Assembly (NCBI RefSeq): GCF_000620125.1 | Contig: NZ_JHVL01000007.1 | Coordinates: 1-64,000 of the forward strand | Direction: 5' to 3' | Source of the DNA: Clostridiisalibacter paucivorans DSM 22131 | GTDB taxonomy: Bacteria > Bacillota > Clostridia > Tissierellales > Clostridiisalibacteraceae | Length of the DNA: 64,000 nucleotides | In this document: positions 1 to 64,000 of the stretch, piece by piece | Position numbering within the stretch: the stretch's first letter is position 1 | Layout: every line of letters begins with the position of its first letter | Translations under genes and position numbers: made by a program | Notes under the pieces: generated by a model | Databases searched by the model: none | Told to the model about the DNA's origin: nothing | Seen by the model: the letters and a program-made list of their open reading frames with translations, nothing else

Positions 1-234
1 AAATGTTTCCATTACAATTTTAAGTTTATCTTCTTTTCTCCATCTCTTAAGTCGATTAGGATTACTATTGGGTATTAATTTGCCTTCTATTCTAGCTTTT
101 CTCTTCCACCCATAGATAGTGTTTGTAGATACTCCTGTTTCCTTAGATACCTGTGATACTTTTTTATTTATTGGCGGAGATATTTGCCTTAATATATCTT
201 CAATGTATTCTTTATTATAGCTCTTATTTTTCAT
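1..234 (-). CDS. IS3-family-like transposase OrfA, N-terminal part (runs off window edge)
   Basis: A minus-strand frame of 78 visible codons starts at an ATG preceded by AAAGGATG and continues past the left edge. Residues 24-45 form a helix-turn-helix (VSQVSKETGVSTNTIYGWKR), followed by RWRKEDKLKIVMET, a segment typical of one branch of IS3-type OrfA proteins, which bind the terminal inverted repeats. Just upstream lies what looks like the element's end, beginning TGTGTTAGAATAG near position 299, fused directly to the flippase gene. Orf B and the other end are outside the window, so the exact IS cannot be named and a target-site duplication cannot be checked. Another HTH transposase family is possible. 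Confidence 0.7.
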   Translation of the reverse strand, partial: MKNKSYNKEYIEDILRQISPPINKKVSQVSKETGVSTNTIYGWKRKARIEGKLIPNSNPNRLKRWRKEDKLKIVMETF

Positions 235-286
235 ATAGATTGTCATCCTTTCTTTACTCACAATTATTATAACATCTATATGACAA

Positions 287-1450
287 CTATTCTAACACAG
301 GGGGATAAGCTAAAGCAATATCAACTAAACTGCCTGTTATTGTTGACACAAAAAGTTTGTTTGTTGCATTTTTGTGATAAAATAATATGTTTACATAAAA
401 ATAATATATAGATTTGATCGAATAAGCTAAAGTTAATATTGGCACTACAGTCCACGACAATATATATTTATCTTCTGTCATTAAAATAATTAACTCTTGG
501 GAAAATAATCCAATTAATAAATAGATTATCGAATACGGTAATAGTAAAAATTTTGAAAAATCGACAATTTCTTTTTTGCTATTTTGTCTATTAGATTGCA
601 TTTGTTCATAAAACCAAGGAGAAAACGCTTTGTTAACAGCAACTTGAACTGTATCAATTATTATTGAAAATTGGACTGCAATACCATATAAACCTACCGA
701 TGCTAAAGTTCCATTGAAATTAATAAAAATTCTAGATGCAAATGTTGCAATGTGAGTAGATAAATTATGTGGCATCAATGGGATAGAATACCTTAATGCT
801 TCTTTCAAAATATTTAAATCAATACAAAACGTTATTAAATTGTTTTGCATCAAATCAAGTATCATATAAAAGAAGTATCCAATATTAACAAGAAAAGTAG
901 CGATCACTATACCACTTAAACCGTAATCTAAGACTATCAAGAAGACTATATTAAGGGATACTTGAACGAAAAAGAAACTTAAATTTGCTAAGGTTAGTTT
1001 TCTTCCTTGTTGCATTCCTTGAAGAATACTTTGATGTAATGTATGCATCGTGACAAAAGTTAATGTAAACATTACAATTAGTATTATTGGATAAAACTTT
1101 ACTCCCTCAAAAAATACGGAAATCACCATATCCTTAAGTAAAATACTTAAACTGAAGAAAGAAACTCCTGATACTAATATAAAAAATATGACTGTACTGT
1201 ATAGCCTCTTTAATTTTTCTTGATCACTTTTATAATCTGTATAAAATCTTATCACCGCGGAATATAGTGAGAACGCAATGATGTATGTTGCAACCCCATT
1301 AAAACCATTGATGAGATTTATTACTCCATAGTCTGCCGGAGATAAATAGTGTGTATATATAGGTAATAACAAAAATCCAAAACCTTTAATGAGCAAAGTA
1401 CTAATAATATATAGTATAGAATTAGTCAGCACTCGTTTTTTTTTATTCAT
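287..1450 (-). pseudogene. Wzx-like polysaccharide flippase, C-terminus replaced by IS end
   Basis: This is an integral membrane protein of the MATE/Wzx (MurJ-like) type that would flip lipid-linked oligosaccharide units across the membrane. The N-terminus has the usual pattern (LIKGFGFLLLPIYTHYLSPADYG) and about ten hydrophobic segments follow. The frame ends after 387 residues where members usually have 430-500. The last residues (PPVLE) are encoded by CCCCCTGTGTTAGAATAG, which is the terminus of the adjacent IS-like element, so the last membrane helices are missing. The gene is the last of the operon seen here; its lost part may lie beyond the insertion. Start chosen at the ATG after AAAGGTAG. 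Function is probably lost or impaired. Confidence 0.8.
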
Positions 1451-1456
1451 AAAAAT

Positions 1457-2704
1457 CTACCTTTCAACTGATTTACTTTGATGTGTTGTTTTTTCTTTTT
1501 TATAAACGTGTATAGATAGATATGCTAAACAAATAAATAGTTGTGAATAATAACTCGAAACTCCTATACTACCAATATCTAGAACTAATAAAGTGAAAGT
1601 TGTTATTAACGAAAATAGAACTAAACATGAGCCTTTTTTTATGTACCTTAGACTTTGTTTAACAATATTTACAAGTATATAATAGTAAACAATAAAACCA
1701 GTCATACCCAACCCTACTAATAACTCAATATAGTTATTGTGTGCATACATTTCTCGCCCAAAATTAAGTCCGTATAAGACTTTATAGCTTCCCATCCCAT
1801 GTCCAATGATTGGATTGTTCATAAATTCCTTTAAACCAAATCTCATCATTAATAATCTGACTTCATCACTATATTGAACTGCTTGACTTTTAGATTCAAC
1901 TGATAAAAATATGCTCAGTAAACTTTGTATTCTCATTCCAATCATATTAAATAGAGCTTGATTATTCATCACAATAAAAAATAAAAAATACATAGATATT
2001 GATCCAATTAGAATATATTTAATCCTCTTTCTTTTATTCAGTAAATATAAGTACATTAATGGAGAAAATACAAGTACGAAAAAAGCCTGTCTTGATCCAC
2101 TAATTAATGCAATTACTGAAAAAACCAGAGCTAAAAACGAGTTAAAATTTTTGTTTATTTTTATAGTATTTTGATTACGAATTACAATATTTGCATAAGT
2201 AGCCAAGGCCATCAATGTTCCTATTCTATTTGCATTCCACTCATATCCATCAAAAATGATTCTTAGTCTAGATAACCCCAATGATGAAAAATCTATCAAA
2301 AGAATAATAAATAAAGCATTTATCGCAGCTGCATAAACAAAGATAGAGATAATCTCAAACAACTCTTTTTTTGTCTTTACTAAATTTGAGATATAACCTA
2401 ATGTAATAATAATCAATACTCCATTTTTGATGTAACCAAAAGTGTATTCTATGTTTTTAGTCCAAAGTAGTGAAGATACTAATAGAAAAATAAACATTGT
2501 CAACCAAATGATATAACGATTAATAACTAATTTCCCTTGAACACTCCTAATAAAAAAAAGAATTCCAATTGTTGCTATTAACGCCCATTGAAAAATCCCT
2601 CCCATAGCAGATGTAGCATAAGGATTTAATTGAACACTAATATAAATTAGGAGTATCAATTTATGGAATTTTGATAATCCACTCATATCTCTTTCATTAG
2701 TCAT
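1457..2704 (-). CDS. O-antigen ligase/polymerase-family protein (Wzy-like)
   Basis: A 415-residue membrane protein with about eleven hydrophobic helices and one large extracellular loop, the layout of Wzy polymerases and O-antigen ligases. The loop ends with AHNNYIELLVGLGMTG, matching the H-x-x-Y/F-x-E-x-L-x-x-x-G signature of the Wzy_C / O-antigen ligase family. In this operon, which has a flippase and a phosphoglycosyl transferase, the likely role is polymerising flipped repeat units on the outer face. The start follows GAAGGAGCAGG. It lies 6 bp upstream of the flippase gene and 33 bp downstream of a glycosyltransferase. The sequence alone does not separate polymerase from ligase activity. 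Confidence 0.8.
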   Translation of the reverse strand: MTNERDMSGLSKFHKLILLIYISVQLNPYATSAMGGIFQWALIATIGILFFIRSVQGKLVINRYIIWLTMFIFLLVSSLLWTKNIEYTFGYIKNGVLIIITLGYISNLVKTKKELFEIISIFVYAAAINALFIILLIDFSSLGLSRLRIIFDGYEWNANRIGTLMALATYANIVIRNQNTIKINKNFNSFLALVFSVIALISGSRQAFFVLVFSPLMYLYLLNKRKRIKYILIGSISMYFLFFIVMNNQALFNMIGMRIQSLLSIFLSVESKSQAVQYSDEVRLLMMRFGLKEFMNNPIIGHGMGSYKVLYGLNFGREMYAHNNYIELLVGLGMTGFIVYYYILVNIVKQSLRYIKKGSCLVLFSLITTFTLLVLDIGSIGVSSYYSQLFICLAYLSIHVYKKEKTTHQSKSVER

Positions 2705-2737
2705 TTATCCTGCTCCTTCATCTAAGATGAACTTTAT

Positions 2738-3820
2738 TTATAACTTTTCTATAAAAGAAATCCATCGTCCCATTATCTCTTCACTTGAATATTCTGTGAC
2801 TATTTCTTGTGCTAAAGTCCCATATCTTTCTGCTTCATTGGGATTCTCTAGTATATACCTAATAGCTCTACTAATACCTTTTGGATCTCCTGTAGGTACT
2901 AGTATCCCATTTTTATTATTGTCAATAAGTAATCTAGCACCACCCGGACTACAATCCGTAGAAACTACTGGAATGCCTAATGCCATAGCTTCTATCAATG
3001 CGTTAGGTATTCCTTCATAATCTGAAGTTAATACAAACACTTTTGCATCCCATATTTTCTCTAAAACATTCTCTACACGGCCCGCAAAAATTACGCTTTC
3101 CTCTAAGCCCTTGGTGTTGACAAGTTCTCTAATTAAGCTTTCATCTTTACCATCCCCATAAAATACCAAACTCAAATCTTTATGGTATTTTTTTATCTCA
3201 AAAAAAGCTTCTACCATTATATCTTGTCTTTTTTGTACAACATCAAACCTACCTACAAAAACAATTTTATTTTTCCTCCTACTATATGGAGCTCTTTTAA
3301 CCTTATTTATGTTTATTGGATTTGCAATAATAACCCCTTTAGATTGTATATTATTAGAAAAATATTTCATGGCCTCTTCAGTTTGAAAAACTATTCCATC
3401 TGCCAAATTAAAGAACGCTCTTCTTATCTTATGATTAAGTCCATTAACTGAGTATGGATCTGATCTCTCAGAAACTATAATTTTTCTTTTGCTGTTTATT
3501 TTATTGATTAGTATATATAAACTGCCGATAGGATCGCCAAAAGTAATAACTAAATCTGGCCTTACCTTTCTTATTACCCGATGTAATCGATATTCAGCTA
3601 TAATTGTTCCGAATAATAATCTCAATACTCTATTTTTACTTTGGTTAATATCTAGTCTAATTACTTCTATTTCCTCATTAATTTTTTGATGAGATTCTCC
3701 TGTATAAAACTCAATTATTGAAACCTTATATCCTGTATCACTCAATTGATTAGCTAACCAAATTATTATCTTTGATGCGCCACCATAGCTTATCTTAGGT
3801 ATTAACAATACAATATTCAT
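2738..3820 (-). CDS. GT4-family glycosyltransferase (PglH/EpsF-like)
   Basis: A 360-residue cytoplasmic retaining glycosyltransferase with the GT-B fold. It has an N-terminal glycine-rich acceptor domain (IPKISYGGASK) and a C-terminal nucleotide-sugar domain with KIVFVGRFDVVQKRQD and the E-x7-E motif in DYEGIPNALIEAMALGIPV. The STDCSPGGARLLI stretch after it is typical of GT4 enzymes that add HexNAc or Hex to undecaprenyl-linked intermediates. The start codon overlaps the end of the upstream glycosyltransferase gene by one base, which indicates coupled translation. Donor and acceptor sugars cannot be told from sequence. Confidence 0.87.
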   Translation of the reverse strand: MNIVLLIPKISYGGASKIIIWLANQLSDTGYKVSIIEFYTGESHQKINEEIEVIRLDINQSKNRVLRLLFGTIIAEYRLHRVIRKVRPDLVITFGDPIGSLYILINKINSKRKIIVSERSDPYSVNGLNHKIRRAFFNLADGIVFQTEEAMKYFSNNIQSKGVIIANPININKVKRAPYSRRKNKIVFVGRFDVVQKRQDIMVEAFFEIKKYHKDLSLVFYGDGKDESLIRELVNTKGLEESVIFAGRVENVLEKIWDAKVFVLTSDYEGIPNALIEAMALGIPVVSTDCSPGGARLLIDNNKNGILVPTGDPKGISRAIRYILENPNEAERYGTLAQEIVTEYSSEEIMGRWISFIEKL

Positions 3821-5001
3821 TAAGAAGTTTCCCTTTCCAAATTTTTAATGAAGTCATCTATGAAATTAAATCTTCTAGTTGAAATATTTTTTTTATCATA
3901 TTTTGAAGATACTTTGAAATTTCGTATAGCTTGTCTTTCTAATGAATCTAAAGTAAAAGTTCTTAATATATTGATAATCTCATTAATATTTGATTTTGTA
4001 TTTGAGAATATATATTCATTTTCTAAAAGTTCAGGTATACCACCAGTCGCAGCTCCGATACTAGGCAGCCCCCTACTCATTGCTTCAATTAATGCTCTTG
4101 GTAATCCCTCTTGTCTACTTGGCTGAATATATATATCAATTGTATCGAGCCATTCAAAAACCTTATCGTGGGATTTGGCACCTAGAAATTCAACTTGTTC
4201 TTCAACATTATATTTTTGGGCCATACTCTTTAGATATGAAGTATCGCCTCCACCCACTAATTGATATCTGTAATTGGTAACTCCACTTTCTTTTAATTTA
4301 CCTAGAGCCCCAATAACATATTGTTGTCCTTTATAACGAACGTCCACCGCTGCTGTCGTTCCTATCACAATCTCTAAGGATTTACTGCTTTTAATTTTTT
4401 CAATTCTCTTAGTTAGGACTGCATCATCCATCTTTGGCAACGTTACATTGGAACAATTAGTTTGCTTCCCTTTCGTAGGATATCTTTTTTGTAAAAACTG
4501 ATTAGTAACGTATATAACATAAGGCGCTTGTTGCAGTATTTTTTTTGTAGATCGCATCATAAAAGGTGCAACTAGTTTTCCTTTGAAGCTATGATTCCAT
4601 AAGGAATCCCATGGACAACCTACCATTTCTACTAAGTAAGGTTTGTTCTTCTGCTTTGCATATCTAATAATTTTTGAAGAATAAGTTCCTGGTATCCTTG
4701 CTATAATTACATCTACATCATTCACTATTTTCTTAGCTATACTTTCAAATAATCTGTTACTTCTAAAATAAGTTTTATAGTTGTGAATATCTGGAACTTC
4801 CACAAAAAACAAACCATTGCCTTCAAATTTATTAAATCCTGATATATATTCATCACTAATGCGTTGTTTACGACCAATTACATATAATTCATCAAAATGT
4901 TTTAGATATCTGTTCCAATAATTTGTGTCATATCCTCGAAGATACAAGTTTCCATTTGAGTCTTCAAAAAATTTCAGTCCGTGTGCAAATAATACCTTCA
5001 A
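3820..5001 (-). CDS. GT4-family glycosyltransferase
   Basis: A 393-residue GT-B enzyme. Visible features are the donor-site segment EIVIGTTAAVDVRYKGQQYV, the loop QVEFLGAKSHDKVFEWLD, and the catalytic E-x7-E motif in PSRQEGLPRALIEAMSRGLP followed by GAATGGIPELLE. The N-terminal acceptor domain (MKVLFAHGLKFFED) is more divergent than in its two GT4 neighbours, suggesting a different acceptor. The gene overlaps both neighbours by 1-4 bases in the same operon, so the three transferases are probably made together and act in sequence on one undecaprenyl-linked repeat unit. The substrate is unknown. Confidence 0.85.
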   Translation of the reverse strand: MKVLFAHGLKFFEDSNGNLYLRGYDTNYWNRYLKHFDELYVIGRKQRISDEYISGFNKFEGNGLFFVEVPDIHNYKTYFRSNRLFESIAKKIVNDVDVIIARIPGTYSSKIIRYAKQKNKPYLVEMVGCPWDSLWNHSFKGKLVAPFMMRSTKKILQQAPYVIYVTNQFLQKRYPTKGKQTNCSNVTLPKMDDAVLTKRIEKIKSSKSLEIVIGTTAAVDVRYKGQQYVIGALGKLKESGVTNYRYQLVGGGDTSYLKSMAQKYNVEEQVEFLGAKSHDKVFEWLDTIDIYIQPSRQEGLPRALIEAMSRGLPSIGAATGGIPELLENEYIFSNTKSNINEIINILRTFTLDSLERQAIRNFKVSSKYDKKNISTRRFNFIDDFIKNLERETS

Positions 5002-6146
5002 GCTCTCACCACCTTAATCATTCTTTCATATTCTTCTAATAGAGTATCCCAAATTTTATTTCTATCATATAAATCTTTCACTCTCTGAACTCCATTCTGC
5101 CCCATTTCTTTCCTTAATTCTGGATCTTCAATTAGAAGCAATAGAGCCTCGAATAAAGCACTCACATTTTTACTTTCAACAAGAATTCCAGTTTTTTGAT
5201 CTTCAATTGAATCTTTACATCCTACGATATTTGTTGTTATCACAGGGGATCCAACTGAGTTTGCTTCAATGTTAACTAATCCAAATCCTTCTCTCCAAGA
5301 AGGCAGAACAAAAATATCACAACAAGCCATATATTCTAATGGATTATCAACCTGTCCAAAATATTGTACATTAGGCAATTCTCTAATCTCATCAAACAAA
5401 ACACTATTTTGCACATTTTTAATTTCTGTTGGACCACATAGAATTAATCCAACATCATATTTTGACTCAACTAAATTCTTATATGCTCTTAATAGTTCAA
5501 AAACACCTTTTTCTTCTGTTATCCTTCCTACGAAACCTACTATTATTTCATGCTGCTTTATACCTAACTTAATAGCTATTTGTTCTCTATTGACTCGTAT
5601 TTCCTCTGACCTTCCGATATCAATTCCTTTAACGCTACCGTTTAATAAAACATTAACTTTTATATTTGATCCTAATCCCGAAGAAATTGTAAACTCTTTA
5701 AGACTATTACTAACAGCAAAAACCTTGGTTGAAAGACTGATTGTCGCTTTTTCCATCCATTTAATGATTGAACGTCTTGCTCCTACTTCACTAGGATACT
5801 TTAACCCATGTAGATGATATGGTCTATTCTTTATTCTAAGCATCCTTGCAGCTGACATCGCCAAAAGACCACCTTTAGGTGTATGTCCATGAACAATTTG
5901 TGGCTTTTCTTTTTTAAGAATAGATATTATTTTAATCAGTGCAGATAAATCTTTTATGGGATTTATACCTCTACTCATACTAACCGGATAGTATTTTATA
6001 TTACCAACTCTTTCTTGATATCGAACTTCTTCACCATCTGAGCAGATTACTATTAATTCATATCCTTTACTTTTCAATTTTTCGAATAATCCTTCTAAGA
6101 AGATTACCGACATTGAAACAGTAAATACATGTACTATTTTCTTCAT
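4998..6146 (-). CDS. GT4-family glycosyltransferase (PglA/EpsD-like)
   Basis: A 382-residue GT-B enzyme resembling PglA-type transferases, which add the second sugar to an undecaprenyl-diphospho-sugar primer. Seen directly: VHVFTVSMSVIFLEGLFEKL at the N-terminus, PQIVHGHTPKGGLLAM (the HGH acceptor-site motif), IVGFVGRITEEKGV, and the E-x7-E motif in PSWREGFGLVNIEANSVG with TTNIVGCKDSIED after it. Placement next to PglC-, PglD- and PglE-like genes supports, but does not prove, the PglA comparison. The start overlaps the stop of the upstream HprK-like gene as ATGA, so translation is probably coupled. Confidence 0.85.
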   Translation of the reverse strand: MKKIVHVFTVSMSVIFLEGLFEKLKSKGYELIVICSDGEEVRYQERVGNIKYYPVSMSRGINPIKDLSALIKIISILKKEKPQIVHGHTPKGGLLAMSAARMLRIKNRPYHLHGLKYPSEVGARRSIIKWMEKATISLSTKVFAVSNSLKEFTISSGLGSNIKVNVLLNGSVKGIDIGRSEEIRVNREQIAIKLGIKQHEIIVGFVGRITEEKGVFELLRAYKNLVESKYDVGLILCGPTEIKNVQNSVLFDEIRELPNVQYFGQVDNPLEYMACCDIFVLPSWREGFGLVNIEANSVGSPVITTNIVGCKDSIEDQKTGILVESKNVSALFEALLLLIEDPELRKEMGQNGVQRVKDLYDRNKIWDTLLEEYERMIKVVRA

Positions 6147-7192
6147 CTCTTTTTCTCTACTACTTCACTTAGAACTACATTTGCATAGTTTAGAGCATTT
6201 TCTTCAGAAATTGATGCATAGTTGCAGTTATCTATGAGTTTGCTTAATATTTTCTTCTCTGTCTCATACATTGCTTCCGGTGAAAACCCTTCGTTAAAGT
6301 AATCCATAACTACAATAGATGGTGCCTTATGATAATTAAATTCATATTTATTAAGGTTAATTAATTTCCTTAGGCCTTCAGCCTTATCTCTTTCGATATC
6401 GCTTTTTCCTCTTTCAAGAACGACAATATCCGTTGCTCTAGAAAAATGCTTAATACTATCTTCTCCAAGATATGTATCAATCGACTTGTTTTTCTTAAAG
6501 GAAATCAATTCCATGATTGGCAATACCGAGGTGATTTTGTTGACAATAGTATCAACTTTAGATTCGTTTATATCATCATAATATCTAAAGGTGCTTGTCC
6601 ACGGAACAGCCCATACATTTTCTCCATCTGTTAATGCAAAATCCTCTGCAATAAACTTGAAGTTATGGTCCTTACACAGCTGAATACTTGTGAGTGTTTT
6701 GCCTGTATTCGGCGGAGCAAATATAATAATCGATTGATTATCTTCATTAACTGCTGAACAATGTATAGTGGCTATCCCATTTTTTAATAGTAACCCTGCT
6801 GTAATATCAGTTAATGTGTATGACATTGAATGTAGACCCATTATTCTATGCTTCACATACTTCATATAGTTTTTGCCTACAATAACATTTATTTCGTTTC
6901 CATTAATCTCGATAGAATATCTTAATTTACTTTTGCCAAAGAAATTTCTTTCGTAGTAAACTTTATCCTCATTTCTGTTGGCGCTAAAATAATGGTATTT
7001 ACCCATTTTATCAAGACTAATATCTGCACCAAAAACATCATTTGAATGTCTTACATCTACATTAATTTTTATCTTACACTCATCGAACTTTTCTTTTGTA
7101 GATTCTGGAGCTACCGTTCCATAAGACCAAGGAAACTCTTTCTCATTTGTTTTAACCCCTAAAATACCATCAACATAAACAAAATAATTCAT
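6143..7192 (-). CDS. HPr-kinase-like P-loop protein in polysaccharide operon
   Basis: A 349-residue protein whose C-terminal half resembles the HPr kinase/PEPCK-type P-loop fold. The P-loop APPNTGKT lies near residue 160, preceded by GIATIHCSAV and followed by an acidic segment EDFALTDGENVWAVPW, in the place where HprK has its Asp-rich and nucleotide-base region. The N-terminal ~130 residues have no recognisable domain. Related HprK-like proteins occur in peptide-modifying and polysaccharide gene clusters, where the substrate is usually unknown. A kinase acting on a sugar or lipid intermediate, or a regulatory kinase, would fit. The ATG at 7192 is preferred because GAGGAAG sits just upstream; a TTG six bases earlier is also open. 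Confidence 0.6.
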   Translation of the reverse strand: MNYFVYVDGILGVKTNEKEFPWSYGTVAPESTKEKFDECKIKINVDVRHSNDVFGADISLDKMGKYHYFSANRNEDKVYYERNFFGKSKLRYSIEINGNEINVIVGKNYMKYVKHRIMGLHSMSYTLTDITAGLLLKNGIATIHCSAVNEDNQSIIIFAPPNTGKTLTSIQLCKDHNFKFIAEDFALTDGENVWAVPWTSTFRYYDDINESKVDTIVNKITSVLPIMELISFKKNKSIDTYLGEDSIKHFSRATDIVVLERGKSDIERDKAEGLRKLINLNKYEFNYHKAPSIVVMDYFNEGFSPEAMYETEKKILSKLIDNCNYASISEENALNYANVVLSEVVEKKR

Positions 7193-7235
7193 AATCAACT
7201 TCCTCTTTTCATATAATAGTGTGTTCTGGTTTGAT

Positions 7236-7856
7236 TTAATTTATCTTACTCACCGGAACCCCAACATATGTTCCAGGTTCAGTAATATCATTAACCACCA
7301 CAGCCCCCGCACCAACTTTGCAACCACTGCAGATATTCACGTTATTGCTTACAACACTTCCAATTCCTAGCCATGTACTTTTACCAATACTCACACTCCC
7401 CGCAATCCCAACACCAGGGGAAATGTGCACATAATCTTCTATCAAATTGTCATGATCTAAACTACAACTTGTATTGATAATGCATCCTTTGCCAATTTTA
7501 GTAGAACTGTTGATCACTGCTCCAGCCATTACTACTGTACCGATGCCTATCTCAACATCAGTACCAATAACTGCACTAGGATGAATCAGACTAACTACTG
7601 ATATTCCTTCATCTATCAATTTCTTTTGTATCTTCTCCCTCGTAGTATTATTTCCAATAGCAACAAAGAAGTCAGCTTCATCTTTATATATAAAAGTATC
7701 AGTAGTCTTACTAATAACTTCTAACCCCATAGATGTCTTAATAGACCCGTCATCATCGAGGAATGCGATACTTTGCCACTTATTCATTTTAATTGCGATA
7801 TCAGCGACAACCTTTCCGTGTCCACTGGCACCAATAATAATCAATTTGTCTTTCAT
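7236..7856 (-). CDS. NeuD/PglD-family sugar O/N-acyltransferase
   Basis: A 206-residue acetyl-CoA-dependent transferase. The N-terminal ~80 residues form the Rossmann-like sugar-binding domain (IIIGASGHGKVVADIA). The rest is a left-handed beta-helix of hexapeptide repeats (IGTDVEIGIG, TKIGKGCIIN, VSIGKSTWLG, CKVGAGAVVV). The His of SCSLDHDN matches the catalytic base of PglD/NeuD enzymes. Next to a PGT and a DegT aminotransferase, the best guess is acetylation of a UDP-4-amino-sugar, as in UDP-di-N-acetylbacillosamine synthesis; O-acetylation of another sugar cannot be excluded. Sixty-five bases separate it from the PGT gene. Confidence 0.85.
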   Translation of the reverse strand: MKDKLIIIGASGHGKVVADIAIKMNKWQSIAFLDDDGSIKTSMGLEVISKTTDTFIYKDEADFFVAIGNNTTREKIQKKLIDEGISVVSLIHPSAVIGTDVEIGIGTVVMAGAVINSSTKIGKGCIINTSCSLDHDNLIEDYVHISPGVGIAGSVSIGKSTWLGIGSVVSNNVNICSGCKVGAGAVVVNDITEPGTYVGVPVSKIN

Positions 7857-7921
7857 GATAAGTACATTCCTCTCTGAAATAATAAATATATGATTACAGT
7901 AATCTCTTAAGTCTAAATGTC

Positions 7922-8578
7922 TTAATTCTCAACCTTGCTTCCTTCAAAGTATTCCATCGTAACTGATGTATCTGAGCTAATACCTTCTTTTACAAAAACC
8001 TTCTTTATAGTAAGAAAAATAATCTTCCAATCACCTAACAAACTGACGTTATCTACGTACTCAACATCAAGATTGAACTTATCTTCCCAGCTGATAGCAT
8101 TACGCCCATTGACTTGAGCATATCCTGAAAGACCTGGTCTCACTTCATGTCTTCTTTTTTGATGGTCATTATAGAGCTCTAAGTACTGAATTAGTAAAGG
8201 CCTCGGTCCAACAATACTCATATCACCTTTAAGAATATTGAGCAGCTCCGGAAGTTCATCTAATGAAGTAGATCTTAGCATCCTACCAAACTTAGTAAGC
8301 CTCACTGAGTCTGGTAGCAACTCTCCACTCTCATCCCTCTCGTCAGTCATTGTTCTGAACTTATACATCGTAAAAATCTTCTCATTAAGCCCAGGTCTTT
8401 TCTGTTTAAACAGTACTGGACTACCCAGCTTTAACCTAACAAGAATCGCAACGATTATAATCACAGGACTTAAAATCATAATTGCCATCAAAGACAAAAT
8501 TAAGTCCATTGGTCGTTTGAGAAATCTTCCGTATATGCCCTTATTCACTTTAACTTCTTCTTTAACTTCACTCTGCAT
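7922..8578 (-). CDS. Polyprenyl-phosphate phosphoglycosyl transferase (PglC-like)
   Basis: A 218-residue monotopic phosphoglycosyl transferase, the enzyme that moves phospho-sugar from UDP-sugar to undecaprenyl phosphate and starts repeat-unit synthesis. It has the re-entrant membrane helix (KRPMDLILSLMAIMILSP), then GSPVLFKQKRPGLN, FTMYKFRTM, the catalytic Asp-Glu dyad in STSLDELPEL, and GDMSIVGPRPLL with RPGLSGYAQVNGRN. Size matches the short PglC/WecP-like class without extra N-terminal helices. It lies 17 bp downstream of the aminotransferase gene. Together with the PglD- and PglE-like genes, it points to a diNAc-bacillosamine-type first sugar. Confidence 0.9.
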   Translation of the reverse strand: MQSEVKEEVKVNKGIYGRFLKRPMDLILSLMAIMILSPVIIIVAILVRLKLGSPVLFKQKRPGLNEKIFTMYKFRTMTDERDESGELLPDSVRLTKFGRMLRSTSLDELPELLNILKGDMSIVGPRPLLIQYLELYNDHQKRRHEVRPGLSGYAQVNGRNAISWEDKFNLDVEYVDNVSLLGDWKIIFLTIKKVFVKEGISSDTSVTMEYFEGSKVEN

Positions 8579-8595
8579 TTATAAGCACCTACTTA

Positions 8596-9711
8596 TTATT
8601 TAGACCACAGTCCCTTTATAATCCCACATATCCTCTCAAGATCCTCATCCGTCATCTTCGTATCAGATGGCAAACACACACCATTCTCAAAGAGCCTCTC
8701 ACTCACATCTCCACCTACATAATCATACTCAGCAAAGAATGGCTGCATATGCATCGGCTTCCACACAGGTCTTGATTCAATGTTTTCTTTCTCTAATGCT
8801 TCCATAACATCAAGAGGTCTAACTTTACCTTTCAATGTCATAACACTTAACCAGTAGTTCGGTTCATTCCATTCATTAACTGGCATGAACTCTACACCTT
8901 CAAACCCACCAAGTTCTCTCTTATAAAACTCAAAGATATATTTCTTCTTCTCAACTCTTTGATCTAATACTTTTAATTGTCCTCTTCCAATACCAGCAAC
9001 TATATTACTCATTCGGTAGTTGAACCCTAACTCTGAATGCTGATAATGCCTTGCTTGATCCCTAGCTTGAGTAGCCCAAAAACGAACTTTTGCAATTTTC
9101 TCTTCATTATTAGAAACTAACATTCCACCTCCAGAAGTAGTGATTATCTTATTACCATTAAATGAAAATATACCATAATCTCCAAAGGTACCTGTATGTT
9201 TCCCTTTATAATATGTACCTAAAGACTCAGCAGCATCTTCTATAAGAGTCACGTTATGTTTCTTACATAAATCCACTATCTTATCCATATCAGCTGAAAG
9301 TCCATAAAGATGTACAACTAGAACAGCTTTTACCTCAGGATATTTTTGAAATGCTTCTTCTAACACCTTAGGACTCATATTCCAAGTTTCATAATCACTA
9401 TCTATAAAAACTGGCTTAGCATGTTGATATATAATGGGATTAGCCGTAGCTGAGAAAGTCAAATCTTGGCAGAACACTATATCTCCTTCTCCAACCCCTG
9501 CTGCTTTAAGTGCCAAGTGTATAGCAGCACTACCTGACGCTAATGCAGCAGCATGTCCAATACATACTTTAGCGGCAAGTTCTTGCTCAAAACCATTTAC
9601 ATTAGGCCCTAGTGGTGCTATCCAATTTGCATCAAAAGCTTCTTTTACATATTCTTGTTCATAACCTTCATCACTCATATGTGGTGAGGCAAGCCATATC
9701 TTTTCAGCCAT
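8596..9711 (-). CDS. DegT/DnrJ/EryC1/StrS aminotransferase (PglE-like)
   Basis: A 371-residue PLP-dependent sugar aminotransferase. Seen motifs are SGSAAIHLALKAAGVGEGD, FCQDLTFSATANPI, LIEDAAESLGTYY, and the lysine of SFNGNKIITTSGGG that would form the internal aldimine. The likely substrate is a UDP-4-keto-6-deoxy-HexNAc; product transfer to the PglD-like acetyltransferase would give an N-acetylated amino sugar. The matching 4,6-dehydratase (PglF-like) is not in the window. The start follows AAGGGGAG. Only 26 bp separate it from the upstream TIR gene, so transcription may run through from the SLATT-TIR pair. Confidence 0.88.
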   Translation of the reverse strand: MAEKIWLASPHMSDEGYEQEYVKEAFDANWIAPLGPNVNGFEQELAAKVCIGHAAALASGSAAIHLALKAAGVGEGDIVFCQDLTFSATANPIIYQHAKPVFIDSDYETWNMSPKVLEEAFQKYPEVKAVLVVHLYGLSADMDKIVDLCKKHNVTLIEDAAESLGTYYKGKHTGTFGDYGIFSFNGNKIITTSGGGMLVSNNEEKIAKVRFWATQARDQARHYQHSELGFNYRMSNIVAGIGRGQLKVLDQRVEKKKYIFEFYKRELGGFEGVEFMPVNEWNEPNYWLSVMTLKGKVRPLDVMEALEKENIESRPVWKPMHMQPFFAEYDYVGGDVSERLFENGVCLPSDTKMTDEDLERICGIIKGLWSK

Positions 9712-9737
9712 TTTTCGTACTCCCCTTCTTCTAAAAT

Positions 9738-10331
9738 CTAATCTCTATTCCCATATACTTTAACTTTATTTGCAATTGGCTCAAATCTTTTATCATAAGC
9801 TTTATCAATATACACATTGGGCTGTTTACAGAAATCATCCCATTTAACCAATACACAATATCTATCTTCTTCACTATGGAAACATTTATTATTTGGTATG
9901 TAATAGTTATAACTAAATTCCTTTATTACTGTGCTATCATTAATTGCCACAATATTATGCTCTTTTCCACAGGAACTACATTCTTGACTGCCCTTATATA
10001 TCGAATCGTACATCGCTGGTAACACTATTCCTAATATTCCACTTCTGGAATTACCTTTACCATTATATAGAGAAGCTTGAAGCTCTCTCATAATATAACG
10101 TTGTTCATACCAACCTAAATTTTCCGATGAGTACTGTCCAATTAAGAATAATGTTACTGTAGAATCTGATAAATAATCACTTCTAATTTTTTGCATAATA
10201 TAATCTTCATCATCTGAATTAATTGGAGTGTTTAAAGATTTATCAATCATATCTACATCTAAATCATTTTGAATGTATTCCTTATAATCAATATCTTCAG
10301 TTTTAAACGATATGAAGCATTTGTGTCCCAT
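9738..10331 (-). CDS. TIR-domain protein (ThsB/MTH538-like)
   Basis: A 197-residue protein with an N-terminal TIR-like domain of the MTH538/DUF1863 type found in ThsB proteins: HKCFISFKTEDIDYKEYI, then DMIDKSLN, DEDYIMQKIR, DYLSDSTVTLFLIG and WYEQRYIMRELQASL. Glu83 in the last segment is a candidate catalytic residue. A CxxC (118-121) in the C-terminal part may bind metal. TIR proteins of this type make nucleotide signals from NAD in bacterial defence. Its ATG directly follows the TAG of the upstream SLATT gene, so both should be translated together. The signal made and its target are inferences. Confidence 0.78.
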   Translation of the reverse strand: MGHKCFISFKTEDIDYKEYIQNDLDVDMIDKSLNTPINSDDEDYIMQKIRSDYLSDSTVTLFLIGQYSSENLGWYEQRYIMRELQASLYNGKGNSRSGILGIVLPAMYDSIYKGSQECSSCGKEHNIVAINDSTVIKEFSYNYYIPNNKCFHSEEDRYCVLVKWDDFCKQPNVYIDKAYDKRFEPIANKVKVYGNRD

Positions 10332-10781
10332 CTAACACCCCTCCTTCTCTCCATCTTTATCTTTCTTCATATGAGTCATAATCCACATGCTATTCTCTCT
10401 AGAAATTAGGGATTCAACCCTCTCAACAAATGTTGACATTCTATCCTCACATCTAGAATAATCATCAAGTCCAGCATCGTAGAAGTATTTCTCTTTCTTT
10501 AGAGTTTCAGATATTGTTCTATAATTAATCCAATTCTCTTGAAATTTAAATGTTTTTAATCCCGAAGTCCCAATTGTTAATAAGACTGAAATACCAACTG
10601 TAATAAGTTCTTTTTCTTCTGGAACAATCAGAATCAGCACTGGAACAATAGCTGACAGAATGACAACTAACCATTGAAATAATTGATATAGTCTCTTATA
10701 ATGGGTAGCTTTATCGCTATACCATTTAATTTGGTCTTGATAACGTACAGCTAAGTATTTATCGAAGTCATCTTTATTCAT
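10332..10781 (-). CDS. SLATT-domain two-helix membrane protein
   Basis: A 149-residue protein with two adjacent transmembrane helices (about 32-53 and 58-76) and a soluble helical tail carrying NWINYRTISETLKKEKYFY. This is the layout of SLATT domains, which are predicted pore-forming effectors in bacterial conflict systems. The ATG at 10781 is chosen because AAAGGAGGTGG lies 8 bases upstream; an earlier in-frame ATG has no such site. The stop TAG is immediately followed by the ATG of the TIR gene. Pairing of a SLATT membrane protein with a nucleotide-signal enzyme was predicted by comparative genomics; membrane disruption on TIR signalling is the working model, not shown here. Confidence 0.75.
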   Translation of the reverse strand: MNKDDFDKYLAVRYQDQIKWYSDKATHYKRLYQLFQWLVVILSAIVPVLILIVPEEKELITVGISVLLTIGTSGLKTFKFQENWINYRTISETLKKEKYFYDAGLDDYSRCEDRMSTFVERVESLISRENSMWIMTHMKKDKDGEKEGC

Positions 10782-11135
10782 TCTGTCGCCACCTCCTTTT
10801 TGTTTAAATGTATGTATAAAATGCATCGAAGCACTTTGATTGCTTAATTAATCAAAATCTATATATTGTATGTCTAGTTATATCTAACACTATATCTTAC
10901 ATAAACCCCTCTCTTGATTGAATGGTACTACATGTAACCATTCTGTAACATTAGCCCTTTTATGCCAACCTCTGAAACCCTTGATTTTACTGGACTAGCA
11001 AGGTATTCATCCTTTCCCCATACTCACCTCGCCTTGATTCTCGAAGGATAAAAAGGAAACCCAATACATAGAAAAATGTCAAGAAAAAAGTTGATTTTAG
11101 CCTCATTTCTCGGTAATATTCAAGTTTTTAACAGC

Positions 11136-11162
11136 AAAAAAGCCCATCACGACATGATGAGC
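11136..11162 (-). terminator. Intrinsic terminator, minus strand
   Basis: On the minus strand GCTCATCA-TGTCG-TGATGGGC forms an 8-bp stem (one G-U pair) followed by six T. No protein gene lies upstream on this strand within 900 bp, so it ends either an untranslated transcript from the 11.2-11.4 kb area or antisense transcription from further upstream. Confidence 0.6.
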
Positions 11163-11380
11163 AAGAATTTTGATCCATACATACGCTCTCAGAGCGTTTT
11201 AAAATTAGTAGAGCAGACCTTTCTTTATCTAAAATAAACTGAGGTCAATATACAAAGTCTCATTATGTAATCTAAAATCACTGAGATGATCAGGACCAAT
11301 TACAAAATACAGGATTGAAAAAATCAATTTTTTTGAGAAAACCTTGCACCAACTATTTTGTTTTCAGAATATTCTGATAC

Positions 11381-11409
11381 TTGACATTGAACGATAACTA
11401 CTATATAAT
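11381..11409 (+). promoter_or_regulatory. Consensus sigma-A promoter
   Basis: TTGACA (11381-11386), a 17-bp spacer and TATAAT (11404-11409) match the housekeeping consensus at all twelve positions. A start site near 11416 falls inside the palindrome at 11407-11426. The only thing downstream before a terminator at 11472-11503 is about 90 bp of non-coding DNA. Confidence 0.8.
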
Positions 11410-11426
11410 TCGAACTAGTTCGAATT
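11407..11426. promoter_or_regulatory. Perfect 20-bp palindrome over promoter -10/+1
   Basis: AATTCGAACTAGTTCGAATT is a perfect palindrome overlapping the -10 box and predicted start of the consensus promoter. It looks like an operator for a dimeric regulator. It is not a LexA box: the GAAC and GTTC halves are 2 bp apart, not 4. The HTH protein encoded 650 bp downstream is one candidate binder. Confidence 0.6.
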
Positions 11427-11503
11427 ACGGCATACGTAAGCAATTGATTCTAAATATATAAAGAAGTTCGTAGCTCTATCCAAAAGTGGATGGAGCTTTT
11501 TTA
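11416..11503 (+). ncRNA. Candidate ~90-nt small RNA
   Basis: The consensus promoter at 11381-11409 and an intrinsic terminator (AGCTCTATCC-AAAAGT-GGATGGAGCT then six T, 11472-11502) bracket about 90 bp with no ATG and no frame of note. Within it TTACG-GCATA-CGTAA (11425-11439) can form a second hairpin. The simplest reading is a short structured RNA controlled at the palindrome. It resembles no RNA family I can name. It might act in the flanking defence modules, or regulate elsewhere. Confidence 0.5.
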
Positions 11504-12001
11504 TTTGCAGCCTTCCCCGTTTAATACATCGAGAGAGCACTTTCTTCATATAATGTAAAAAGCTATCTCATTCCATCATGACAATACATCTCTCTCCTGA
11601 ACGAGTTTCTTCCTATATATATGTAGAATAAATAAGCCGTTGATTTGAAAACAAAAGCTTAAACTGCCCAAAACTGAAAATTTTAGAGCAACTTCTGAAA
11701 AAACGACGCTTCAGTTTGGCCTGTGTCGGCTTTTCATTTAATTTTTGACCGATTGTTCCACAATCGACTAATCAGGCTCAAATTGGCCATAAACGCGATT
11801 TAGCCATTTCACTCTGAAAAAGCAGCAATCTAGCCAATACTTTATCTAAGTTTGGTACATTTTAGAGGTTAGAAGCTTTGCAATCTTTGCCTATGCTGCT
11901 CCATCAAGCATAATTGTTTTATGAAACTGTATATTTCATGATTGAGTTTTTTACATCGTATGTTATTATTTATTTCATATCGGGTACAATATTAATAAAG
12001 A

Positions 12002-12030
12002 TTGACGCATTTTGTTATTTATAGTATCAT
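12002..12030 (+). promoter_or_regulatory. Promoter of HTH-ImmA/IrrE-PIN operon
   Basis: TTGACG (12002-12007), 17-bp spacer, TATCAT (12025-12030), then AAAGGAGG at 12060-12067 ahead of the ATG at 12077. It gives a leader of about 40 nt for the three-gene operon. Confidence 0.65.
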
Positions 12031-12076
12031 ATAATTAGATACGGGCATACTATAGCATTGAAAGGAGGCCCAAACT

Positions 12077-12439
12077 ATGAAAACTTTATCAACTAAAAAA
12101 TTAGCTGAAACAGTTAGAAACCTTAGAGAATCAAAAGGATTTACAAAAGAAGAACTCGGTAATTTAACCGGTATAAACAGAATTATGATAGGCCGAATTG
12201 AAAGAGAAGACTTTACTCCATCTATTGTACAGTTTGAAGCTTTATCAAATGTTTTAGGTTTTGATCTTACAGAAATGTTTGTTGAGAAAGAAAGAACTAA
12301 CTCTTTTGTTGCTCTTCGAAGTGAAGCATTAAGCGATAGTGAAAAAAAAGGCGTAGAAAAACTATTCACTATGATGTTGTCACTTAGACAGCAAATTAAA
12401 TTAAGGAGCTCATTTGAAAATGAATCCACTCACGCTTAA
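12077..12439 (+). CDS. XRE-type HTH regulator (antitoxin-like)
   Basis: A 120-residue protein with an N-terminal Cro/C1-type helix-turn-helix (VRNLRESKGFTKEELGNLTG, then INRIMIGRIEREDFTPSIVQ) and a charged helical tail. It heads a three-gene operon with an ImmA/IrrE metalloprotease and a PIN-like protein, the usual order when the HTH protein is the repressor/antitoxin cleaved or bound by the protease. The start has AAAGGAGG 9 bases upstream. The frame overlaps the protease gene by about 20 bases. Autoregulation from the promoter at 12002 is likely but inferred. Confidence 0.85.
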   Translation: MKTLSTKKLAETVRNLRESKGFTKEELGNLTGINRIMIGRIEREDFTPSIVQFEALSNVLGFDLTEMFVEKERTNSFVALRSEALSDSEKKGVEKLFTMMLSLRQQIKLRSSFENESTHA

Positions 12440-13301
12440 TGAAGTCCAAGTAGATGAAATTCGCAAATTAGCTGGAGATGAGCGCCGATTTCTAGGCTTT
12501 GTAGGCGAAACACCTATTGCCAACGACATCTTTACAATTCTTGATAGACTAGACATCATGTTGCTGGAATATCCCATCGAACCTGAAGGTGATAGACCAG
12601 CTTTTTCTGCTGCTATTATGTATTCTGAAGAAGACGATAAAAAACTTACTTTCATCGGGCTAAATACTGCAGATTTTTATGATAAGCAAATCTTTGCTAT
12701 TGCTCATGAGCTATATCACTATTACACAAAATCCGGCTCACATCTAAGCAGACCGGAAGATGAAGACAATAGCCTTATTGAAGTAAAAGCTAACCGTTTT
12801 GCAGCAGAGTTTTTGTTGCCTGAAACAGTACTAGAAAGTATTGTTCTTGAGGAGTTTAAGACATCTTCTCTTGAGAAAATTCAACATAAAGCACTGTTGA
12901 GATTTATCGCTAGACTCCACTGTACATGGTGGCTCCCATATCGTTCACTTGTCAGAAGACTGCACGAGATAGGTGCAATTTCATCAGAGCAGTATACAGA
13001 ATTATACTCTGTTGATGAAAGAGATCTACAGGGTGAGTACGGTAAAATAGGTCAGGCTACTAATAAGGAAGTATTTCTTAAACTAAATCAACCAACTAAA
13101 AATATTGGTACTTCCCCTAATGAAATCGAGATCATCATTAGAAACTTTGAAGACAATCTCATAGATGAAGATAAATTTGCAGAAACCCTAAGCCTTTTCA
13201 ATAGAACACCTGATGAATTTGGTTATGAGATAAAAGTCTCTCAAGAAGACATAGATGAGCTTGATGCTTTCTTCAGTGGGGAGGATGATGATGAAGATTA
13301 A
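12414..13301 (+). CDS. ImmA/IrrE-family zinc metallopeptidase
   Basis: A 295-residue protein with the COG2856 peptidase domain. The zinc-binding HELYH motif lies near residue 98 (IFAIAHELYHYY) and the third ligand is probably the Glu in LIEVKANRFAAEFLLP about 28 residues on. ImmA and IrrE cleave or inactivate HTH repressors, and the gene directly follows such a repressor. The ~100-residue C-terminal part is extra and unrecognised. The TTG at 12414 has AAGGAG 5 bases upstream; the ATG at 12420 is the alternative. It overlaps the following PIN-like gene by about 11 bases. Confidence 0.87.
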   Translation: MKMNPLTLNEVQVDEIRKLAGDERRFLGFVGETPIANDIFTILDRLDIMLLEYPIEPEGDRPAFSAAIMYSEEDDKKLTFIGLNTADFYDKQIFAIAHELYHYYTKSGSHLSRPEDEDNSLIEVKANRFAAEFLLPETVLESIVLEEFKTSSLEKIQHKALLRFIARLHCTWWLPYRSLVRRLHEIGAISSEQYTELYSVDERDLQGEYGKIGQATNKEVFLKLNQPTKNIGTSPNEIEIIIRNFEDNLIDEDKFAETLSLFNRTPDEFGYEIKVSQEDIDELDAFFSGEDDDED

Positions 13302-13992
13302 TCTTACCCATCCTAATCCAGCATTAATAAGTATTATTGAGGATCCAGAACAGATCATCACTTTAGATGCAAATTTTCTTATTGCTCCGGATAGAAGGCC
13401 AATCACTAAAAGAGGCATCGGTTTTGAACAGTTTAGAGAGATCTGGTTAGACCCCATTTTCAGTGTCTTTCCAAATCTAGCTATTCACGAATCTGTGTAT
13501 GATGAACTGGTTGGAATCTCTCCGCAAAATTATGTAGATGCGAAAAGGGATAGCATTCCACCTGAGATCATTATTCACAAAGATTCTTCTCTAACTGAAG
13601 TTGAAAAAATCTTAAGAGATACCATTGAATCAAAGATTGCTTCTCTCACTAAATACGATCCGATGCTTGATAACAAGGATGATCGTGGAAAAGTGAAATC
13701 ATTATCTTATATTGCTGTCAAAGGTCTGCTCTACTTCGCAGCAAATGATAATAACGCTATTCAACTCATTGAAAAATCAGAAGAGTGGTCTACTGGCTTA
13801 GATAATGTACAAGCCATCAAAATGTATGAGCTCATATACTATCTATACAGAAATGATCTGGCTGATAAAACAGCCATGAAAATGCTTTACAAATATCAGT
13901 ACTATCTGACTGATCGGGAGAAAAGTACAAACCCTGGATGGGGAGATTTTTCCTCTAGCATGGACAGTTTATATGAATCCTATTTCAAATAA
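13291..13992 (+). CDS. PIN-like nuclease domain protein, third gene of ImmA/IrrE operon
   Basis: A 233-residue protein. Acidic residues are placed as in PIN ribonucleases: Asp26 in ITLDANFLI, Glu67 in AIHESVYDEL, Asp131 in DRGKVKSLSYIAVKG and Asp153 in FAANDNNAIQL. PIN domains cut RNA and are common toxins. Here the antitoxin role would fall to the HTH and protease proteins. The protein is longer than simple VapC toxins (~130), and the C-terminal ~75 residues are unassigned. The ATG at 13291 is chosen for its 6-base spacing from GGGGAGG. A strong bidirectional terminator follows. The PIN assignment rests on motif spacing only. Confidence 0.6.
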   Translation: MKINLTHPNPALISIIEDPEQIITLDANFLIAPDRRPITKRGIGFEQFREIWLDPIFSVFPNLAIHESVYDELVGISPQNYVDAKRDSIPPEIIIHKDSSLTEVEKILRDTIESKIASLTKYDPMLDNKDDRGKVKSLSYIAVKGLLYFAANDNNAIQLIEKSEEWSTGLDNVQAIKMYELIYYLYRNDLADKTAMKMLYKYQYYLTDREKSTNPGWGDFSSSMDSLYESYFK

Positions 13993-13996
13993 AAAT

Positions 13997-14046
13997 AACC
14001 CACCAAGTGGTAGATAACTGTTATCTGCCAACTCAGTGGGTTTTTC
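13997..14046. terminator. Bidirectional intrinsic terminator between convergent operons
   Basis: An outer stem AACCCAC/GTGGGTT encloses an inner GGTAGATAA/TTATCTGCC hairpin. Five T follow on the plus strand, and TTATTTTTATTT follows on the minus strand. It would end both the HTH-ImmA-PIN operon and the subtilase gene. Confidence 0.8.
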
Positions 14047-14142
14047 TATTGCTGATAAAACCCCAGGCCTATAGGTAACTGGGGAATTATCATCTTTGTT
14101 CAGTTTTGTGAAGTACAAAACGGATGTTTATTATCCGGATTC

Positions 14143-16680
14143 TCAATAAGTAATTTCAGTAGTGACTGTGGTTCTGTTTTCAACATTGATTTCTGTTTCA
14201 ATCTTATTCTTAATTACATTATACAAATCAATTTCAACTTCTGGAGCTTCAATACTCACAACTAATGAATACCTGATTTTTGAATTGAACTTTTTTAAAT
14301 TCGTTCTAGATTTCCACCACCCTGTTATCGGATACACAGCTATTTTGTTGCTCTGGCTTAAGTCACTCGCTGTTCCCTCCCATATGTCAGAATGAATGGA
14401 ACCAACGTTTCTATTTGATGTACCAATCACCCAGCGATTGCTATCATTTTTTACATCGCCTCTATCTTCTTCATCATCTCTGATAGCTTTGTTTATTCTT
14501 TTCAAGAAATTCTCGTTATCTTCTGTGGAATTATTCACATCAAATTGAAGTCCACAAGAAGGATATCTATATTTATCTTTCCATCCAATTTCTCCAGGTC
14601 CAGGCTCAACAAAATATGACAATGTTACTCGCATTCTTACGGTTTCATCCTCCAAGCCTAATAATACATCATCCGGCCAAGGAATTTTATGAATGTGCAT
14701 TTCTTTTGATGTGGGGTTACCGCTCCCCTTTTTTTGAAAAGGTTGGATTTCATCTTCAATTATCAGATTAACTCTATTTGATGCACTCCAGATTGCTTTT
14801 GAGAGGTTCGGTACGCCATAGCCACAAATTCTCATTAAGTTTCTATAATCAGATCTTTTAGGAACCGAGTTTTCAAATGTAGCTTTTTTCATAGCGTCAG
14901 TCCATTCTGCCGAATGAATGATTAGTGCTCTTACAGTTTCTGGCCACAGCTCTGGATACTGGTGTTGAATATTTGCACCTATCCATGCCGCCTGTGCTGT
15001 TGCGGAACTTGTCATGCTAATTACATCAAATGACTTCCCCGTTTGAAAATCTTTACTGGTAGTTAAAAGTTGTAAATCTGGTAGATCAGAATAAAAATCA
15101 GTAGCTTCATCATAAACTAAATTCCCACCTTCTAAAACAATATCAGGTTTAATTGGCCACTTTTCGCGCCACATGATCGAACTTGATGTAAACGGGGAAA
15201 AGTTACCAGGTTCAACAACTGGTTGATAATTATCGGAATATTCTTCAGGTATCTGATACTTTTCTGTATAAGCTCCTACCGTTATAGCGTTCCAGGATTG
15301 TCCGGGATCCTCAATTGTATGATTTCTAACAGCCGTTAGAACATCTCCCGATTCTTTAATTTCAGACATGTGAGTATTTCCAGCAGAAACAAACATAAGC
15401 TTCCTCCCTACATCAGATGAACCGATATCATTCGCACCAGAGATAACTGAATCAATTGCACCTGACCAAGAAGATGGTCTACCATCATTTTCAATTGCAT
15501 TTGACTTTGCAGTGACAGCCATACAAATCGATCTATTTGTTTCCGGATTTTGGATTTGAGCTAGATTAATAGCATTCTCAGTCACATAACCGTATAAGTC
15601 TTTTTCGTTGTCGTCTTCTTTATCAAATAACTTGACAGATTCTAAGAAGTGATTAATTATAACGGGATCGGAACTTTCAAGTTTATCCTCAAGGGTATAG
15701 TATGCAGCAATTCCAGCCATCATTGTTCCATGTTTATTTCTGTCATAAACACCTTTATCCAAATCAACAGAATGCATATCTTCATCCGATAATAATGGAG
15801 CCAATAAACCATGACCATTATTTACCCCTGTATCAAGAATACATACTGATGTATTAGAACGGGCTGAAATATCTAGACGCTCTGCTAAATCTTTTACAAA
15901 ATCTCTTTGCTCCCATTCTGATAAGTCTTCAAAAAAACCTGCCGGGGTTACTATTATTCTAAACTCTGCTATCCGTGAGCTTAGCCACTGCAACTCAGAC
16001 AACTGCTGTTTATTCGCTTTTACCGCTAAAACTAAACGCTCAGGAAAAATGATTCTCTGATTTTTGTATTCAATACTTTTTTCTTCGCAAATCTTAAAGA
16101 ACTCCGCCTGGATTTCTTCAATGTCTTCTTTTGTTTCATACATTAGCCAGACTTCACACCACTGCGGAACAGTCGTTGGCATCTTGCTTTTGTCACTCAT
16201 CCAAAGTGCATCTACATAAGCAAGATTAATACTCTCTATTGTCCCGATGACTTTTTCAGCATTTTCTGTTTCTTTGTATTTATTGATTTTCTTAATAAAA
16301 AAATCCCTTTTATTTTCAGGGACGTAGACAGTTGAACTTACAATTTTCTTATTTTCACTATCTTCTTCCGTCTTAATATTGCATATTCTAACGTGTTGCC
16401 CTACGTGCTCTAAACTTTTTGTTATTAGGTCATATCCTGCTTGACCCTTAATTTCTAAATAAACTCCATGCCTTGAAGAAACTGAAACAACACCAACATC
16501 TTCTTGACTTTCTTCTGCTAGATCCCAAGCCCTTCTCAAATCATTCTCAAGTCGCTCTGCATGGCTTAGTCTGCTAATGCGAGGCGGACTGTTTTCTGTT
16601 CCACCTCCACCATTAGCAGGTATATAATCGAAGCTTTCTCCGGTTTTATTTACATATAAGTTGCTTAATCCTGATTCCAT
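14143..16680 (-). CDS. ietS: S8 subtilisin-like protease (IetS-like)
   Basis: An 845-residue protein with a central S8 domain. The triad is visible as Asp283 (CILDTGVNNGHG), His317 (RNKHGTMMAG) and Ser558 (SMTSSATAQAA, in place of the usual GTSxA), with the oxyanion Asn435 in VSAGN. About 240 N-terminal and 230 C-terminal residues lie outside it; there is no signal peptide, so it acts inside the cell. It follows a AAA ATPase gene by 7 bp, the arrangement of the IetAS anti-phage pair described in defence-island screens. The symbol is by analogy. The target of the protease is unknown. Confidence 0.75.
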   Translation of the reverse strand: MESGLSNLYVNKTGESFDYIPANGGGGTENSPPRISRLSHAERLENDLRRAWDLAEESQEDVGVVSVSSRHGVYLEIKGQAGYDLITKSLEHVGQHVRICNIKTEEDSENKKIVSSTVYVPENKRDFFIKKINKYKETENAEKVIGTIESINLAYVDALWMSDKSKMPTTVPQWCEVWLMYETKEDIEEIQAEFFKICEEKSIEYKNQRIIFPERLVLAVKANKQQLSELQWLSSRIAEFRIIVTPAGFFEDLSEWEQRDFVKDLAERLDISARSNTSVCILDTGVNNGHGLLAPLLSDEDMHSVDLDKGVYDRNKHGTMMAGIAAYYTLEDKLESSDPVIINHFLESVKLFDKEDDNEKDLYGYVTENAINLAQIQNPETNRSICMAVTAKSNAIENDGRPSSWSGAIDSVISGANDIGSSDVGRKLMFVSAGNTHMSEIKESGDVLTAVRNHTIEDPGQSWNAITVGAYTEKYQIPEEYSDNYQPVVEPGNFSPFTSSSIMWREKWPIKPDIVLEGGNLVYDEATDFYSDLPDLQLLTTSKDFQTGKSFDVISMTSSATAQAAWIGANIQHQYPELWPETVRALIIHSAEWTDAMKKATFENSVPKRSDYRNLMRICGYGVPNLSKAIWSASNRVNLIIEDEIQPFQKKGSGNPTSKEMHIHKIPWPDDVLLGLEDETVRMRVTLSYFVEPGPGEIGWKDKYRYPSCGLQFDVNNSTEDNENFLKRINKAIRDDEEDRGDVKNDSNRWVIGTSNRNVGSIHSDIWEGTASDLSQSNKIAVYPITGWWKSRTNLKKFNSKIRYSLVVSIEAPEVEIDLYNVIKNKIETEINVENRTTVTTEITY

Positions 16681-16687
16681 TTATCTC

Positions 16688-17650
16688 TTAAGCCTCCTTA
16701 TATTTATAGTAATTCTTCCTATCTTTTATGAAGTTCATTAGGATCTCTTTAGTAATAATGGTGTCTTCCAAAATTGAGTATTTGACAGCATCTTCGCAGG
16801 CTTTCACAATATCTGCGTGATTCAACCCTAAAGCCTTTTTATATACATCTTCCGAGAAAATATCATTGGATGCTTTCCCATGAAGCTTCATTTTAAATAA
16901 TCTTGTAATTTGTTCTGCATCAGGATTTTTGTATTCCATAACATCATCAAATCTTCTGAATAAAGCTTTATCTAAAATATTTGGGTTATTCGTTGCAGCA
17001 ATAATAATACTATATGATTCATCATCTTCCAGATTCTGTAGAAACGAATTCAGTATTCTTCTCATTTCCCCAACGTCATTATCTAAGCTTCTATCCGATC
17101 CAATTGCATCAAATTCGTCAAATAAGTACACTCCACGAATCTCTTTAATATGGTCAAATACTTGCCTTAGCTTTGCACTTGTTTCCCCCATATATTTAGT
17201 AATCAATCTATCAAACTGAATAATATAAAGAGGTAAATATAGTTCATTAGCTATTACTGAAGCCGTCATTGTTTTACCGGTTCCAGGATCTCCAGCAAGT
17301 AAAACTTTTGATCGATTCATAAGACCGTTCTTTCTCAGAATGTCTTTCTTATGATATTCGTTGATCACACGCTTTATTTTATCCTCGATTTCAGACGACA
17401 CAATTAAATCCGAGAGCGTTACGTTAATCATTCGTTGCTCTAAAATATCCAAGCGATTATTTAGCTTAACAACTTTGCTTTTACTAAGATATTTAGGATT
17501 TTGAATAATATCTTTGATTTCTCTGGCACTGGCTGTATGCCCAACCTTTGCCTCGTGAGCCGCAATTTGCAAAACAACTGTCTTAAATTTCTCATCATTA
17601 CTATCAAAATGCGCTCTTATCAAAGCTTTTACTTGTTCAATTGTTGCCAT
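16688..17650 (-). CDS. ietA: AAA+ ATPase partner of subtilase (IetA-like)
   Basis: A 320-residue AAA+ ATPase. It has Walker A LLAGDPGTGKT (about 117-127), Walker B YLFDEFDAIGSDR (about 175-187), sensor-1 IIAATNNPNILD and the arginine-finger region ALFRRFDDVMEY, much like FtsH/spastin-class ATPases. The N-terminal ~80 residues are helical and may bind substrate or the protease. It sits 7 bp upstream of the S8 protease gene, forming the ATPase-protease pair typical of IetAS. ATP-driven substrate delivery or infection sensing is inferred. The start is preceded by the weak site GTGGGTG. Confidence 0.77.
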   Translation of the reverse strand: MATIEQVKALIRAHFDSNDEKFKTVVLQIAAHEAKVGHTASAREIKDIIQNPKYLSKSKVVKLNNRLDILEQRMINVTLSDLIVSSEIEDKIKRVINEYHKKDILRKNGLMNRSKVLLAGDPGTGKTMTASVIANELYLPLYIIQFDRLITKYMGETSAKLRQVFDHIKEIRGVYLFDEFDAIGSDRSLDNDVGEMRRILNSFLQNLEDDESYSIIIAATNNPNILDKALFRRFDDVMEYKNPDAEQITRLFKMKLHGKASNDIFSEDVYKKALGLNHADIVKACEDAVKYSILEDTIITKEILMNFIKDRKNYYKYKEA

Positions 17651-17693
17651 GCGGATTCACCCACTTTCTTGATGTGTTTAATATATAAAACTA

Positions 17694-17720
17694 GAAGGCA
17701 CATACATCAATTGTGCCTTC
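17694..17720. repeat. 9-bp inverted repeat upstream of ietA-like gene
   Basis: GAAGGCACA-N9-TGTGCCTTC is a perfect inverted repeat 44-70 bp before the ATPase start. On the minus strand it is followed by TAGTTTTATAT, so it could be a weak terminator for the recombinases upstream or an operator/leader hairpin for the ATPase-protease pair. Confidence 0.6.
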
Positions 17721-17918
17721 ATAAGTAGTATTCATCTACTCTAACCGTGCTTTGATATATTGATTATTTCAACTTTCACATATCTATGATGTACATAGGT
17801 TCTCTTTTATATTTTACCATTCAATGTCAATAATCACAAGGGGAACAGAAATGACGTTTGCCATTCAATAGGCCTTCACTTTTCTTGCAATAGCACAATC
17901 CTCCTTAACATTAAGTAT

Positions 17919-19001
17919 TCAATCATTATCATTCCACACATACCAACCTTTTGTAGTTTCTCTTGATGGATCTAATATCAACTTCCCTGATTTTTGAAGG
18001 GGTTCATGGATTCTCTTTCTATAAGAATTATCACTCTTAATGCCCAAATGACATCGGATATGCTTCGGCATTTTAGCCTCTTTACAGAACTCTTTCACCT
18101 TTTGAACTTCATCAGAAATTAAAAGCTCCTCCATTTGGATTTTCTTCTTTTGTTTTTCAAACCGCTCTTTGTACTTCTCATAGTCTAACCCCGAACCAAA
18201 CTCTACACCCTCTGCAAATTTAAACTTGATCTCCCCTGCTTTATCAATGGTTGCGCTCAACACATGCTCAATAAAAACTTCTTCAGGGAAGTGGTCTTCT
18301 CCTTCTAAGTCCATGTATGAAACATCTCTTGCGCTGTTGGTCTTGGAATATACACTATCTCCCGGTTTGATTCGTGGCCTCATATTGTGAAAGGTTTTTA
18401 AAGAGACAGGTTTCATCTTTTCGCAGTATTTCAGAAGTTTCTCCAACCGTTCTTTATCCTCCTCTAACTGTTCTAATCGCTCAATGTACTTGTAGTGCTG
18501 CTCCCTCAATTGAATGATATCGTCCGTTATCTGGTTGATCAGTTGTGTGTTTTTACCGTTCTTTTGAATCTCTGTATCAACCGCCTTATAAAGCTCTTGA
18601 TTTAATGCTTCCATTTGCTTTTCAAGGTGCTCTTTATGCTGCAGTTCATTTTCCGTTAAATCCAATTTTCTCAAATGCGCTTTTATCTGATGCCTGAAGC
18701 CTTCGCTGGTTTTGATTTTCCTTAGTGTATCTACAAAGCAGTAATCCATATACCTTTCGTCAAATGATATGGACACATTACATGTCGATCCTAGTTTTTG
18801 AAAAGAGTTAAAACATCGCCATGCACTTCCTTCTCTGGAATAATAGGTGGTGCTTCTGTATCTTGCTACTACATGGCCACATTCAGCACAAGTGAACTTC
18901 TTATAATACATTTCTCTACCTGCTGTCCCGTCTTTCCTCTCATTCTTAACAGGGTTCCTTTTCCTATCTTCGAAAACCTTTTGTGCATTTTCAAATGTCT
19001 C
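17919..19001 (-). pseudogene. C-terminal part of serine recombinase, cut off by in-frame TGA
   Basis: This frame continues the recombinase ORF that stops at TGA 19002-19004, without any frame change. The residues after the TGA (ETFENAQKVFEDRKRNPV) are the normal continuation of the recombinase domain. The zinc ribbon (FTCAECGHVVARY, then WRCFNSFQKLGSTC) and a long coiled coil follow. The first ATG after the stop is at 18911, which would give a 330-residue fragment without the catalytic part. Either the fourth recombinase is inactivated by a nonsense mutation, or read-through or a separate C-terminal peptide is made; the first is simplest. Confidence 0.75.
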
Positions 19002-21767
19002 TCAATCAATGATGGCCTGATGATGTTCCTCAATATAATACTTTGGAACCTGGCCATTATTGGCTTTTCGTACGCTCCCGGCAACCTTCGTGTAGTATTT
19101 TTGAAATTCATAATCACCGAGATACTTTTCATTTCTCAATATTTCTCGGATCGTATTGTAACTCCAATAGTCACTGCCCTTTGGACTCTTTATCCCCAGC
19201 TCATTTAGATGTTCAACAATCTCAAAAATATTTTTACCTTCTATGAATAATTGATACATCAATCGAACCGCTTCTGCCTCTTCCTCAACAATGTGCCACT
19301 CCCTGTTCTTATCAATGGTGTATCCATACATATCTGTCCTTCTACTGATGGTTCCTCTTTGAGCAAGACTTTGCACACCCCAGGTGATGCTATTGGATAA
19401 GGAAACAATCTCTTCTTCTGCGACGGTCGCCATTAGCGATAATATTAATGAAGAGTTTGGATCATTGCTCTTCAAGTTTTCTTTTTCAAAGTAGCATACA
19501 CAAGCAGGTTCTAACTCATGGAGCGTCTTTAATGTTCCCAAAACATCAACCACATTCCTACTGAATCGAGAGATGGATTTTGTAATGATCATATCGATCT
19601 TACCTTTTTTCGCGTCTTCAATCATCCGATTAAAATCATCCCTGCGCTCGGTTATAGTTCCTGATACCCCTTCATCTGCATAGATTCCAGCAAGCTCCCA
19701 TAAAGGATTCGAAAGTATTTTGTAGTTATAGTATGCAAGCTGGGTTTGCAGAGAGAGCTTTTGCTCATCCATCTCTGTTGATACTCTGCAGTACGCTGCA
19801 ACCCTCAGTTTCTTCTTTTCTTCCTGCTTGAGCTGGCTCATCCTGTTCTTAAGAATATTCTTCTTTAAATCACCTATGTCTTTAATACTTAATCCACGCT
19901 CAAGGACAACCACGTCGCGCATAGGTATATTCTTGTTGTTTATTTTAGCCAGACTCTTTGAGTCTGCTGTTATCGCTGTTGCTTCCACTAAGAGTTCCTC
20001 CTTTCTCCAGGCTTTAGAATTTTCATTATCTTTTAAAGAATCTTCTGCAGCTTCAAAGTTAATAAGATCATTTAATAAAGGTTTCTCTTGTTTCTTTAGT
20101 CGGCTTTCCCTTTCTAATCGTTTGTTTTCTGCAGCTTCTACTACACCAGGAATTTCTTCTTGCCCAATCGTCGTTGTTTTTTCATCAATCCACTCGATAA
20201 CATAAGCTGACCCTGAATAGATTGTCAGTTTTGTCATCCACGCTCTAACCATTTCAATGGTTGCAGCATTAATAAAATGGTCTATGCCCCTTATGGTCTT
20301 TAACCAAACAAGAGCATCATTTCGATACTCTCTATCATCTTCAATACGTCCAACCTTGTCTTCAAAAGAGGAATATTCATCTTCTAGCCGTTTAATCAGC
20401 TCTATCTGATTCTGCCTTTTGGCAATTTCGATGTCAGTAAAATACTTTAGGCGCTGAAATTCAAAATGGTCATTCTGGTTGACCCTGATGAGGATTCTCT
20501 CAAGATCCCTAAGCATCAGACGAAAATCTTCTTTTAAAGTCTTCTCACTTCTGCCAAGGGGATCTACCATTTCATATGTGATGTTTTTTCTGTTCTTAGT
20601 TGCAATAATGGTTAACCCCATCATGCGTTTGAACAAGCCTCTTAACCCCATAGCAACAAGGTCATAAGTTTTTATAAGTTCTAAATCACAAAGCTTCACG
20701 CTGGCATTGGTATAGGCACATCCATATCTATAGTCATTTTTTCTTCGCACCAATTTTCCGCATCGACCACAAAATACTCTATATTTCAGCGGGTTACTTA
20801 TTGGCGTTCTGATTTGCTTTTTAGTTCTCTTGTTTTTCTCAACCCTCGCCTGAGCTCTATTAAATACATCCATGGATATTATCGCCGGATGACTATTTTC
20901 AATTAAATATTGCTCCTTATATGGACCGCTGCCAGTAATCTTTCCTGTAAAAAGGTCCTTGGTTTGTGCCTTTGCCCTTTTGTTTCCTGTATAGGCTATC
21001 GCATTAATGATTTTTCTAATTTGTGTATGGGCCCACCGATCATTTCCCTTTTTTGTTTTAATTCCTCGATGTATAAGTTCTCTAGTGATATCAGCATAAG
21101 TGGCGCCACCAATAAACTGATTAAAAATCCACCTAACTACTTCTGCTTCCTCTTCATTAATCTTCACCATGTCTTTGCCACCTGGCTCAACTAAATCATA
21201 GCCGTACATCTCATGAAAGTAAGGTCGTCCTTCATTCAGGCGTTTCTGATAAGAAAACTTCACAAGGTTTGAAACCCCTTCGATGAAATCTTGGGCCATG
21301 GCTGCATGAGTCTCTAAGACCAGTGAACTCAGACCCTTAGAAACCTCCACGCCTTCACGTTCAAAATATACAGTTGTGCCACTTTCTTTTAACTGTTGAA
21401 GCACTTCTAAGATTTCCTTTGTGTTTCTTGAAAATCTGGATATGCTTTTTGTAAGAATTAGATCGATCTTTCCTTCCCTGGCATGACGAAGCATTCGCTT
21501 GAATCCATTTCGGTGTTCGATGGTTCCACCGGATATTTGATTATCGATATACACTCCGACAAATTTCCAATTTGGTTTATTGTAGATGTAGTTGCTGTAA
21601 TAGCTCACTTGATTTTCAAGGGATCTGTAATTGGTGTTCCCCTTACTGATTCTGCAGTAAGCTGCAACTCTGATACCTTCTTTCTTGCTGTTTAGTGGAC
21701 TTTGATGCATCTCGTCCAGCGGATCCCACAGTGTGTGTACCCACATGGCCTTATCTCTTTGGTCCAT
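19002..21767 (-). CDS. Fusion of two large serine recombinases (third and fourth modules), second one truncated
   Basis: One open frame of 921 residues holds two recombinases. The first has catalytic Ser41 (VAAYCRISKGN), the SISRFSRN arginine motif, the recombinase domain, a zinc ribbon (FCGRCGKLV, then YGCAY) and a coiled coil. The second starts near residue 655 with Ser663 (VAAYCRVSTEMDE) and its own SISRFSRN, and stops at IIEEHHQAIID-type residues by TGA 19002. AAAGGAGG (19997-20004) with a GTG at 19988, inside the frame, could start the second module separately. Normal members are 500-600 residues. The set is the integration/excision machinery of the prophage. The first start follows GGAAAGGAG. 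Confidence 0.8.
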   Translation of the reverse strand: MDQRDKAMWVHTLWDPLDEMHQSPLNSKKEGIRVAAYCRISKGNTNYRSLENQVSYYSNYIYNKPNWKFVGVYIDNQISGGTIEHRNGFKRMLRHAREGKIDLILTKSISRFSRNTKEILEVLQQLKESGTTVYFEREGVEVSKGLSSLVLETHAAMAQDFIEGVSNLVKFSYQKRLNEGRPYFHEMYGYDLVEPGGKDMVKINEEEAEVVRWIFNQFIGGATYADITRELIHRGIKTKKGNDRWAHTQIRKIINAIAYTGNKRAKAQTKDLFTGKITGSGPYKEQYLIENSHPAIISMDVFNRAQARVEKNKRTKKQIRTPISNPLKYRVFCGRCGKLVRRKNDYRYGCAYTNASVKLCDLELIKTYDLVAMGLRGLFKRMMGLTIIATKNRKNITYEMVDPLGRSEKTLKEDFRLMLRDLERILIRVNQNDHFEFQRLKYFTDIEIAKRQNQIELIKRLEDEYSSFEDKVGRIEDDREYRNDALVWLKTIRGIDHFINAATIEMVRAWMTKLTIYSGSAYVIEWIDEKTTTIGQEEIPGVVEAAENKRLERESRLKKQEKPLLNDLINFEAAEDSLKDNENSKAWRKEELLVEATAITADSKSLAKINNKNIPMRDVVVLERGLSIKDIGDLKKNILKNRMSQLKQEEKKKLRVAAYCRVSTEMDEQKLSLQTQLAYYNYKILSNPLWELAGIYADEGVSGTITERRDDFNRMIEDAKKGKIDMIITKSISRFSRNVVDVLGTLKTLHELEPACVCYFEKENLKSNDPNSSLILSLMATVAEEEIVSLSNSITWGVQSLAQRGTISRRTDMYGYTIDKNREWHIVEEEAEAVRLMYQLFIEGKNIFEIVEHLNELGIKSPKGSDYWSYNTIREILRNEKYLGDYEFQKYYTKVAGSVRKANNGQVPKYYIEEHHQAIID

Positions 21768-21915
21768 TTAAAAAACTCCTTTCCTCATAAAGATTACGCT
21801 TGTTGGTATGTTCCCTCTGTATGAAACATATTGCAAGTACAATCTCTAATGGTCAAAGGAGTATTTTAAGTACACTAGGTATTCAGTTTCTTACTAATGC
21901 TTAGGAATCTATTTT

Positions 21916-23613
21916 CTAAAGAGTATCTAAACCCAGCGGTTCCACCGGGTCCTTTCCTCTCCTCCAGCCGAGGGCCTTTCGCTTGACCCCACATTTAAAG
22001 ATAAACTCCATTTGGTAATCATCATAGATAAGACCCCGTTCAACAGTCTCTCTAAACATTTTTGCATCGAAGGTTTCGAAGTCTTGCAGCCCCTGTAGAT
22101 ACTCAATAAGAATATCCAGGTTCTTCTTCATGAAGATACTTTCTTCTTTATTCTTCAGGAGGTTTTCATGTTCTTGTTGGTAAATTTGAGACTCGTAAAT
22201 GAGATTTCTAAGGGTGGCGTCATAAATTGGGTCATTGGTGATACTCTCTCTCATAGACATTTCAGTAATTTGATCGCTGATTCGGTCAATGATTTCTTCG
22301 ACTTCTTCTAATCGTGCATTTTCTTCTTCAGATAGGCTGACCTCTCTTATGGCCGCTTCACCTTCCATTCGAATCTGGTCGATTTCTTTTGTCATTTTCA
22401 GAAGCATCTCATTGTAAGCTCTTTCAATGACTTCTTCCCATATATACTTTGTATGGCATTCATAATCCGCTTCCATTTTCATCGCTGATACCCTGCACTG
22501 CCATACCGTGAATTTATAGGATTGGCCATTTTTCTTTGAGGTAAGGCGTCTTCTGTGCACCGGAACCCCGCACTCCCCACAAAATAGCATGTTAGAAAAA
22601 GGAGCTGTGTTGCTGTAGCATCTTCGGTACTTCCCATCTGGATCATGGCGCATTCTACTTCTGCGTTCCAGCTCCTTCTGAGCCGCATTCCAATCTTCCT
22701 CTGAAATAATCGGTGGGTGATTGTTTCGTATGAAATACTGTGGTTTGTGGTTTTTATTTCTCACCCGCTTATGGGTTAAAGGGTCTAGAGTAACTGACTT
22801 CTGGCACAGTGCATGACCACAGAATTTTTCATTTTTTATCAGCTTGAGAACCGAATCGCTGGTCCATTTGGTGTTTCCCCTAGCGGTTTTTACTTTATCC
22901 TTGGTTAGCCCCTTGGCAATAAGTGGTGTTCCTTTCCCGCTTAGAAACTCTCGATATATTCTTCTTACAATCTTGGCTTCTTCTTCATTAATGATTAGAT
23001 TGCCTTCCTCATCCTCATCGTAGCCGAGAAAATAGGTTGTCGGTATGTGTGGTATTCCTCTTGAAAATCTCTTCTGAACACCCCAGCTTACATTGGCGCT
23101 TATGGTTCTACTTTCTTCCTCCATAACGCTTGCGATGACAACCAGAATCGTTTCTGATTGGGAATCCAATGTGTTAATTCCCTCTTTATCGAATATAATT
23201 CCCACAGGTTTGTCTAGGTTTTTAAGCATCCTCACATAAGTCAGACAGTCTAAAGTATTTCGTGCAAATCGGCTTATGGATTTGGTGATGATGTAGTCAA
23301 ATTTCCCTTCTTTAGCATCCTTAATCATCTGGTTAAAGCCGGTTCGGTACTTTGTATTTGTTCCTGTTACACCCTCGTCACTGTACACTTTATAAAGTTC
23401 CCAGTCCGGTTTTCTTTCAATGTATTCTTCAAAATAGGAAACCTGAAGCTGATAACTTGACTGTTGCTCTTCTTCAAGAGTTGACACCCTTGCATAGGCT
23501 GCAACTTTAACCTTTGGTTCTTCTTCTCCTTCCCCTCTTCTTTGCATGTTCATATTCGCAGGGATTACCCGAACTCGAGGATTCATCGCTGAAGAGTTTC
23601 TATTTTGCGTCAT
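21916..23613 (-). CDS. Large serine recombinase (second module)
   Basis: A 565-residue site-specific recombinase. The N-terminal resolvase domain has the nucleophile Ser44 (VAAYARVSTLEEEQ) and SISRFARN; then the recombinase domain (NNHPPIISEEDW), a zinc ribbon (LFCGECGVPVHRR, later WQCRVS) and a C-terminal coiled coil. Start chosen at the ATG at 23613, which follows GAGGGGGG; this makes a 14-base overlap with the preceding recombinase gene, so the two are coupled. Phage-type large serine integrases join attP and attB without host factors; why several are needed here is unknown. Confidence 0.88.
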   Translation of the reverse strand: MTQNRNSSAMNPRVRVIPANMNMQRRGEGEEEPKVKVAAYARVSTLEEEQQSSYQLQVSYFEEYIERKPDWELYKVYSDEGVTGTNTKYRTGFNQMIKDAKEGKFDYIITKSISRFARNTLDCLTYVRMLKNLDKPVGIIFDKEGINTLDSQSETILVVIASVMEEESRTISANVSWGVQKRFSRGIPHIPTTYFLGYDEDEEGNLIINEEEAKIVRRIYREFLSGKGTPLIAKGLTKDKVKTARGNTKWTSDSVLKLIKNEKFCGHALCQKSVTLDPLTHKRVRNKNHKPQYFIRNNHPPIISEEDWNAAQKELERRSRMRHDPDGKYRRCYSNTAPFSNMLFCGECGVPVHRRRLTSKKNGQSYKFTVWQCRVSAMKMEADYECHTKYIWEEVIERAYNEMLLKMTKEIDQIRMEGEAAIREVSLSEEENARLEEVEEIIDRISDQITEMSMRESITNDPIYDATLRNLIYESQIYQQEHENLLKNKEESIFMKKNLDILIEYLQGLQDFETFDAKMFRETVERGLIYDDYQMEFIFKCGVKRKALGWRRGKDPVEPLGLDTL

Positions 23614-25219
23614 AGTACATCCCCCCTCTAAATTGACCGACAACGGTTTCTTCTCCATCAATCCACTTAATGGTAAATAAAAAAGGTGACTCCACTGTAA
23701 TGTGAATCACCCACGCTCTTATAAAAGAGATATCTAGTATTTTATAAATGGCTTTATCTGAACCCTTGAGGGTTTTAAGCTTATTTAAGGATGCTTCTCT
23801 AAAGACATGGTCTTTGTCAAAAGCCTCCCATAACTTTGTTTTTTCAGCGATTGTTTCTTCTACTTCTTTTCTTTTAGCCTTGATGTCTTCTACATCTAGA
23901 TTTTTTAAGATAGCATTGTTTTCAGCAATCAGGCACTTTTCAAGCTCCACCCTCAACAAATTCTGCTCTCTTTCTCTTACTGTTTCTGCACTTGATAACT
24001 CTTTTATAAGCTGTTTAATCAGCAAGCCATCATTTGTTCTCTGATCCATGCCATAACGTTTTTCAAAACCTTCTATAAGAAGCTCTTCTATCTTAGTCTC
24101 CTCAATAGGTTGAGCCTTGCATAAAAGTCCGCTCTTTGCATTTGACGAACATCGCCATCTGGTTATTTTCCCCTTCTGACCGAAGCGATGATAGTTCTTT
24201 CCACAGCTGGCACAGACAATTCTGCTGGTAATAGCGGAGCGTTTGTATCTTCCTTTATTTGATTGGGTGGTTTTGTTCTCATTCATAATCTCCTGGACCT
24301 TTTGAAAATCTTCTTTTGACACAATCCCTTCATGATGGTCCTCAACATAATACTGAGGCTTATGTCCCCTATTAACTACTGTCTTATGAGATCTAAAATC
24401 TAAAGTACATGTTTTTCTACTAAGAGCATCTCCACAATATCTTTCGTTTGTTAGGAAGCTACTGATATTAGAGGCAGTCCAATCAATCTCTCCGGAGCGC
24501 TTCTTGTATCCTCTACGAATGAAATGCTGAGCAATATCTGTCAGATTATAGCCAGAAAGAAACATTGCATAGGCTTCTCTTACTATGGCCGCTTCTTTTT
24601 CAACAATCTCCCACTCCTTGTTTTTCTTCGTCTTATAACCAAAGAGTTGAGCCGCAACCACCTCACCTCTTTCAAACCGTTTTCTCAAAGCCCATTCAAT
24701 ATTTTCTGAAGTACTCCGGCTCTCTTCTTCTGCAAATGTGGCCAAAATCTTTATTAGTAGTGAACTGGTTATGTCTTTGGTGTTCAGTCTCTCTTTTTCG
24801 AAGATGACCTGGACGCCCTTTTCAGTAAGCTGTCTCACAATATCCAGCGTATCCACAACATTACGGGCAAATCTAGAAATAGACTTACAAATGATGATAT
24901 CAATTTCTCCATTCATCGCCTTTCTAATCATCCGATTAAAGCCTGTTCGCTTGGACATATCCGTTCCTGACTTACCTTTATCTGAATAGACTCCTGCATA
25001 AAGCCACTCAGGTTTTGATCTAATGTAATTGGTGTAATGAATGATTTGGTTTTCAAGGGATCCTAGCTGAAGTTCTTCTTCAGAACTTACTCTGCAGTAT
25101 GATGCCACTCTAGGTTTATGTGGTTTTACATGTCCCATGCTTGTGTGTAAATCAACATTATTTATCACGGAAACGCTAGGTTGCTGAACCGGTACTACCT
25201 GAACTCTTGCTCGATTCAT
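23600..25219 (-). CDS. Large serine recombinase (first module)
   Basis: A 539-residue recombinase with nucleophile Ser45 (VASYCRVSSEEE), the SISRFARN motif, the recombinase domain (DHHEGIVSKEDF), a zinc ribbon (IVCASCGKNYHRF, then WRCSSNAKSGLLC) and coiled coil. It is the first gene of the recombinase operon, placed after the lysis-gene terminator and preceded by a copy of the 33-bp promoter-like element at 25348-25380, so it probably has its own promoter. Such tandem serine recombinase sets sit at one end of clostridial prophages and transposons, close to the attachment site. Confidence 0.9.
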   Translation of the reverse strand: MNRARVQVVPVQQPSVSVINNVDLHTSMGHVKPHKPRVASYCRVSSEEELQLGSLENQIIHYTNYIRSKPEWLYAGVYSDKGKSGTDMSKRTGFNRMIRKAMNGEIDIIICKSISRFARNVVDTLDIVRQLTEKGVQVIFEKERLNTKDITSSLLIKILATFAEEESRSTSENIEWALRKRFERGEVVAAQLFGYKTKKNKEWEIVEKEAAIVREAYAMFLSGYNLTDIAQHFIRRGYKKRSGEIDWTASNISSFLTNERYCGDALSRKTCTLDFRSHKTVVNRGHKPQYYVEDHHEGIVSKEDFQKVQEIMNENKTTQSNKGRYKRSAITSRIVCASCGKNYHRFGQKGKITRWRCSSNAKSGLLCKAQPIEETKIEELLIEGFEKRYGMDQRTNDGLLIKQLIKELSSAETVREREQNLLRVELEKCLIAENNAILKNLDVEDIKAKRKEVEETIAEKTKLWEAFDKDHVFREASLNKLKTLKGSDKAIYKILDISFIRAWVIHITVESPFLFTIKWIDGEETVVGQFRGGMYYDAK

Positions 25220-25347
25220 CGTCTTTTCCTCCTTTCTTTTTATCCCTTATTTCGCATCACGCGGCATAAATTTTTTCATGCAAAGGGTAAAAAATAATAA
25301 TGCCTGAATTCCCTTAAAATCAAAGGTTTCAAGCTTTGTAGCGTATT

Positions 25348-25380
25348 ACATATATCACTCATAAACAGGTATTTATCAAG
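25348..25380 (-). promoter_or_regulatory. 33-bp promoter-like element, copy 1 (recombinases)
   Basis: Read on the minus strand it has CTTGATA, then 17 bases after TTGATA the core GAGTGATATATGT, matching four other copies at 42024, 43309, 44248 and 45910 in length and spacing. TTGATA-N17-GATATA could be -35/-10 boxes. It lies between the late terminator and the first recombinase, where a promoter is needed. Confidence 0.6.
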
Positions 25381-25403
25381 TCATTTCTACTATATATAGG
25401 GAT

Positions 25404-25438
25404 AAAAATAAGCCGATGCTATAGAGATAACACCGGCT
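25404..25438 (-). terminator. Terminator after lysis genes
   Basis: On the minus strand AGCCGGTG-N12-CATCGGCT forms an 8-bp stem (one G-U) followed by TATTTTT. It closes the late operon 20 bp after the amidase gene. Confidence 0.75.
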
Positions 25439-25457
25439 ACAATTTTGCGATTTTTTC

Positions 25458-26438
25458 CTAATCATATTTCATGTAGGCATCAAATCCTGCCTTCTTTAGA
25501 CGGGCCATGAGGGCCTCTGCATTCTTCTTGTCATTGAAGGCTCCCACCTGCACCCGGTAGTATTTATTACCAGATTCATTCTCCGGTTCGACCTCCACAC
25601 CAGCACTGACCATTTCAAGATTGTCTTTATCAACCCACGTCATAATACCGGCCTTCTCACCCATGGTGCTTTTCAGAATAGTTTTTCCAAGAAGAACACA
25701 TTCCTTGCCGCCTTTGATCACAGGTTTTCCATTAAACACATCCTGGGTGATTAAGTGATAGTTCCATTTCACCCAGTTTGGAATGATAGGACCGCCGGGA
25801 TAATAGGTTCTGGCAGTCGCTTTGATTTCAACAATATCACCTGCTTCAAAGCCTTCTTTGGCCTCACCTACATTCTCCAGTGCCTTCTTTACTGCAGCTC
25901 TAAAGGTATCCATATTCTCTCCATGCTTTGGGAACCAGTGACCCACATCTGAATGATTAGATGCGATCCCTTTCTTGTTTCCTTCTGCATGGCTAAGGAT
26001 GTCCTTTTCAGTCAGACCGTACTTTTTGCAGAGATGAACACATAGGGCTACTGCATTCTGCCATGCTTTTCTAAAGTAGGCTTCATTTTTCTTCACATCA
26101 TAGCCTACCATCTGATTTTTAGAATAAGAAAACCCACCCGGCTCACATATCTCAAAACCGATGTGGGTATCATTTGCTTTGCCGCCTGCATGCCAGCCTC
26201 TGTGGTTCCAAGGCAGGTACTGGCAGATTTCCTTATCATCCAGGAAGGCATGGACACAGACCTGTCTATTGATTTCACCAGACTTGTAGGATTTATTCCA
26301 TCTGCTGAACCAATCAGAAGCCATCACGCCCGGTGTGGCAGTGGAATGAACCATGATGCCTTCAGGCGTAATCTTTCTCCCAGCTGTATAGCAATCATTT
26401 CTGGTCATGTACTTTGTCTTCAAATTACTTAGTGCCAT
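25458..26438 (-). CDS. N-acetylmuramoyl-L-alanine amidase endolysin with SPOR domain
   Basis: A 326-residue endolysin. The N-terminal Amidase_2 domain has zinc and catalytic positions in GIMVHSTATPG, HRGWHAGGKA and the late SNHSDVGHWFPKHG segment. A middle linker is followed by a C-terminal SPOR repeat (YYRVQVGAFNDKKNAEALMA) that binds denuded peptidoglycan. It hydrolyses the amide bond between muramic acid and the stem peptide at lysis, after holin action. The ATG at 26438 follows GGAGGCGATAAGG and overlaps the holin gene end by 14 bases. Confidence 0.9.
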   Translation of the reverse strand: MALSNLKTKYMTRNDCYTAGRKITPEGIMVHSTATPGVMASDWFSRWNKSYKSGEINRQVCVHAFLDDKEICQYLPWNHRGWHAGGKANDTHIGFEICEPGGFSYSKNQMVGYDVKKNEAYFRKAWQNAVALCVHLCKKYGLTEKDILSHAEGNKKGIASNHSDVGHWFPKHGENMDTFRAAVKKALENVGEAKEGFEAGDIVEIKATARTYYPGGPIIPNWVKWNYHLITQDVFNGKPVIKGGKECVLLGKTILKSTMGEKAGIMTWVDKDNLEMVSAGVEVEPENESGNKYYRVQVGAFNDKKNAEALMARLKKAGFDAYMKYD

Positions 26439-26841
26439 CCTTATCGCCTCCATCTTTTAGCTGCTCTAGGATGTCTTTGAGCTTCTCTGGAATTGGTAAT
26501 CCCAGTCTTGTGGCATTTTCAATGATGCTGATCCCTTCGTTAGATAGATAAAAGAAAATCACTGCTGTTCTAATGGCACTGCCATCTCCTATGATGTTCT
26601 GGTCAATGATGTGTGCCACACCCACCAGAGAAAAGATCACTACTTTCTTGAAAATACCCCTAGCGCCTACATCACTGGATAAGTGTTTTTCTAACACAGC
26701 ACACATGACTCCAAGTAAATAGTCGATTACCACAAAGGCAATCAAAGCATACAAAAACCCATCGTAACCTCCCAAAAAGTAGCCCAACCATCCACCCACA
26801 GCTGCAAATATCATCTGAACAATGTTCCAAATATCTCTCAT
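26425..26841 (-). CDS. Phage holin (Cph1/phi29-type, holin_4 family)
   Basis: A 138-residue membrane protein with three hydrophobic segments (GYFLGGYDGFLYALIAFVVIDYLLG, IFKKVVIFSLVGVAHI and a third near TAVIFFYLSNEG) and a charged C-terminal tail (LKDILEQLKDGGDKDGTK). The order holin then amidase with overlap is typical of Gram-positive phage lysis cassettes. It forms membrane lesions that release the endolysin. Confidence 0.88.
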   Translation of the reverse strand: MRDIWNIVQMIFAAVGGWLGYFLGGYDGFLYALIAFVVIDYLLGVMCAVLEKHLSSDVGARGIFKKVVIFSLVGVAHIIDQNIIGDGSAIRTAVIFFYLSNEGISIIENATRLGLPIPEKLKDILEQLKDGGDKDGTK

Positions 26842-26875
26842 TGTTTTTCCCTCACTTTCGTAAATTTGTGTATAT

Positions 26876-26900
26876 AAAAAGACGCCCGGTGAAGGACGTC
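26876..26900 (-). terminator. Intrinsic terminator between tail-tip and holin genes
   Basis: Minus-strand GACGTCC-UUCACC-GGGCGUC (7 bp, one U-G pair) then five T. The hairpin pairs fully only in the minus-strand RNA. One of a series inside the late region. Confidence 0.7.
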
Positions 26901-26910
26901 ATAGTTTTCA

Positions 26911-27984
26911 TTAATACGGTGCGTAATACACATAACCACTTGCTTTTGCATAGAACCCATCGCCAGGAATATACATAGCACCATCAAAGGTGTCATACTG
27001 AGTTGTTGTGAAACCTGGCTGTTCAACCCCCTCCCAGTACAGTCCATCATTGGAGACGCAGAGCATACTCTCTTTCAGAAGGGCAAACTTCCCCCAGTCC
27101 TCCATCCAGATGATGTTCCTTGGATTCGGGATATTGTTGTTGGCCAGATCCCCTACCCAGGAAAGATTCGTCTCTGTAATCTGCGTAGCATCATCACTCA
27201 TCACGCATAGTTTCACGTAGTAGGTGTAATCGCCGCCCACATTGGTGTAGTTGAACTTCATCACAAAGAGGACATCATTCACGGACCGGATAAACATATA
27301 TCGGGTGTCGTTCACATCCTCTGGTATGGTCGTGGTCCAAAGACCAGGACTTGCTGAACTAGCTATTGCGATTGATTTGTCGCCTCCAACCACGCCAACA
27401 AAGTTTCCCTTATGGGTGGTCAAGTATTTAAAGATGGGGACTGAAGTTCCATCAGATCCAACCAAGGTCCATGCGGTTCTTTCCTCTAATGAGTCAAAGC
27501 TGTAATAGACCGGTGATTTGTAGTACCACCAACTGACGATACCAGAGCCTCTGACCATATCATAAGCCCCACAGGTCATGGCATTATAGGCACCAGGACA
27601 GTATCCAGCATTATGCCATGTGATGCCATCAAAGGAAGCGATGATATTGGCAAGGCCCACAATCTTTGCGATAAACACACCATCTGCCGCATAGAGAATT
27701 TCTGGCTGTCCATGACTCCACCAAGGAACGCTGACAACGGTCCATTGCTTTGTGGTCTTATTCCAATAGGACATATAAGGGGTCTTTGCATAATAAACTG
27801 CGATTTGTGCATTGCCATTATCATAGACGTTAATCTGCTTCTCACTGCCATATTGGGTGTAACCAAAGTTGTTATAATATTTCTTGGTCCAGCTGAGTGT
27901 TGGGATGGTGAAGAGAACTTCCCCCCTGCCACCAAAGGCTGTCCAGATGGCCAAGGTATTATTGAAAATATGATCATAGCTCAT
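26911..27984 (-). CDS. Tail-tip/receptor-binding-like structural protein
   Basis: A 357-residue protein with no recognised enzyme motif. The composition (many Trp, Tyr, Gly, Asn) and repeated short units such as YSFDSLEERTAWTLVG and WTTTIPEDVND suggest a beta-rich, propeller-like fold. It lies just after the tail endopeptidase-like gene and before the lysis genes, where siphophages encode tail fibres or receptor-binding proteins. The start follows AAAGGAGGGC. Receptor binding is inferred from position only. Confidence 0.6.
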   Translation of the reverse strand: MSYDHIFNNTLAIWTAFGGRGEVLFTIPTLSWTKKYYNNFGYTQYGSEKQINVYDNGNAQIAVYYAKTPYMSYWNKTTKQWTVVSVPWWSHGQPEILYAADGVFIAKIVGLANIIASFDGITWHNAGYCPGAYNAMTCGAYDMVRGSGIVSWWYYKSPVYYSFDSLEERTAWTLVGSDGTSVPIFKYLTTHKGNFVGVVGGDKSIAIASSASPGLWTTTIPEDVNDTRYMFIRSVNDVLFVMKFNYTNVGGDYTYYVKLCVMSDDATQITETNLSWVGDLANNNIPNPRNIIWMEDWGKFALLKESMLCVSNDGLYWEGVEQPGFTTTQYDTFDGAMYIPGDGFYAKASGYVYYAPY

Positions 27985-27999
27985 GGATTTAGCCCTCCT

Positions 28000-29127
28000 T
28001 TATACTTTCGTGACGCTGGTGATTCGTCCACCGCTATCCACGGCGTAGTTATATGTTGCCGTTGTTCCGTCTGCATATTCAATATAAAAACTCATCATAT
28101 CCACTGTTAAAGTGGCGACTTCCTTTAAGAGAAGCTCCGAGAAAATGTTATCAAGGGTAATGCTTGTGATCCTTCCGCCACTATCGGTGGTGTATTGATA
28201 CTGGGCATGATATTGATGGGTATCTCCCTTCTCAACGGTGTAGGTCACATCAATGGTTGTTTCTGTCACCACTAGATCAGAGACGATGGTATAGGAAACT
28301 CCCAGGTCATTCACCTGTGTTTGAATGTCATCCACTGAGCTTCCCACATTATTTAATGAACTTTCTATCCGATAGAAGGTATCTGAAATACTGGGTCTGT
28401 ATCTTCCGACCTCTACACGAATGTTGTACCGGTAAAAGGGATTGTATTCCAAGGAGATGATCCTAGTCTTCACGTTGATTCCTAGGGGAGTAAAAACAAT
28501 CTGTACATTATCTCCTACAGCAAGGTTCAAAAGCTTAAAGAATGAGATGTTATAGGATGAAGCATTCTCCCTGGAATCATGGGATACTGCCACATTGGTG
28601 ACGTTCCTTGAATCCATCACCGGGATATAGTCGGTACTTCCCCTATGATTTCGAATGTTGATATTGTAACCATCGTACTCGATTTCTCCACCAAGGATGG
28701 CGATATACTGCATCAGAGCAGCCCTTCTTGAGACTTCCTGATTGATCTTCATGGTGACGCTTTCTGTGAAATCTACAATCCCCGCGCTAAAAGGGGTTCC
28801 TGAAAGAACCTGCGCAAGTCCTGCAGCTGGATCTCCAGTGAAATCAAACTCCGTGATGTTATACATCTCATGGTTCAGGACATAAGAGACATGCTCGCAG
28901 ATCACTGAACAGATAGGAAGGCTACCCTGAAGACTCTTTGATATCTGAACAATTTCAAAATACTGATCATCCAGCTTGGCGATCTGTTTTACTTTTAGTG
29001 CCAGTGCTGATTTTGCAAGTACCGTGAAGGAAAGGGTGTATTCCCCTTCCAGTGTTTCTCTGACATTAGCACTCATGACTTTTTTGATGCTTTGAAGAAG
29101 CGTACTTCCAGCATAGATTTCAATCAA
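28000..29127 (-). CDS. Tail-associated (Tal-like) minor structural protein
   Basis: A 375-residue protein resembling the N-terminal region of siphophage tail-associated lysins/endopeptidase tail proteins: IEIYAGSTLLQSIKKVMSAN, LEGEYTLSFTVLAKSAL and SVICEHVSYVLNHEMY. These form the tail-tip hub below the distal tail protein. It is short compared with full Tal proteins and has no visible peptidase. The start is TTG (29127), with GGAGGGATG 9 bases upstream. It follows the tape measure gene by 21 bp, with no separate distal tail protein gene between. Confidence 0.77.
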   Translation of the reverse strand: MIEIYAGSTLLQSIKKVMSANVRETLEGEYTLSFTVLAKSALALKVKQIAKLDDQYFEIVQISKSLQGSLPICSVICEHVSYVLNHEMYNITEFDFTGDPAAGLAQVLSGTPFSAGIVDFTESVTMKINQEVSRRAALMQYIAILGGEIEYDGYNINIRNHRGSTDYIPVMDSRNVTNVAVSHDSRENASSYNISFFKLLNLAVGDNVQIVFTPLGINVKTRIISLEYNPFYRYNIRVEVGRYRPSISDTFYRIESSLNNVGSSVDDIQTQVNDLGVSYTIVSDLVVTETTIDVTYTVEKGDTHQYHAQYQYTTDSGGRITSITLDNIFSELLLKEVATLTVDMMSFYIEYADGTTATYNYAVDSGGRITSVTKV

Positions 29128-29148
29128 GGCTCATCCCTCCTCTCTGTT

Positions 29149-31749
29149 TTATGATCCAGCCACTCCAAGATTTCTAACGGTGACAGTATTTTGGTTCCAC
29201 TGAAGCTGGGCAATGACACGGGTTAATATATTGCCATCGATGGTAAGTGGGATAGTCACATCAAAGACTGCACCTTCAGAACCTCCAAGACTCCCTGATA
29301 CTTGAGAATTCAGATCCAAATCAAAGTCCGTTGGTATGGTGTCTTGCATATCCTTTTCCACACCACTCATGGCTTCAGTAAAGCCCTCGCCTATACCCTC
29401 ACTCATGTTGGCACCAATACCGGCGAACACTTTAGAAGGTGAGCGGATTCCAAGAACGCTCTTAACGCCTCGCACAATACCGCCAACCATACTGTCCACT
29501 TTGCTCTTTAGCCAGCCAATCATGGATGAGATACCATCCCATAACCCTCTGGCAATATTTCTTCCCACGTCATTCATGGAAGGAACTGCTCTACCAAGAC
29601 CGGTGACAATAGCCGTGATAATCTGTGGAAGTTGAGCCACTAGCTGGGGAATCGCTCTGATCAGTCCAGCTGCCAATTGAATGGTCAGCTGAATCCCATT
29701 CTCGATAATCTTTGGATAGTTTCCAGCTAAGAAGCTCACAATGCTACTGATGATCTGAGGTAAAGCCTCAATTAATACTGGTAGGGCATTTAAAATACCC
29801 GTTGCCAAACCCTGAATCAGCTGAAAAGCTGCGTTCAAAATCTGGTCCATGTTAGCAATAAGTGTCTCCACAATCAGAATAATCGCCTGTACAATGGATG
29901 GAATCAGCTCGGGAAGTGCCTCTGCTATTCCTGTGGCCAAGGTCACAATCATCACAAGAGCTGCTTCAACCAGAGCCGGTAAATTGGCGATAATCCCATC
30001 CACCAAAGCCATCACAAGATATAAGGCCCCTTCTGTAATCTGCGGTAAAGCTTCAATAAGTGCGGTTAAGAGCGTCAACACGATTTGCATAGCAGAGTCG
30101 ATGATCATAGGAAGATTTTCTACGATAGAACCAACCAAAGCCAAAATGATGTCCAATCCCAAGGTAACAAACTGAGGAAGCTGCTCTGTTATCAGCGTGG
30201 TAATACCGCTCACCGTTTCTCCGATAACCTCTGAAATCTTCTCAAAGTCACCATCTGCTTCATTGATTCCGTTGGATAAACCGGAGAATAAGTCGGTAAT
30301 ACCTGCCGATACTTCACTAACAGCTGGTAAAAACACACCTTGAAGGGATCGTTTTACACCTTCAAATCCATCTGAAAGATTATCATATCTAACTTCAGTG
30401 ATCTGACTTAACGCATCCTTTGTTGCAATGGTACTGTCTTTCATACCAGCAAGGACCGGTAGGACTCCCGCTTCAAGGTCTTCAAACTGAGTACCAAAGA
30501 GCTGAACGCCGACGGTATTTCGAAGAATGGGATCCTCAATTTCATTCAACTTTTCCACTACTGAATAAAAAGCATCACTGGCCGTTTCCCCACCCTGGGC
30601 AAACTTCTGAGTCATTTCATCGGCATTAAACCCAAGGGATGTGAAAGCTTCAATGGTTCCTTTGCTTCCGTCTTTAGCCCGGATGTTAAACTCCTTGACC
30701 GCATCACCAATCTTATCGATACTAAAGGCTCCTGCTTCGGCACCACCTATAAGTCCTGCGATAAATTCATCTGCACTTAATCCTAAGGCTGAGTACTGAT
30801 TTGAGTATTCATTTAATGTATCAAGTAAATCTCCGTTTTTATCAGCACCATTTTGAGCACCCGTTGCGATGATGTTATAGGCTTCTTTAGAAGAGATTCC
30901 GAAGTTCTTCATCAAGGCTCCTGCCGCTCTTGCAGATTCCTGAAGTTCAAATCCAAAGGTATCCCTTAAAGCAAAACCAGACTCTGTTGCCTTTTCTAGC
31001 TCCTGGCCCATGAGTCCGGTCGTCTTTTTCACTTCAGATATGCCATTAGCCACATCCTCTAAACTATCGCCAAAGTTATGCTTATACACATTTTGAGCGA
31101 CTTCGCCCAACTCCTCCAGTTCCTGACCGGTAGCCCCGGTGGATGCTGAAATCTGATTGACAGCCATATTATATTCATCGCCCAGTTTAATGAGACTTGC
31201 TCCTGTAGCAACTGCGGCAGAGCCAATGGCAACGACGGTAGCTCCGATTGCTGCACCGATTCCTTTTAAGACGCCACCCAGTTTTTCAAACTTCCCCGAG
31301 GCATCATCTGTTTCATTGGCTGCTTGATTTACAGCATCAGCTAATCCACCTGCACCATCCTCTGCTTCATTAAAGCCTTGATTCATCTCATCGATGGCCT
31401 GAACATTCTTATCCAGTTCATTTTCCATCTTGTTGAGGTCGGCCTTGGCATTATTAAGTTGAATAGCCCAGTTCTGCGTTCTTCTATCGGTCTCACCAAA
31501 GGAGTCGGAGGCATTTTTAAGAGCGGCTTCAAGGGTACCTATCTTATTTTTCTGAGCATCAATCTCTTTATTCAGCACGTTGTTTCTTGCTGTCATCGCC
31601 TGAATGGACTTATCCTGCTTATCAAATTGTGAGGTAACAAGATTCATTTCAGAACCCAGTACCTTGAAGCTTCGATTGATATCTCTAAGGGCATTCTTGA
31701 ACTCCTTCTCGCCTTCCACACCAATCTTCAATCCAAAATTATCAGCCAT
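29149..31749 (-). CDS. Phage tail tape measure protein
   Basis: An 866-residue protein. The N-terminal ~150 residues are coiled coil (EIDAQKNKIGTLEAALKNAS), followed by a TMP core (GATGQELEELGEVAQNVYKH), then repeated hydrophobic amphipathic blocks built on LPQIIxxIV/ALIEALPQI and finally RGLWDGISSMIGWLKSKVDS. It sets tail length and is ejected with DNA. At roughly 1.5 Angstrom per residue it would fit a tail of about 130 nm. It sits directly after the HigBA cassette rather than after the tail chaperones. Confidence 0.92.
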   Translation of the reverse strand: MADNFGLKIGVEGEKEFKNALRDINRSFKVLGSEMNLVTSQFDKQDKSIQAMTARNNVLNKEIDAQKNKIGTLEAALKNASDSFGETDRRTQNWAIQLNNAKADLNKMENELDKNVQAIDEMNQGFNEAEDGAGGLADAVNQAANETDDASGKFEKLGGVLKGIGAAIGATVVAIGSAAVATGASLIKLGDEYNMAVNQISASTGATGQELEELGEVAQNVYKHNFGDSLEDVANGISEVKKTTGLMGQELEKATESGFALRDTFGFELQESARAAGALMKNFGISSKEAYNIIATGAQNGADKNGDLLDTLNEYSNQYSALGLSADEFIAGLIGGAEAGAFSIDKIGDAVKEFNIRAKDGSKGTIEAFTSLGFNADEMTQKFAQGGETASDAFYSVVEKLNEIEDPILRNTVGVQLFGTQFEDLEAGVLPVLAGMKDSTIATKDALSQITEVRYDNLSDGFEGVKRSLQGVFLPAVSEVSAGITDLFSGLSNGINEADGDFEKISEVIGETVSGITTLITEQLPQFVTLGLDIILALVGSIVENLPMIIDSAMQIVLTLLTALIEALPQITEGALYLVMALVDGIIANLPALVEAALVMIVTLATGIAEALPELIPSIVQAIILIVETLIANMDQILNAAFQLIQGLATGILNALPVLIEALPQIISSIVSFLAGNYPKIIENGIQLTIQLAAGLIRAIPQLVAQLPQIITAIVTGLGRAVPSMNDVGRNIARGLWDGISSMIGWLKSKVDSMVGGIVRGVKSVLGIRSPSKVFAGIGANMSEGIGEGFTEAMSGVEKDMQDTIPTDFDLDLNSQVSGSLGGSEGAVFDVTIPLTIDGNILTRVIAQLQWNQNTVTVRNLGVAGS

Positions 31750-31778
31750 TGTGACTCACCTCCTCCTCTTTGGGCATG

Positions 31779-31804
31779 AAAAAAGACACCTCATTTGAAG
31801 TGTC
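31779..31804 (-). terminator. Intrinsic terminator between higA-like and tape measure genes
   Basis: Minus-strand GACACTTC-AAAT-GAGGTGTC (8 bp) followed by six T, immediately before the tape measure RBS. Confidence 0.8.
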
Positions 31805-31862
31805 CTAAAAAATTAGTATTTTGTTTTTGGTTGAAAGTAAGTTACCTAATAAAAATCAATCG

Positions 31863-32171
31863 TCACCGAATATCTATATGAACTTCTTTACCTAAGCTTT
31901 TAGCAATTTTAATAAGGAAGTCTAACGATGGATTATAGGACCCACTTTCAAGCCTGGAGATATTAGATTTTCTGGTTCCAGCTCTTTTTGCCAATTCTTC
32001 TTGAGTCATTTTCATGCTTTTTCTTGCTTCGATAATCTGTGAAATCAATTCGTATCTTGGTTGTAATTTGTTATACTCTTCTTCAAATTCAGCATCTTCC
32101 ATAAGTTGAGCCTTAATATCTTCGAACTTTACTCCGGCAGATTTCGTTTTCACATTCACTTTACTCATCAT
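31863..32171 (-). CDS. higA: HigA-type XRE antitoxin
   Basis: A 102-residue protein with a C-terminal HTH (MKMTQEELAKRAGTRKSNIS, then RLESGSYNPSLDFLIKIAKS) and an N-terminal segment that would cover the toxin. It overlaps the HigB-like gene by 11 bases in the toxin-first order typical of HigBA. Start at MMSKVNV (32171) or one codon later, after GAAGGTG. It should neutralise the toxin and repress the shared promoter at 32564-32592. Confidence 0.85.
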   Translation of the reverse strand: MMSKVNVKTKSAGVKFEDIKAQLMEDAEFEEEYNKLQPRYELISQIIEARKSMKMTQEELAKRAGTRKSNISRLESGSYNPSLDFLIKIAKSLGKEVHIDIR

Positions 32172-32526
32172 TACACCTTCTTTCATAATCCTCTTTATAT
32201 TTTCTTGCTCTATCAAGTTCCCTCGAAGGAGTCTTATTAGTTTTTTTCACAAAACCATGGAGCAAGATAAATCTACTACCAGTATATGCAAAATAGAATA
32301 CTCTAGCTATATCCGTAGAGAACTTAACTCGCAATTCATAAATTCCTTTATTATCTTTCCCTTTAATTGATTTTGTATGCGGTTCTCTCAGGTCAAGTCC
32401 ATGATCTTTTAAAAGTTCAATTTCTCGAAAAGTCTTAGCTCTTAGTTTAACAGGTAAGGATTCTAGGAAGTCTTTCACTGGAACTTCGCCATTTTCTTTT
32501 TGATAAAATTCAACGTCGTGTGCCAA
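32161..32526 (-). CDS. higB: HigB/RelE-type toxin (phage-derived Gp49-like)
   Basis: A 121-residue RelE-superfamily mRNA interferase, Gp49-like: FLESLPVKLRAKTFREIELL, IYELRVKFSTDIARVFYFAY and FILLHGFVKKTNKTPSRELD, with the usual C-terminal RARKYKEDY. It cleaves ribosome-bound mRNA when free of antitoxin. The start is TTG (32526), preceded by GGGGGGAACTAGG. It is placed inside the phage tail operon with its own promoter and a terminator on each side. Confidence 0.85.
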   Translation of the reverse strand: MAHDVEFYQKENGEVPVKDFLESLPVKLRAKTFREIELLKDHGLDLREPHTKSIKGKDNKGIYELRVKFSTDIARVFYFAYTGSRFILLHGFVKKTNKTPSRELDRARKYKEDYERRCNDE

Positions 32527-32563
32527 CCTAGTTCCCCCCTCTGCTAATACTTCCTTCGATTAC

Positions 32564-32592
32564 ATGTTATCATATACGATAACTTTATGCAA
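32564..32592 (-). promoter_or_regulatory. HigBA promoter with overlapping operator
   Basis: On the minus strand TTGCAT-N17-TAACAT; an inverted repeat GTTATC-N6-GATAAC (32566-32583) covers the spacer and -10 box, as expected for antitoxin autoregulation. The rest of the 313-bp gap (32527-32840) holds a terminator at 32624 and nothing else recognisable. Confidence 0.55.
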
Positions 32593-32623
32593 TAAAAACT
32601 TTGTGTGAGCAATAAGAGGGTAT

Positions 32624-32649
32624 GAAAAGAGACACCATATTTCGGTGTC
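32624..32649 (-). terminator. Intrinsic terminator upstream of higBA-like cassette
   Basis: Minus-strand GACACC-GAAATAT-GGTGTC (6 bp) followed by TCTTTTC. It separates the tail chaperone gene from the toxin-antitoxin promoter. Confidence 0.65.
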
Positions 32650-32840
32650 AGTGTAATTTAACTTTTTGATTTTTAATGTAACAATCTTACAGTTACATTT
32701 TAAGTCTTTGATGTTACATTACCTATAGTCTGAAAATGACATACATGCAAATCTAAAGCTTATTATTAGCACACATGCCAACCCTCATCTTTGTCATTCT
32801 TGTTCGTATATACTTGTTTATTTACGCACCAAAAGGACAT

Positions 32841-33439
32841 CTACAGCCATGAGGGAATAACATCGTCGATGAATAACTCCAGTTTTGGCTTTGCAATACC
32901 AATGAACTGTTTGTGACATTCCCAAAGGTCCATGAGGTATCCGATAGGCATCAGCCACACCTCGTCTTCTTTTCGGTTAAGATGGGCTGTGCCATAGTAG
33001 ATCAGTCGGGTAAAGAGTTCTTCGTCACTTACCCGACCACCTCGTTTTTTGAGGGTTCACTCTCCACGTTTCTCTTGGTTCCCCTCATCATACTGGCCAT
33101 GATGGCATTCTTGTACTCAGCCAAATCAAAGGGAGTAGTGAGAAGCTCAACTTCCTCTTCGGTGAGGAGTTCTTTCTTCTCATCCTTATTCCTGATGTTA
33201 TGGATCAGAATGGACTGGTTTGCCAGAAGGGTTATCAGCCATACAATCTCATCCAGTGCCATCTCGAAGTTCTCGGTCTTCATCAGCTTGGCCCCTAAGT
33301 TCTCAAGCCCACCATAGCGTCCGGCAATCGCCTTTGTCGCTTTTGTTGTTAGGATCAGTTTGAAGTCAGTACCACCGATGTTTATTGTCGTGCTTCTCTC
33401 TTCTGATACTTCATCTAATTTTATTTTCTCATCTGCCAT
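32841..33439 (-). CDS. gpG-T tail assembly chaperone made by -1 frameshift
   Basis: The slippery heptamer A AAA AAC (minus strand, 33050-33044) lies eight codons before the stop of the upstream chaperone ORF, exactly in the X XXY YYZ phase. A -1 shift there opens 67 further codons ending at TAG 32841-32843 (SDEELFTRLIYYGTAHLNRK, then PIGYLMDLWECHKQFIGIAK). The fusion would be about 199 residues. This is the gpG/gpGT arrangement of siphophage tail chaperones, located as expected between the major tail protein and tape measure genes. Confidence 0.8.
33029..33439 (-). CDS. Tail assembly chaperone (gpG-like)
   Basis: A 136-residue acidic helical protein (IGGTDFKLILTTKATKAIAG, DEIVWLITLLANQSILIHN) following the major tail protein gene. 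This position and size match tail assembly chaperones that coat the tape measure during tail assembly. The last codons carry the frameshift site. The start follows GGGAGGTAAATAGTA. Confidence 0.8.
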   Translation of the reverse strand: MADEKIKLDEVSEERSTTINIGGTDFKLILTTKATKAIAGRYGGLENLGAKLMKTENFEMALDEIVWLITLLANQSILIHNIRNKDEKKELLTEEEVELLTTPFDLAEYKNAIMASMMRGTKRNVESEPSKNEVVG

Positions 33440-33455
33440 TACTATTTACCTCCCA

Positions 33456-34337
33456 TTAAGATACCGTCACTGTAGCTACGGTTGTCGTTACATCACTGGC
33501 ACCAACAAGGCTAAGAACACAGTAATAGTAATAGGTATCCGCCAGAAGATCCGTTGGAATATCAAAGCTTGCCGATGTCTCTCCGTTAATAGCAGTGCCT
33601 CCGGTTGTACTATCGATAGTGTTCTCATACCACTGGTATGTTACTGGATCGCTGGTGTTGGACTCAGCTACGACAGAAAGGCTTCCTGTAATACTACCGG
33701 CTGTTACTTCCGTCAGCCCTGCAGGTTGAGTTGTGATGGTAATGGTCGGCGTTACTGCTGTAAAGTCCGGTTCATAAACTGATGTGAACCAGCTTGAAAT
33801 TGTTGAAGCTGATACTCCTGTATCCCCTTCTGTCACTTCTGCTTTCCAAGGATGCTTGTTTTCTCCATCCAGCTTGTTTCGTCTAAACACAGTCCCTTCT
33901 ATGGTGGGACTACTAAAAGTAATGGAGTCTCCCTTAGTTGCAAGGGTTGTGGCTGGCACACTGAAAATAACTCTGTAGAGCCAAAAGTAGCGATACTTTC
34001 CATTGGCTTTCTTAGCACGAAACCCGACTGCCACCGGACTTCCCCCGTCTTCGCTTCTCGAAACAACGACATTGTTGCTGTCGATTTTACATCCAGTCAA
34101 ATCCTGAGCTACCAATGACCCGATATCATCGATTCCAAGTGTCAGTGCGCCACTTTTAAATTCCTTCACAACTTCTGATGCACCATCATCTGCATAAAGA
34201 ATCGCTTCAATCAGTTCCACGCTTAGCTCAGCTGTCATGGCTTTTGCCAGGACCTTTGGTGTGCCATAGGTTTCGATGCCATTTTGATCTTCTGTAATCT
34301 TGGCATAATAAAGACTGTCCAATCCGATTGTTGCCAT
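33456..34337 (-). CDS. Major tail protein with C-terminal Ig-like domain
   Basis: A 293-residue tail tube protein. The N-terminal ~190 residues (MATIGLDSLYYAKITEDQNG, AMTAELSVELIEAILYADDG) match the phi13/TP901-type major tail protein family. The C-terminal ~95 residues form an added bacterial Ig-like beta-sandwich (TYQWYENTIDSTTGGTAING), which in other phages decorates the tail surface and may help adhesion. The start follows GAAGGAGGAATAG. Confidence 0.87.
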   Translation of the reverse strand: MATIGLDSLYYAKITEDQNGIETYGTPKVLAKAMTAELSVELIEAILYADDGASEVVKEFKSGALTLGIDDIGSLVAQDLTGCKIDSNNVVVSRSEDGGSPVAVGFRAKKANGKYRYFWLYRVIFSVPATTLATKGDSITFSSPTIEGTVFRRNKLDGENKHPWKAEVTEGDTGVSASTISSWFTSVYEPDFTAVTPTITITTQPAGLTEVTAGSITGSLSVVAESNTSDPVTYQWYENTIDSTTGGTAINGETSASFDIPTDLLADTYYYYCVLSLVGASDVTTTVATVTVS

Positions 34338-34374
34338 GTCTATTCCTCCTTCAAAATCGCTGAATCTGTTTCAG

Positions 34375-34722
34375 CTAAAATTTCACTTCATATTCTCTCG
34401 CCACATCGATGGCGAAGTGGTGAAAACCGGTATCTTCTTCGTATCCGAGATACCTTCTGTCCGTTATGATAAAGCCTGCTCCCAGTAGTACTTTTACCAC
34501 TTCATTCTTTCTCGCCTGGTAGTTGCCCTTAGAAAACAAGGAGAGGCGAACTTCCTGTAGTTCTGCTCCTGGCAGATCGTCAGCATAATGATCGAACATA
34601 TCACTCATAGGGATAAGGACCAGATATTCATCCGGCGCTTTTTTACTGAATACACCTGTTTCAATGGGAATCCCCAAAGGCTCAAGGACCTCGCCTATAT
34701 CCTTCAAAATACTGTTATACAT
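34375..34722 (-). CDS. Tail completion/terminator-like protein
   Basis: A 115-residue protein (ILKDIGEVLEPLGIPIETGV, PGAELQEVRLSLFSKGNYQA) with the size and gene position of siphophage tail terminators, between the HK97-gp10-like protein and the major tail protein. It would cap the tail tube and join it to the head connector. Assigned by synteny and weak family resemblance. The start follows AAGGAGGGCGAGCG. Confidence 0.7.
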   Translation of the reverse strand: MYNSILKDIGEVLEPLGIPIETGVFSKKAPDEYLVLIPMSDMFDHYADDLPGAELQEVRLSLFSKGNYQARKNEVVKVLLGAGFIITDRRYLGYEEDTGFHHFAIDVAREYEVKF

Positions 34723-34742
34723 TTCGCTCGCCCTCCTTATCT

Positions 34743-35174
34743 TTAGATTTTACTGATCTCTTCATCCAGCTTTCTTTTCATTGTCTCAATACAGGCATTC
34801 CGGCTGGCTGTTTTTGCCGGCTTCAAGAATGGCTTGGCCGGCTGACCGGATTTTCCATACTCTAGAATGTTTGCAAGCTTGGCGTTTGACTCACCGTCAC
34901 TTCTAGGTTCATCAAATCCCACCTTCACATCGTAGTCCCCATTACGATTAATCCCAGCCGGAGAAACCCCAAGGGCATCAATCAGCTCTCCAGTTGATCT
35001 TGAAGGCAACTTTGTATCATTTCCAATAACCGCCTGAAGGTTTGACTTCACTTTGGCTTTCACCACTTCGCCACCTTCTTTTAGGACTTTCGGTATGATT
35101 TCATCGGTCTTCTCGGCCAGGGTAGATACCTTCAACAAAAAGTCTTCAGGTAGCTTGTAGGTTGCTCGCGCCAT
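34743..35174 (-). CDS. HK97 gp10-family head-tail joining protein
   Basis: A 143-residue protein with the HK97-gp10/tail-component signature (KLPSRSTGELIDALGVSPAG) and the conserved end LANILEYGKSGQPAKPFLKP. It bridges neck and tail tube. It lies in the canonical order: connector, head closure, gp10, tail terminator, tail tube. The start follows GGGGGTGATTTC. Confidence 0.85.
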   Translation of the reverse strand: MARATYKLPEDFLLKVSTLAEKTDEIIPKVLKEGGEVVKAKVKSNLQAVIGNDTKLPSRSTGELIDALGVSPAGINRNGDYDVKVGFDEPRSDGESNAKLANILEYGKSGQPAKPFLKPAKTASRNACIETMKRKLDEEISKI

Positions 35175-35185
35175 GAAATCACCCC

Positions 35186-35515
35186 CTAGTCCTTCGTGGC
35201 TTCAATTTTTTCTGCTGCTACTTCTAAATAAAATCCCATAATAACCTCAACGCTTAAGATTCGGTACTCACCGGTATCACAGCGAATCAGCATGCCAGGT
35301 TCAATCACCGCATCAGGAATCCTTCTAAACTGAAAGGTAGCATTAGCCTTGGTGTAGGCGGCCATATTGGCCCACTTTCTTGATCCGTGTCTTTCATCCC
35401 TATACGCACGAACACTGGCGATGATCTCTTCTCCCTTAGAAGAGAATCCTTCATCGTCTTTCATGGGAATCGAATCGATTATGTCGATTCGGGTGTTCAT
35501 CTTCCCAAAGCTCAT
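35186..35515 (-). CDS. Phage head closure protein
   Basis: A 109-residue SPP1 gp16/HK97 stopper-type protein (MNTRIDIIDSIPMKDDEGFS, ASVRAYRDERHGSRKWANMA, and a conserved RCDTGEYRILSVE). It closes the portal channel after DNA packaging and accepts the tail. ATG 35515 is preferred over an upstream GTG because GGTGAAGGGT precedes it. Confidence 0.8.
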   Translation of the reverse strand: MSFGKMNTRIDIIDSIPMKDDEGFSSKGEEIIASVRAYRDERHGSRKWANMAAYTKANATFQFRRIPDAVIEPGMLIRCDTGEYRILSVEVIMGFYLEVAAEKIEATKD

Positions 35516-35633
35516 ACCCTTCACCTGCCTTTACTGCCTTCTCCTCATAACCATGACTGCGATCCTTTCGTCTGCCTTTTCGGTAGCATCTTTTCTGACG
35601 TTTCCTTCTTTTCTTCACCCATAGCCGTTTCAT
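35451..35633 (-). CDS. Possible small basic protein between connector and head closure genes
   Basis: A 60-codon frame starts with an ATG that overlaps the stop of the connector gene (TGATG), a configuration that favours re-initiation. The product would be very basic (MKRLWVKKRRKRQKRCYRKG) and overlaps the head closure gene by 65 bases in another frame. It fills an otherwise empty ~115-bp gap. No family is recognised, and it may be fortuitous. Confidence 0.3.
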   Translation of the reverse strand: MKRLWVKKRRKRQKRCYRKGRRKDRSHGYEEKAVKAGEGYELWEDEHPNRHNRFDSHERR

Positions 35634-35941
35634 CAGACCTGCCACTCCTTTCCCATGCGTAGAAGTAGATGTACTGTCTTCCACACCTGTTCTGAAGCAC
35701 TGACATTGTCATTAAAGAAACCACCGGTGGAGCCATCACGACTCTCATAAAAATGAGAAGCCAGCATAATGACCCCTTGCTCGGTGGTCGGTGACATGGT
35801 GTTTTCTTTGTAGAAGTCCGTCCCTAGATGCTGATAACCTTCGGCGTAGCTGATGGCAGCGGTAATGAACCCTTCTAGCAAGGCATCATCCTCATTATGG
35901 GTTACAATGAGATTTTGTTTTACCTTCTCAAGAAGCGTCAT
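35633..35941 (-). CDS. Head-tail connector (gp6-like)
   Basis: A 102-residue protein of the gp6/DUF3199-like adaptor class (MTLLEKVKQNLIVTHNEDDA, GFITAAISYAEGYQHLGTDF, QGVIMLASHFYESRDGS). It forms the first ring under the portal. It follows a small head-fibre-like gene and the capsid gene, the standard order. The start has only a weak Shine-Dalgarno site. Confidence 0.85.
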   Translation of the reverse strand: MTLLEKVKQNLIVTHNEDDALLEGFITAAISYAEGYQHLGTDFYKENTMSPTTEQGVIMLASHFYESRDGSTGGFFNDNVSASEQVWKTVHLLLRMGKEWQV

Positions 35942-35947
35942 CTACCA

Positions 35948-36172
35948 TCACTCGCTTTCCATCAGGCCAGCGGTTTTAAGCTTTAAAAGTAAGGCATTGA
36001 AATCTGCTACCAAATCCGCCACATCTACAGCGGTGCTGTCTGCTTGAAAAGCTGCAGGTTTCAACTCTGCTCCACCAAATGTGATTTTTCCTTCTGCAGT
36101 TACGGCAAGCTCTCCACCGATAACGGTTTTATCGCCACCCTGCTCGGTATAGTTTTTTGTGTTATATCCCAT
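35948..36172 (-). CDS. Head fibre-like small protein
   Basis: A 74-residue protein (MGYNTKNYTEQGGDKTVIGG, ELKPAAFQADSTAVDVADLV) resembling the short head-fibre/N-terminal anchor family seen next to capsid genes in Firmicutes phages. It would bind the capsid surface. The start follows AGGGAGGGAAAACC. Role inferred from family resemblance and position. Confidence 0.65.
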   Translation of the reverse strand: MGYNTKNYTEQGGDKTVIGGELAVTAEGKITFGGAELKPAAFQADSTAVDVADLVADFNALLLKLKTAGLMESE

Positions 36173-36236
36173 GGTTTTCCCTCCTTATCAAAGTGAAAGG
36201 AAGGCAGTAACTAGAACTACCTTCCCGTTAAATTAC

Positions 36237-37430
36237 TTAGGCCTTTTGCTGAAGGACCTTGATGGCTTCAGGAAGGATCAACTTCGCATCCAGTCTCTGA
36301 GATGCAAGGAATCCGACCTGACCATTTGCTGCATAGAGTTCATTCAGACGTTTGAAGGTTCTACCCTGACGATCAGCAATCCAGTAGTACTTGAAGTCTC
36401 CAAAGAGAATAGTCTTCTCACCCGCTGCAGCTACTGGCATGTACTGAGAAGTCACCACTGGACGATTCAGAATCGTATCCGGTGTTCCTGCCTGAACAGA
36501 TGGCTGCCACAAGTACTGACCCTGACCATCTTTGAGCTTTCTAATGGCTTTGATGGTCGCATCGTTCACAAGGAAGGTCGCATTCTTTCTATAGGCCGAC
36601 TTCAAGCTGTGGTACAGGTCCAGTACCTCATCAATGGTGATGGCTGTTGCGCTTGCAGCAGTCACACCAAGGCTTGCTCCACCAGTTGTATGAAGAAGAC
36701 CTGTAGGTTTGCTGCTTCCATTTCCAGTGAGGAAGCTTTCCTCTTCTGCAGCACCGATTCGTCTTGCAAACTCAGCTGCAATGTAGGCTTCAAGGTCGAA
36801 GTAGCTATCATTAAGAAGCTCATCAGAAACCTTCAGCATGGTACCAAGTTTGTAAGCTGACAAGGTCACCTGGGTGAAGGCATCGTCGCTCTCTTGGAAT
36901 GCACCCTCTTCGTCCATCCATGCAGCGGATCCATGGCTCGCAACTACAGGAATCTTTCGATCACCATAGCTGGTCGTAATCACGTTACACAGATTTCTAA
37001 GAAGGTTGGCCTCCTGAAGTGCCTGAATCAATTGGTTCTCATACTCATCCGGTACAAGGAAGCCACCCTCTGAATCGGTCCCGATCTGAAGTGCGTTGTG
37101 AACTGCAGGGTTCATCTTGTTTCTCATGGCACCCCAAAAGGCACTCTTATAGGCATCAGATGCTCTGCCGGTTTTTTCTTCGGTCATCTTATCAGGTCTT
37201 GATGCAAGAGGTTTGCTAAGGGCAGCTGAAAGCTCTCTGTCCATCATCTCTTGACGCTCAAGTCGTTCGATTTCTTTTCCAAGGCTGACCACTTCATCTT
37301 CCATCTTTTCATAGACGGCATTGTCCTCAGGTTTGATCAGACCATTCTCCTGACGATGTTCATCAAGGAATGACTTAGCCTGCTCCCAAACCTTGGCGCG
37401 TTTCTCTCTTAGTTCTTGAATTTTACTCAT
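36237..37430 (-). CDS. Major capsid protein, HK97 fold
   Basis: A 397-residue HK97-family capsid protein. The N-terminal ~100 residues are coiled-coil delta domain (SKIQELREKRAKVWEQAKSF) likely removed by the ClpP-like protease. The body carries LQIGTDSEGGFLVPDEYENQ, GDRKIPVVASHGSAAWMDEE and ILFGDFKYYWIADRQGRTFK. ATG 37430 is chosen: GGAGGT is 7 bases upstream, while the next ATG upstream touches it. Confidence 0.93.
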   Translation of the reverse strand: MSKIQELREKRAKVWEQAKSFLDEHRQENGLIKPEDNAVYEKMEDEVVSLGKEIERLERQEMMDRELSAALSKPLASRPDKMTEEKTGRASDAYKSAFWGAMRNKMNPAVHNALQIGTDSEGGFLVPDEYENQLIQALQEANLLRNLCNVITTSYGDRKIPVVASHGSAAWMDEEGAFQESDDAFTQVTLSAYKLGTMLKVSDELLNDSYFDLEAYIAAEFARRIGAAEEESFLTGNGSSKPTGLLHTTGGASLGVTAASATAITIDEVLDLYHSLKSAYRKNATFLVNDATIKAIRKLKDGQGQYLWQPSVQAGTPDTILNRPVVTSQYMPVAAAGEKTILFGDFKYYWIADRQGRTFKRLNELYAANGQVGFLASQRLDAKLILPEAIKVLQQKA

Positions 37431-37435
37431 ATTCA

Positions 37436-38257
37436 TTACCTCCAATTTTTAATCAGCTCCAGCCGTCTTTCCAGCTGGGCAATAGGGATCTGGTTTACTG
37501 AATGGGCAGGAGCCTTCAAATCGTCTTCACCTTGTGGTGCAGGTTCTACGCTCTTTTCTGGCTCCTTAGTTCTAGCGTCATCATCATGTGCTTTTAGGTA
37601 TTTCATCCTCGCCTTAATACCAGGGAGTTTGTTCCTTAGAGCATTTGTCACTGTCATCTGGTCAAAGATAAAGCCACCGGAACCTTCATCCACCGGCTCT
37701 GATTCATAAAGAATCTTGTCGGCAAACTTCAGCTCGATGGCTTTGTGGGCACTCATCCAGGTTTCAGCGTCCATCATGTGTGAGATTTTCGCTCTGGAAA
37801 GGCCCGTCTTTGTCTGATAAGCATTGATAATGCTCTCTTTTACTTCACTGAGTAGGTTAATCCCCACCTGCAGATCCGCTACTTCGCCAGCAATAAGCAT
37901 GGCTGGGTTATGGATCATGATTACTGACAGTGGGGAAACACACACTTCATCTCCCGCCATGGCAATGACTGAAGCGGCACTGGCTGCGAGTCCATCTATA
38001 TGGACACTGACCTTGCCGGGATACTCTTTAAGCATGTTGTAAATCTGTGCAGCAGCGAAGGTATCTCCACCTGGTGAGTGTATCTTTACAACAATGTCAT
38101 CCGTCTCCGGGCCACTGCCATAAAGCTCCGTCTTAAACTGTTTAGGGGTGATATCATCATCAAACCAAGAAGACTCTGCAATGTACCCTTCAAGGTGCAG
38201 GGTTCTCACTGTAGGCTCCTCGGCTTCATTCACCACCCATCGCCAAAATTTGTCCAT
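37436..38257 (-). CDS. ClpP-like (S14) head maturation protease
   Basis: A 273-residue serine protease. Seen are IHSPGGDTFAAAQIYNMLKE, the nucleophile Ser in DGLAASAASVIAMAGDEV, and the His of LSVIMIHNPAMLIAG. It processes the capsid delta domain, and possibly itself, during prohead maturation. It sits between portal and capsid genes, with 5 bp to the capsid start. Start after AAAGGAGGTTGATTAG. Confidence 0.92.
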   Translation of the reverse strand: MDKFWRWVVNEAEEPTVRTLHLEGYIAESSWFDDDITPKQFKTELYGSGPETDDIVVKIHSPGGDTFAAAQIYNMLKEYPGKVSVHIDGLAASAASVIAMAGDEVCVSPLSVIMIHNPAMLIAGEVADLQVGINLLSEVKESIINAYQTKTGLSRAKISHMMDAETWMSAHKAIELKFADKILYESEPVDEGSGGFIFDQMTVTNALRNKLPGIKARMKYLKAHDDDARTKEPEKSVEPAPQGEDDLKAPAHSVNQIPIAQLERRLELIKNWR

Positions 38258-38281
38258 CTAATCAACCTCCTTTCGGGCATG

Positions 38282-38312
38282 AAAAAAGCACTCCTCGATT
38301 TTGAGAAATGCT
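38282..38312 (-). terminator. Intrinsic terminator between portal and protease genes
   Basis: Minus-strand AGCATTTCTC-AAAATC-GAGGAGTGCT (10 bp with two G-U pairs) then six T, followed after 8 bases by the protease RBS. The rest of the 117-bp gap shows nothing else. Confidence 0.8.
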
Positions 38313-38374
38313 GTTGATACTTCCAATTTGTTTTCTAGTTGTCCACAGAAATGGGCCAAGTTATACACTTATCA

Positions 38375-39610
38375 TCAAGGCTCATCACCACCAGACTCAT
38401 CCATGGATTTCTTTGCATAGGCCCCAGCCATCTTAAGAGGTAGCATGTTGCCGTTGACCAGATACAAATCTCCGCCATCTTCTTCAGAAATAGGATCCAT
38501 GTTCTCCATCCTCCTCACATCATTAACGGAGAAGAAACCGTTTTGAATACCGATGGCGTATCCATCCATCCTGGATTTATAATCCCCACGCATAAGTGCC
38601 GAAGCATTGAAGGACACGAAACACTGACCTTTCTCTTTCTCAAGAAAGAGCTTCTTGTTCATTGCCTGTTCTATTCGGACCAGCCAAGGTCTGATGGTAT
38701 GGACAACAAAGCTGATGGATTGGTTTTCAATGTTACTGAATGAACTCTTGCTAAGGTCCGCCACCATATGAGGTGGCACTTGAAAGATTCTACAAATCTC
38801 TTCGATCTGAAACTTTCTCGTTTCAAGAAACTGCGCATCGGAGTTGGGCATGCTGATGGCTTGGTACTGAAGGCCATCTTCAAGGACTGCCACCTTGTTG
38901 CTGTTTCCACTTCCCCCATAAGCCGCCTGCCAGGCATCTCTCACTTTTGATGGATCCTTGATGGTTCCTGATGTTGAAAGAATACCGCTTGGTGTAGCGT
39001 TGTTGGCAAAGAACCTCCCACCATATTCTTCAGCGGCTATGTTAAGTCCGATGGCATTTTTCGCAAGGGCCACCGGTGAGTAACCCATGACACCATCAAA
39101 GCCTAGACCCGGTACATGAAGAACATCCTCCGGCCCTAGATAATGGGTGGTGGTGTCCTTCCTATAAGCGTAGTAGAGATTGCCATTCTTATCTCGATCC
39201 ACCGTCATCTTATCGGGAAGCAGGGGATAAAGATGCACCACTTCCCCTTTACCATTTCGAATGATCTGGCAGTAGGCATTTCCCCATAGAAGAAGGTGGG
39301 TCATCATGGTTTCCCTTAAGGTAAAGGACGTCATCTCCGGGTTTGGTTCATCGTGCAGTATCCTATACAGCGGATGGGTGTACAGCTTTTCTTTGCCATC
39401 ACCTTGATACCTGTAAGTGTGAAGGGGTAATGATGCCACTGTCTCTGCAATGATTCGCACACAGGCAAAGACTGCTGTGGTCTGCATGGAGCTTCGCTCG
39501 TTGACGATTTTTCCCGATATACTTTGACCCATATAAAAGTTTGGTGCACTACTGACACTATCTGTAGGCTCTGCTCTCGCCTTAAAGAGCCATTTAAAAA
39601 AGTTCGCCAT
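38375..39610 (-). CDS. Phage portal protein, HK97 family
   Basis: A 411-residue portal (MANFFKWLFKARAEPTDSVS, TTAVFACVRIIAETVASLPL, LLLWGNAYCQIIRNGKGEVV, FSNIENQSISFVVHTIRPWL). It forms the dodecameric ring at the capsid vertex through which DNA is packaged and leaves. It follows the large terminase by 20 bp. Start after GAAGGGGGTGAACATAG. Confidence 0.93.
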   Translation of the reverse strand: MANFFKWLFKARAEPTDSVSSAPNFYMGQSISGKIVNERSSMQTTAVFACVRIIAETVASLPLHTYRYQGDGKEKLYTHPLYRILHDEPNPEMTSFTLRETMMTHLLLWGNAYCQIIRNGKGEVVHLYPLLPDKMTVDRDKNGNLYYAYRKDTTTHYLGPEDVLHVPGLGFDGVMGYSPVALAKNAIGLNIAAEEYGGRFFANNATPSGILSTSGTIKDPSKVRDAWQAAYGGSGNSNKVAVLEDGLQYQAISMPNSDAQFLETRKFQIEEICRIFQVPPHMVADLSKSSFSNIENQSISFVVHTIRPWLVRIEQAMNKKLFLEKEKGQCFVSFNASALMRGDYKSRMDGYAIGIQNGFFSVNDVRRMENMDPISEEDGGDLYLVNGNMLPLKMAGAYAKKSMDESGGDEP

Positions 39611-39629
39611 AATCTATGTTCACCCCCTT

Positions 39630-41186
39630 CTATCCTAAAATGATCATGTCGCGTTCATCATAAATAGACCCATCATCATCTGGCGGATTCACTGTAGCTC
39701 TGGCAAGGCCCATGATCATGGCCACAATACCATCTATCTTTTCTGAGGACTTTTCCTTATCCACCTTGATGTTTCCAGCAGGGTCCGTTCTGACCACAAT
39801 GTTATCTGCCATCCACCGAAGAACCGGGTGACCGCCATGGGCTATCTGCTTACTTAAGGTGAGTCGCATGAGATCCTTTGTTGGTGGAGACATGTCTTTA
39901 AAGCCCTGACCAAAAGGTACAACGGTAAATCCCATACCCTCTAGGTTCTGACTCATTTGCGTTGCACCCCAGCGGTCATAGACAATTTCTCTGATATTGT
40001 ATTTCTCACCAAGACGTTCGATGAATTTTTCGATGAATCCATAGTGGACCACGTTTCCTTCTGTAAGATTTAGAAGTCCCTGCCTGTGCCAGATGTCATA
40101 GGGAACACTGTCTCTTTTTACGCGCTGATGAAGGGTTTCTTCTGGCAGCCAAAAGTATGGGAGCACCTGAAACTTGTCTCCCTCTTCTAATGGAGGGAAC
40201 ACTAAAACAAAAGCGGTGATGTCACTGGTTGATGATAGGTCAAGACCTCCATAGCAGACTCGCCCTTTCAGCTCTTCCGGGTCTACAGGATAGTTACAAA
40301 GGTCCCACTTATCCATGGGCATCCATTTGATTTCCTGCTTTAACCACATGTTCAGTCTCAGCTGTTTAAACAAGGCGAGATCTGCCGGATCGTCTTTGAC
40401 TTGATTGTAGTGCTCCCTGACCCTCTCTATAGAAATGGTATGGCCAAGACTAGGGTTGGCCTTATACCAGTTGTTTTCATCTTCAATGTCCGCATCATCT
40501 TCTAACCCATAGATAATGGCCAGGAATGTCGGATCTACTCTCTTGCCTTCAAGTATGTCTTTCGCCTTTTGATGCATCTCCCAGCCATAGCCAGAGAGTT
40601 GATTACCTGCAGTGGTAAGGTATAAAAACAGCGGCTGGGTTCTCGCATCCCCTGAACCGGTGGTCAGCATCTTGGCAAGGTCTGGATTCGGATAGGTCCA
40701 AATCTCATCAAGGATAACGCAGGAAGCATTGATACCGGATTTTGATTTTACATCGGAACTTAATACCTGATAGAAGCTTCCTGTCTTTGGATAGACGATT
40801 CGCTTGGTGGATCTCACCAGATTGGTCACTTTTGATAGAGTTGGATTTCCTTCCACGAAGTTCATACTGGTGTTAAAAATAATGCTGGCCTGTTGTCTAT
40901 CACAAGCGGCTACATACACTTCTGCGTTGGGTTCTCCATCAGCTAAAAGCATGTAAAGGGCAATGGCTGCGCCCAGCTCCGACTTACCGTTTTTCTTGCC
41001 AATCTCCACATAAGCGGTTCGGTACTGGCGGGTACCATCTTCTCTCAAGGTTCCAAAGAGGCGCCTCACCAAATCCTTCTCCCAGGGAAGTAACTTAAAA
41101 GGCTGACCGGCCCATCTGCCTTTGGTCAGCTTCAGTTGTTCGATAAAGTTTATAGCGTGATTGGCATGAGCTTCACTAAATGGCAT
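39630..41186 (-). CDS. Terminase large subunit
   Basis: A 518-residue packaging motor of the Terminase_1/HK97-like group. The ATPase half has a Walker A-like GKKNGKSELGAA and Walker B CVILDEIWTYPN; the nuclease half has GGLDLSSTSDITAFVLVFPP and VYDRWGATQMSQNLE. It cuts concatemers and pumps DNA into the prohead. It follows the P27-family small subunit; such pairs are usually cos-type packagers. Confidence 0.93.
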   Translation of the reverse strand: MPFSEAHANHAINFIEQLKLTKGRWAGQPFKLLPWEKDLVRRLFGTLREDGTRQYRTAYVEIGKKNGKSELGAAIALYMLLADGEPNAEVYVAACDRQQASIIFNTSMNFVEGNPTLSKVTNLVRSTKRIVYPKTGSFYQVLSSDVKSKSGINASCVILDEIWTYPNPDLAKMLTTGSGDARTQPLFLYLTTAGNQLSGYGWEMHQKAKDILEGKRVDPTFLAIIYGLEDDADIEDENNWYKANPSLGHTISIERVREHYNQVKDDPADLALFKQLRLNMWLKQEIKWMPMDKWDLCNYPVDPEELKGRVCYGGLDLSSTSDITAFVLVFPPLEEGDKFQVLPYFWLPEETLHQRVKRDSVPYDIWHRQGLLNLTEGNVVHYGFIEKFIERLGEKYNIREIVYDRWGATQMSQNLEGMGFTVVPFGQGFKDMSPPTKDLMRLTLSKQIAHGGHPVLRWMADNIVVRTDPAGNIKVDKEKSSEKIDGIVAMIMGLARATVNPPDDDGSIYDERDMIILG

Positions 41187-41206
41187 AGGCGTCTCCTCCT
41201 TTCAAA

Positions 41207-41719
41207 TTAGTCGTCCTTACTCTTTTTTAGAATGTCCTCCGCCTTCGGTACATTGGATAGCAGCTCTTCCATGGCATCGCCCTCGATGGTGTTACCGCTG
41301 TTATTGATGTTGAGTCTACTTCTGGCAGATGGGCTTAGCCCAAGCTCTGAACAGAAGTTTCTCATTTGTTTAAGGTTTTGCTGGGCAATGGACACCTGAG
41401 GAATCTGCTGAATGTATCCTGAAGCGGTCTTTAAAATGGATCCATGCTTTGAGATGAATTCTTCTGCTTCCTTCCATCTAGCGTAGGCTTGACAGTACCC
41501 GGCAAAGGCTGCCATATCCACTTGAGTCAGTAGTCCCATGGCTTCCAGTTCTTTTGATAGCCTTCTCCATTCTTTCTTGGCATCCGGTTCCAGCCATGAC
41601 GGGCACTTGGGTGCTATCTGTTTTGGTTTTGGTTCATTCTTATTCAGTGGTCTTTTTCCTGGATTGCCTTCCAGCTCTTTGACCGCTGTAGGTTTTGGTG
41701 GTCTTCCTCTACCTGCCAT
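41207..41719 (-). CDS. Terminase small subunit, P27 family
   Basis: A 170-residue P27-family protein (GRGRPPKPTAVKELEGNPGK, then PLNKNEPKPKQIAPKCPSWL). It recognises the packaging site and recruits the large subunit. The ATG at 41719 is chosen, 8 bases after AGGAGG; an upstream GTG overlaps that site. Unlike many phages of this type, the HNH gene is not adjacent but 5.8 kb upstream. Confidence 0.9.
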   Translation of the reverse strand: MAGRGRPPKPTAVKELEGNPGKRPLNKNEPKPKQIAPKCPSWLEPDAKKEWRRLSKELEAMGLLTQVDMAAFAGYCQAYARWKEAEEFISKHGSILKTASGYIQQIPQVSIAQQNLKQMRNFCSELGLSPSARSRLNINNSGNTIEGDAMEELLSNVPKAEDILKKSKDD

Positions 41720-41746
41720 AACTTTCACCTCCTTCTTTTACTGCAA

Positions 41747-41770
41747 AGAAAAAGAGCCATTTCAAGGCTC
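41747..41770 (-). terminator. Intrinsic terminator upstream of terminase genes
   Basis: Minus-strand GAGCC-TTGAAAT-GGCTC (5 bp) then TTTTTCTTT, ahead of the small terminase RBS. Confidence 0.65.
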
Positions 41771-41779
41771 CAAATGTTA

Positions 41780-41995
41780 TTAATTCACTTTGTTTATGTC
41801 GATTTTAACTTCTTCAACTGCCCATCCTGTGAAGTCTTTGAACCATTTCTTTGAAAACTTCTCTGCCATCTCTTCGGTGTCCCAGTAGCAGGCTTTGTCA
41901 AAATCAAAGGTCCATTTGGGGTGGCCATCCCACATGCTGAGGTATAGCTTCTTACCCGCTTTCGTTTGCATCGTTACTGTGTAGAAAATCTCCAT
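41780..41995 (-). CDS. Small hypothetical phage protein
   Basis: A 71-residue protein (MEIFYTVTMQTKAGKKLYLS, then MWDGHPKWTFDFDKACYWDT) of unknown function. It starts after AAGGAGGCG, and the upstream 33-bp promoter-like element (copy 2) gives it a short leader that is nearly identical to that of the gene at 43281. A terminator follows, so it may be a single-gene transcription unit. Confidence 0.75.
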   Translation of the reverse strand: MEIFYTVTMQTKAGKKLYLSMWDGHPKWTFDFDKACYWDTEEMAEKFSKKWFKDFTGWAVEEVKIDINKVN

Positions 41996-42023
41996 TTTTT
42001 TCGCCTCCTTCGTTTTGGTATAT

Positions 42024-42056
42024 ACATATATCACTCTGAAGGCTAAATTAGTCAAG
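42024..42056 (-). promoter_or_regulatory. 33-bp promoter-like element, copy 2
   Basis: Minus strand: CTTGACT, then GAGTGATATATGT 17 bases after TTGACT, ending next to the leader ACCAAAACGAAGGAGG. TTGACT is a good -35 box and GATATA a possible -10. It lies 29 bp upstream of the gene at 41995. Confidence 0.6.
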
Positions 42057-42058
42057 GA

Positions 42059-42268
42059 TTACTTCCCACGAATTCCTTTATAATTAAAGTTCCCTTTTCG
42101 AATCTCTTCATGATCTGCTTCCACAGCTTTGTTATATTCAGGGTCTTTTGTTTCCTGCTCTTTGCAGCTTATGCAGATGCACTGCTCATTAAACATCGAC
42201 ATGATTCGCCCACCTTCTAAGCTTCCACCGCAGCGGTCACAATGTTTCTGACTAAAAAATCGATCCAT
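42059..42268 (-). CDS. Small zinc-ribbon-like phage protein
   Basis: A 69-residue protein with two CxxC pairs (HCDRCGGSLEGG and QCICISCKEQE) that would bind one zinc. The rest is charged. It starts after AGGAGGTTCAGATAG, 14 bp downstream of the preceding gene, in the operon headed by the 273-residue amidoligase-like protein. Function unknown; DNA, RNA or protein binding is possible. Confidence 0.7.
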   Translation of the reverse strand: MDRFFSQKHCDRCGGSLEGGRIMSMFNEQCICISCKEQETKDPEYNKAVEADHEEIRKGNFNYKGIRGK

Positions 42269-42281
42269 CTATCTGAACCTC

Positions 42282-42473
42282 CTACTCTATATCCACATAT
42301 TCCATTAACATGGCTAGGGCCTCATCATAGCTCTTGGCACCACTCGTGATTCGCTTAATCATTTCATCTGCCTTTTCAGGCTCCCCAGCTTCCTTCAGGG
42401 TTCGTGACACAATCCCCATCAGATTAAAGATGTTACCATCCTCGCCAATGAGTCTGCATTTAGGTTTCATCAT
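42282..42473 (-). CDS. Small conserved phage protein
   Basis: A 63-residue protein (MMKPKCRLIGEDGNIFNLMG, then IVSRTLKEAGEPEKADEMIK). Short proteins with this PKCxLxGxDGNxFxLxGxxxxxL pattern are common in Firmicutes phages and mobile elements, with unknown function. The start at 42473 overlaps the previous gene by 14 bases and follows AAAGGTG. Confidence 0.75.
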   Translation of the reverse strand: MMKPKCRLIGEDGNIFNLMGIVSRTLKEAGEPEKADEMIKRITSGAKSYDEALAMLMEYVDIE

Positions 42474-43281
42474 TTTCATCCACCTTTCTGAAAGCACCAC
42501 TTCCTTCCAGGTGCTTAAGAAGTGTCTTCCTGGTTTCCTTATACTCCGGTCCATTCATCCCGATACGGATCAGCCAGGTTCTAAGGGCATACTTGGGATT
42601 ATCATCTTGGGCCTGTTTGTAGGATGCGCGGTTTAAGGTTCTTCCGTAGTTCGCTATGAGAACACATAAATCCTGAAGTGCCTTGATCCTTTCTGGATTC
42701 AAGTTTGAGCTGTGAAGTTTGAAGGTGAACGTCTTCTCATTAAAATCAATCTGAAATCCTGGACACCTGTTTGTCCCCAGTTCTTCAAGGGCTTCTTTAA
42801 GCGCCTCCAAATCTTTAATCTCTGGCTTATTCAGGTCTTCTGCAAACCCATCATCCATGAAGGCTTCCTCTGTTTCAAAAGCCATCATGATAAGCCGCTG
42901 CTTGCTGCAAAGCATGTTGATGATATTCTTCAGGCTATCAGCTGTGTGATCTTCAAAGTTTAATTTAACTTCGACCCCACTAAGTTCTTCTAGCAGATTA
43001 GTCGATTCAGCATTTTGAGCTGCCTCATGAGTTTCAGTTTGATTCATCTGCACTTCATCACTTTCCTCTTGATCAGTCAGTGGCTCTGGTTCTAATTGTT
43101 GATTCAGGATTTCTTCCATGGTGATGGGCTCTCCATCGCCTCTCGTAATACCACCATGTCTGTCTATGGTGTAGACTTCATTTTCTGTTCTGATTTCATA
43201 AGCAAAGCTTGGAACACTTAGGTACTTGGGTTTCACGCCAAAGTGCTCGCCCAGTTGTTTGATCATTTCTTTCCGGTCCAT
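42460..43281 (-). CDS. Hypothetical protein with amidoligase-like C-terminus
   Basis: A 273-residue protein. The N-terminal ~100 residues include an acidic linker. The last ~40 residues (NPKYALRTWLIRIGMNG, then KHLEGSGAFRK) match the C-terminus of the amidoligase encoded at 44942-45865 (NPKFSMRTWLNRIGFIG, KHLDGSAAWRF) at about 21 of 36 positions, and the preceding helix is similar too. It may be a degenerate amidoligase relative without the catalytic core, or share a binding module. Start ATG 43281, 8 bases after GGAGG. It heads an operon under copy 3 of the 33-bp element. Confidence 0.7.
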   Translation of the reverse strand: MDRKEMIKQLGEHFGVKPKYLSVPSFAYEIRTENEVYTIDRHGGITRGDGEPITMEEILNQQLEPEPLTDQEESDEVQMNQTETHEAAQNAESTNLLEELSGVEVKLNFEDHTADSLKNIINMLCSKQRLIMMAFETEEAFMDDGFAEDLNKPEIKDLEALKEALEELGTNRCPGFQIDFNEKTFTFKLHSSNLNPERIKALQDLCVLIANYGRTLNRASYKQAQDDNPKYALRTWLIRIGMNGPEYKETRKTLLKHLEGSGAFRKVDENDET

Positions 43282-43308
43282 ATTCATACCTCCTTCGTTT
43301 TGGTACTT

Positions 43309-43341
43309 ACATATATCACTCTAAACACAGGATATAGCAAG
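43309..43341 (-). promoter_or_regulatory. 33-bp promoter-like element, copy 3
   Basis: Minus strand: CTTGCTA, then GAGTGATATATGT at the same spacing as in the other four copies, followed by AAGTACCAAAACGAAGGAGG. A start near 43304 would give a leader of about 23 nt for the gene at 43281. Confidence 0.65.
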
Positions 43342-43360
43342 CGATATATTTTCATTTTTG

Positions 43361-43394
43361 GAATTGGAAATTCTACCATTGAATTGGTAATTTC
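43361..43394. promoter_or_regulatory. Paired GAATTGG-AATTTC operator-like repeats
   Basis: GAATTGGAAATTC (43361-43373, arms GAATT/AATTC) and the close copy GAATTGGTAATTTC (43381-43394) are 20 bp apart, two helical turns, between the divergent AbrB-like gene and copy 3 of the 33-bp element. They look like tandem operator sites, possibly for the AbrB-like protein itself. Confidence 0.45.
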
Positions 43395-43432
43395 TTTCAT
43401 ATACCATAGTAGTAACAACCTAGGAGGTGCAA

Positions 43433-43681
43433 ATGAAATCAACAGGCATTGTTCGGAAAGTTGATCAGCTTGGAAGAATCGTCATCCCAAAAGAACTAAG
43501 AGACACACTCGGCATCGATCAGAAATCACCACTTGAGATTTTCACCAGTGAAGATACCATCATCCTCGGCAAGTACGAGCCACAGTGCGCAATCTGCGGT
43601 AATGCAAAAGGCACTCGCAAATTCAAAGGAAAGCTCATCTGCAATAATTGTATTGCCTTTATCAAAGAAGCAGGCCGCTAA
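43433..43681 (+). CDS. AbrB/SpoVT-type regulator with zinc knuckle
   Basis: An 82-residue protein on the strand opposite to its neighbours. Residues 1-45 form the AbrB swapped-hairpin domain (IVRKVDQLGRIVIPKELRDT). The tail has CAICGNAKGTRKFKG and CNNC, a four-cysteine zinc site. It binds DNA and is the best candidate regulator for the 33-bp promoter set around it. The start follows AGGAGGTGCAA. Its terminator overlaps the stop codon. Confidence 0.87.
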   Translation: MKSTGIVRKVDQLGRIVIPKELRDTLGIDQKSPLEIFTSEDTIILGKYEPQCAICGNAKGTRKFKGKLICNNCIAFIKEAGR

Positions 43682-43697
43682 GCCTGCTTTTTGCTTT
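43669..43697 (+). terminator. Terminator of AbrB-like gene
   Basis: AGCAGGC-CGCTAA-GCCTGCT followed by TTTTGCTTTTT; the stop codon lies in the loop. Confidence 0.8.
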
Positions 43698-43705
43698 TTC
43701 AGTTT

Positions 43706-44017
43706 TTATAGTTCAAGACCAGTGTAACGAGGATAATCATATCCTTCTGTATTGACCAGGACCTTCTCTCCCGTGTCGATGTTTACGACTCTGATGCATC
43801 TGATTTTACCTTCTTGGTCCATCCCACCATCTTCATGGGAGATCCAAGGCTGATCTTTGAAAAAGTCCTGGGCAAAATCTCTGAACTCTTCATCCTTTAG
43901 AATCACTTCTCTCGTGATGGTGTATGGCTGACCTTTCTTTCCCTCTTTGATGGCTTGGTGGGTGAGTTCTTTCAGCTCTACTAGGTCACACACTTTTCTA
44001 CCAAATAATGCTTTCAT
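43706..44017 (-). CDS. Hypothetical phage protein
   Basis: A 103-residue acidic protein (MKALFGRKVCDLVELKELTH, then YTITREVILKDEEFRDFAQD) with no recognised domain. Its ATG overlaps the stop of the preceding gene (TGATGA), so both are read from one message started at copy 4 of the 33-bp element. It is convergent with the AbrB-like gene. Confidence 0.7.
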   Translation of the reverse strand: MKALFGRKVCDLVELKELTHQAIKEGKKGQPYTITREVILKDEEFRDFAQDFFKDQPWISHEDGGMDQEGKIRCIRVVNIDTGEKVLVNTEGYDYPRYTGLEL

Positions 44018-44208
44018 CACTTTCTCCCTCCCACTCTTTTGAAGTACCCTGTTTCCAGAAATTCCTCAATCTCGCCTGGGGTGTAGATCAGGCATTCATC
44101 ATCACTTTCTTCAATGGGGGCAAGGATAAAATCTCGATCCCATTTCCCAGCGATTTCATAAACCTTACCACTTCTGCTTTCAAACCTGTCTTTCTTTTGA
44201 ATCATCAT
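44017..44208 (-). CDS. Small hypothetical phage protein
   Basis: A 63-residue protein (MMIQKKDRFESRSGKVYEIA, then GKWDRDFILAPIEESDDECL). No family recognised. It starts after AAGGAGGTCAAGG, about 40 bp downstream of copy 4 of the 33-bp element, and is coupled to the following gene. Confidence 0.7.
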   Translation of the reverse strand: MMIQKKDRFESRSGKVYEIAGKWDRDFILAPIEESDDECLIYTPGEIEEFLETGYFKRVGGRK

Positions 44209-44247
44209 TTCCTTGACCTCCTTGCATTTTGTTTGCTTTCGGTACTA

Positions 44248-44280
44248 ACATATATCACTCAAAAGCTACATATATGCAAG
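44248..44280 (-). promoter_or_regulatory. 33-bp promoter-like element, copy 4
   Basis: Minus strand: CTTGCAT, then the shared GAGTGATATATGT core at constant spacing, then TAGTACC. It serves the two small genes at 44208 and 44017. Confidence 0.6.
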
Positions 44281-44313
44281 TCTTTTCTTGAGAAATGATG
44301 TATATTCTCAAGC

Positions 44314-44805
44314 TTACAGAAAACTCGGTGGATGCTTCTTGATGGCTTTCTCACTGATGGCCAGAGCATCTTCTATAAATGCTTCATCAAATCCGGCAGC
44401 CCTATAACCTTCTTTCACAGTCTCAAGATAACTTCTGCTTGGAAGGTTGAGATGGATTCTATCTAGAATCTTATCGGTCATGATGTACACCATGGCTGTA
44501 ATGGTAGCTCCATCTTCCAAGGTGACTTTCACATCTTCCTTTTCATAAAACCTCGGATAGCCTTCGTAAAAGTCCAGTGCCTTTTCATCTTCCGGCTCAA
44601 GCTCCCAAACAACCACTGGAACTTTACCACCACGTTTTTTCTCAATGGTACAGTAGGCGTTTTCCATCTGACCCTTGAATAACAGACGGTATCCTTTTAG
44701 CATCCCTTTGCCGTAAAGCTTAGCCGTTGGACACCTCATGGCCATTTGACCGATATTGAGATTGGACCCGTAGGCCACGTTTAGTCTTTTTTCCACTTTC
44801 ATCAT
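44314..44805 (-). CDS. AIG2/gamma-glutamylcyclotransferase-like protein
   Basis: A 163-residue GGCT-fold protein. The substrate loop VAYGSNLNIGQM and the likely catalytic Glu in FYEGYPRFYEKEDV are present. Such enzymes release 5-oxoproline from gamma-glutamyl compounds. It follows an amidoligase gene by 136 bp; comparative studies have noted that phage amidoligases, which build amide bonds on glutamyl groups, are paired with GGCT enzymes that could undo them. The start at 44805 follows AAAGGATGAAGTG. The substrate is unknown. Confidence 0.83.
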   Translation of the reverse strand: MMKVEKRLNVAYGSNLNIGQMAMRCPTAKLYGKGMLKGYRLLFKGQMENAYCTIEKKRGGKVPVVVWELEPEDEKALDFYEGYPRFYEKEDVKVTLEDGATITAMVYIMTDKILDRIHLNLPSRSYLETVKEGYRAAGFDEAFIEDALAISEKAIKKHPPSFL

Positions 44806-44941
44806 CACTTCATCCTTTCTTAAAGAGCGGTTTATCCCCTTCATCTTCGCCTGTGTGGGCTTTTGTTCGTAGATGGGAACCCTTCTACCACCTTAAGAGC
44901 GGTCTCCCGCTCAGTGGGTTTAAAGGCGCCGCCTTTTTTAT
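44806..44941 (-). other. Structured leader upstream of GGCT-like gene
   Basis: This 136-bp gap is more GC-rich than other gaps. Read on the minus strand it has AAAGGCGGCGCCTTT, a GAGCGG-GAGA-CCGCTC tetraloop hairpin, a GTAGA/TCTAC hairpin, a GCC/GGC pair and a second ACCGCTCTTTAAG near the RBS that could pair with GAGCGG instead. Two exclusive pairings of GAGCGG suggest a switch-like leader. No known riboswitch consensus is recognised. Confidence 0.4.
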
Positions 44942-45865
44942 CTATGCGGCTGTACGAAATCTCCAGGCTGCACTGCCATCCAGGTGCTTGCAAAGGTGCT
45001 CTCTGCAGTTCTTGAAATCGTCTCCGATAAAACCGATTCGGTTAAGCCAGGTTCTCATGGAGAACTTTGGGTTTTCAATCTGTGGCTTCTTGCTGCTGGC
45101 ACTCTTTTGAGTCAAGGCCTGATGGTTCATCGCAAGGCTTAAGGCAACGTAGCTTCGAATCTTTCCTGCGTGAAGGGTTCCGTTGAATCCCCTAAGCTCA
45201 ACCGTTCCGCATCCGTTAAAAAGGCTGTGAAGGTTTAGAAAATGGTATCGGCTTTCATGGTAGTGTCTTTCTCTTCTCTCGCTGTAGTCTTGGTACCAGA
45301 TGTCTTCAATCTGCTTCATGGTGGTTGGCTTTTTCTTGTTCATTCTCTCAACAAGGCGTTGGTCCATCTTTTTGCAGTAGTGCATTCTTCTTCTCTCTAT
45401 TTGAAGGGCATCGTATAAAAGGTCGTTTCTTGAGTAGATAATGTTCATGAAGTTTCTGATGGACCTTGGTGTGTGGTCCCTGCCGTCCAGGTGGATGTGA
45501 ATGCCGGTGCAGTTTTGCTGTTCTGAAAAAGCTCCGGCTTTCCTGAGTTTTCTTACAATCTCCTGAAGGCTTGCCATATCCTTTTCGTAGGTTAGGATTG
45601 GGCTGACCAGTTCGACGCTGTATTCTTTTGAGGCTGAAACCTTATGGCCGCCTACTTTCTTTTGAGTGGTTATGCTTCCGTCATACATCACTTTCCACTT
45701 TCGTCCATCGGATGCTGTGATTCTGAAGGTTCCGTAGTAATCGTGAAGTTCTTCGAGGCTACCGCCTAAATGCTCTGCTACAATCTTTGCCGCTTTTCTT
45801 CTCGTGATTCCTGTAAATTCAATCTCGATGCCGAAGTTGCTCTTTAAAAAATCCTTGTTTGCCAT
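44942..45865 (-). CDS. Amidoligase-family protein
   Basis: A 307-residue protein of the COOH-NH2 ligase (amidoligase, PF12224-type) family. Typical features are the N-terminal FGIEIEFTGI, QNCTGIHIHLDGRDHTPRSI and CGTVELRGFNGTLHAGKIRS. The ATP-dependent enzyme is expected to join an amine to a glutamyl or aspartyl carboxyl group. The C-terminal ~40 residues are shared with the protein at 42460-43281. ATG 45865 follows GAGAAAGGGGAAAATACC. It is preceded by copy 5 of the 33-bp element and followed by the GGCT-like gene. Confidence 0.85.
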   Translation of the reverse strand: MANKDFLKSNFGIEIEFTGITRRKAAKIVAEHLGGSLEELHDYYGTFRITASDGRKWKVMYDGSITTQKKVGGHKVSASKEYSVELVSPILTYEKDMASLQEIVRKLRKAGAFSEQQNCTGIHIHLDGRDHTPRSIRNFMNIIYSRNDLLYDALQIERRRMHYCKKMDQRLVERMNKKKPTTMKQIEDIWYQDYSERRERHYHESRYHFLNLHSLFNGCGTVELRGFNGTLHAGKIRSYVALSLAMNHQALTQKSASSKKPQIENPKFSMRTWLNRIGFIGDDFKNCREHLCKHLDGSAAWRFRTAA

Positions 45866-45909
45866 GGTATTTTCCCCTTTCTCATTTAGGTGTGTTTCTT
45901 TGGTCATGT

Positions 45910-45942
45910 ACATATATCACTCTAAACGAGATATATAGCAAG
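45910..45942 (-). promoter_or_regulatory. 33-bp promoter-like element, copy 5
   Basis: Minus strand: CTTGCTA, then the GAGTGATATATGT core at the same spacing, then ACATGACC. It sits 45 bp upstream of the amidoligase start. Confidence 0.6.
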
Positions 45943-45970
45943 TTAATAATGAGGAAAATACTGTATTTAT

Positions 45971-47233
45971 TTATACATCTTGAATTTCTGATGGTTTCTC
46001 AACACTACTGATATGAACCTTTTCGCCCTCACGAAGTACATATACATCATCATCTGTCCCAACCTGCTCAATGTATCTTTTAACAATAACGGTGGCATAC
46101 TTGGGGTCGAGTTCTAGTGTATAGGCGATTCGGTCGATCTGCTCACAGGCAATAAGTGTAGAACCACTGCCACCAAATAGGTCCATAACAATCCCGTTAA
46201 CCTGGGATGAATTCTTTATCGGGTAGCAAAGAAGCGGTACCGGCTTCATGGTTGGATGCTCACCATTCTTTTTTGGTTTATCGTAGTTCCAGACTGTCGT
46301 TTCAGATCTACCAGTGAACCACTTGTGTTTCCCACCTCTAAGCCATCCGAAGAGAATCGGTTCATGGATCCAGTTGTATGGACTCCTTCCAAGGACCAGG
46401 GAATTCTTCTTCCAGATACACACACCACTTAAGTGGAAGCCTGCTTCAATGAAGGCCTTCCTGAAATTGAGTCCTTCCGTATCTGCATGAAAAACATAGA
46501 TGGATCCGCCGGGAGCAGTATGGTCTGCCATGTTCTTAAAGGCAGCAAGCAGGAAACTATAGAAGGTGTCGTTGTCTTGTTTATCATTTTGGATCTTAAG
46601 TCCGCTGGCACTTTCGAAGTCCACATTATAAGGCGGATCCGTCAGGACCAAATTAGCCTTCTTGCCATCCATGAGCTTTTCTACATCTTCAGGTTTCGTT
46701 GCATCACCACAAAGAAGACGGTGTCTTCCGAGGAGCCATACGTCTCCCGGCTTAACAAAAGCAGCTTCCTCTAATGCTTTATTCACATCGTAATCATCGT
46801 CTTTTGCATCCTTATCGTGAACCTGACTAAAGAGGTCTTCAATTTCTGCAGCATCAAATCCAGTAAGGGTCACATCGAAGTCCTGTGCTTCGAGATCTTT
46901 AATCAGATCAGCCAGAGCTTCAAACTCCCAATCGCCTGTGACTTTGTTTAACGCAACATTGAGAGCCTTTTCTCTTTCAGGGCTCATCTTAACAATGACA
47001 CATTCGACTTCCATGTGACCTTCTGCCACCAACACCTTATATCTTTGATGGCCGCCGACAATATTGCCCGTCTCTTCATTCCAGATGATTGGCTCCACAT
47101 ACCCGAACTCCGTCATGGACCTTTTCAGCTTTTCATAAGCAGGATCTCCAGGCTTTAAATCTTTTCTTGGGTTATACTCTGCCGGGTTGATATCCGTTAC
47201 CGGAACTTTCCTTATAATCATGTCCTGTTTCAT
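45971..47233 (-). CDS. ParB-domain DNA methyltransferase
   Basis: A 420-residue fusion. Residues ~1-110 are a ParB/Srx-like domain (VTDINPAEYNPRKDLKPGDP, then IVGGHQRYKVLVAEG). The rest is an N4/N6-type methyltransferase with the catalytic DPPYNVDFES motif and the SAM-binding VMDLFGGSGSTLIACEQ. It probably methylates phage DNA to evade restriction. ATG 47233 follows GGAGGGAATCTG. A phage-encoded SAM synthetase 11 kb away could supply its cofactor. Confidence 0.9.
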   Translation of the reverse strand: MKQDMIIRKVPVTDINPAEYNPRKDLKPGDPAYEKLKRSMTEFGYVEPIIWNEETGNIVGGHQRYKVLVAEGHMEVECVIVKMSPEREKALNVALNKVTGDWEFEALADLIKDLEAQDFDVTLTGFDAAEIEDLFSQVHDKDAKDDDYDVNKALEEAAFVKPGDVWLLGRHRLLCGDATKPEDVEKLMDGKKANLVLTDPPYNVDFESASGLKIQNDKQDNDTFYSFLLAAFKNMADHTAPGGSIYVFHADTEGLNFRKAFIEAGFHLSGVCIWKKNSLVLGRSPYNWIHEPILFGWLRGGKHKWFTGRSETTVWNYDKPKKNGEHPTMKPVPLLCYPIKNSSQVNGIVMDLFGGSGSTLIACEQIDRIAYTLELDPKYATVIVKRYIEQVGTDDDVYVLREGEKVHISSVEKPSEIQDV

Positions 47234-47258
47234 CAGATTCCCTCCATTTCTTGGCATT

Positions 47259-47288
47259 AAAAAAGCCCTAGACTCAATTCTATAGGCT
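47259..47288 (-). terminator. Intrinsic terminator upstream of methyltransferase gene
   Basis: Minus-strand AGCCTATAGA-N6-TCTAGGGCT, imperfect 9-bp stem, then six T, 26 bp before the methyltransferase start. Confidence 0.65.
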
Positions 47289-47394
47289 AAAACTCATAAA
47301 ATATTATAGAAAAACACCTGTTTTTCAAGGTTGTAATGAATTCACTTTGACTTAGTTTCTTGTTTATTCATGGGTGGCTACATCCCACTATTCA

Positions 47395-47531
47395 TGCGGT
47401 TTTCAGGAGATTATCTCCCTGTGAATATTGCGAAGAATTTTGGGGATATACCCCCCTTTGGATTTTTGCGATTTCTCACAAAAGACCCTGGCGCGTTGTC
47501 GTTTAGCCACTTCTGTAGAGATTGAGACCCC
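47395..47531. other. Candidate cos/packaging region after HNH gene
   Basis: Non-coding DNA directly downstream of the HNH gene with several short dyads: CAGGAGATTATCTCCCTG (47405-47422), GGGGATATACCCC (47443-47455), and a GC-rich CCTGGCGCG. In cos-type phages with P27 terminase and HNH genes the cohesive end lies in this area. The ends themselves cannot be seen from an integrated copy, so this is position-based inference. Confidence 0.35.
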
Positions 47532-47900
47532 CTACCCCCTCGTGGGTTTCGGATTATTTCCGAAGCCTCCATCTTCTTCAGCGGTCTTCTTGGAGTGACA
47601 ACTTTTACACAGCGGCTGCCAGTTGTTTTTGTTCCAGAAGAGTTTCCGGTTACCACCGTGTGGTTTGATGTGGTCCACCTCAGTTGCCGGGGTGAGTCTT
47701 CCTTCTCTCTCGCAGTGAACACACAGGGGATGCTTCTTAAGAAACTCCTTGCTGGCCTTTCGCCACTGGTAGGTGTACATCTTTGAACTCCTGTCGTTCT
47801 GAATCCTAATCATTTCTTTCTTGTGCTTCTCACAATATCTATCATGGGTCAGCGACTGACACCCAGGATAGTTACAAATGCTCTTTGGTTTCCAGGGCAT
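47532..47900 (-). CDS. HNH endonuclease
   Basis: A 122-residue phage HNH nuclease: CVHCEREGRLTPATEVDHIK with the metal-binding His-Asn residues, NKNNWQPLCKSCHSKKTAEE, and additional N-terminal Cys (ICNYPGCQSLTHDRYCEKH). Such proteins act with terminase in cos cleavage in HK97-like phages. The ATG at 47900 follows GGGAGGTGAAGCTG. It is separated from the terminase genes by the accessory block. Confidence 0.9.
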   Translation of the reverse strand: MPWKPKSICNYPGCQSLTHDRYCEKHKKEMIRIQNDRSSKMYTYQWRKASKEFLKKHPLCVHCEREGRLTPATEVDHIKPHGGNRKLFWNKNNWQPLCKSCHSKKTAEEDGGFGNNPKPTRG

Positions 47901-48018
47901 CAGCTTCACCTCCCGTTTTCCCTTAAGAAAGGTATAGAAAAAGCTCCAGTTCATTAACCAGAGCTTGGGATCCAAGAATGCTGCGTTTCCTAAGATTCGA
48001 ATCGATATAGCTTAGGCG

Positions 48019-48082
48019 TATGCTACAGCATATGGTGTTCTTGAATTTTTTTCTATACCTTTACACCATATACTATAGCATG
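48019..48082. repeat. Large imperfect inverted repeat upstream of late genes
   Basis: Arms 48019-48038 and 48063-48082 are reverse complements at 17 of 20 positions, with a 24-bp AT-rich loop. Three tandem ACTGACA-type decamers (48090-48119) adjoin. It separates the ArpU-like activator gene from the HNH gene and so lies where the late transcript would start or be attenuated. Confidence 0.55.
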
Positions 48083-48107
48083 GGTACCTACTGACATTCA
48101 CTGACAT

Positions 48108-48527
48108 TTACTGACACAATTTCATCCTTTCGAATTCTTTTAGGGCTTTTCCATGAATTCGATACACCGTTCTTGGATCATACCCCATGGAAGCTGCAAT
48201 CTCATCCCAGCCTTTTCCGCTTAGGTATCGAAGTTCAAGTAAGAGCTGTTGGTTGATATCATCCATCATGTTAATGGTATCTTGAATGTCTTTCTTGAGA
48301 TCAACCAAGCGATCAATGTCAGCATTGATTTCATTTTCAAGGTCAATGACTTTCACCATGGTGCTTTCCATCTTGCTCTTCTCAATATTCCCACCACAGA
48401 TTTTTTCCTTGGTAAAGCTCGATGTAACTTTCATGGCTAGGCTTTTGAGCGTTGCCAATTGCTCTAACTTACTATCAATCATCTGGTCCAGCCAGATTGC
48501 TTGAGATAAATATTCCTTTGCATTCAT
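48108..48527 (-). CDS. ArpU/DUF1492-like late transcription regulator
   Basis: A 139-residue protein with a long helical N-terminus and a C-terminal sigma-70 region-4-like HTH (LLLELRYLSGKGWDEIAASM, then GYDPRTVYRIHGKALKEFER). The DUF1492/ArpU/RinA type activates late phage genes, and this gene is just upstream of the packaging and structural genes. The start overlaps the preceding gene stop by one base. Confidence 0.83.
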   Translation of the reverse strand: MNAKEYLSQAIWLDQMIDSKLEQLATLKSLAMKVTSSFTKEKICGGNIEKSKMESTMVKVIDLENEINADIDRLVDLKKDIQDTINMMDDINQQLLLELRYLSGKGWDEIAASMGYDPRTVYRIHGKALKEFERMKLCQ

Positions 48528-48757
48528 TAGCCCACCTCCACATCATCTAATAAACTCATCTTCCCTCCATAATAAAGATCCATGATATTTCTTCTTGTCG
48601 CAGGATCCAATGAGTTAATTCTTCTAAAAACCTTCTTCTGGTCTTCGTCTGCTCGAGCCTTGGTCTTAAAGAATGGACAGCTATCACCTTCACACTTCTT
48701 GACCTTTAAAACCTTACACTTTCTGTTTCTATATGCAAAACAATGCTTCTCCATCAT
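48527..48757 (-). CDS. Small cysteine-rich phage protein
   Basis: A 76-residue protein with five cysteines (EKHCFAYRNRKCKVL, KKCEGDSCPFFKT) suggesting a metal site, then a helical tail (RRINSLDPATRRNIMDLYYG). It starts in a TGATG overlap with the upstream gene, after GGAGGTGTGG. Function unknown. Confidence 0.75.
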   Translation of the reverse strand: MMEKHCFAYRNRKCKVLKVKKCEGDSCPFFKTKARADEDQKKVFRRINSLDPATRRNIMDLYYGGKMSLLDDVEVG

Positions 48758-49185
48758 TTGCCCACACCTCCAGTTTCTGCACACTCATTAGTAAAATATC
48801 TGATGGGTATGTTCCATCTCTTTGCTCTGGCAATCTCCACACTCATCCCTGATGAGATTCTGTTCCCAAAGACCCAAAGCTCATGGCACTTACTTAAGAG
48901 TATGAGTCCCATATCAATCCCCAGCTGTCGTTCTTCTGGATCATCCTCCTCAAGAAACTGTGGGTACATCAAATGCGGGATGATGGGTACTGCTTTCTCA
49001 GTCACAGCAAATCTTCCATACCTTCTTGCACGTCTGGTGTTTCCTTGGATATCACCGGCAAAGGGACTGCAGATAAACACGATCTTCTTTTTCTTTCTTT
49101 GCTTCTCTTCTTTTTCAATATTGGTTAACGCCTCATAAACCGTTGGGTCATGATAGCCTTCAGCATTAAATTTATTTACACTCAT
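48754..49185 (-). CDS. DUF4406/DUF7768-like, nucleoside deoxyribosyltransferase-fold protein
   Basis: A 143-residue protein with a Rossmann-like pattern: KKIVFICSPFAGDIQGNTRR, then ARRYGRFAVTEKAVPIIPHL and LSKCHELWVFGNRISSGMSV. This resembles the phage DUF4406/nucleoside 2-deoxyribosyltransferase-like group; a nucleotide-linked role is possible, but no reaction is established. ATG 49185 follows GGAGGATAAAGA, which overlaps the end of the helicase gene. Confidence 0.78.
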   Translation of the reverse strand: MSVNKFNAEGYHDPTVYEALTNIEKEEKQRKKKKIVFICSPFAGDIQGNTRRARRYGRFAVTEKAVPIIPHLMYPQFLEEDDPEERQLGIDMGLILLSKCHELWVFGNRISSGMSVEIARAKRWNIPIRYFTNECAETGGVGK

Positions 49186-49189
49186 TTCT

Positions 49190-50590
49190 TTATCCTCCAT
49201 TTCTCAAGTTTTCTATTCTGGCCTTGACCGCTTCAATCAAAGCGTTCTGACCAGTGTCTTTATTATCAAGTGCCATCATTACTCTATGATCTATTGTGTC
49301 TTTGGCTAGTAAATGATGGATCACTACCGTTTGTTTTTGGCCTTGACGCCACAGTCTGGCATTGGCTTGCTGGTATAGTTCCAGACTCCAGGTGACACTA
49401 AACCAAATGATGGTGGAACCACCCTCTTGAAGATTGAGGCCATGCCCAGCTGATGCCGGATGGCAAAGGGCAATTTTCATCTCTCCCCGATTCCATCTGG
49501 CAATGTCCTCCGAGGTGTTAATATCTCCTGCATCAAATCTCTCTTTGATTCGGTCACGCTCATGTCTGAATCCATAGTAGATCAGTACTGGTTTTCCATT
49601 GGCTGCTTCAACAAGATCCTCTAAAGCATCCAGCTTCCTGTCATGAATCTGGTGTACATCTCCGTACTCGTCATAGACTGTTCCACCCGACATCTGTAGG
49701 AGCTTGTTGGAAAGCACCGCTGCATTGGCTGCATCCACATCGCTATCCTCAAGAGGAAGCAGGAGATCTCTTTCGAGCTTCCTATAAAGCTTCATTTCCT
49801 TTTCTGAAAGCTCCACTTCCACTTTGTTGAAAATGATTTCCGGCATCTTCAGATACTCTAGAGCTTTCATACTGATGCAGATATCAGAAATCTTGTCGTA
49901 TATCTTTTCCTCTGCATCATCGTTCAGTGCATAGTCTGTTGGTATACCACCGTTCACATATTTCTGTGGGTGGAAGTATCTGCTGCGGTATCCACTAAAG
50001 GTTCTTCCAAGCCGCTCGCCACCATCAAGAAGGTAAATCTGACTCCAAATATCCAAGAGGCCATTGGGAGCTGGCGTTCCAGTCAGCCCCACAATCCTTT
50101 TTATTTTGTGTCTGACCTTCTTAAGTGCTCTAAACCTTTTGGCTGATGGTGATTTGAAACTTGATAGCTCATCGATGATCACCATGTCAAAGGGCCATTC
50201 GTTTTTATAAAAGTCCACGAGCCACGGGACATTCTCTCTGTTGATGGTGTAGATATCTGCCTTCTTGTAAAGAGCCATGGTCCGGTCCTTTGCACTACCG
50301 AGAACCCTTGAAACCCTCAAGTTCTTCAGATGCTTCCACTTTAGGACCTCGTCTAGCCATGTGGTATTTGCCACTCGGAGTGGTGCAATCACTAAGACCT
50401 TGGATACTTCAAACCGATCATGGAGTAGGTCCACAAGAGCAGTTAATGTAATCACACTCTTGCCAAGTCCCATGTCTAAGAACAGACCTGCTGAAGTCTT
50501 CTCCAAGATGAACTCTGTACAGTGGGTCTGATATTCATGAGGGTGATACGGTAGTCTTGATTTAGGTAGTACAACTTCTGGCAATCCCAT
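49190..50590 (-). CDS. SNF2-family DEAD/DEAH-box helicase
   Basis: A 466-residue SF2 ATPase: Walker A LFLDMGLGKSVITLTALVD, motif II VIIDELSSFKSPSAKRFRAL, motif III GLTGTPAPNGLLD and the C-terminal WSLELYQQANARLWRQGQKQ. Compact SNF2 proteins like this are common in phage replication modules next to VRR-NUC nucleases, likely for DNA remodelling in replication or recombination. ATG 50590 follows GGAGGTGTGGTGG. It overlaps the nuclease gene by 29 bases. Confidence 0.9.
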   Translation of the reverse strand: MGLPEVVLPKSRLPYHPHEYQTHCTEFILEKTSAGLFLDMGLGKSVITLTALVDLLHDRFEVSKVLVIAPLRVANTTWLDEVLKWKHLKNLRVSRVLGSAKDRTMALYKKADIYTINRENVPWLVDFYKNEWPFDMVIIDELSSFKSPSAKRFRALKKVRHKIKRIVGLTGTPAPNGLLDIWSQIYLLDGGERLGRTFSGYRSRYFHPQKYVNGGIPTDYALNDDAEEKIYDKISDICISMKALEYLKMPEIIFNKVEVELSEKEMKLYRKLERDLLLPLEDSDVDAANAAVLSNKLLQMSGGTVYDEYGDVHQIHDRKLDALEDLVEAANGKPVLIYYGFRHERDRIKERFDAGDINTSEDIARWNRGEMKIALCHPASAGHGLNLQEGGSTIIWFSVTWSLELYQQANARLWRQGQKQTVVIHHLLAKDTIDHRVMMALDNKDTGQNALIEAVKARIENLRNGG

Positions 50591-50852
50591 CCACCACACC
50601 TCCAATATCTTCTGGATTGTCAAGGCAATAAACCAAAAACCCTAGCCCTTCCAGCTCACTTTTTCTCTTTATCTGATTGGGTCTCATCTTTTTTCCCGGT
50701 GCCTTCACCTCAACAAATCCTACTCTGCCTCCGGGCAGAAGTACCAATCGGTCAGGCACTCCATTTATTCCAGGGGAGATAAACTTAAAAGCTCTCCCAC
50801 CTCTTCTTTTCACTTCTCTCACGAGCATCAGCTCTAGTTCTTTTTCAGTCAT
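50562..50852 (-). CDS. VRR-NUC domain nuclease
   Basis: A 96-residue VRR-NUC nuclease with the whole motif set: ELELMLVREVKRRGGRAFKF, GINGVPDRLVLLPGGRVGFV, EVKAPGKKMRPNQIKRKSEL. The fold is PD-(D/E)XK (Asp of VPDR, Glu-x-Lys of VEVKA). It is a structure-selective or junction nuclease in phage replication and recombination. Start ATG 50852 after GAGGTGAAAGAC. Confidence 0.9.
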   Translation of the reverse strand: MTEKELELMLVREVKRRGGRAFKFISPGINGVPDRLVLLPGGRVGFVEVKAPGKKMRPNQIKRKSELEGLGFLVYCLDNPEDIGGVVDGIARSCTT

Positions 50853-50962
50853 GTCTTTCACCTCAATTTCTGTTGCTATTGTTACTGGCCAATTTCTGTA
50901 TAAGTTCAATACTAAGTGCTTTTCAATTTTTGTTTCATTTCTCAAATTCTTACTTCTAATCT

Positions 50963-51231
50963 TGTAGTCTATAGTTGTAGACTGAAGGGTTTAAAACCTA
51001 TACGCGCGTATGTAGGCTATATTCCTACTATTACTAGTAAAAATAATTAATCAATTAAGTTATCTCCTACATAGACTACTAACGTACTGAACCTCTTGAT
51101 ATGAGTGGAATCTGCCTTGTAGTCTAAGATGTAGACTAAGAATTTTTAGACTACATCAGACTACACATTTTCACCTCTTACCAGTCGACATATCATCAGT
51201 TAGACTACACATTTCTTGTTCTCAGACTACA
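50963..51231. repeat. Cluster of AGACTACA/TGTAGTCT repeats, candidate replication origin
   Basis: The 320-bp gap between the VRR-NUC and VirE genes carries AGACTACA at 51148, 51158, 51202 and 51224; its complement TGTAGTCT at 50963 and 51118; the variant AGACTACT at 51073; and TGTAGACT at 50976 and 51130. Two of these form face-to-face pairs. It also has the palindrome TACGCGCGTA (51001) and an AT-rich run (about 51026-51062). Iterons plus AT-rich DNA next to a primase-helicase gene fit a phage origin; a dense operator is the alternative. Confidence 0.55.
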
Positions 51232-51266
51232 TACTTTTATGAATCGATTTACTAACCAAATTCGTT

Positions 51267-53708
51267 TTAATCGCTATCATCGTCAGTATCCTCGTATCCC
51301 TCTCTAACAAAGGCTCTTTGAGCGTTGTATATCGGGAATCTCATATTCCCTCTCTTATTGCCTTCATATCGTTTCCAACCACCGAGCCGCATCAGAATTC
51401 CTTCAATCTCATAAGAGTCAGCTCGACGAATGGCATTTCTCTCCTTACCAAAGCACTCACACCAAATTTCCAGGCAGCATACTCGGGTTCTCAGATTGGC
51501 TCCTTCAGGTATGGTTTCACCAAACTCGCTCTCACCAGCCAAATAACTGCGTCTTTCATAGATGTCCATCTTAGGCCACTTATCAGGAAGCGGCTTTTCA
51601 AGATACTGCTCCACCAAACCCTCACGGTCATCTGCTTCCATGGCATCACGCTGTTCTTCGTAGGCCATCTTCTCTTCATCACCAATAAGGATTAGCGGTT
51701 CACCATCTTTATACTTTTCAAGGGCTTCAGCCCAAATCTGATCAATATCCGTCATCTCCCAGACCTTTTTCTTTCCGTGATTGACTCTTACCGGCCAGAA
51801 TCTTCTGTTTCCGGTCACATCTCTTAAGAAGCCGCTGGTGCTGTTGGTGCTTCCGACGATAACACTTTGTCTTGGGTGACTTTCCACATTGATCCCGTAG
51901 CTCTGTCTGAACTTATCATCTGTTCTGGTAATGAATGACTTCACCGTCTCAACATCAATCTTTCGAAGGCCTGCAAGCTCTCCTAGTTCTAGGATCCAAT
52001 AGCCTTGAAGTTTTTCTGCACCAGCTTTATCGCGCATGTCAGATACGGTTAAACTATCTGAGAACCACTTACCACCAAGTTTTGCAAAGAAGGTGGATTT
52101 TCCGATACCCTGCGGTCCATTGAGAACCAGAATATAATCAAACTTGATACCTGGTTCATAGATACGAGCAACCGCTGCCACTAAGGTTTTTCTCATGATC
52201 GCCCTTGTGTATGGGTTATCCTCTGCACCAAGATAGTCGATAAGAAGGCTATCTACTCTCTCGGTTCCGTCCCAAACTGGCAGCCCTTCCAGATAATCTT
52301 TGATGGGGTGAAACACTCGCTCTGATGCGGCTGTTAATAGCGCATCCTTAATCTTTGCCGGTGACCATATGCCGTAATGCTTATCAAAGTACATCTTGAG
52401 ATTGGCAAGGTCCGAGTCATTCCACCCTGGCTTGACCTGCTTCCAAGGAAGCTTCCCGTTGACATCTAGTAAATGTGTCATCTGGTTATAGGCCACACCT
52501 TTAAGTCTTGGATCGTTTCTAATGATTGTCAGGATGTTGGTTGGTGTATCTTTTACCGTTCCGTTTTTATTCAGTTCAAGTTGTAGCTGCCAGGTGAGAT
52601 CCTCGTCTTCATCAATCTCTTCTGTTTCATCTTTCTCGGTATTAAAGTCTTCTTCTTCCCTTTCAAACTCCTCTTTCATTTCCTCTTCACGCTCTTTTGC
52701 CAGCTGCTTTCTTACCTTTTCATCTGTCGTGCAGAACTCAAGCATAGCCTTTACAGATGGCAGTTGCTTCTTTTCATCTGCCCCTTCATCCAGTTCACCG
52801 AAGCGGTGAATCCTTACAAGGTCAAAAGCATTACAGAGATGTCCACATGCTGGATCCGTAGCGTGATGGGAATATGCGTATTTGCCGCTATAGATCACAA
52901 CACCCGCTGTGGAATCTGCCGGAATATAGTCGTAACGCTCAGGCATGACACTTGGCTGGTAGACGTCTGAAAGAAACGTTTCGATAGCATCTTCAATGGT
53001 ATAGCTCCTACAAAAGGCTCCGATCAGCCCTTCCTTTCTGATGGGATCCGCTTGCTTTTTCATCAGCCTGTCTAACAGCTTTGTTTGACTTGATGACACC
53101 GGCCAGGATGATGTGTCCTGCCAGTTGTCGTACAGCTTTAGAATACTGTCAGGGTTTAAGAAACTTCCTTTGATTTCCCTAAAGAAATATTCTCCATCAC
53201 TGGATGTGCTTGGCCAGTACATGAGTCTGTTAGGTTCGTAGGTGGTATCATCGAAAAGCTCGATGCCGATTTCTTTGGCGATTCTTCTACTGACCGCTTG
53301 GTACTCATCGGCTGTCACTGTTCTTGATAGTGGGATGATCAGCCTGAGCCTGGGTTTTTCCGTTGTGTGTTTGTGGGTGGAGTAGATCACTGATGCGTAT
53401 CCATAGAGCATCTCCATATTCTCAGCTATGGCCACCGCATCATCTGCATGGTCCATATCAAGGCTTAACATGGAACGGTTTATGACACTGGATTTCATTC
53501 TTCTTCCGTCTTTCAGCTGACCGGCTACAAAGCCGCCCACATCTTTCACATTGTCCTGCTGGTACTTCTTCATCTTGCGATACTCTTCTTGGGTTTCACT
53601 TGTGACGGTGGTTTGGGAGAGTCGTTTTGCAAACTCCTCCCAGGACACCGTCTGTTCTTTCCAAACTTTATCTTTACGGCTGTTGCCTGTTGAAATAATA
53701 AATTTCAT
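51267..53708 (-). CDS. VirE-family primase-helicase
   Basis: An 813-residue replication protein. The N-terminal ~190 residues resemble a PrimPol-type domain, with the DxD of RSMLSLDMDHADDA and the His region IYSTHKHTTEKPRLRLIIPL. An acidic linker follows. The C-terminal VirE/P4-type SF3-like ATPase has Walker A LVLNGPQGIGKSTFFAKLGG and the Walker B-like WILELGELAGL, with SFITRTDDKFRQSYG. It should prime and unwind phage DNA at the neighbouring repeat-rich region. Start after AAGGAGGACGCC. Confidence 0.88.
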   Translation of the reverse strand: MKFIISTGNSRKDKVWKEQTVSWEEFAKRLSQTTVTSETQEEYRKMKKYQQDNVKDVGGFVAGQLKDGRRMKSSVINRSMLSLDMDHADDAVAIAENMEMLYGYASVIYSTHKHTTEKPRLRLIIPLSRTVTADEYQAVSRRIAKEIGIELFDDTTYEPNRLMYWPSTSSDGEYFFREIKGSFLNPDSILKLYDNWQDTSSWPVSSSQTKLLDRLMKKQADPIRKEGLIGAFCRSYTIEDAIETFLSDVYQPSVMPERYDYIPADSTAGVVIYSGKYAYSHHATDPACGHLCNAFDLVRIHRFGELDEGADEKKQLPSVKAMLEFCTTDEKVRKQLAKEREEEMKEEFEREEEDFNTEKDETEEIDEDEDLTWQLQLELNKNGTVKDTPTNILTIIRNDPRLKGVAYNQMTHLLDVNGKLPWKQVKPGWNDSDLANLKMYFDKHYGIWSPAKIKDALLTAASERVFHPIKDYLEGLPVWDGTERVDSLLIDYLGAEDNPYTRAIMRKTLVAAVARIYEPGIKFDYILVLNGPQGIGKSTFFAKLGGKWFSDSLTVSDMRDKAGAEKLQGYWILELGELAGLRKIDVETVKSFITRTDDKFRQSYGINVESHPRQSVIVGSTNSTSGFLRDVTGNRRFWPVRVNHGKKKVWEMTDIDQIWAEALEKYKDGEPLILIGDEEKMAYEEQRDAMEADDREGLVEQYLEKPLPDKWPKMDIYERRSYLAGESEFGETIPEGANLRTRVCCLEIWCECFGKERNAIRRADSYEIEGILMRLGGWKRYEGNKRGNMRFPIYNAQRAFVREGYEDTDDDSD

Positions 53709-53755
53709 GGCGTCCTCCTTCTTTCTTGATTGATGAGGTTTGTATGATCCGGACT

Positions 53756-53929
53756 TTACTCGATGCAGTCAGGGCAAATATCCAACCATTCCCCTTCGAC
53801 TCTCTTACTCTTCCATCCGATGTCTTCTCTGGCGTCTATTGCGTTTTGAAAACTCTCAAACTCCTCGTCCGTTCCCGCTCCGCATATATCACAAATTAAA
53901 GTGTATTTTCCGTACTCTTTTGAAATCAT
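53756..53929 (-). CDS. 57-residue zinc-ribbon-like protein
   Basis: A short frame found by reading the gap: ATG 53929 directly after the TAG of the upstream gene, TAA at 53756-53758. The product (MISKEYGKYTLICDICGAGT, ending LDICPDCIE) has two CxxC pairs that would bind zinc. GAGGAAAG lies upstream. Small zinc ribbons of this type are frequent in phage replication operons; the function is unknown. Confidence 0.65.
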   Translation of the reverse strand: MISKEYGKYTLICDICGAGTDEEFESFQNAIDAREDIGWKSKRVEGEWLDICPDCIE

Positions 53930-54283
53930 CTATCTTTCCTCGCTTTCACAATCATTAGTTTGACTTTTCTTGTAGTTCAGATAGGCTTCGGCAATCACTT
54001 CATAAACATCAGCCATTTTCTCAAAATCAACTTCTGTGGCTTTACTCATATAACTGACTCCCACATCCGCTTTGGCAATCTCCGTAATGGCTTTTAATAT
54101 TTTGTGCTCGAAGAATCCTCCATCAAATTTGCCAAATCTAAGTTCATCTCTAAACTTCTTTCTGACTTCTCTATATCTGCCGGTAGTAAACTTGTTTCGA
54201 TCCCCCATGTTGATTTGAACTTTCTCTATTTGCTTTTTTACTTCTGCTTGGATAAACTGTTCTAAATTATCTATTTCATACAT
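53930..54283 (-). CDS. Hypothetical phage protein
   Basis: A 117-residue, mostly helical charged protein (YEIDNLEQFIQAEVKKQIEK, then VYEVIAEAYLNYKKSQTNDC) with no recognised family. ATG 54283 follows CGGAGGAGAACAAG. It lies between DNA polymerase and primase genes, so a replication accessory role is possible, but nothing in the sequence shows it. Confidence 0.7.
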   Translation of the reverse strand: MYEIDNLEQFIQAEVKKQIEKVQINMGDRNKFTTGRYREVRKKFRDELRFGKFDGGFFEHKILKAITEIAKADVGVSYMSKATEVDFEKMADVYEVIAEAYLNYKKSQTNDCESEER

Positions 54284-54338
54284 CTTGTTCTCCTCCGTTT
54301 CTTCAGTTTTTACTAGCTTTATCTCTTTGATATTTTCA

Positions 54339-56294
54339 TTAATCCTTCTGATAAAAGTCACACTCATAGCCGTCTGCATCAAGGGGTAACCCCTCCGACC
54401 ATTTGGGACTTTCGCTCATGATGCTGCACACTTCTTCTACGCTGGACTCGCCCATAGGCACTTCACAGATCACCTCGTCATGCACATGAGCAACAATGGC
54501 AAATCCAGCTTTATCAAGTCTTAGCATGGCTTCAGCCAGAAGATCTCTGGATGCAGCTTGAACAATGTTCTCCACAATCTTTGGTCCGTAGGTTTCTATC
54601 CTCTCCCACTTTTTCGTGGTTCCGATACCTTCATAGGTCAGACCCTCTCGTCCAAATTTATTCAACATCAGCTTTGGCTTCACATAGACCAGGTCACGAC
54701 CTGACGGGAGAGTCACGAAAAGCATGCCGCTTTTATAAGTGAAGATAATCCCGTGAGTTCTTGCCCGGGTTCTTTCTTTCACTGCTTTGATGGCCATCTT
54801 GTCCACTTCCCACCAGAAATTCACGATGTGGGGGTTGGCTCTACGCCAGTTGTCAATAAGACCTTGTAGCTCGTTTTCTTTCACGCCCATTTCGAGTGCA
54901 CCCATAGACTTAAGTGCTCCAACCCCACCGCCATATCCACAGGCAAGTTCAGAGATTTTTCCCTTTTGCCTCAGCGGGCTACCCTTTGTGATTTCATCAA
55001 TAGGCACATGAAACATTTGTGAAGCAGAAGCTTCATAGATCTTTCCGTGAGACTGGAATACTTCAAGTCTCCACTTCTCGCCGGCGAGCCAGGATAGTAC
55101 CCTCGCTTCTATGGCTGAAAAGTCAGCCACGATGAACCTGTGACCCTCTCTTGGAATGAATGCGGTTCTAATGAGTTCTGACAGTACCCCCGGTGTATTC
55201 CCAAAGAGCATCTGCAGATCATCAAAACGTCCTTCTTTCACCAGATCTCTTGCAAGCTTTAGGTCTACAAGGTGGTTCTGTGGGAGATTTTGGACTTGTA
55301 CCAGCCTTCCGGCAAACCGTCCTGTTCGATTGGCGCCATAGAACTGAAAGAGTCCATGGACTCTGCCATCTGAACAAACCGCCCTTTCAATGGCTTCATA
55401 TTTTCTGACACTGGTCTTAGCCATGAGGAGCCTAAGCTTTAATGCTTCTTCCACCTCACCCTCAGTTTCACTGACCAGCTCTTTTACGTTTTTCTTTGAT
55501 AGGCTCTCGACTTCCACGCCACGCTCTGACAGCCAATCCTTGAGTTGCGATACGGAATTTGGGTTCTCAAGGCCAGTCAGTTTATAGGCTCTTTCTGTTG
55601 CTGATACGGTAAACTGCTTATCACAGGAGATGGCTTGCATCACGAAATCCATATCCGCCCTAAAGCCTCGATCATTAATTCGTTGGTCCAGTTCATAGAG
55701 GGCTTGTTCTGATTCTGGTATTGGATAGTCTTTGATTTTCTTTCTAATCTCGAGTTCCACTTCTACGTCTCTGATGTTGTACTGCTTGAACAGCTCCCAT
55801 TTGTCAGGTGCATCTGTTGGAAGGTTTCTAGTTCTGCCACCATTGGCTGCTGTTGGCTTACAGGGAATACAGAAATATCTAATCAGTGGTTTTCCCTCTG
55901 ACATCTTTTGAACACCTAGCCTTAGCACTTTTGCTACTCCCTCAAGGTGGAGAGGAAGTCCAAGCATTGCTGCCTGAACCTCACTGCACCTCCATGAAGA
56001 TGGATTAAGATACACTTCCTTATCAAGCTTTCGACTCAGATATCTCATAAGAGCCACTCGTTCGAAGTTGGCATTAAAGGCAGTCTTGATGATGTCTTCA
56101 CTTAGAATGGCCTCAACGATTTCTTCAGGTATTTCCTCACCACTGGCCAGATCAATCAGCTGAACAGGACCTTCATCAATGCTGTAGGCAAAGAGCAAGA
56201 TGTCGAAGTTTGGACTATCGGTGTAGCGGTAAACACCACACTTTCCAAGGTCAATATCTGAAAATGTCTCAATATCTATGGATAAAATCTTCAT
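54339..56294 (-). CDS. Family A DNA polymerase with 3'-5' exonuclease
   Basis: A 651-residue phage polymerase. The N-terminal exonuclease domain has LSIDIETFSDIDLGKCGVYR and AFNANFERVALMRYL. The polymerase domain has FVPREGH-like RTAFIPREGHRFIVADFSAI (motif A Asp), the motif B helix LRQKGKISELACGYGGG and motif C FAIVAHVHDEVICEVP. It would replicate the phage genome together with the VirE primase-helicase. No 5'-nuclease domain. Start after GGAGGTGGTAAACCC. Confidence 0.92.
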   Translation of the reverse strand: MKILSIDIETFSDIDLGKCGVYRYTDSPNFDILLFAYSIDEGPVQLIDLASGEEIPEEIVEAILSEDIIKTAFNANFERVALMRYLSRKLDKEVYLNPSSWRCSEVQAAMLGLPLHLEGVAKVLRLGVQKMSEGKPLIRYFCIPCKPTAANGGRTRNLPTDAPDKWELFKQYNIRDVEVELEIRKKIKDYPIPESEQALYELDQRINDRGFRADMDFVMQAISCDKQFTVSATERAYKLTGLENPNSVSQLKDWLSERGVEVESLSKKNVKELVSETEGEVEEALKLRLLMAKTSVRKYEAIERAVCSDGRVHGLFQFYGANRTGRFAGRLVQVQNLPQNHLVDLKLARDLVKEGRFDDLQMLFGNTPGVLSELIRTAFIPREGHRFIVADFSAIEARVLSWLAGEKWRLEVFQSHGKIYEASASQMFHVPIDEITKGSPLRQKGKISELACGYGGGVGALKSMGALEMGVKENELQGLIDNWRRANPHIVNFWWEVDKMAIKAVKERTRARTHGIIFTYKSGMLFVTLPSGRDLVYVKPKLMLNKFGREGLTYEGIGTTKKWERIETYGPKIVENIVQAASRDLLAEAMLRLDKAGFAIVAHVHDEVICEVPMGESSVEEVCSIMSESPKWSEGLPLDADGYECDFYQKD

Positions 56295-56327
56295 GGGTTT
56301 ACCACCTCCTCTCCGTCTTCTTTACTG

Positions 56328-56861
56328 CTAAGCCAAGAAATCATCGTCAGCTTCAATCTCAAAGTCATCCTCAGCGCGACTCATACCACCCAGTGGCTCT
56401 CCGTCTTTAAGCTTCTGCACGTTTCCAAGGCCCGCTGCAATTCCACGGTTCCCGTTCACATTGAAGGCATATAGGTTCAGGCTTACTTTTCCATAACATC
56501 CAGAGTAGACTTCACTTCGATCGAGAATGGCTTGAATCTTTCCATCCACCACTTGAGGTGCGTTCTTTGAATTGGCGTTGATGAAATAGCACCCTTCATA
56601 TGCCGGATCATCCGGTCTATCAATGTCTCCATCTCGAAGAGGAGTCTTAAGATTAGTTGGAACCTTTCCTCCAAACTTTGGCGCACCTTCTTGCTTAGCT
56701 GCCTCAATCGCCTTCAAAATTGCGTTTACTGTCTTCTTGTCTGACTTTGGAATGATGACCGAGACGCTGTACTTAGGGTCACTTCCATTGATACTTTTCG
56801 GTTCAAAAACATTCACATAGCTTAATCTTCCAGGTACGACTACTTTCGTTTCTTTACTCAT
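56328..56861 (-). CDS. DUF2815 protein, probable phage ssDNA-binding protein
   Basis: A 177-residue DUF2815 protein (VVVPGRLSYVNVFEPKSING, PDDPAYEGCYFINANSKNAP, SLNLYAFNVNGNRGIAAGLG). This family has an OB-like layout, sits next to phage polymerases and resembles T7 gp2.5-type ssDNA-binding proteins. The acidic C-terminus (EDDFEIEADDDFLA) is what ssDNA-binding proteins use to recruit partners. Start after AGGAGGATTTTATC. Confidence 0.87.
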   Translation of the reverse strand: MSKETKVVVPGRLSYVNVFEPKSINGSDPKYSVSVIIPKSDKKTVNAILKAIEAAKQEGAPKFGGKVPTNLKTPLRDGDIDRPDDPAYEGCYFINANSKNAPQVVDGKIQAILDRSEVYSGCYGKVSLNLYAFNVNGNRGIAAGLGNVQKLKDGEPLGGMSRAEDDFEIEADDDFLA

Positions 56862-56970
56862 GATAAAATCCTCCTAAAATTTGTATTGGTTTGCTCTTCT
56901 GAGCTTGGTTATAATAATCGATTGGTACTTCATAACGCTCAAATGTTCATAAGCGTTCATAAATCTTGAT

Positions 56971-58107
56971 CTACTCTTCCACCTGAAACTCTGCATGGAT
57001 AGGATCAACAGCTTGACGCTTGTCTGTTTCAGGTACCAAGGTGAGTTTCCCCTTTGGTTTTTCTACTAAGTTTCCAAGGATGTCATTGAACTTCTTCTTG
57101 CCCATGAGCTTCTCCATCTCTGTGATGGTGATTAAGCTCTGTTTGAAGATGTCTGTATAACCTGCTTCCTTCGCAGTCTCAGCAACTGCAGTTTCATCCG
57201 TGAACTTCCTTCTGGTTCTTCCTTCGACGAGCTTGAATCCATCCCACTCTCTACCTTCATTGATAGCCAGCGCTGTGGCGTAGGTGTAGATATCCCCCGC
57301 CCATTTAGCCAGTTCATCTGCAAGACCGATGATTTCAGCAATCTCCTCGTCTGTGAGAAGAGCAGGATCTTGAAATTCATACTTTAATAGTTCAAGATTT
57401 TTCACAGCCCTTGCCCTGCACTGGTTCTTTGCTCTACAGAATCTGCAATGATCTCCGGCACAGAACTCTCCACCACCGGTACTAGCCAGTAATGCTTTGG
57501 GTTTTAATTCTTCTTCAGCCCATTTCAGTAGTTCTTTCACTGTGATCTCCCAAGTAGAGAAGTTATCTACCCTTGGCTGGACGATGGCCATGGACACTTT
57601 CTCGATGTCATAAAGCATGTCGAAAAGGGATAAGGCGCCAAGCGCATAGAGCATCATCTGTGGGTTCTTTTCTGCTGAAACGATGACACCACGTCCGTAT
57701 TTCAAATCCACCACATGAAGGGTTCCATTTCCAACGACAACCAGGTCACCGGTCCCGAAGCCTTCAGGTACATAATCAGAAAAGTCCAACTTCTGCTCTA
57801 TTAAAATTTGAAGGTCAGAACAGTTCTCTTTTGATCTCTCAATCAGTTCTAGGCAGTATTCCACGTACAGATCTGTCATCTCGTCCATTTCGTCCGAGTG
57901 ATATGGACTTGTCGGTTTTTTCGACCGCATCTTCAGCGCTTTCTTTAGCTTGTGTTCGGCCAGGTCATGGGCTGCTGTTCCCTCTTCAGCATAGGAGCTT
58001 GTTTCATTTGGGAACTGCTGCTCTAATTGAGCGGATGGTGGACAGTTCATCCACCGATGCGCCCCTGATGCCGAGTAGATGGAATGTGTGTTATATGATC
58101 CACTCAC
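56971..58107 (-). CDS. DUF2800 PD-(D/E)XK nuclease (RecB/Cas4-like)
   Basis: A 378-residue DUF2800 protein. It has the N-terminal SIYSASGAHRWMNCPPSAQL, the nuclease core GTGDLVVVG and LHVVDLKYGRG (Asp, Asp-x-Lys), and a Cys cluster EFCAGDHCRFCRAKNQC that may hold an iron-sulphur centre as in Cas4/AddB-type exonucleases. It works in phage recombination or DNA-end processing beside DUF2815 and the polymerase. Its start overlaps the upstream gene stop (ATGA). Confidence 0.87.
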   Translation of the reverse strand: MSGSYNTHSIYSASGAHRWMNCPPSAQLEQQFPNETSSYAEEGTAAHDLAEHKLKKALKMRSKKPTSPYHSDEMDEMTDLYVEYCLELIERSKENCSDLQILIEQKLDFSDYVPEGFGTGDLVVVGNGTLHVVDLKYGRGVIVSAEKNPQMMLYALGALSLFDMLYDIEKVSMAIVQPRVDNFSTWEITVKELLKWAEEELKPKALLASTGGGEFCAGDHCRFCRAKNQCRARAVKNLELLKYEFQDPALLTDEEIAEIIGLADELAKWAGDIYTYATALAINEGREWDGFKLVEGRTRRKFTDETAVAETAKEAGYTDIFKQSLITITEMEKLMGKKKFNDILGNLVEKPKGKLTLVPETDKRQAVDPIHAEFQVEE

Positions 58108-58493
58108 TTCAGCTCACCCACTTCCTTCAGGGCGGCTGCATAATGCTTAGAATCTAGAGATGAGAGGTTATTGGCTCCATATTTGGTGATGATGGCTTTC
58201 ACCGCCTCTCTATGACCGTCTCTGCTTTTATCAGCCATGGCTGCTCTCACTTCTTCAAGGGTTGGTTGTTTTTCTTCTGGTGCTTCTTCAACCGGTGTTT
58301 CAATAGTCGCTTCACCAACTTCAGGTTCTTTGTTCTCAGATTCCTCCACCTTTGCTTTGGTTTTTGATTTCTTTTTAGTTGGTTCTTCATTTGCTACTTC
58401 ATTTGATTCCATAGCATGTACCAAAGTCTCTATACTTTCAGTCAGTGACTTAAGATCACTGACAACATCCAGTGCGAGTTTGATTTTACTCAT
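58104..58493 (-). CDS. Hypothetical phage protein with acidic/Lys-rich linker
   Basis: A 129-residue protein: helical N-terminus (KIKLALDVVSDLKSLTESIE), a low-complexity charged middle (TKKKSKTKAKVEESENKEPE) and a C-terminal ~50-residue domain (TLEEVRAAMADKSRDGHREA) of the type found in recombination/ssDNA-associated phage proteins. It overlaps both neighbours by a few bases. Function unknown. Confidence 0.7.
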   Translation of the reverse strand: MSKIKLALDVVSDLKSLTESIETLVHAMESNEVANEEPTKKKSKTKAKVEESENKEPEVGEATIETPVEEAPEEKQPTLEEVRAAMADKSRDGHREAVKAIITKYGANNLSSLDSKHYAAALKEVGELK

Positions 58494-59706
58494 CCTTCGA
58501 TTCTCCTTTCGTCTTGAAATAGTCTTTAGCCAGTTCTTTAAGAATTGGTACCAGGTCCTTCATCTCCCAGGGTGTGTTTCTTTCCTCACCGTTTAGCTTC
58601 ATCTTCTCTCTGCCAAAGTGACCGTAGGCTGCAAACTGTCTGTAGATGGGCCGTCTCAATCCAAATGACTTGATGATGGTGCCTGGTCTCATATCAATCA
58701 AGGCTTTAATGATTTCCGTTAATACTTCATCCGACAGTTTTCCGCTACCAAAGGTGTCTACCTTGAAAGACACTGGCTTGGCCACACCAATGGCGTAAGA
58801 AACCTGCACCTCGCATTCCTTAGCGAGGCTTGCTGCGACAATGTTCTTTGCGATGTATCTGGCAAGATATGCTCCTGAGCGGTCTACCTTCGTTGGATCC
58901 TTCCCAGAAAAAGCTCCACCACCATGTCGTCCCTTGCTTCCATAGGTATCAACTATGATCTTTCTGCCGGTCAATCCTGAGTCTGCAGCTGGACCGCCAA
59001 GGACAAATCGCCCGGTGGGATTGATCATCACTTTTGTGTTTACCGTCAATAGGTCATTAGGGATGACTTTGAGAATAATATGCTTCGTCACATCTTCTCT
59101 CAACTTCTTAATGTCCACACCTTCAGCATGTTGGGTGGATACTACAATCGCTTCAATGGATAAAGGTTTATGGTCCTTTCCATATCCTAGCGATACTTGG
59201 GCTTTGCCATCTGGTTTAAGGTAAGGAAGTAGCCCTGACCTTCTTGTCTCTGCTAACCTCATGCAAAGCTTATGTGAGAGCACTAATGCTAAAGGCATAA
59301 ACTCAGGTGTTTCATCAGTGGCGTATCCATACATTAAGCCCTGGTCGCCAGCGCGGATCTCACTTTTAACTACTCCCATTGCGATGTCAGGAGATTGTTT
59401 GTTGATTGCGATAAGCATTCTATAAAACTCACCATCCGTTGACAGTTCATCTGCTCGGTAGCCAATTTCGTAGATAATGTCTTTAACGATTTTTTTGTAG
59501 TCGATTCTCTTTTCAGTGCTGGTTTCTCCAAACACATGGATGAGTCCATCTGCTGCAGTGACTTCAATTGCTGTTCTTGCTTCTGGATCCTCCAATATAA
59601 TGGAATCCATAATCGCGTCAGCAATCTGATCACATAGTTTATCTGGATGCCCCTCCGTTACTGATTCAGATGTAAAAACATAAGCTGGTTTCTGATTATC
59701 TTTCAT
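58486..59706 (-). CDS. metK: S-adenosylmethionine synthetase, phage-encoded
   Basis: A 406-residue MetK making SAM from methionine and ATP. Signature segments are intact: TSESVTEGHPDKLCDQIADA, the GHGG-equivalent loop GSKGRHGGGAFSGKDPTKVD, DQGLMYGYATDETPEFMPLA and AVSYAIG-like CEVQVSYAIGVAKPVSFKVD. Full length and located within the phage replication operon, 8 bases overlapping the next gene. It probably boosts SAM for the ParB-methyltransferase or for diverting host metabolism. Start after AGGAGCAAGTAA. Confidence 0.93.
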   Translation of the reverse strand: MKDNQKPAYVFTSESVTEGHPDKLCDQIADAIMDSIILEDPEARTAIEVTAADGLIHVFGETSTEKRIDYKKIVKDIIYEIGYRADELSTDGEFYRMLIAINKQSPDIAMGVVKSEIRAGDQGLMYGYATDETPEFMPLALVLSHKLCMRLAETRRSGLLPYLKPDGKAQVSLGYGKDHKPLSIEAIVVSTQHAEGVDIKKLREDVTKHIILKVIPNDLLTVNTKVMINPTGRFVLGGPAADSGLTGRKIIVDTYGSKGRHGGGAFSGKDPTKVDRSGAYLARYIAKNIVAASLAKECEVQVSYAIGVAKPVSFKVDTFGSGKLSDEVLTEIIKALIDMRPGTIIKSFGLRRPIYRQFAAYGHFGREKMKLNGEERNTPWEMKDLVPILKELAKDYFKTKGESKDE

Positions 59707-59729
59707 TTACTTGCTCCTCTCTATTTCGA

Positions 59730-59969
59730 TTATTCAGCTTCATCCGTTTCTTGCACTTCCATCTCCGTTATGGAAATGATTCCTACACTGTCTCCAGGTA
59801 CTAAAACGACCATCTTGTGTCCATCTCCGAAGATTGCATTTAGTAAGCGGTCCCGTAGTGTCACTTTTCTGGCGGCAAGCACCTGGTTAGGACTTGGTTT
59901 TTTGATTCCAATCTCCACATGATGCATTGTCTTTGCCTTTTGAAGATTTAAAACGCCTTGTTTACTCAT
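59730..59969 (-). CDS. Small hypothetical phage protein
   Basis: A 79-residue protein (HVEIGIKKPSPNQVLAARKV, then DGHKMVVLVPGDSVGIISIT) with a short beta-rich core and an acidic tail. No family recognised. It is 24 bp upstream of metK in the same operon and starts near GGTGATATGAG. Confidence 0.65.
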   Translation of the reverse strand: MSKQGVLNLQKAKTMHHVEIGIKKPSPNQVLAARKVTLRDRLLNAIFGDGHKMVVLVPGDSVGIISITEMEVQETDEAE

Positions 59970-60062
59970 CTCATATCACCTGCCTTTCATATTGAGATTT
60001 GAGTTCCATATCAGCGGCCTCTATATATAGGTCATGGGAGAAACAATAGTTGCCCCCCTAAA

Positions 60063-60608
60063 TCAAAACTTTTTTATTTTTTTGCTAAGCTGCTCCAAAA
60101 CACGGTTCATTCTTTTCGTCACAGAAGACTTATGAACACCATCCCTCCTAGCTACATCAGCCATGGAAAGCCCTCTAAAATAAATGTCCATCACCAGTTC
60201 CTGCTGCTGTGGCTCCAAAGCCTGAATAGCTTTTCTTACAGCTTCTTTCTCAAGATTGGCTAGCACCATATCAAGTGCATCTTCTTCGGTCATGAGGGTA
60301 TCGAATTTGTCGTTTTGGTCTGAATAACTGTGGTGGCGTCTGCTCTCAGTCTGATTGTTGTTGTACTCAAGGCGCTCTTCACCTTTGCTGATCACAAGCC
60401 ACAGCCAGGGTTCTACACCTTCAGTTTCCGAGATCATCTCCTCTGTGATTTCACATTTTTCATCTGTGGCTTCAAATTCATAAGTGAATGAATCGCACTC
60501 ACTTAGATCAAATGTGGTTTTCTTTTTACCAACTGCATAAGTGACCTTTCCTTCTTCTGAAATCTCGATAGTTGTAGTAACTCCATTGGTTTTGAATGTT
60601 TTTAACAT
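60063..60608 (-). CDS. Sigma-70-like phage regulator
   Basis: A 181-residue protein. The first ~75 residues are a beta-rich domain (LKTFKTNGVTTTIEISEEGK). The C-terminal ~60 residues resemble sigma region 4 (AIQALEPQQQELVMDIYFRG, then LSMADVARRDGVHKSSVTKR). It probably drives early or middle phage promoters, perhaps the 33-bp set. ATG 60608 after AAAGGAGGAACAGAC; an in-frame extension to 60728 passes through a terminator hairpin and is unlikely to be the main product. Confidence 0.8.
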   Translation of the reverse strand: MLKTFKTNGVTTTIEISEEGKVTYAVGKKKTTFDLSECDSFTYEFEATDEKCEITEEMISETEGVEPWLWLVISKGEERLEYNNNQTESRRHHSYSDQNDKFDTLMTEEDALDMVLANLEKEAVRKAIQALEPQQQELVMDIYFRGLSMADVARRDGVHKSSVTKRMNRVLEQLSKKIKKF

Positions 60609-60664
60609 TGTCTGTTCCTCCTTTGATTTTGTAGTTAGGAGGAAGCACGACCAAAAAAGGGCAT

Positions 60665-60702
60665 AAAAAAAGGCCCTAATACGCATAACACGTACTAGGA
60701 CC
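60665..60702 (-). terminator. Terminator/attenuator in the leader of the sigma-like gene
   Basis: Minus-strand GGTCCTAGTACG-TGTTATG-CGTATTAGGGCC, a 12-bp stem with G-U pairs, then seven T, 57 bp before the sigma-like start. A competing GGCCA/TGGTC pairing just upstream could disrupt it. It would stop most transcripts before the regulator gene unless relieved. Confidence 0.7.
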
Positions 60703-60753
60703 AAATTGGCCGAGGGCGAAATACCCATAGAGCAAAAATTGCCCCAAGGGCAT

Positions 60754-60806
60754 AAAAATAGCCGCTTAGGTTAAGACTCATATAAATCCTAACCCAAGCG
60801 GCTATT
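60754..60806 (-). terminator. Strong terminator after ArpU-like early gene
   Basis: Minus-strand AATAGCCGCTTGGGTTA pairs with TAACCTAAGCGGCTATT (one mismatch) around a 13-nt loop, then five T. It lies between the gene at 60990 and the sigma-like gene, within a 381-bp gap that also holds direct repeats and the attenuator. Confidence 0.75.
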
Positions 60807-60903
60807 CTGCCACTATATTCATTTTTTGGACACACTTCCCACTATACTCATTATAGAAGGTCCAGACTGTCAAAACAATTTCAAAAGCCTATCAATTCTC
60901 TCT

Positions 60904-60969
60904 CATTTGACTGTCAATTTCCTATCATTTGACTTTCATTTTCCTGTCAATCGACTCTCAATAAACTGT
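60904..60969. repeat. Three 22-bp direct repeats
   Basis: Units at 60904-60925, 60926-60947 and 60948-60969 share the pattern CATTTGACTnTCAnTTTCCTnT (the third diverged), in exact 22-bp phase, two helical turns. Further GACTGTCA and ACTGTCAG copies flank them at about 60868 and 60965. They could be operator or iteron sites next to the early genes. Confidence 0.6.
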
Positions 60970-60989
60970 CAGTTTTAGTCCGCATACCT

Positions 60990-61556
60990 CTATTGAAGCT
61001 TGTCCCAGTATTCTTTTAGAGGCGGGATTATGTACCCCCAAAGAGCAATCCCCATGAGTTCAGTTGCCTGTTTCTTATAGCGGTAATAGGTTGACTGGGT
61101 CAAATTCAACTTTCTCATGATGGCATCATCACAAATCACATCTTTATCAATGTAACAGTAAGTGATGATGTCATGGTATACCTGTCCATGCTTTGGATGG
61201 GTTTTCAGATGCTTTAGTGCCTTGTCCACGATTTCGATCATCTGCTTCGTTTCCGCAATGCACATAAGCCTGTCTTCAATGGCTTTCTTGTCTTTTGTCA
61301 GATCATACTCGTCCAGCTCCAAGCTTAAAAAATCAACCAGTTCAGAGATTCTATCGCTTCCGTACTCCTGTGCTGTCTCTTGAACCTCATATATGGCAGT
61401 CTCTATCCTCCATACCACTGTCCGATAGATGGATAGAAGAAGCTTCGTCTTATGAAATTGCTGTGTTTCTAGTTTCTTTGTTCCCCCCAAAGGCCTCACC
61501 CCTTTCAACCCCTTGGAAGATGGTTGTTGGTCTTGTAACTTTATATCTTTCTGCAT
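60990..61556 (-). CDS. ArpU-like phage early regulator
   Basis: A 188-residue protein with long N-terminal helices (LDEYDLTKDKKAIEDRLMCI) and a C-terminal HTH (CDDAIMRKLNLTQSTYYRYK) like ArpU/DUF1492-type transcription regulators. It is the first minus-strand gene from the divergent promoter that carries a LexA-like box, so it may start the lytic programme. ATG after AAAAGGAGGCTC. Confidence 0.78.
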   Translation of the reverse strand: MQKDIKLQDQQPSSKGLKGVRPLGGTKKLETQQFHKTKLLLSIYRTVVWRIETAIYEVQETAQEYGSDRISELVDFLSLELDEYDLTKDKKAIEDRLMCIAETKQMIEIVDKALKHLKTHPKHGQVYHDIITYCYIDKDVICDDAIMRKLNLTQSTYYRYKKQATELMGIALWGYIIPPLKEYWDKLQ

Positions 61557-61605
61557 TTTTGAGCCTCCTTTTTCAGAATTATCTGTGGCGAAAAGGCTTA
61601 TTTAT

Positions 61606-61635
61606 ATTATATAACCGAACATACGTTCTGTCTAA
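61606..61635 (-). promoter_or_regulatory. Early lytic promoter with LexA-like SOS box
   Basis: TTAGAC (61635-61630), 18-bp spacer, TATAAT (61611-61606). The spacer is filled by CGAACATACGTTCT (plus strand 61616-61629), which fits the Gram-positive LexA box CGAACRNRYGTTYC at 13 of 14 positions. LexA bound here would block the early promoter until DNA damage. Confidence 0.7.
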
Positions 61636-61892
61636 TATAATATTCCTACCTTTTATCCAACAATGCTGACAAACCCTTTAAAAATACAGGTTTGCTAAAG
61701 AATATTTTTTTGTTCTTTCATCCCATCATCATGCTTCAAATATACGTTTGTTGCGTATTTGGGATTTATTATTAAAAAAATATTCTAATAACTTAGATTA
61801 AGATAATTATACAGATTTGATAACGCCCTGTCAATCCCATTTCCGCAACTTTCATTATTTTATTGCATTTTTCGTTGCGTTGGTTTATACTA

Positions 61893-61921
61893 TTGACTAT
61901 AGGCAAAATAATTTGTATAAA
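61893..61921 (+). promoter_or_regulatory. Repressor promoter
   Basis: TTGACT (61893-61898), 17-bp spacer, TATAAA (61916-61921), then AGAGGTGG before ATG 61937. Upstream the 379-bp divergent region holds inverted repeats ATACG-N7-CGTAT near 61743 and CGCAAC/GTTGCG between 61844 and 61880, possible operators for the repressor. Confidence 0.7.
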
Positions 61922-61936
61922 GAGAGGTGGATTATC

Positions 61937-62626
61937 ATGCCCAACAAATCACTAACTGACCAGGAAATTCAAGAATTACGGAAGCGGCTTCGTGCCAGAA
62001 GGCTATTTCTTGATTTAACATATCAAGAATTAGCAGAAAAAACTGGCATGAGCAAATCTACTCTTCAACGTTATGAAACGGGGGGTATTAAAAACCTACC
62101 ATATAGCAAAATACCGATACTTGCTGAAGCCTTAGGGGTTTCTACAGGCTACTTTACGGATTTGGACCAAGATTATACATCACCAAATATCCTTAAGACA
62201 AACAGCTTCAATGTTGCAGACAGAACTGAGTTAATCGAAAGAGCTAGAAAATTTGAAGATGAAGCAATCGCTCGTATTACCCCAGCATTAATCCAAAATG
62301 GCTATACAGTTGAAAAGCAACCTCATGGATCACTGGGTGATATCGTAGCAATTAAAGGAAAAGAAGCTTGGCATATTGATTTTAAGTTTACAAGCGACTT
62401 AGAGAAGCACCCTATAGGTACAGGTCGAACATACCAAGAGTTTCTTTTTCGGCTAGGTAGATTGGCTGTATATCAAGGCAAAGTCACTAAATACTCTATC
62501 TTAACCAATATGCGAGTGATAGGCCAACAAATGATTGAAAGGTACAATCCGCGGCACATAGATATTGAACTAAGTGTACTTTACCTTACTCGTGACGGTT
62601 ACGAAGAACTCTACTTCCAAAAATAA
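61937..62626 (+). CDS. Phage repressor-like HTH protein fused to PD-(D/E)XK-like domain
   Basis: A 229-residue protein. Residues 10-75 are an XRE HTH (LDLTYQELAEKTGMSKSTLQ). Residues ~100-220 are not a LexA-type peptidase but look like a restriction-endonuclease fold: Glu109 on a helix, then GDIVAIKG and WHIDFKFTS with Asp135 and Asp148-x-Lys150, and later RLGRLAVYQGKVTKYSILTN. The divergent position marks it as the prophage repressor. A nuclease-fold C-terminus might sense DNA ends or nucleic acid. Start after AGAGGTGG. Confidence 0.7.
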   Translation: MPNKSLTDQEIQELRKRLRARRLFLDLTYQELAEKTGMSKSTLQRYETGGIKNLPYSKIPILAEALGVSTGYFTDLDQDYTSPNILKTNSFNVADRTELIERARKFEDEAIARITPALIQNGYTVEKQPHGSLGDIVAIKGKEAWHIDFKFTSDLEKHPIGTGRTYQEFLFRLGRLAVYQGKVTKYSILTNMRVIGQQMIERYNPRHIDIELSVLYLTRDGYEELYFQK

Positions 62627-62632
62627 CAAAGT

Positions 62633-62662
62633 CCCGCCAGGCATCTACGCTTGACGGGTTTT
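62633..62662 (+). terminator. Terminator of repressor gene
   Basis: CCCGCCAGGC-ATCTAC-GCTTGACGGG (one mismatch) followed by TTTTAT; also ends convergent transcription. Confidence 0.7.
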
Positions 62663-62664
62663 AT

Positions 62665-62964
62665 CTATTTTCCAGTTAAATTGAGAAGATCCTCTAAAGG
62701 CTCATACCCTTTGTCGTTAAAGACGTACTTCCGCACTTCACCATTGATTGTGGCGGTGATCAGTCCCATCACCTGACCAGGATTTTTCTGAAAGGTCATG
62801 GGTAGCTCACCAAAGAACTCGGACCCGAAGGATGATTCAATAAAGTCCAGTTCATTAAGATGGATTGTCCTGATGAAGTTCAAGATATTAAACTTGATCT
62901 GTTCTTCGAGACTCAAATCTCCAGCTTTCAGCATTTTCTTTACTTCAATTTCTGAATACTTCAT
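62665..62964 (-). CDS. Hypothetical protein
   Basis: A 99-residue protein (KMLKAGDLSLEEQIKFNILN, then GQVMGLITATINGEVRKYVF) with no recognised family. It starts after GAAAGGGGATAGCCC and is convergent with the repressor gene. It may be the last phage gene or the first host gene; nothing in the sequence settles it. Confidence 0.65.
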   Translation of the reverse strand: MKYSEIEVKKMLKAGDLSLEEQIKFNILNFIRTIHLNELDFIESSFGSEFFGELPMTFQKNPGQVMGLITATINGEVRKYVFNDKGYEPLEDLLNLTGK

Positions 62965-63024
62965 TGGGCTATCCCCTTTCAGATTTTTAATTTTCTTAAT
63001 CTAGCCTAGTATGTAAGAGCTGAT

Positions 63025-63783
63025 CTATTCACTTTCTTGGGCAGACATTTTCATAATCTCAACCATTTCATCTTTGGGAATTACTTTAAACTCCTTCTTC
63101 CCACAATGATTAAACGTACCTACAATGAAAAACGAATGCTTCCTGTCAATAATCTCATGAAATTCAAAGCCATCTTTATGGTCATAGCAGTGTAGTAATT
63201 CATTTAAAAATACGTCTTTAGTTCGAATAGATAACTTTTCCCAGGTTTGAAGAGCAGCTTCAGTGATTTGTGCCATGTCTTTTTTTATATCAGGCATCCT
63301 ATCGTTAAGCTCTCTGACAAACATATCCCCTGAATCATCAAATAGTTCAGTTTTGGGGTTGTATTCAATCTCCGAACTTGGAAGGTGTAAATTCAACTTG
63401 TTATAATCTTCATCGACTTCATAAAAACGGTATGGAATCTCTTTAATAATTGAGCTTGATTTCCCTTGTATTTTCTTATCCATGGTCTTTGTGAACATTA
63501 TAGGTTCCTCTAAATACCGTTCTATCTGTTCTCTGGATGCATATTGATGTATCAAAGCTTTCTTCATTTCTCCTTTGATTAATGCTTCTAGATCTTCCTT
63601 GCCACTGACGTCATAAATCATAAATGGAAAAAAATATTTGTCGTTCATTATAAACAAACATTTACTGTCATCAATTTCAAACACACTAAGATGCCATTTA
63701 AAAAATCCATCTTCTGAACAAGAATCTTCAGATTTGATTTTATAGAAAGTAAGTAGCTTCTGAGTGCTTTGAATTTGTATCAT
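63025..63783 (-). CDS. DUF6933-like hypothetical protein
   Basis: A 252-residue protein. The N-terminal ~110 residues (IQIQSTQKLLTFYKIKSEDS, WHLSVFEIDDSKCLFIMNDK) resemble DUF6933 domains, small soluble domains of unknown role. The C-terminal half is unassigned. Its ATG overlaps the TGA of the upstream gene (ATGA), so the two are co-translated. Confidence 0.65.
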   Translation of the reverse strand: MIQIQSTQKLLTFYKIKSEDSCSEDGFFKWHLSVFEIDDSKCLFIMNDKYFFPFMIYDVSGKEDLEALIKGEMKKALIHQYASREQIERYLEEPIMFTKTMDKKIQGKSSSIIKEIPYRFYEVDEDYNKLNLHLPSSEIEYNPKTELFDDSGDMFVRELNDRMPDIKKDMAQITEAALQTWEKLSIRTKDVFLNELLHCYDHKDGFEFHEIIDRKHSFFIVGTFNHCGKKEFKVIPKDEMVEIMKMSAQESE

Positions 63784-64000
63784 TTATTTCTCCTTATTTC
63801 TTCCATTTCATTTGGCGTAAATCCATTGTTCTCAGGGACTCTAGTATTATTTGCAAGTTCTCTGATGAGTCCCATGAGCTCATTTACATCCTTTTCATTT
63901 TTTATTTTAAGTTCCCTGTTTTCGAATAGATATCCTATATTCGCCAGGCTATCAGCAGGCTTGCAATAACGCTGAATTTCTAATGCTAGTTCATCTGCCC
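63780..64000 (-). CDS. C-terminal part of a protein at window edge
   Basis: An open minus-strand frame runs from the right edge to TGA 63780-63782. The 72 visible residues (EIQRYCKPADSLANIGYLFE, then IRELANNTRVPENNGFTPNE) end in a form seen before SEC-C-type C-termini in Firmicutes proteins, but no zinc motif is visible. The start lies outside the window. Unknown function. Confidence 0.55.
   Translation of the reverse strand, partial: ADELALEIQRYCKPADSLANIGYLFENRELKIKNEKDVNELMGLIRELANNTRVPENNGFTPNEMEEIRRNK

Follow-up and report, generated by a model that had tools for sequence, protein, structure and literature searches.

The window, by which we mean the whole 64-kb stretch of Clostridiisalibacter paucivorans DNA analyzed here, carries a compact 147-bp unit at positions 11361 to 11507, in which a promoter, a palindrome, a short stretch devoid of coding potential, and a terminator follow closely on one another. 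The sigma-A promoter, TTGACA-17-TATAAT on the plus strand (11381 to 11409), matches the consensus at 12 of 12 positions, as a preliminary description of this DNA had stated. Two 12/12 promoters occur in the 64-kb window, against 0.13 expected; the second, at 61834 on the minus strand, lies opposite a phage repressor gene (61937, plus strand) and is probably the early lytic promoter. Spanning -10 to about +11 of the first promoter is a perfect palindrome, TAATTCGAACTAGTTCGAATTA (11406 to 11427), with 10-bp arms TAATTCGAAC and GTTCGAATTA, which is a candidate operator. The preliminary description was right that it is perfect and lies over the -10/+1 region, and its length of 20 bp is corrected here to 22 bp. 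No other perfect palindrome of at least 18 bp exists in the 64-kb window, and shuffled sequence yields 0.1 palindromes of at least 20 bp. The unit closes with an intrinsic terminator on the plus strand (11472 to 11502), AGCTCTATCC AAAAG TGGATGGAGCT followed by TTTTT, whose stem (11472 to 11497) has 11 pairs including one G.U pair rather than the 10 bp first reported and is followed by a T-tract.

Transcription from this promoter would yield a noncoding RNA of about 87 nt (11417 to 11503, plus strand), its start being placed from the -10 hexamer. The earlier statement that about 90 bp are enclosed without a start codon holds up: there is no ATG ahead of the terminator, and a TTG at 11444 opens only five codons and, as read from the alignment, is not kept as an open reading frame across copies of the unit. 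Could the TTG, which does follow the promoter, nevertheless mark a very short peptide gene, or the transcript be the leader of the downstream gene? We find both ideas scarcely credible, as the five codons have no Shine-Dalgarno sequence, the frame is lost in the two copies designated L054a and L054b, and the terminator intervenes before the next gene, which begins 570 bp further on under a promoter of its own and varies from copy to copy.

The predicted RNA folds better than shuffled sequences (z of -3.4), with the terminator as the main contributor. The small hairpin of the preliminary description is present in the sequence (UUACG-GCAUA-CGUAA, 5 bp, 11425 to 11439, plus strand) and is tentative as a structure, since one of its five pairs is C.U in two of the seven known copies and covariation is absent. 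Indeed, base-pair covariation was found nowhere across the seven aligned copies, and any structure past the terminator is therefore predicted but unproven by the alignment. Upstream of the terminator lies a nearly invariant core, AAAGAAG[U/C]UCGUA, predicted to be mostly unpaired, in the AUAUAAAGAAGUUCGUAGC region (11453 to 11471, plus strand), which the alignments of copies point to as a candidate interaction site. A reading of GUUCGAAUU as a mimic of the tRNA T-loop was dropped because it has no surrounding stem.

Six further copies of the unit were recovered, on one metagenome-assembled genome (MAG) contig (L005) and four IMG/VR contigs (L045, L046, L047, and L054). L005 was found via relatives of the helix-turn-helix (HTH) protein encoded at 12077; L045, L046, and L047 by a 22-base pattern search of IMG/VR; and L054a and L054b, which occupy two settings on a single contig, via a recombinase search together with a gapped palindrome pattern. 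In all seven copies, the -35 and -10 hexamers are unchanged and stand 17 bp apart, the 10-bp arms of the palindrome are intact, and the terminator is present; what varies is the -35/-10 spacer sequence, the center of the palindrome, and the loop of the terminator. In the two most diverged copies, L054a and L054b, homology to the window starts at 11361 and stops at 11507 and 11506, respectively, with adjacent flanks that cannot be aligned. The conserved thing is therefore exactly the transcription unit. In L005, L045, and L046, the RNA and terminator are 97 to 100% identical, versus 82 to 92% for the downstream spacer. The preliminary description had staked its proposal of a self-contained, probably regulated small-RNA gene on conservation of the promoter-palindrome-terminator arrangement in relatives, and its retention in seven of seven copies supports that proposal. 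Because five of the seven copies are >95% alike, they represent few lineages.

A covariance model applied to 248 other genomes of the same order found no further copies. In the search of genomes and records bearing the recombinase or the HTH cassette, only L005 and L054 were positive, and among the genomes with the HTH cassette, the model matched only that of L005. A search of the whole window against Rfam gave no family for the unit above the gathering threshold, and a relaxed threshold gave only chance-level matches. BLASTN found no match in plasmids and only short chance matches, covering 13 to 20% of the query, in phages. We also set aside as chance the short matches in G034 and G037, which do not have the architecture in common, and the palindrome matches in G158 and G399, where the promoter-RNA-terminator unit is absent and one match lies near a tRNA. 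Thirteen more viral matches to a loose pattern fell in coding-like DNA and had no covariance model score.

A conserved module end on the plus strand (11030 to 11068), GCC followed by TTGATTCTCGAAGGATAAAAAGGAAACCCA, lies near the unit. The latter sequence begins at about 11038 and is common to the copies; the same end occurs in L005, L045, L046, L047, L053, and twice in L054, each time with different flanks. By our own reading of open reading frames, the DNA outside this end differs: L045 has a serine recombinase gene there, L046 has a gene with a SEC-C motif, and a sugar-nucleotide gene lies next to L054a. The unit sits about 320 bp inside the end in the window and about 90 to 320 bp inside it across loci. 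Inward from the end follow the unit, cargo genes, the three tandem serine recombinase genes of the RNA-bearing module (19.0 to 25.2 kb; 19002 to 21767, 21916 to 23661, and 23600 to 25219, minus strand; conserved with L050, L051, L052, and L054), and genes for holin, amidase, and tail. Past the tail genes lie the major head protein, portal, terminase, and replication genes and the repressor at 61937. Because recombinases and then phage genes lie inside the end, and because L050 and L051 are collinear with the window over the stretch that runs from this end into the genes for tail and lysis, the location is the accessory zone at the recombinase-side end of a prophage. What had been described as a defense island is thus the accessory end of a prophage/serine-recombinase module. 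In L054, a recombinase module of this kind adjoins another module bearing its own unit. Some related module ends (L028, L053, and the second end of L047) are without the unit, which is therefore dispensable.

Might the conserved object instead be a DNA-level element, whose promoter/palindrome and terminator serve module transfer, replication, or insulation and whose RNA is a by-product? In favor of this, the palindrome is the most constant part, and the unit is close to the recombination end of the module. However, the unpaired RNA core and the terminator stem have changed about as little as the promoter, in which the -35/-10 spacer bases vary, and related module ends do without the unit. We consider this explanation unlikely.

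Two observations concern the modules themselves. Serine-recombinase modules insert into the serine recombinase genes of other elements (L045 at ∼3150, L053 at ∼20450, and L054 at ∼3023), at a point near a catalytic-domain motif (A..AEEES), which produces nested or tandem arrays and truncated recombinases. In addition, many modules have in common a short palindromic sequence, resembling a bidirectional terminator, at the point where cargo meets recombinase genes (window 13981 to 14045; L047 2434 to 2498 and 10753 to 10896; L054 844 to 902, 4287 to 4349, and 13936 to 14045).

The cargo next to the unit consists of plus-strand genes for the HTH protein (12077 to 12439), an ImmA/IrrE-like protein (PDC-M69B; 12423 to 13301), and PDC-M69C (13255 to 13992). 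This HTH-ImmA-M69C cassette accompanies five copies; an AbiD gene is present in L047 and beside L054b. Because cargo varies so freely, the unit is an accessory locus of the element class and not of one cargo. Further inward, the defense pair IetS (subtilase) and IetA (AAA ATPase) occupies 14143 to 17650; it is absent in the otherwise collinear L046 and L051, where homology jumps from 14114 to 17977, and represents cargo inserted between the recombinases and M69C. Just outside the prophage end, a ThsB-like TIR gene and a SLATT/DUF4231 gene encoding a protein with two transmembrane segments (9738 to 10826) are possibly a two-gene TIR-effector defense system.

The preliminary description had raised an RNA antitoxin as one possible function, which in a type III-like arrangement would restrain AbiD/AbiF (Abi_2) or the HTH-ImmA-M69C cassette. 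AbiD genes lie beside or near two of the seven copies (L047 and L054b), and the RNA that abiF systems employ is about 100 nt long and has a promoter and terminator to itself (PMC12373285). Against this, an Abi_2 gene is absent from the host genome (99% complete), and a search with the abiF RNA motif (RF03085) was negative both for the unit region at E ≤ 10 and for L047, L054, and L057 at E ≤ 1. Nor is the RNA an AbiD leader, being convergent with the gene in L054b and some 700 to 800 bp upstream of it in L047. In the genomes from which L006-L019, L023, and L026 come, the HTH cassette is present and the unit is missing. By reading, the unit contains no tandem repeats, and no cotranscribed toxin follows it, the next gene being the variable, separately promoted one 570 bp away. 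With no constant toxin partner, an antitoxin function is very unlikely. The closest known system of this kind in our comparison is RCd22, the abiF RNA (RF03085) of Clostridioides difficile phi027, whose partner is AbiF (PMC12373285). Like the unit, it is a prophage RNA of about 100 nt with a SigA promoter and an intrinsic terminator, and AbiD/F genes are found in two elements related to that of the unit. Unlike RCd22, the unit has no abiF motifs, no constant Abi_2 gene, and no readthrough toxin gene directly downstream.

How might the unit be regulated? Because the palindrome covers -10 to about +11, a bound protein should block polymerase. The palindrome arms are constant in all seven copies, and the center is 2 or 3 bp, which counts against a rigid dimer, as this should not tolerate both, and argues for a flexible binder or for half-site reading. 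The HTH protein at 12077 had been put forward as the regulator, a candidate that we rejected. In most of 23 loci, the HTH gene promoters carry a different conserved sequence, AGTATCAT...ATACT-like, and TTCGAA is found in 0 of 23 HTH upstream regions. The distributions of gene and unit are also mismatched: L047 keeps the unit with no HTH gene in its neighborhood, and the HTH gene is present but the unit absent in the genomes to which L006-L019, L023, and L026 belong.

The LexA box of Bacillota is CGAAC-N4-GTTCG. SOS control of the unit by LexA was rejected, as the half-sites lie 2 or 3 bp apart and not N4, and the exact sequence CGAACN4GTTCG occurs nowhere in the host genome. The palindrome core, CGAACN0-8GTTCG, has a single occurrence in the entire 3.25-Mb host genome, which disfavors a host regulon with this operator as well as standard LexA boxes. 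A sensor of restriction or methylation was discarded because the prophage shows no avoidance of TTCGAA (19 sites versus 16 expected). Just upstream of -35, a CodY-like box, TGTTTTCAGAATATT (11359 to 11373, plus strand), has 3 mismatches to AATTTTCWGAAAATT. A box with 2 or 3 mismatches is present in all seven copies, the best match being shifted in L046 and L047; across the 64-kb window, eight CodY-like sites have 3 mismatches, and no site has fewer. The host genome encodes CodY, and nutrient control through this box is a possible lead only.

What would the RNA act upon? In antisense immunity, for which the P4 CI RNA is a precedent, it would base-pair with early or late phage transcripts, whether from its own phage or from related ones, and so block superinfection or lytic growth. 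The prophage location and strong promoter are consistent with such a role, and prophage noncoding RNAs that play it are known, among them the phage-encoded STnc6030 of BTP1 (PMC7067206). However, complementarity of at least 12 nt exists nowhere in the 64-kb window, and the best pairing at the window's 93 gene starts reaches -21.3 kcal/mol, short of the -24.4 that shuffled RNAs give as their mean best. Because pairing at these gene starts is no better than that of shuffled RNA, a phage target is unsupported; we judge antisense immunity to be an outside chance, and a target in the host or in a rival element is more likely.

It is highly improbable that the unit encodes an RNA anti-CRISPR (Racr), which would imitate a single CRISPR repeat and so sequester the Cas proteins of the host. 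Racrs are solitary prophage RNAs driven by a promoter (PMC10651486), which the unit resembles in being such an RNA, and the host has Cas1 and a CRISPR array. SRUFinder asks that half of a CRISPR repeat be matched at an identity of 90% or more (PMC10651486); the best match to the host repeat GTTATTACTTTACCTATGAGGAATTGAAAC, from the single array found, is 8 of 9 bases, with a score of 13 versus a shuffled mean of 12.3. Unlike a Racr, the unit shows no CRISPR-repeat similarity to the one host array examined. RCd22/abiF RNAs and Racrs are the nearest systems in their surroundings, and their defining features differ from those of the unit.

Stand-alone regulatory small RNAs (sRNAs) of the moron type, such as IsrJ and the Salmonella BTP1 noncoding RNAs, are known from prophages (PMC7067206). 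Like them, the unit encodes a short RNA in a prophage accessory zone that is dispensable for some relatives. It has its own promoter and terminator, is independent of neighboring operons, and lies within a prophage yet is missing from some close relatives. Unlike them, it belongs to a Clostridia host and has a strongly conserved palindrome over its start site, and we detected no sequence relation. By the available tests, the unit appears to work like these accessory small RNAs of prophages (PMC7067206) and to belong among them, forming a new family that has no Rfam entry.

Taken together, these data support well the existence of a functional transcription unit, whose conservation as a whole in related viruses makes it very probable that a small regulatory RNA is genuinely encoded here; its expression, repression, action in trans, and target we infer. 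Our favored explanation, to which we assign a probability of roughly 0.6, is that the unit at 11361 to 11507 is a stand-alone prophage accessory (moron) sRNA gene, with candidate action in trans and a putative regulator at the palindrome. Its carriers would be a family of Clostridia prophages and serine-recombinase modules, with the moron locus at their recombinase-side end. Host sigma-A RNA polymerase would start within the palindrome and stop at the intrinsic terminator, producing the RNA of about 87 nt. A dedicated repressor, probably encoded by the element, would occupy the palindrome and block open-complex formation, and CodY may add nutrient control at the upstream box. In the lysogen, the RNA would act in trans, with the unpaired and nearly invariant core most likely pairing with transcripts of the host or of competing elements. 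Of the roles named in the preliminary description, that of a decoy or of a regulator, here one acting in trans, is possible. More speculatively, and only tentatively, the unit may represent a new RNA family, a 147-bp cassette that travels with tandem serine-recombinase modules, in which the RNA would be a general factor silencing rival elements or host defense and an element-specific regulator would read two TTCGAA half-sites at variable spacing.

Computation thus points to an undescribed prophage small RNA, absent from Rfam and conserved as an exact transcription unit. The palindrome, whose core is unique in the 3.25-Mb genome, would provide a clean bait for the regulator. If the RNA is expressed, the unit would offer a clean test of the benefit that RNA-only accessory genes bring to Clostridia lysogens.
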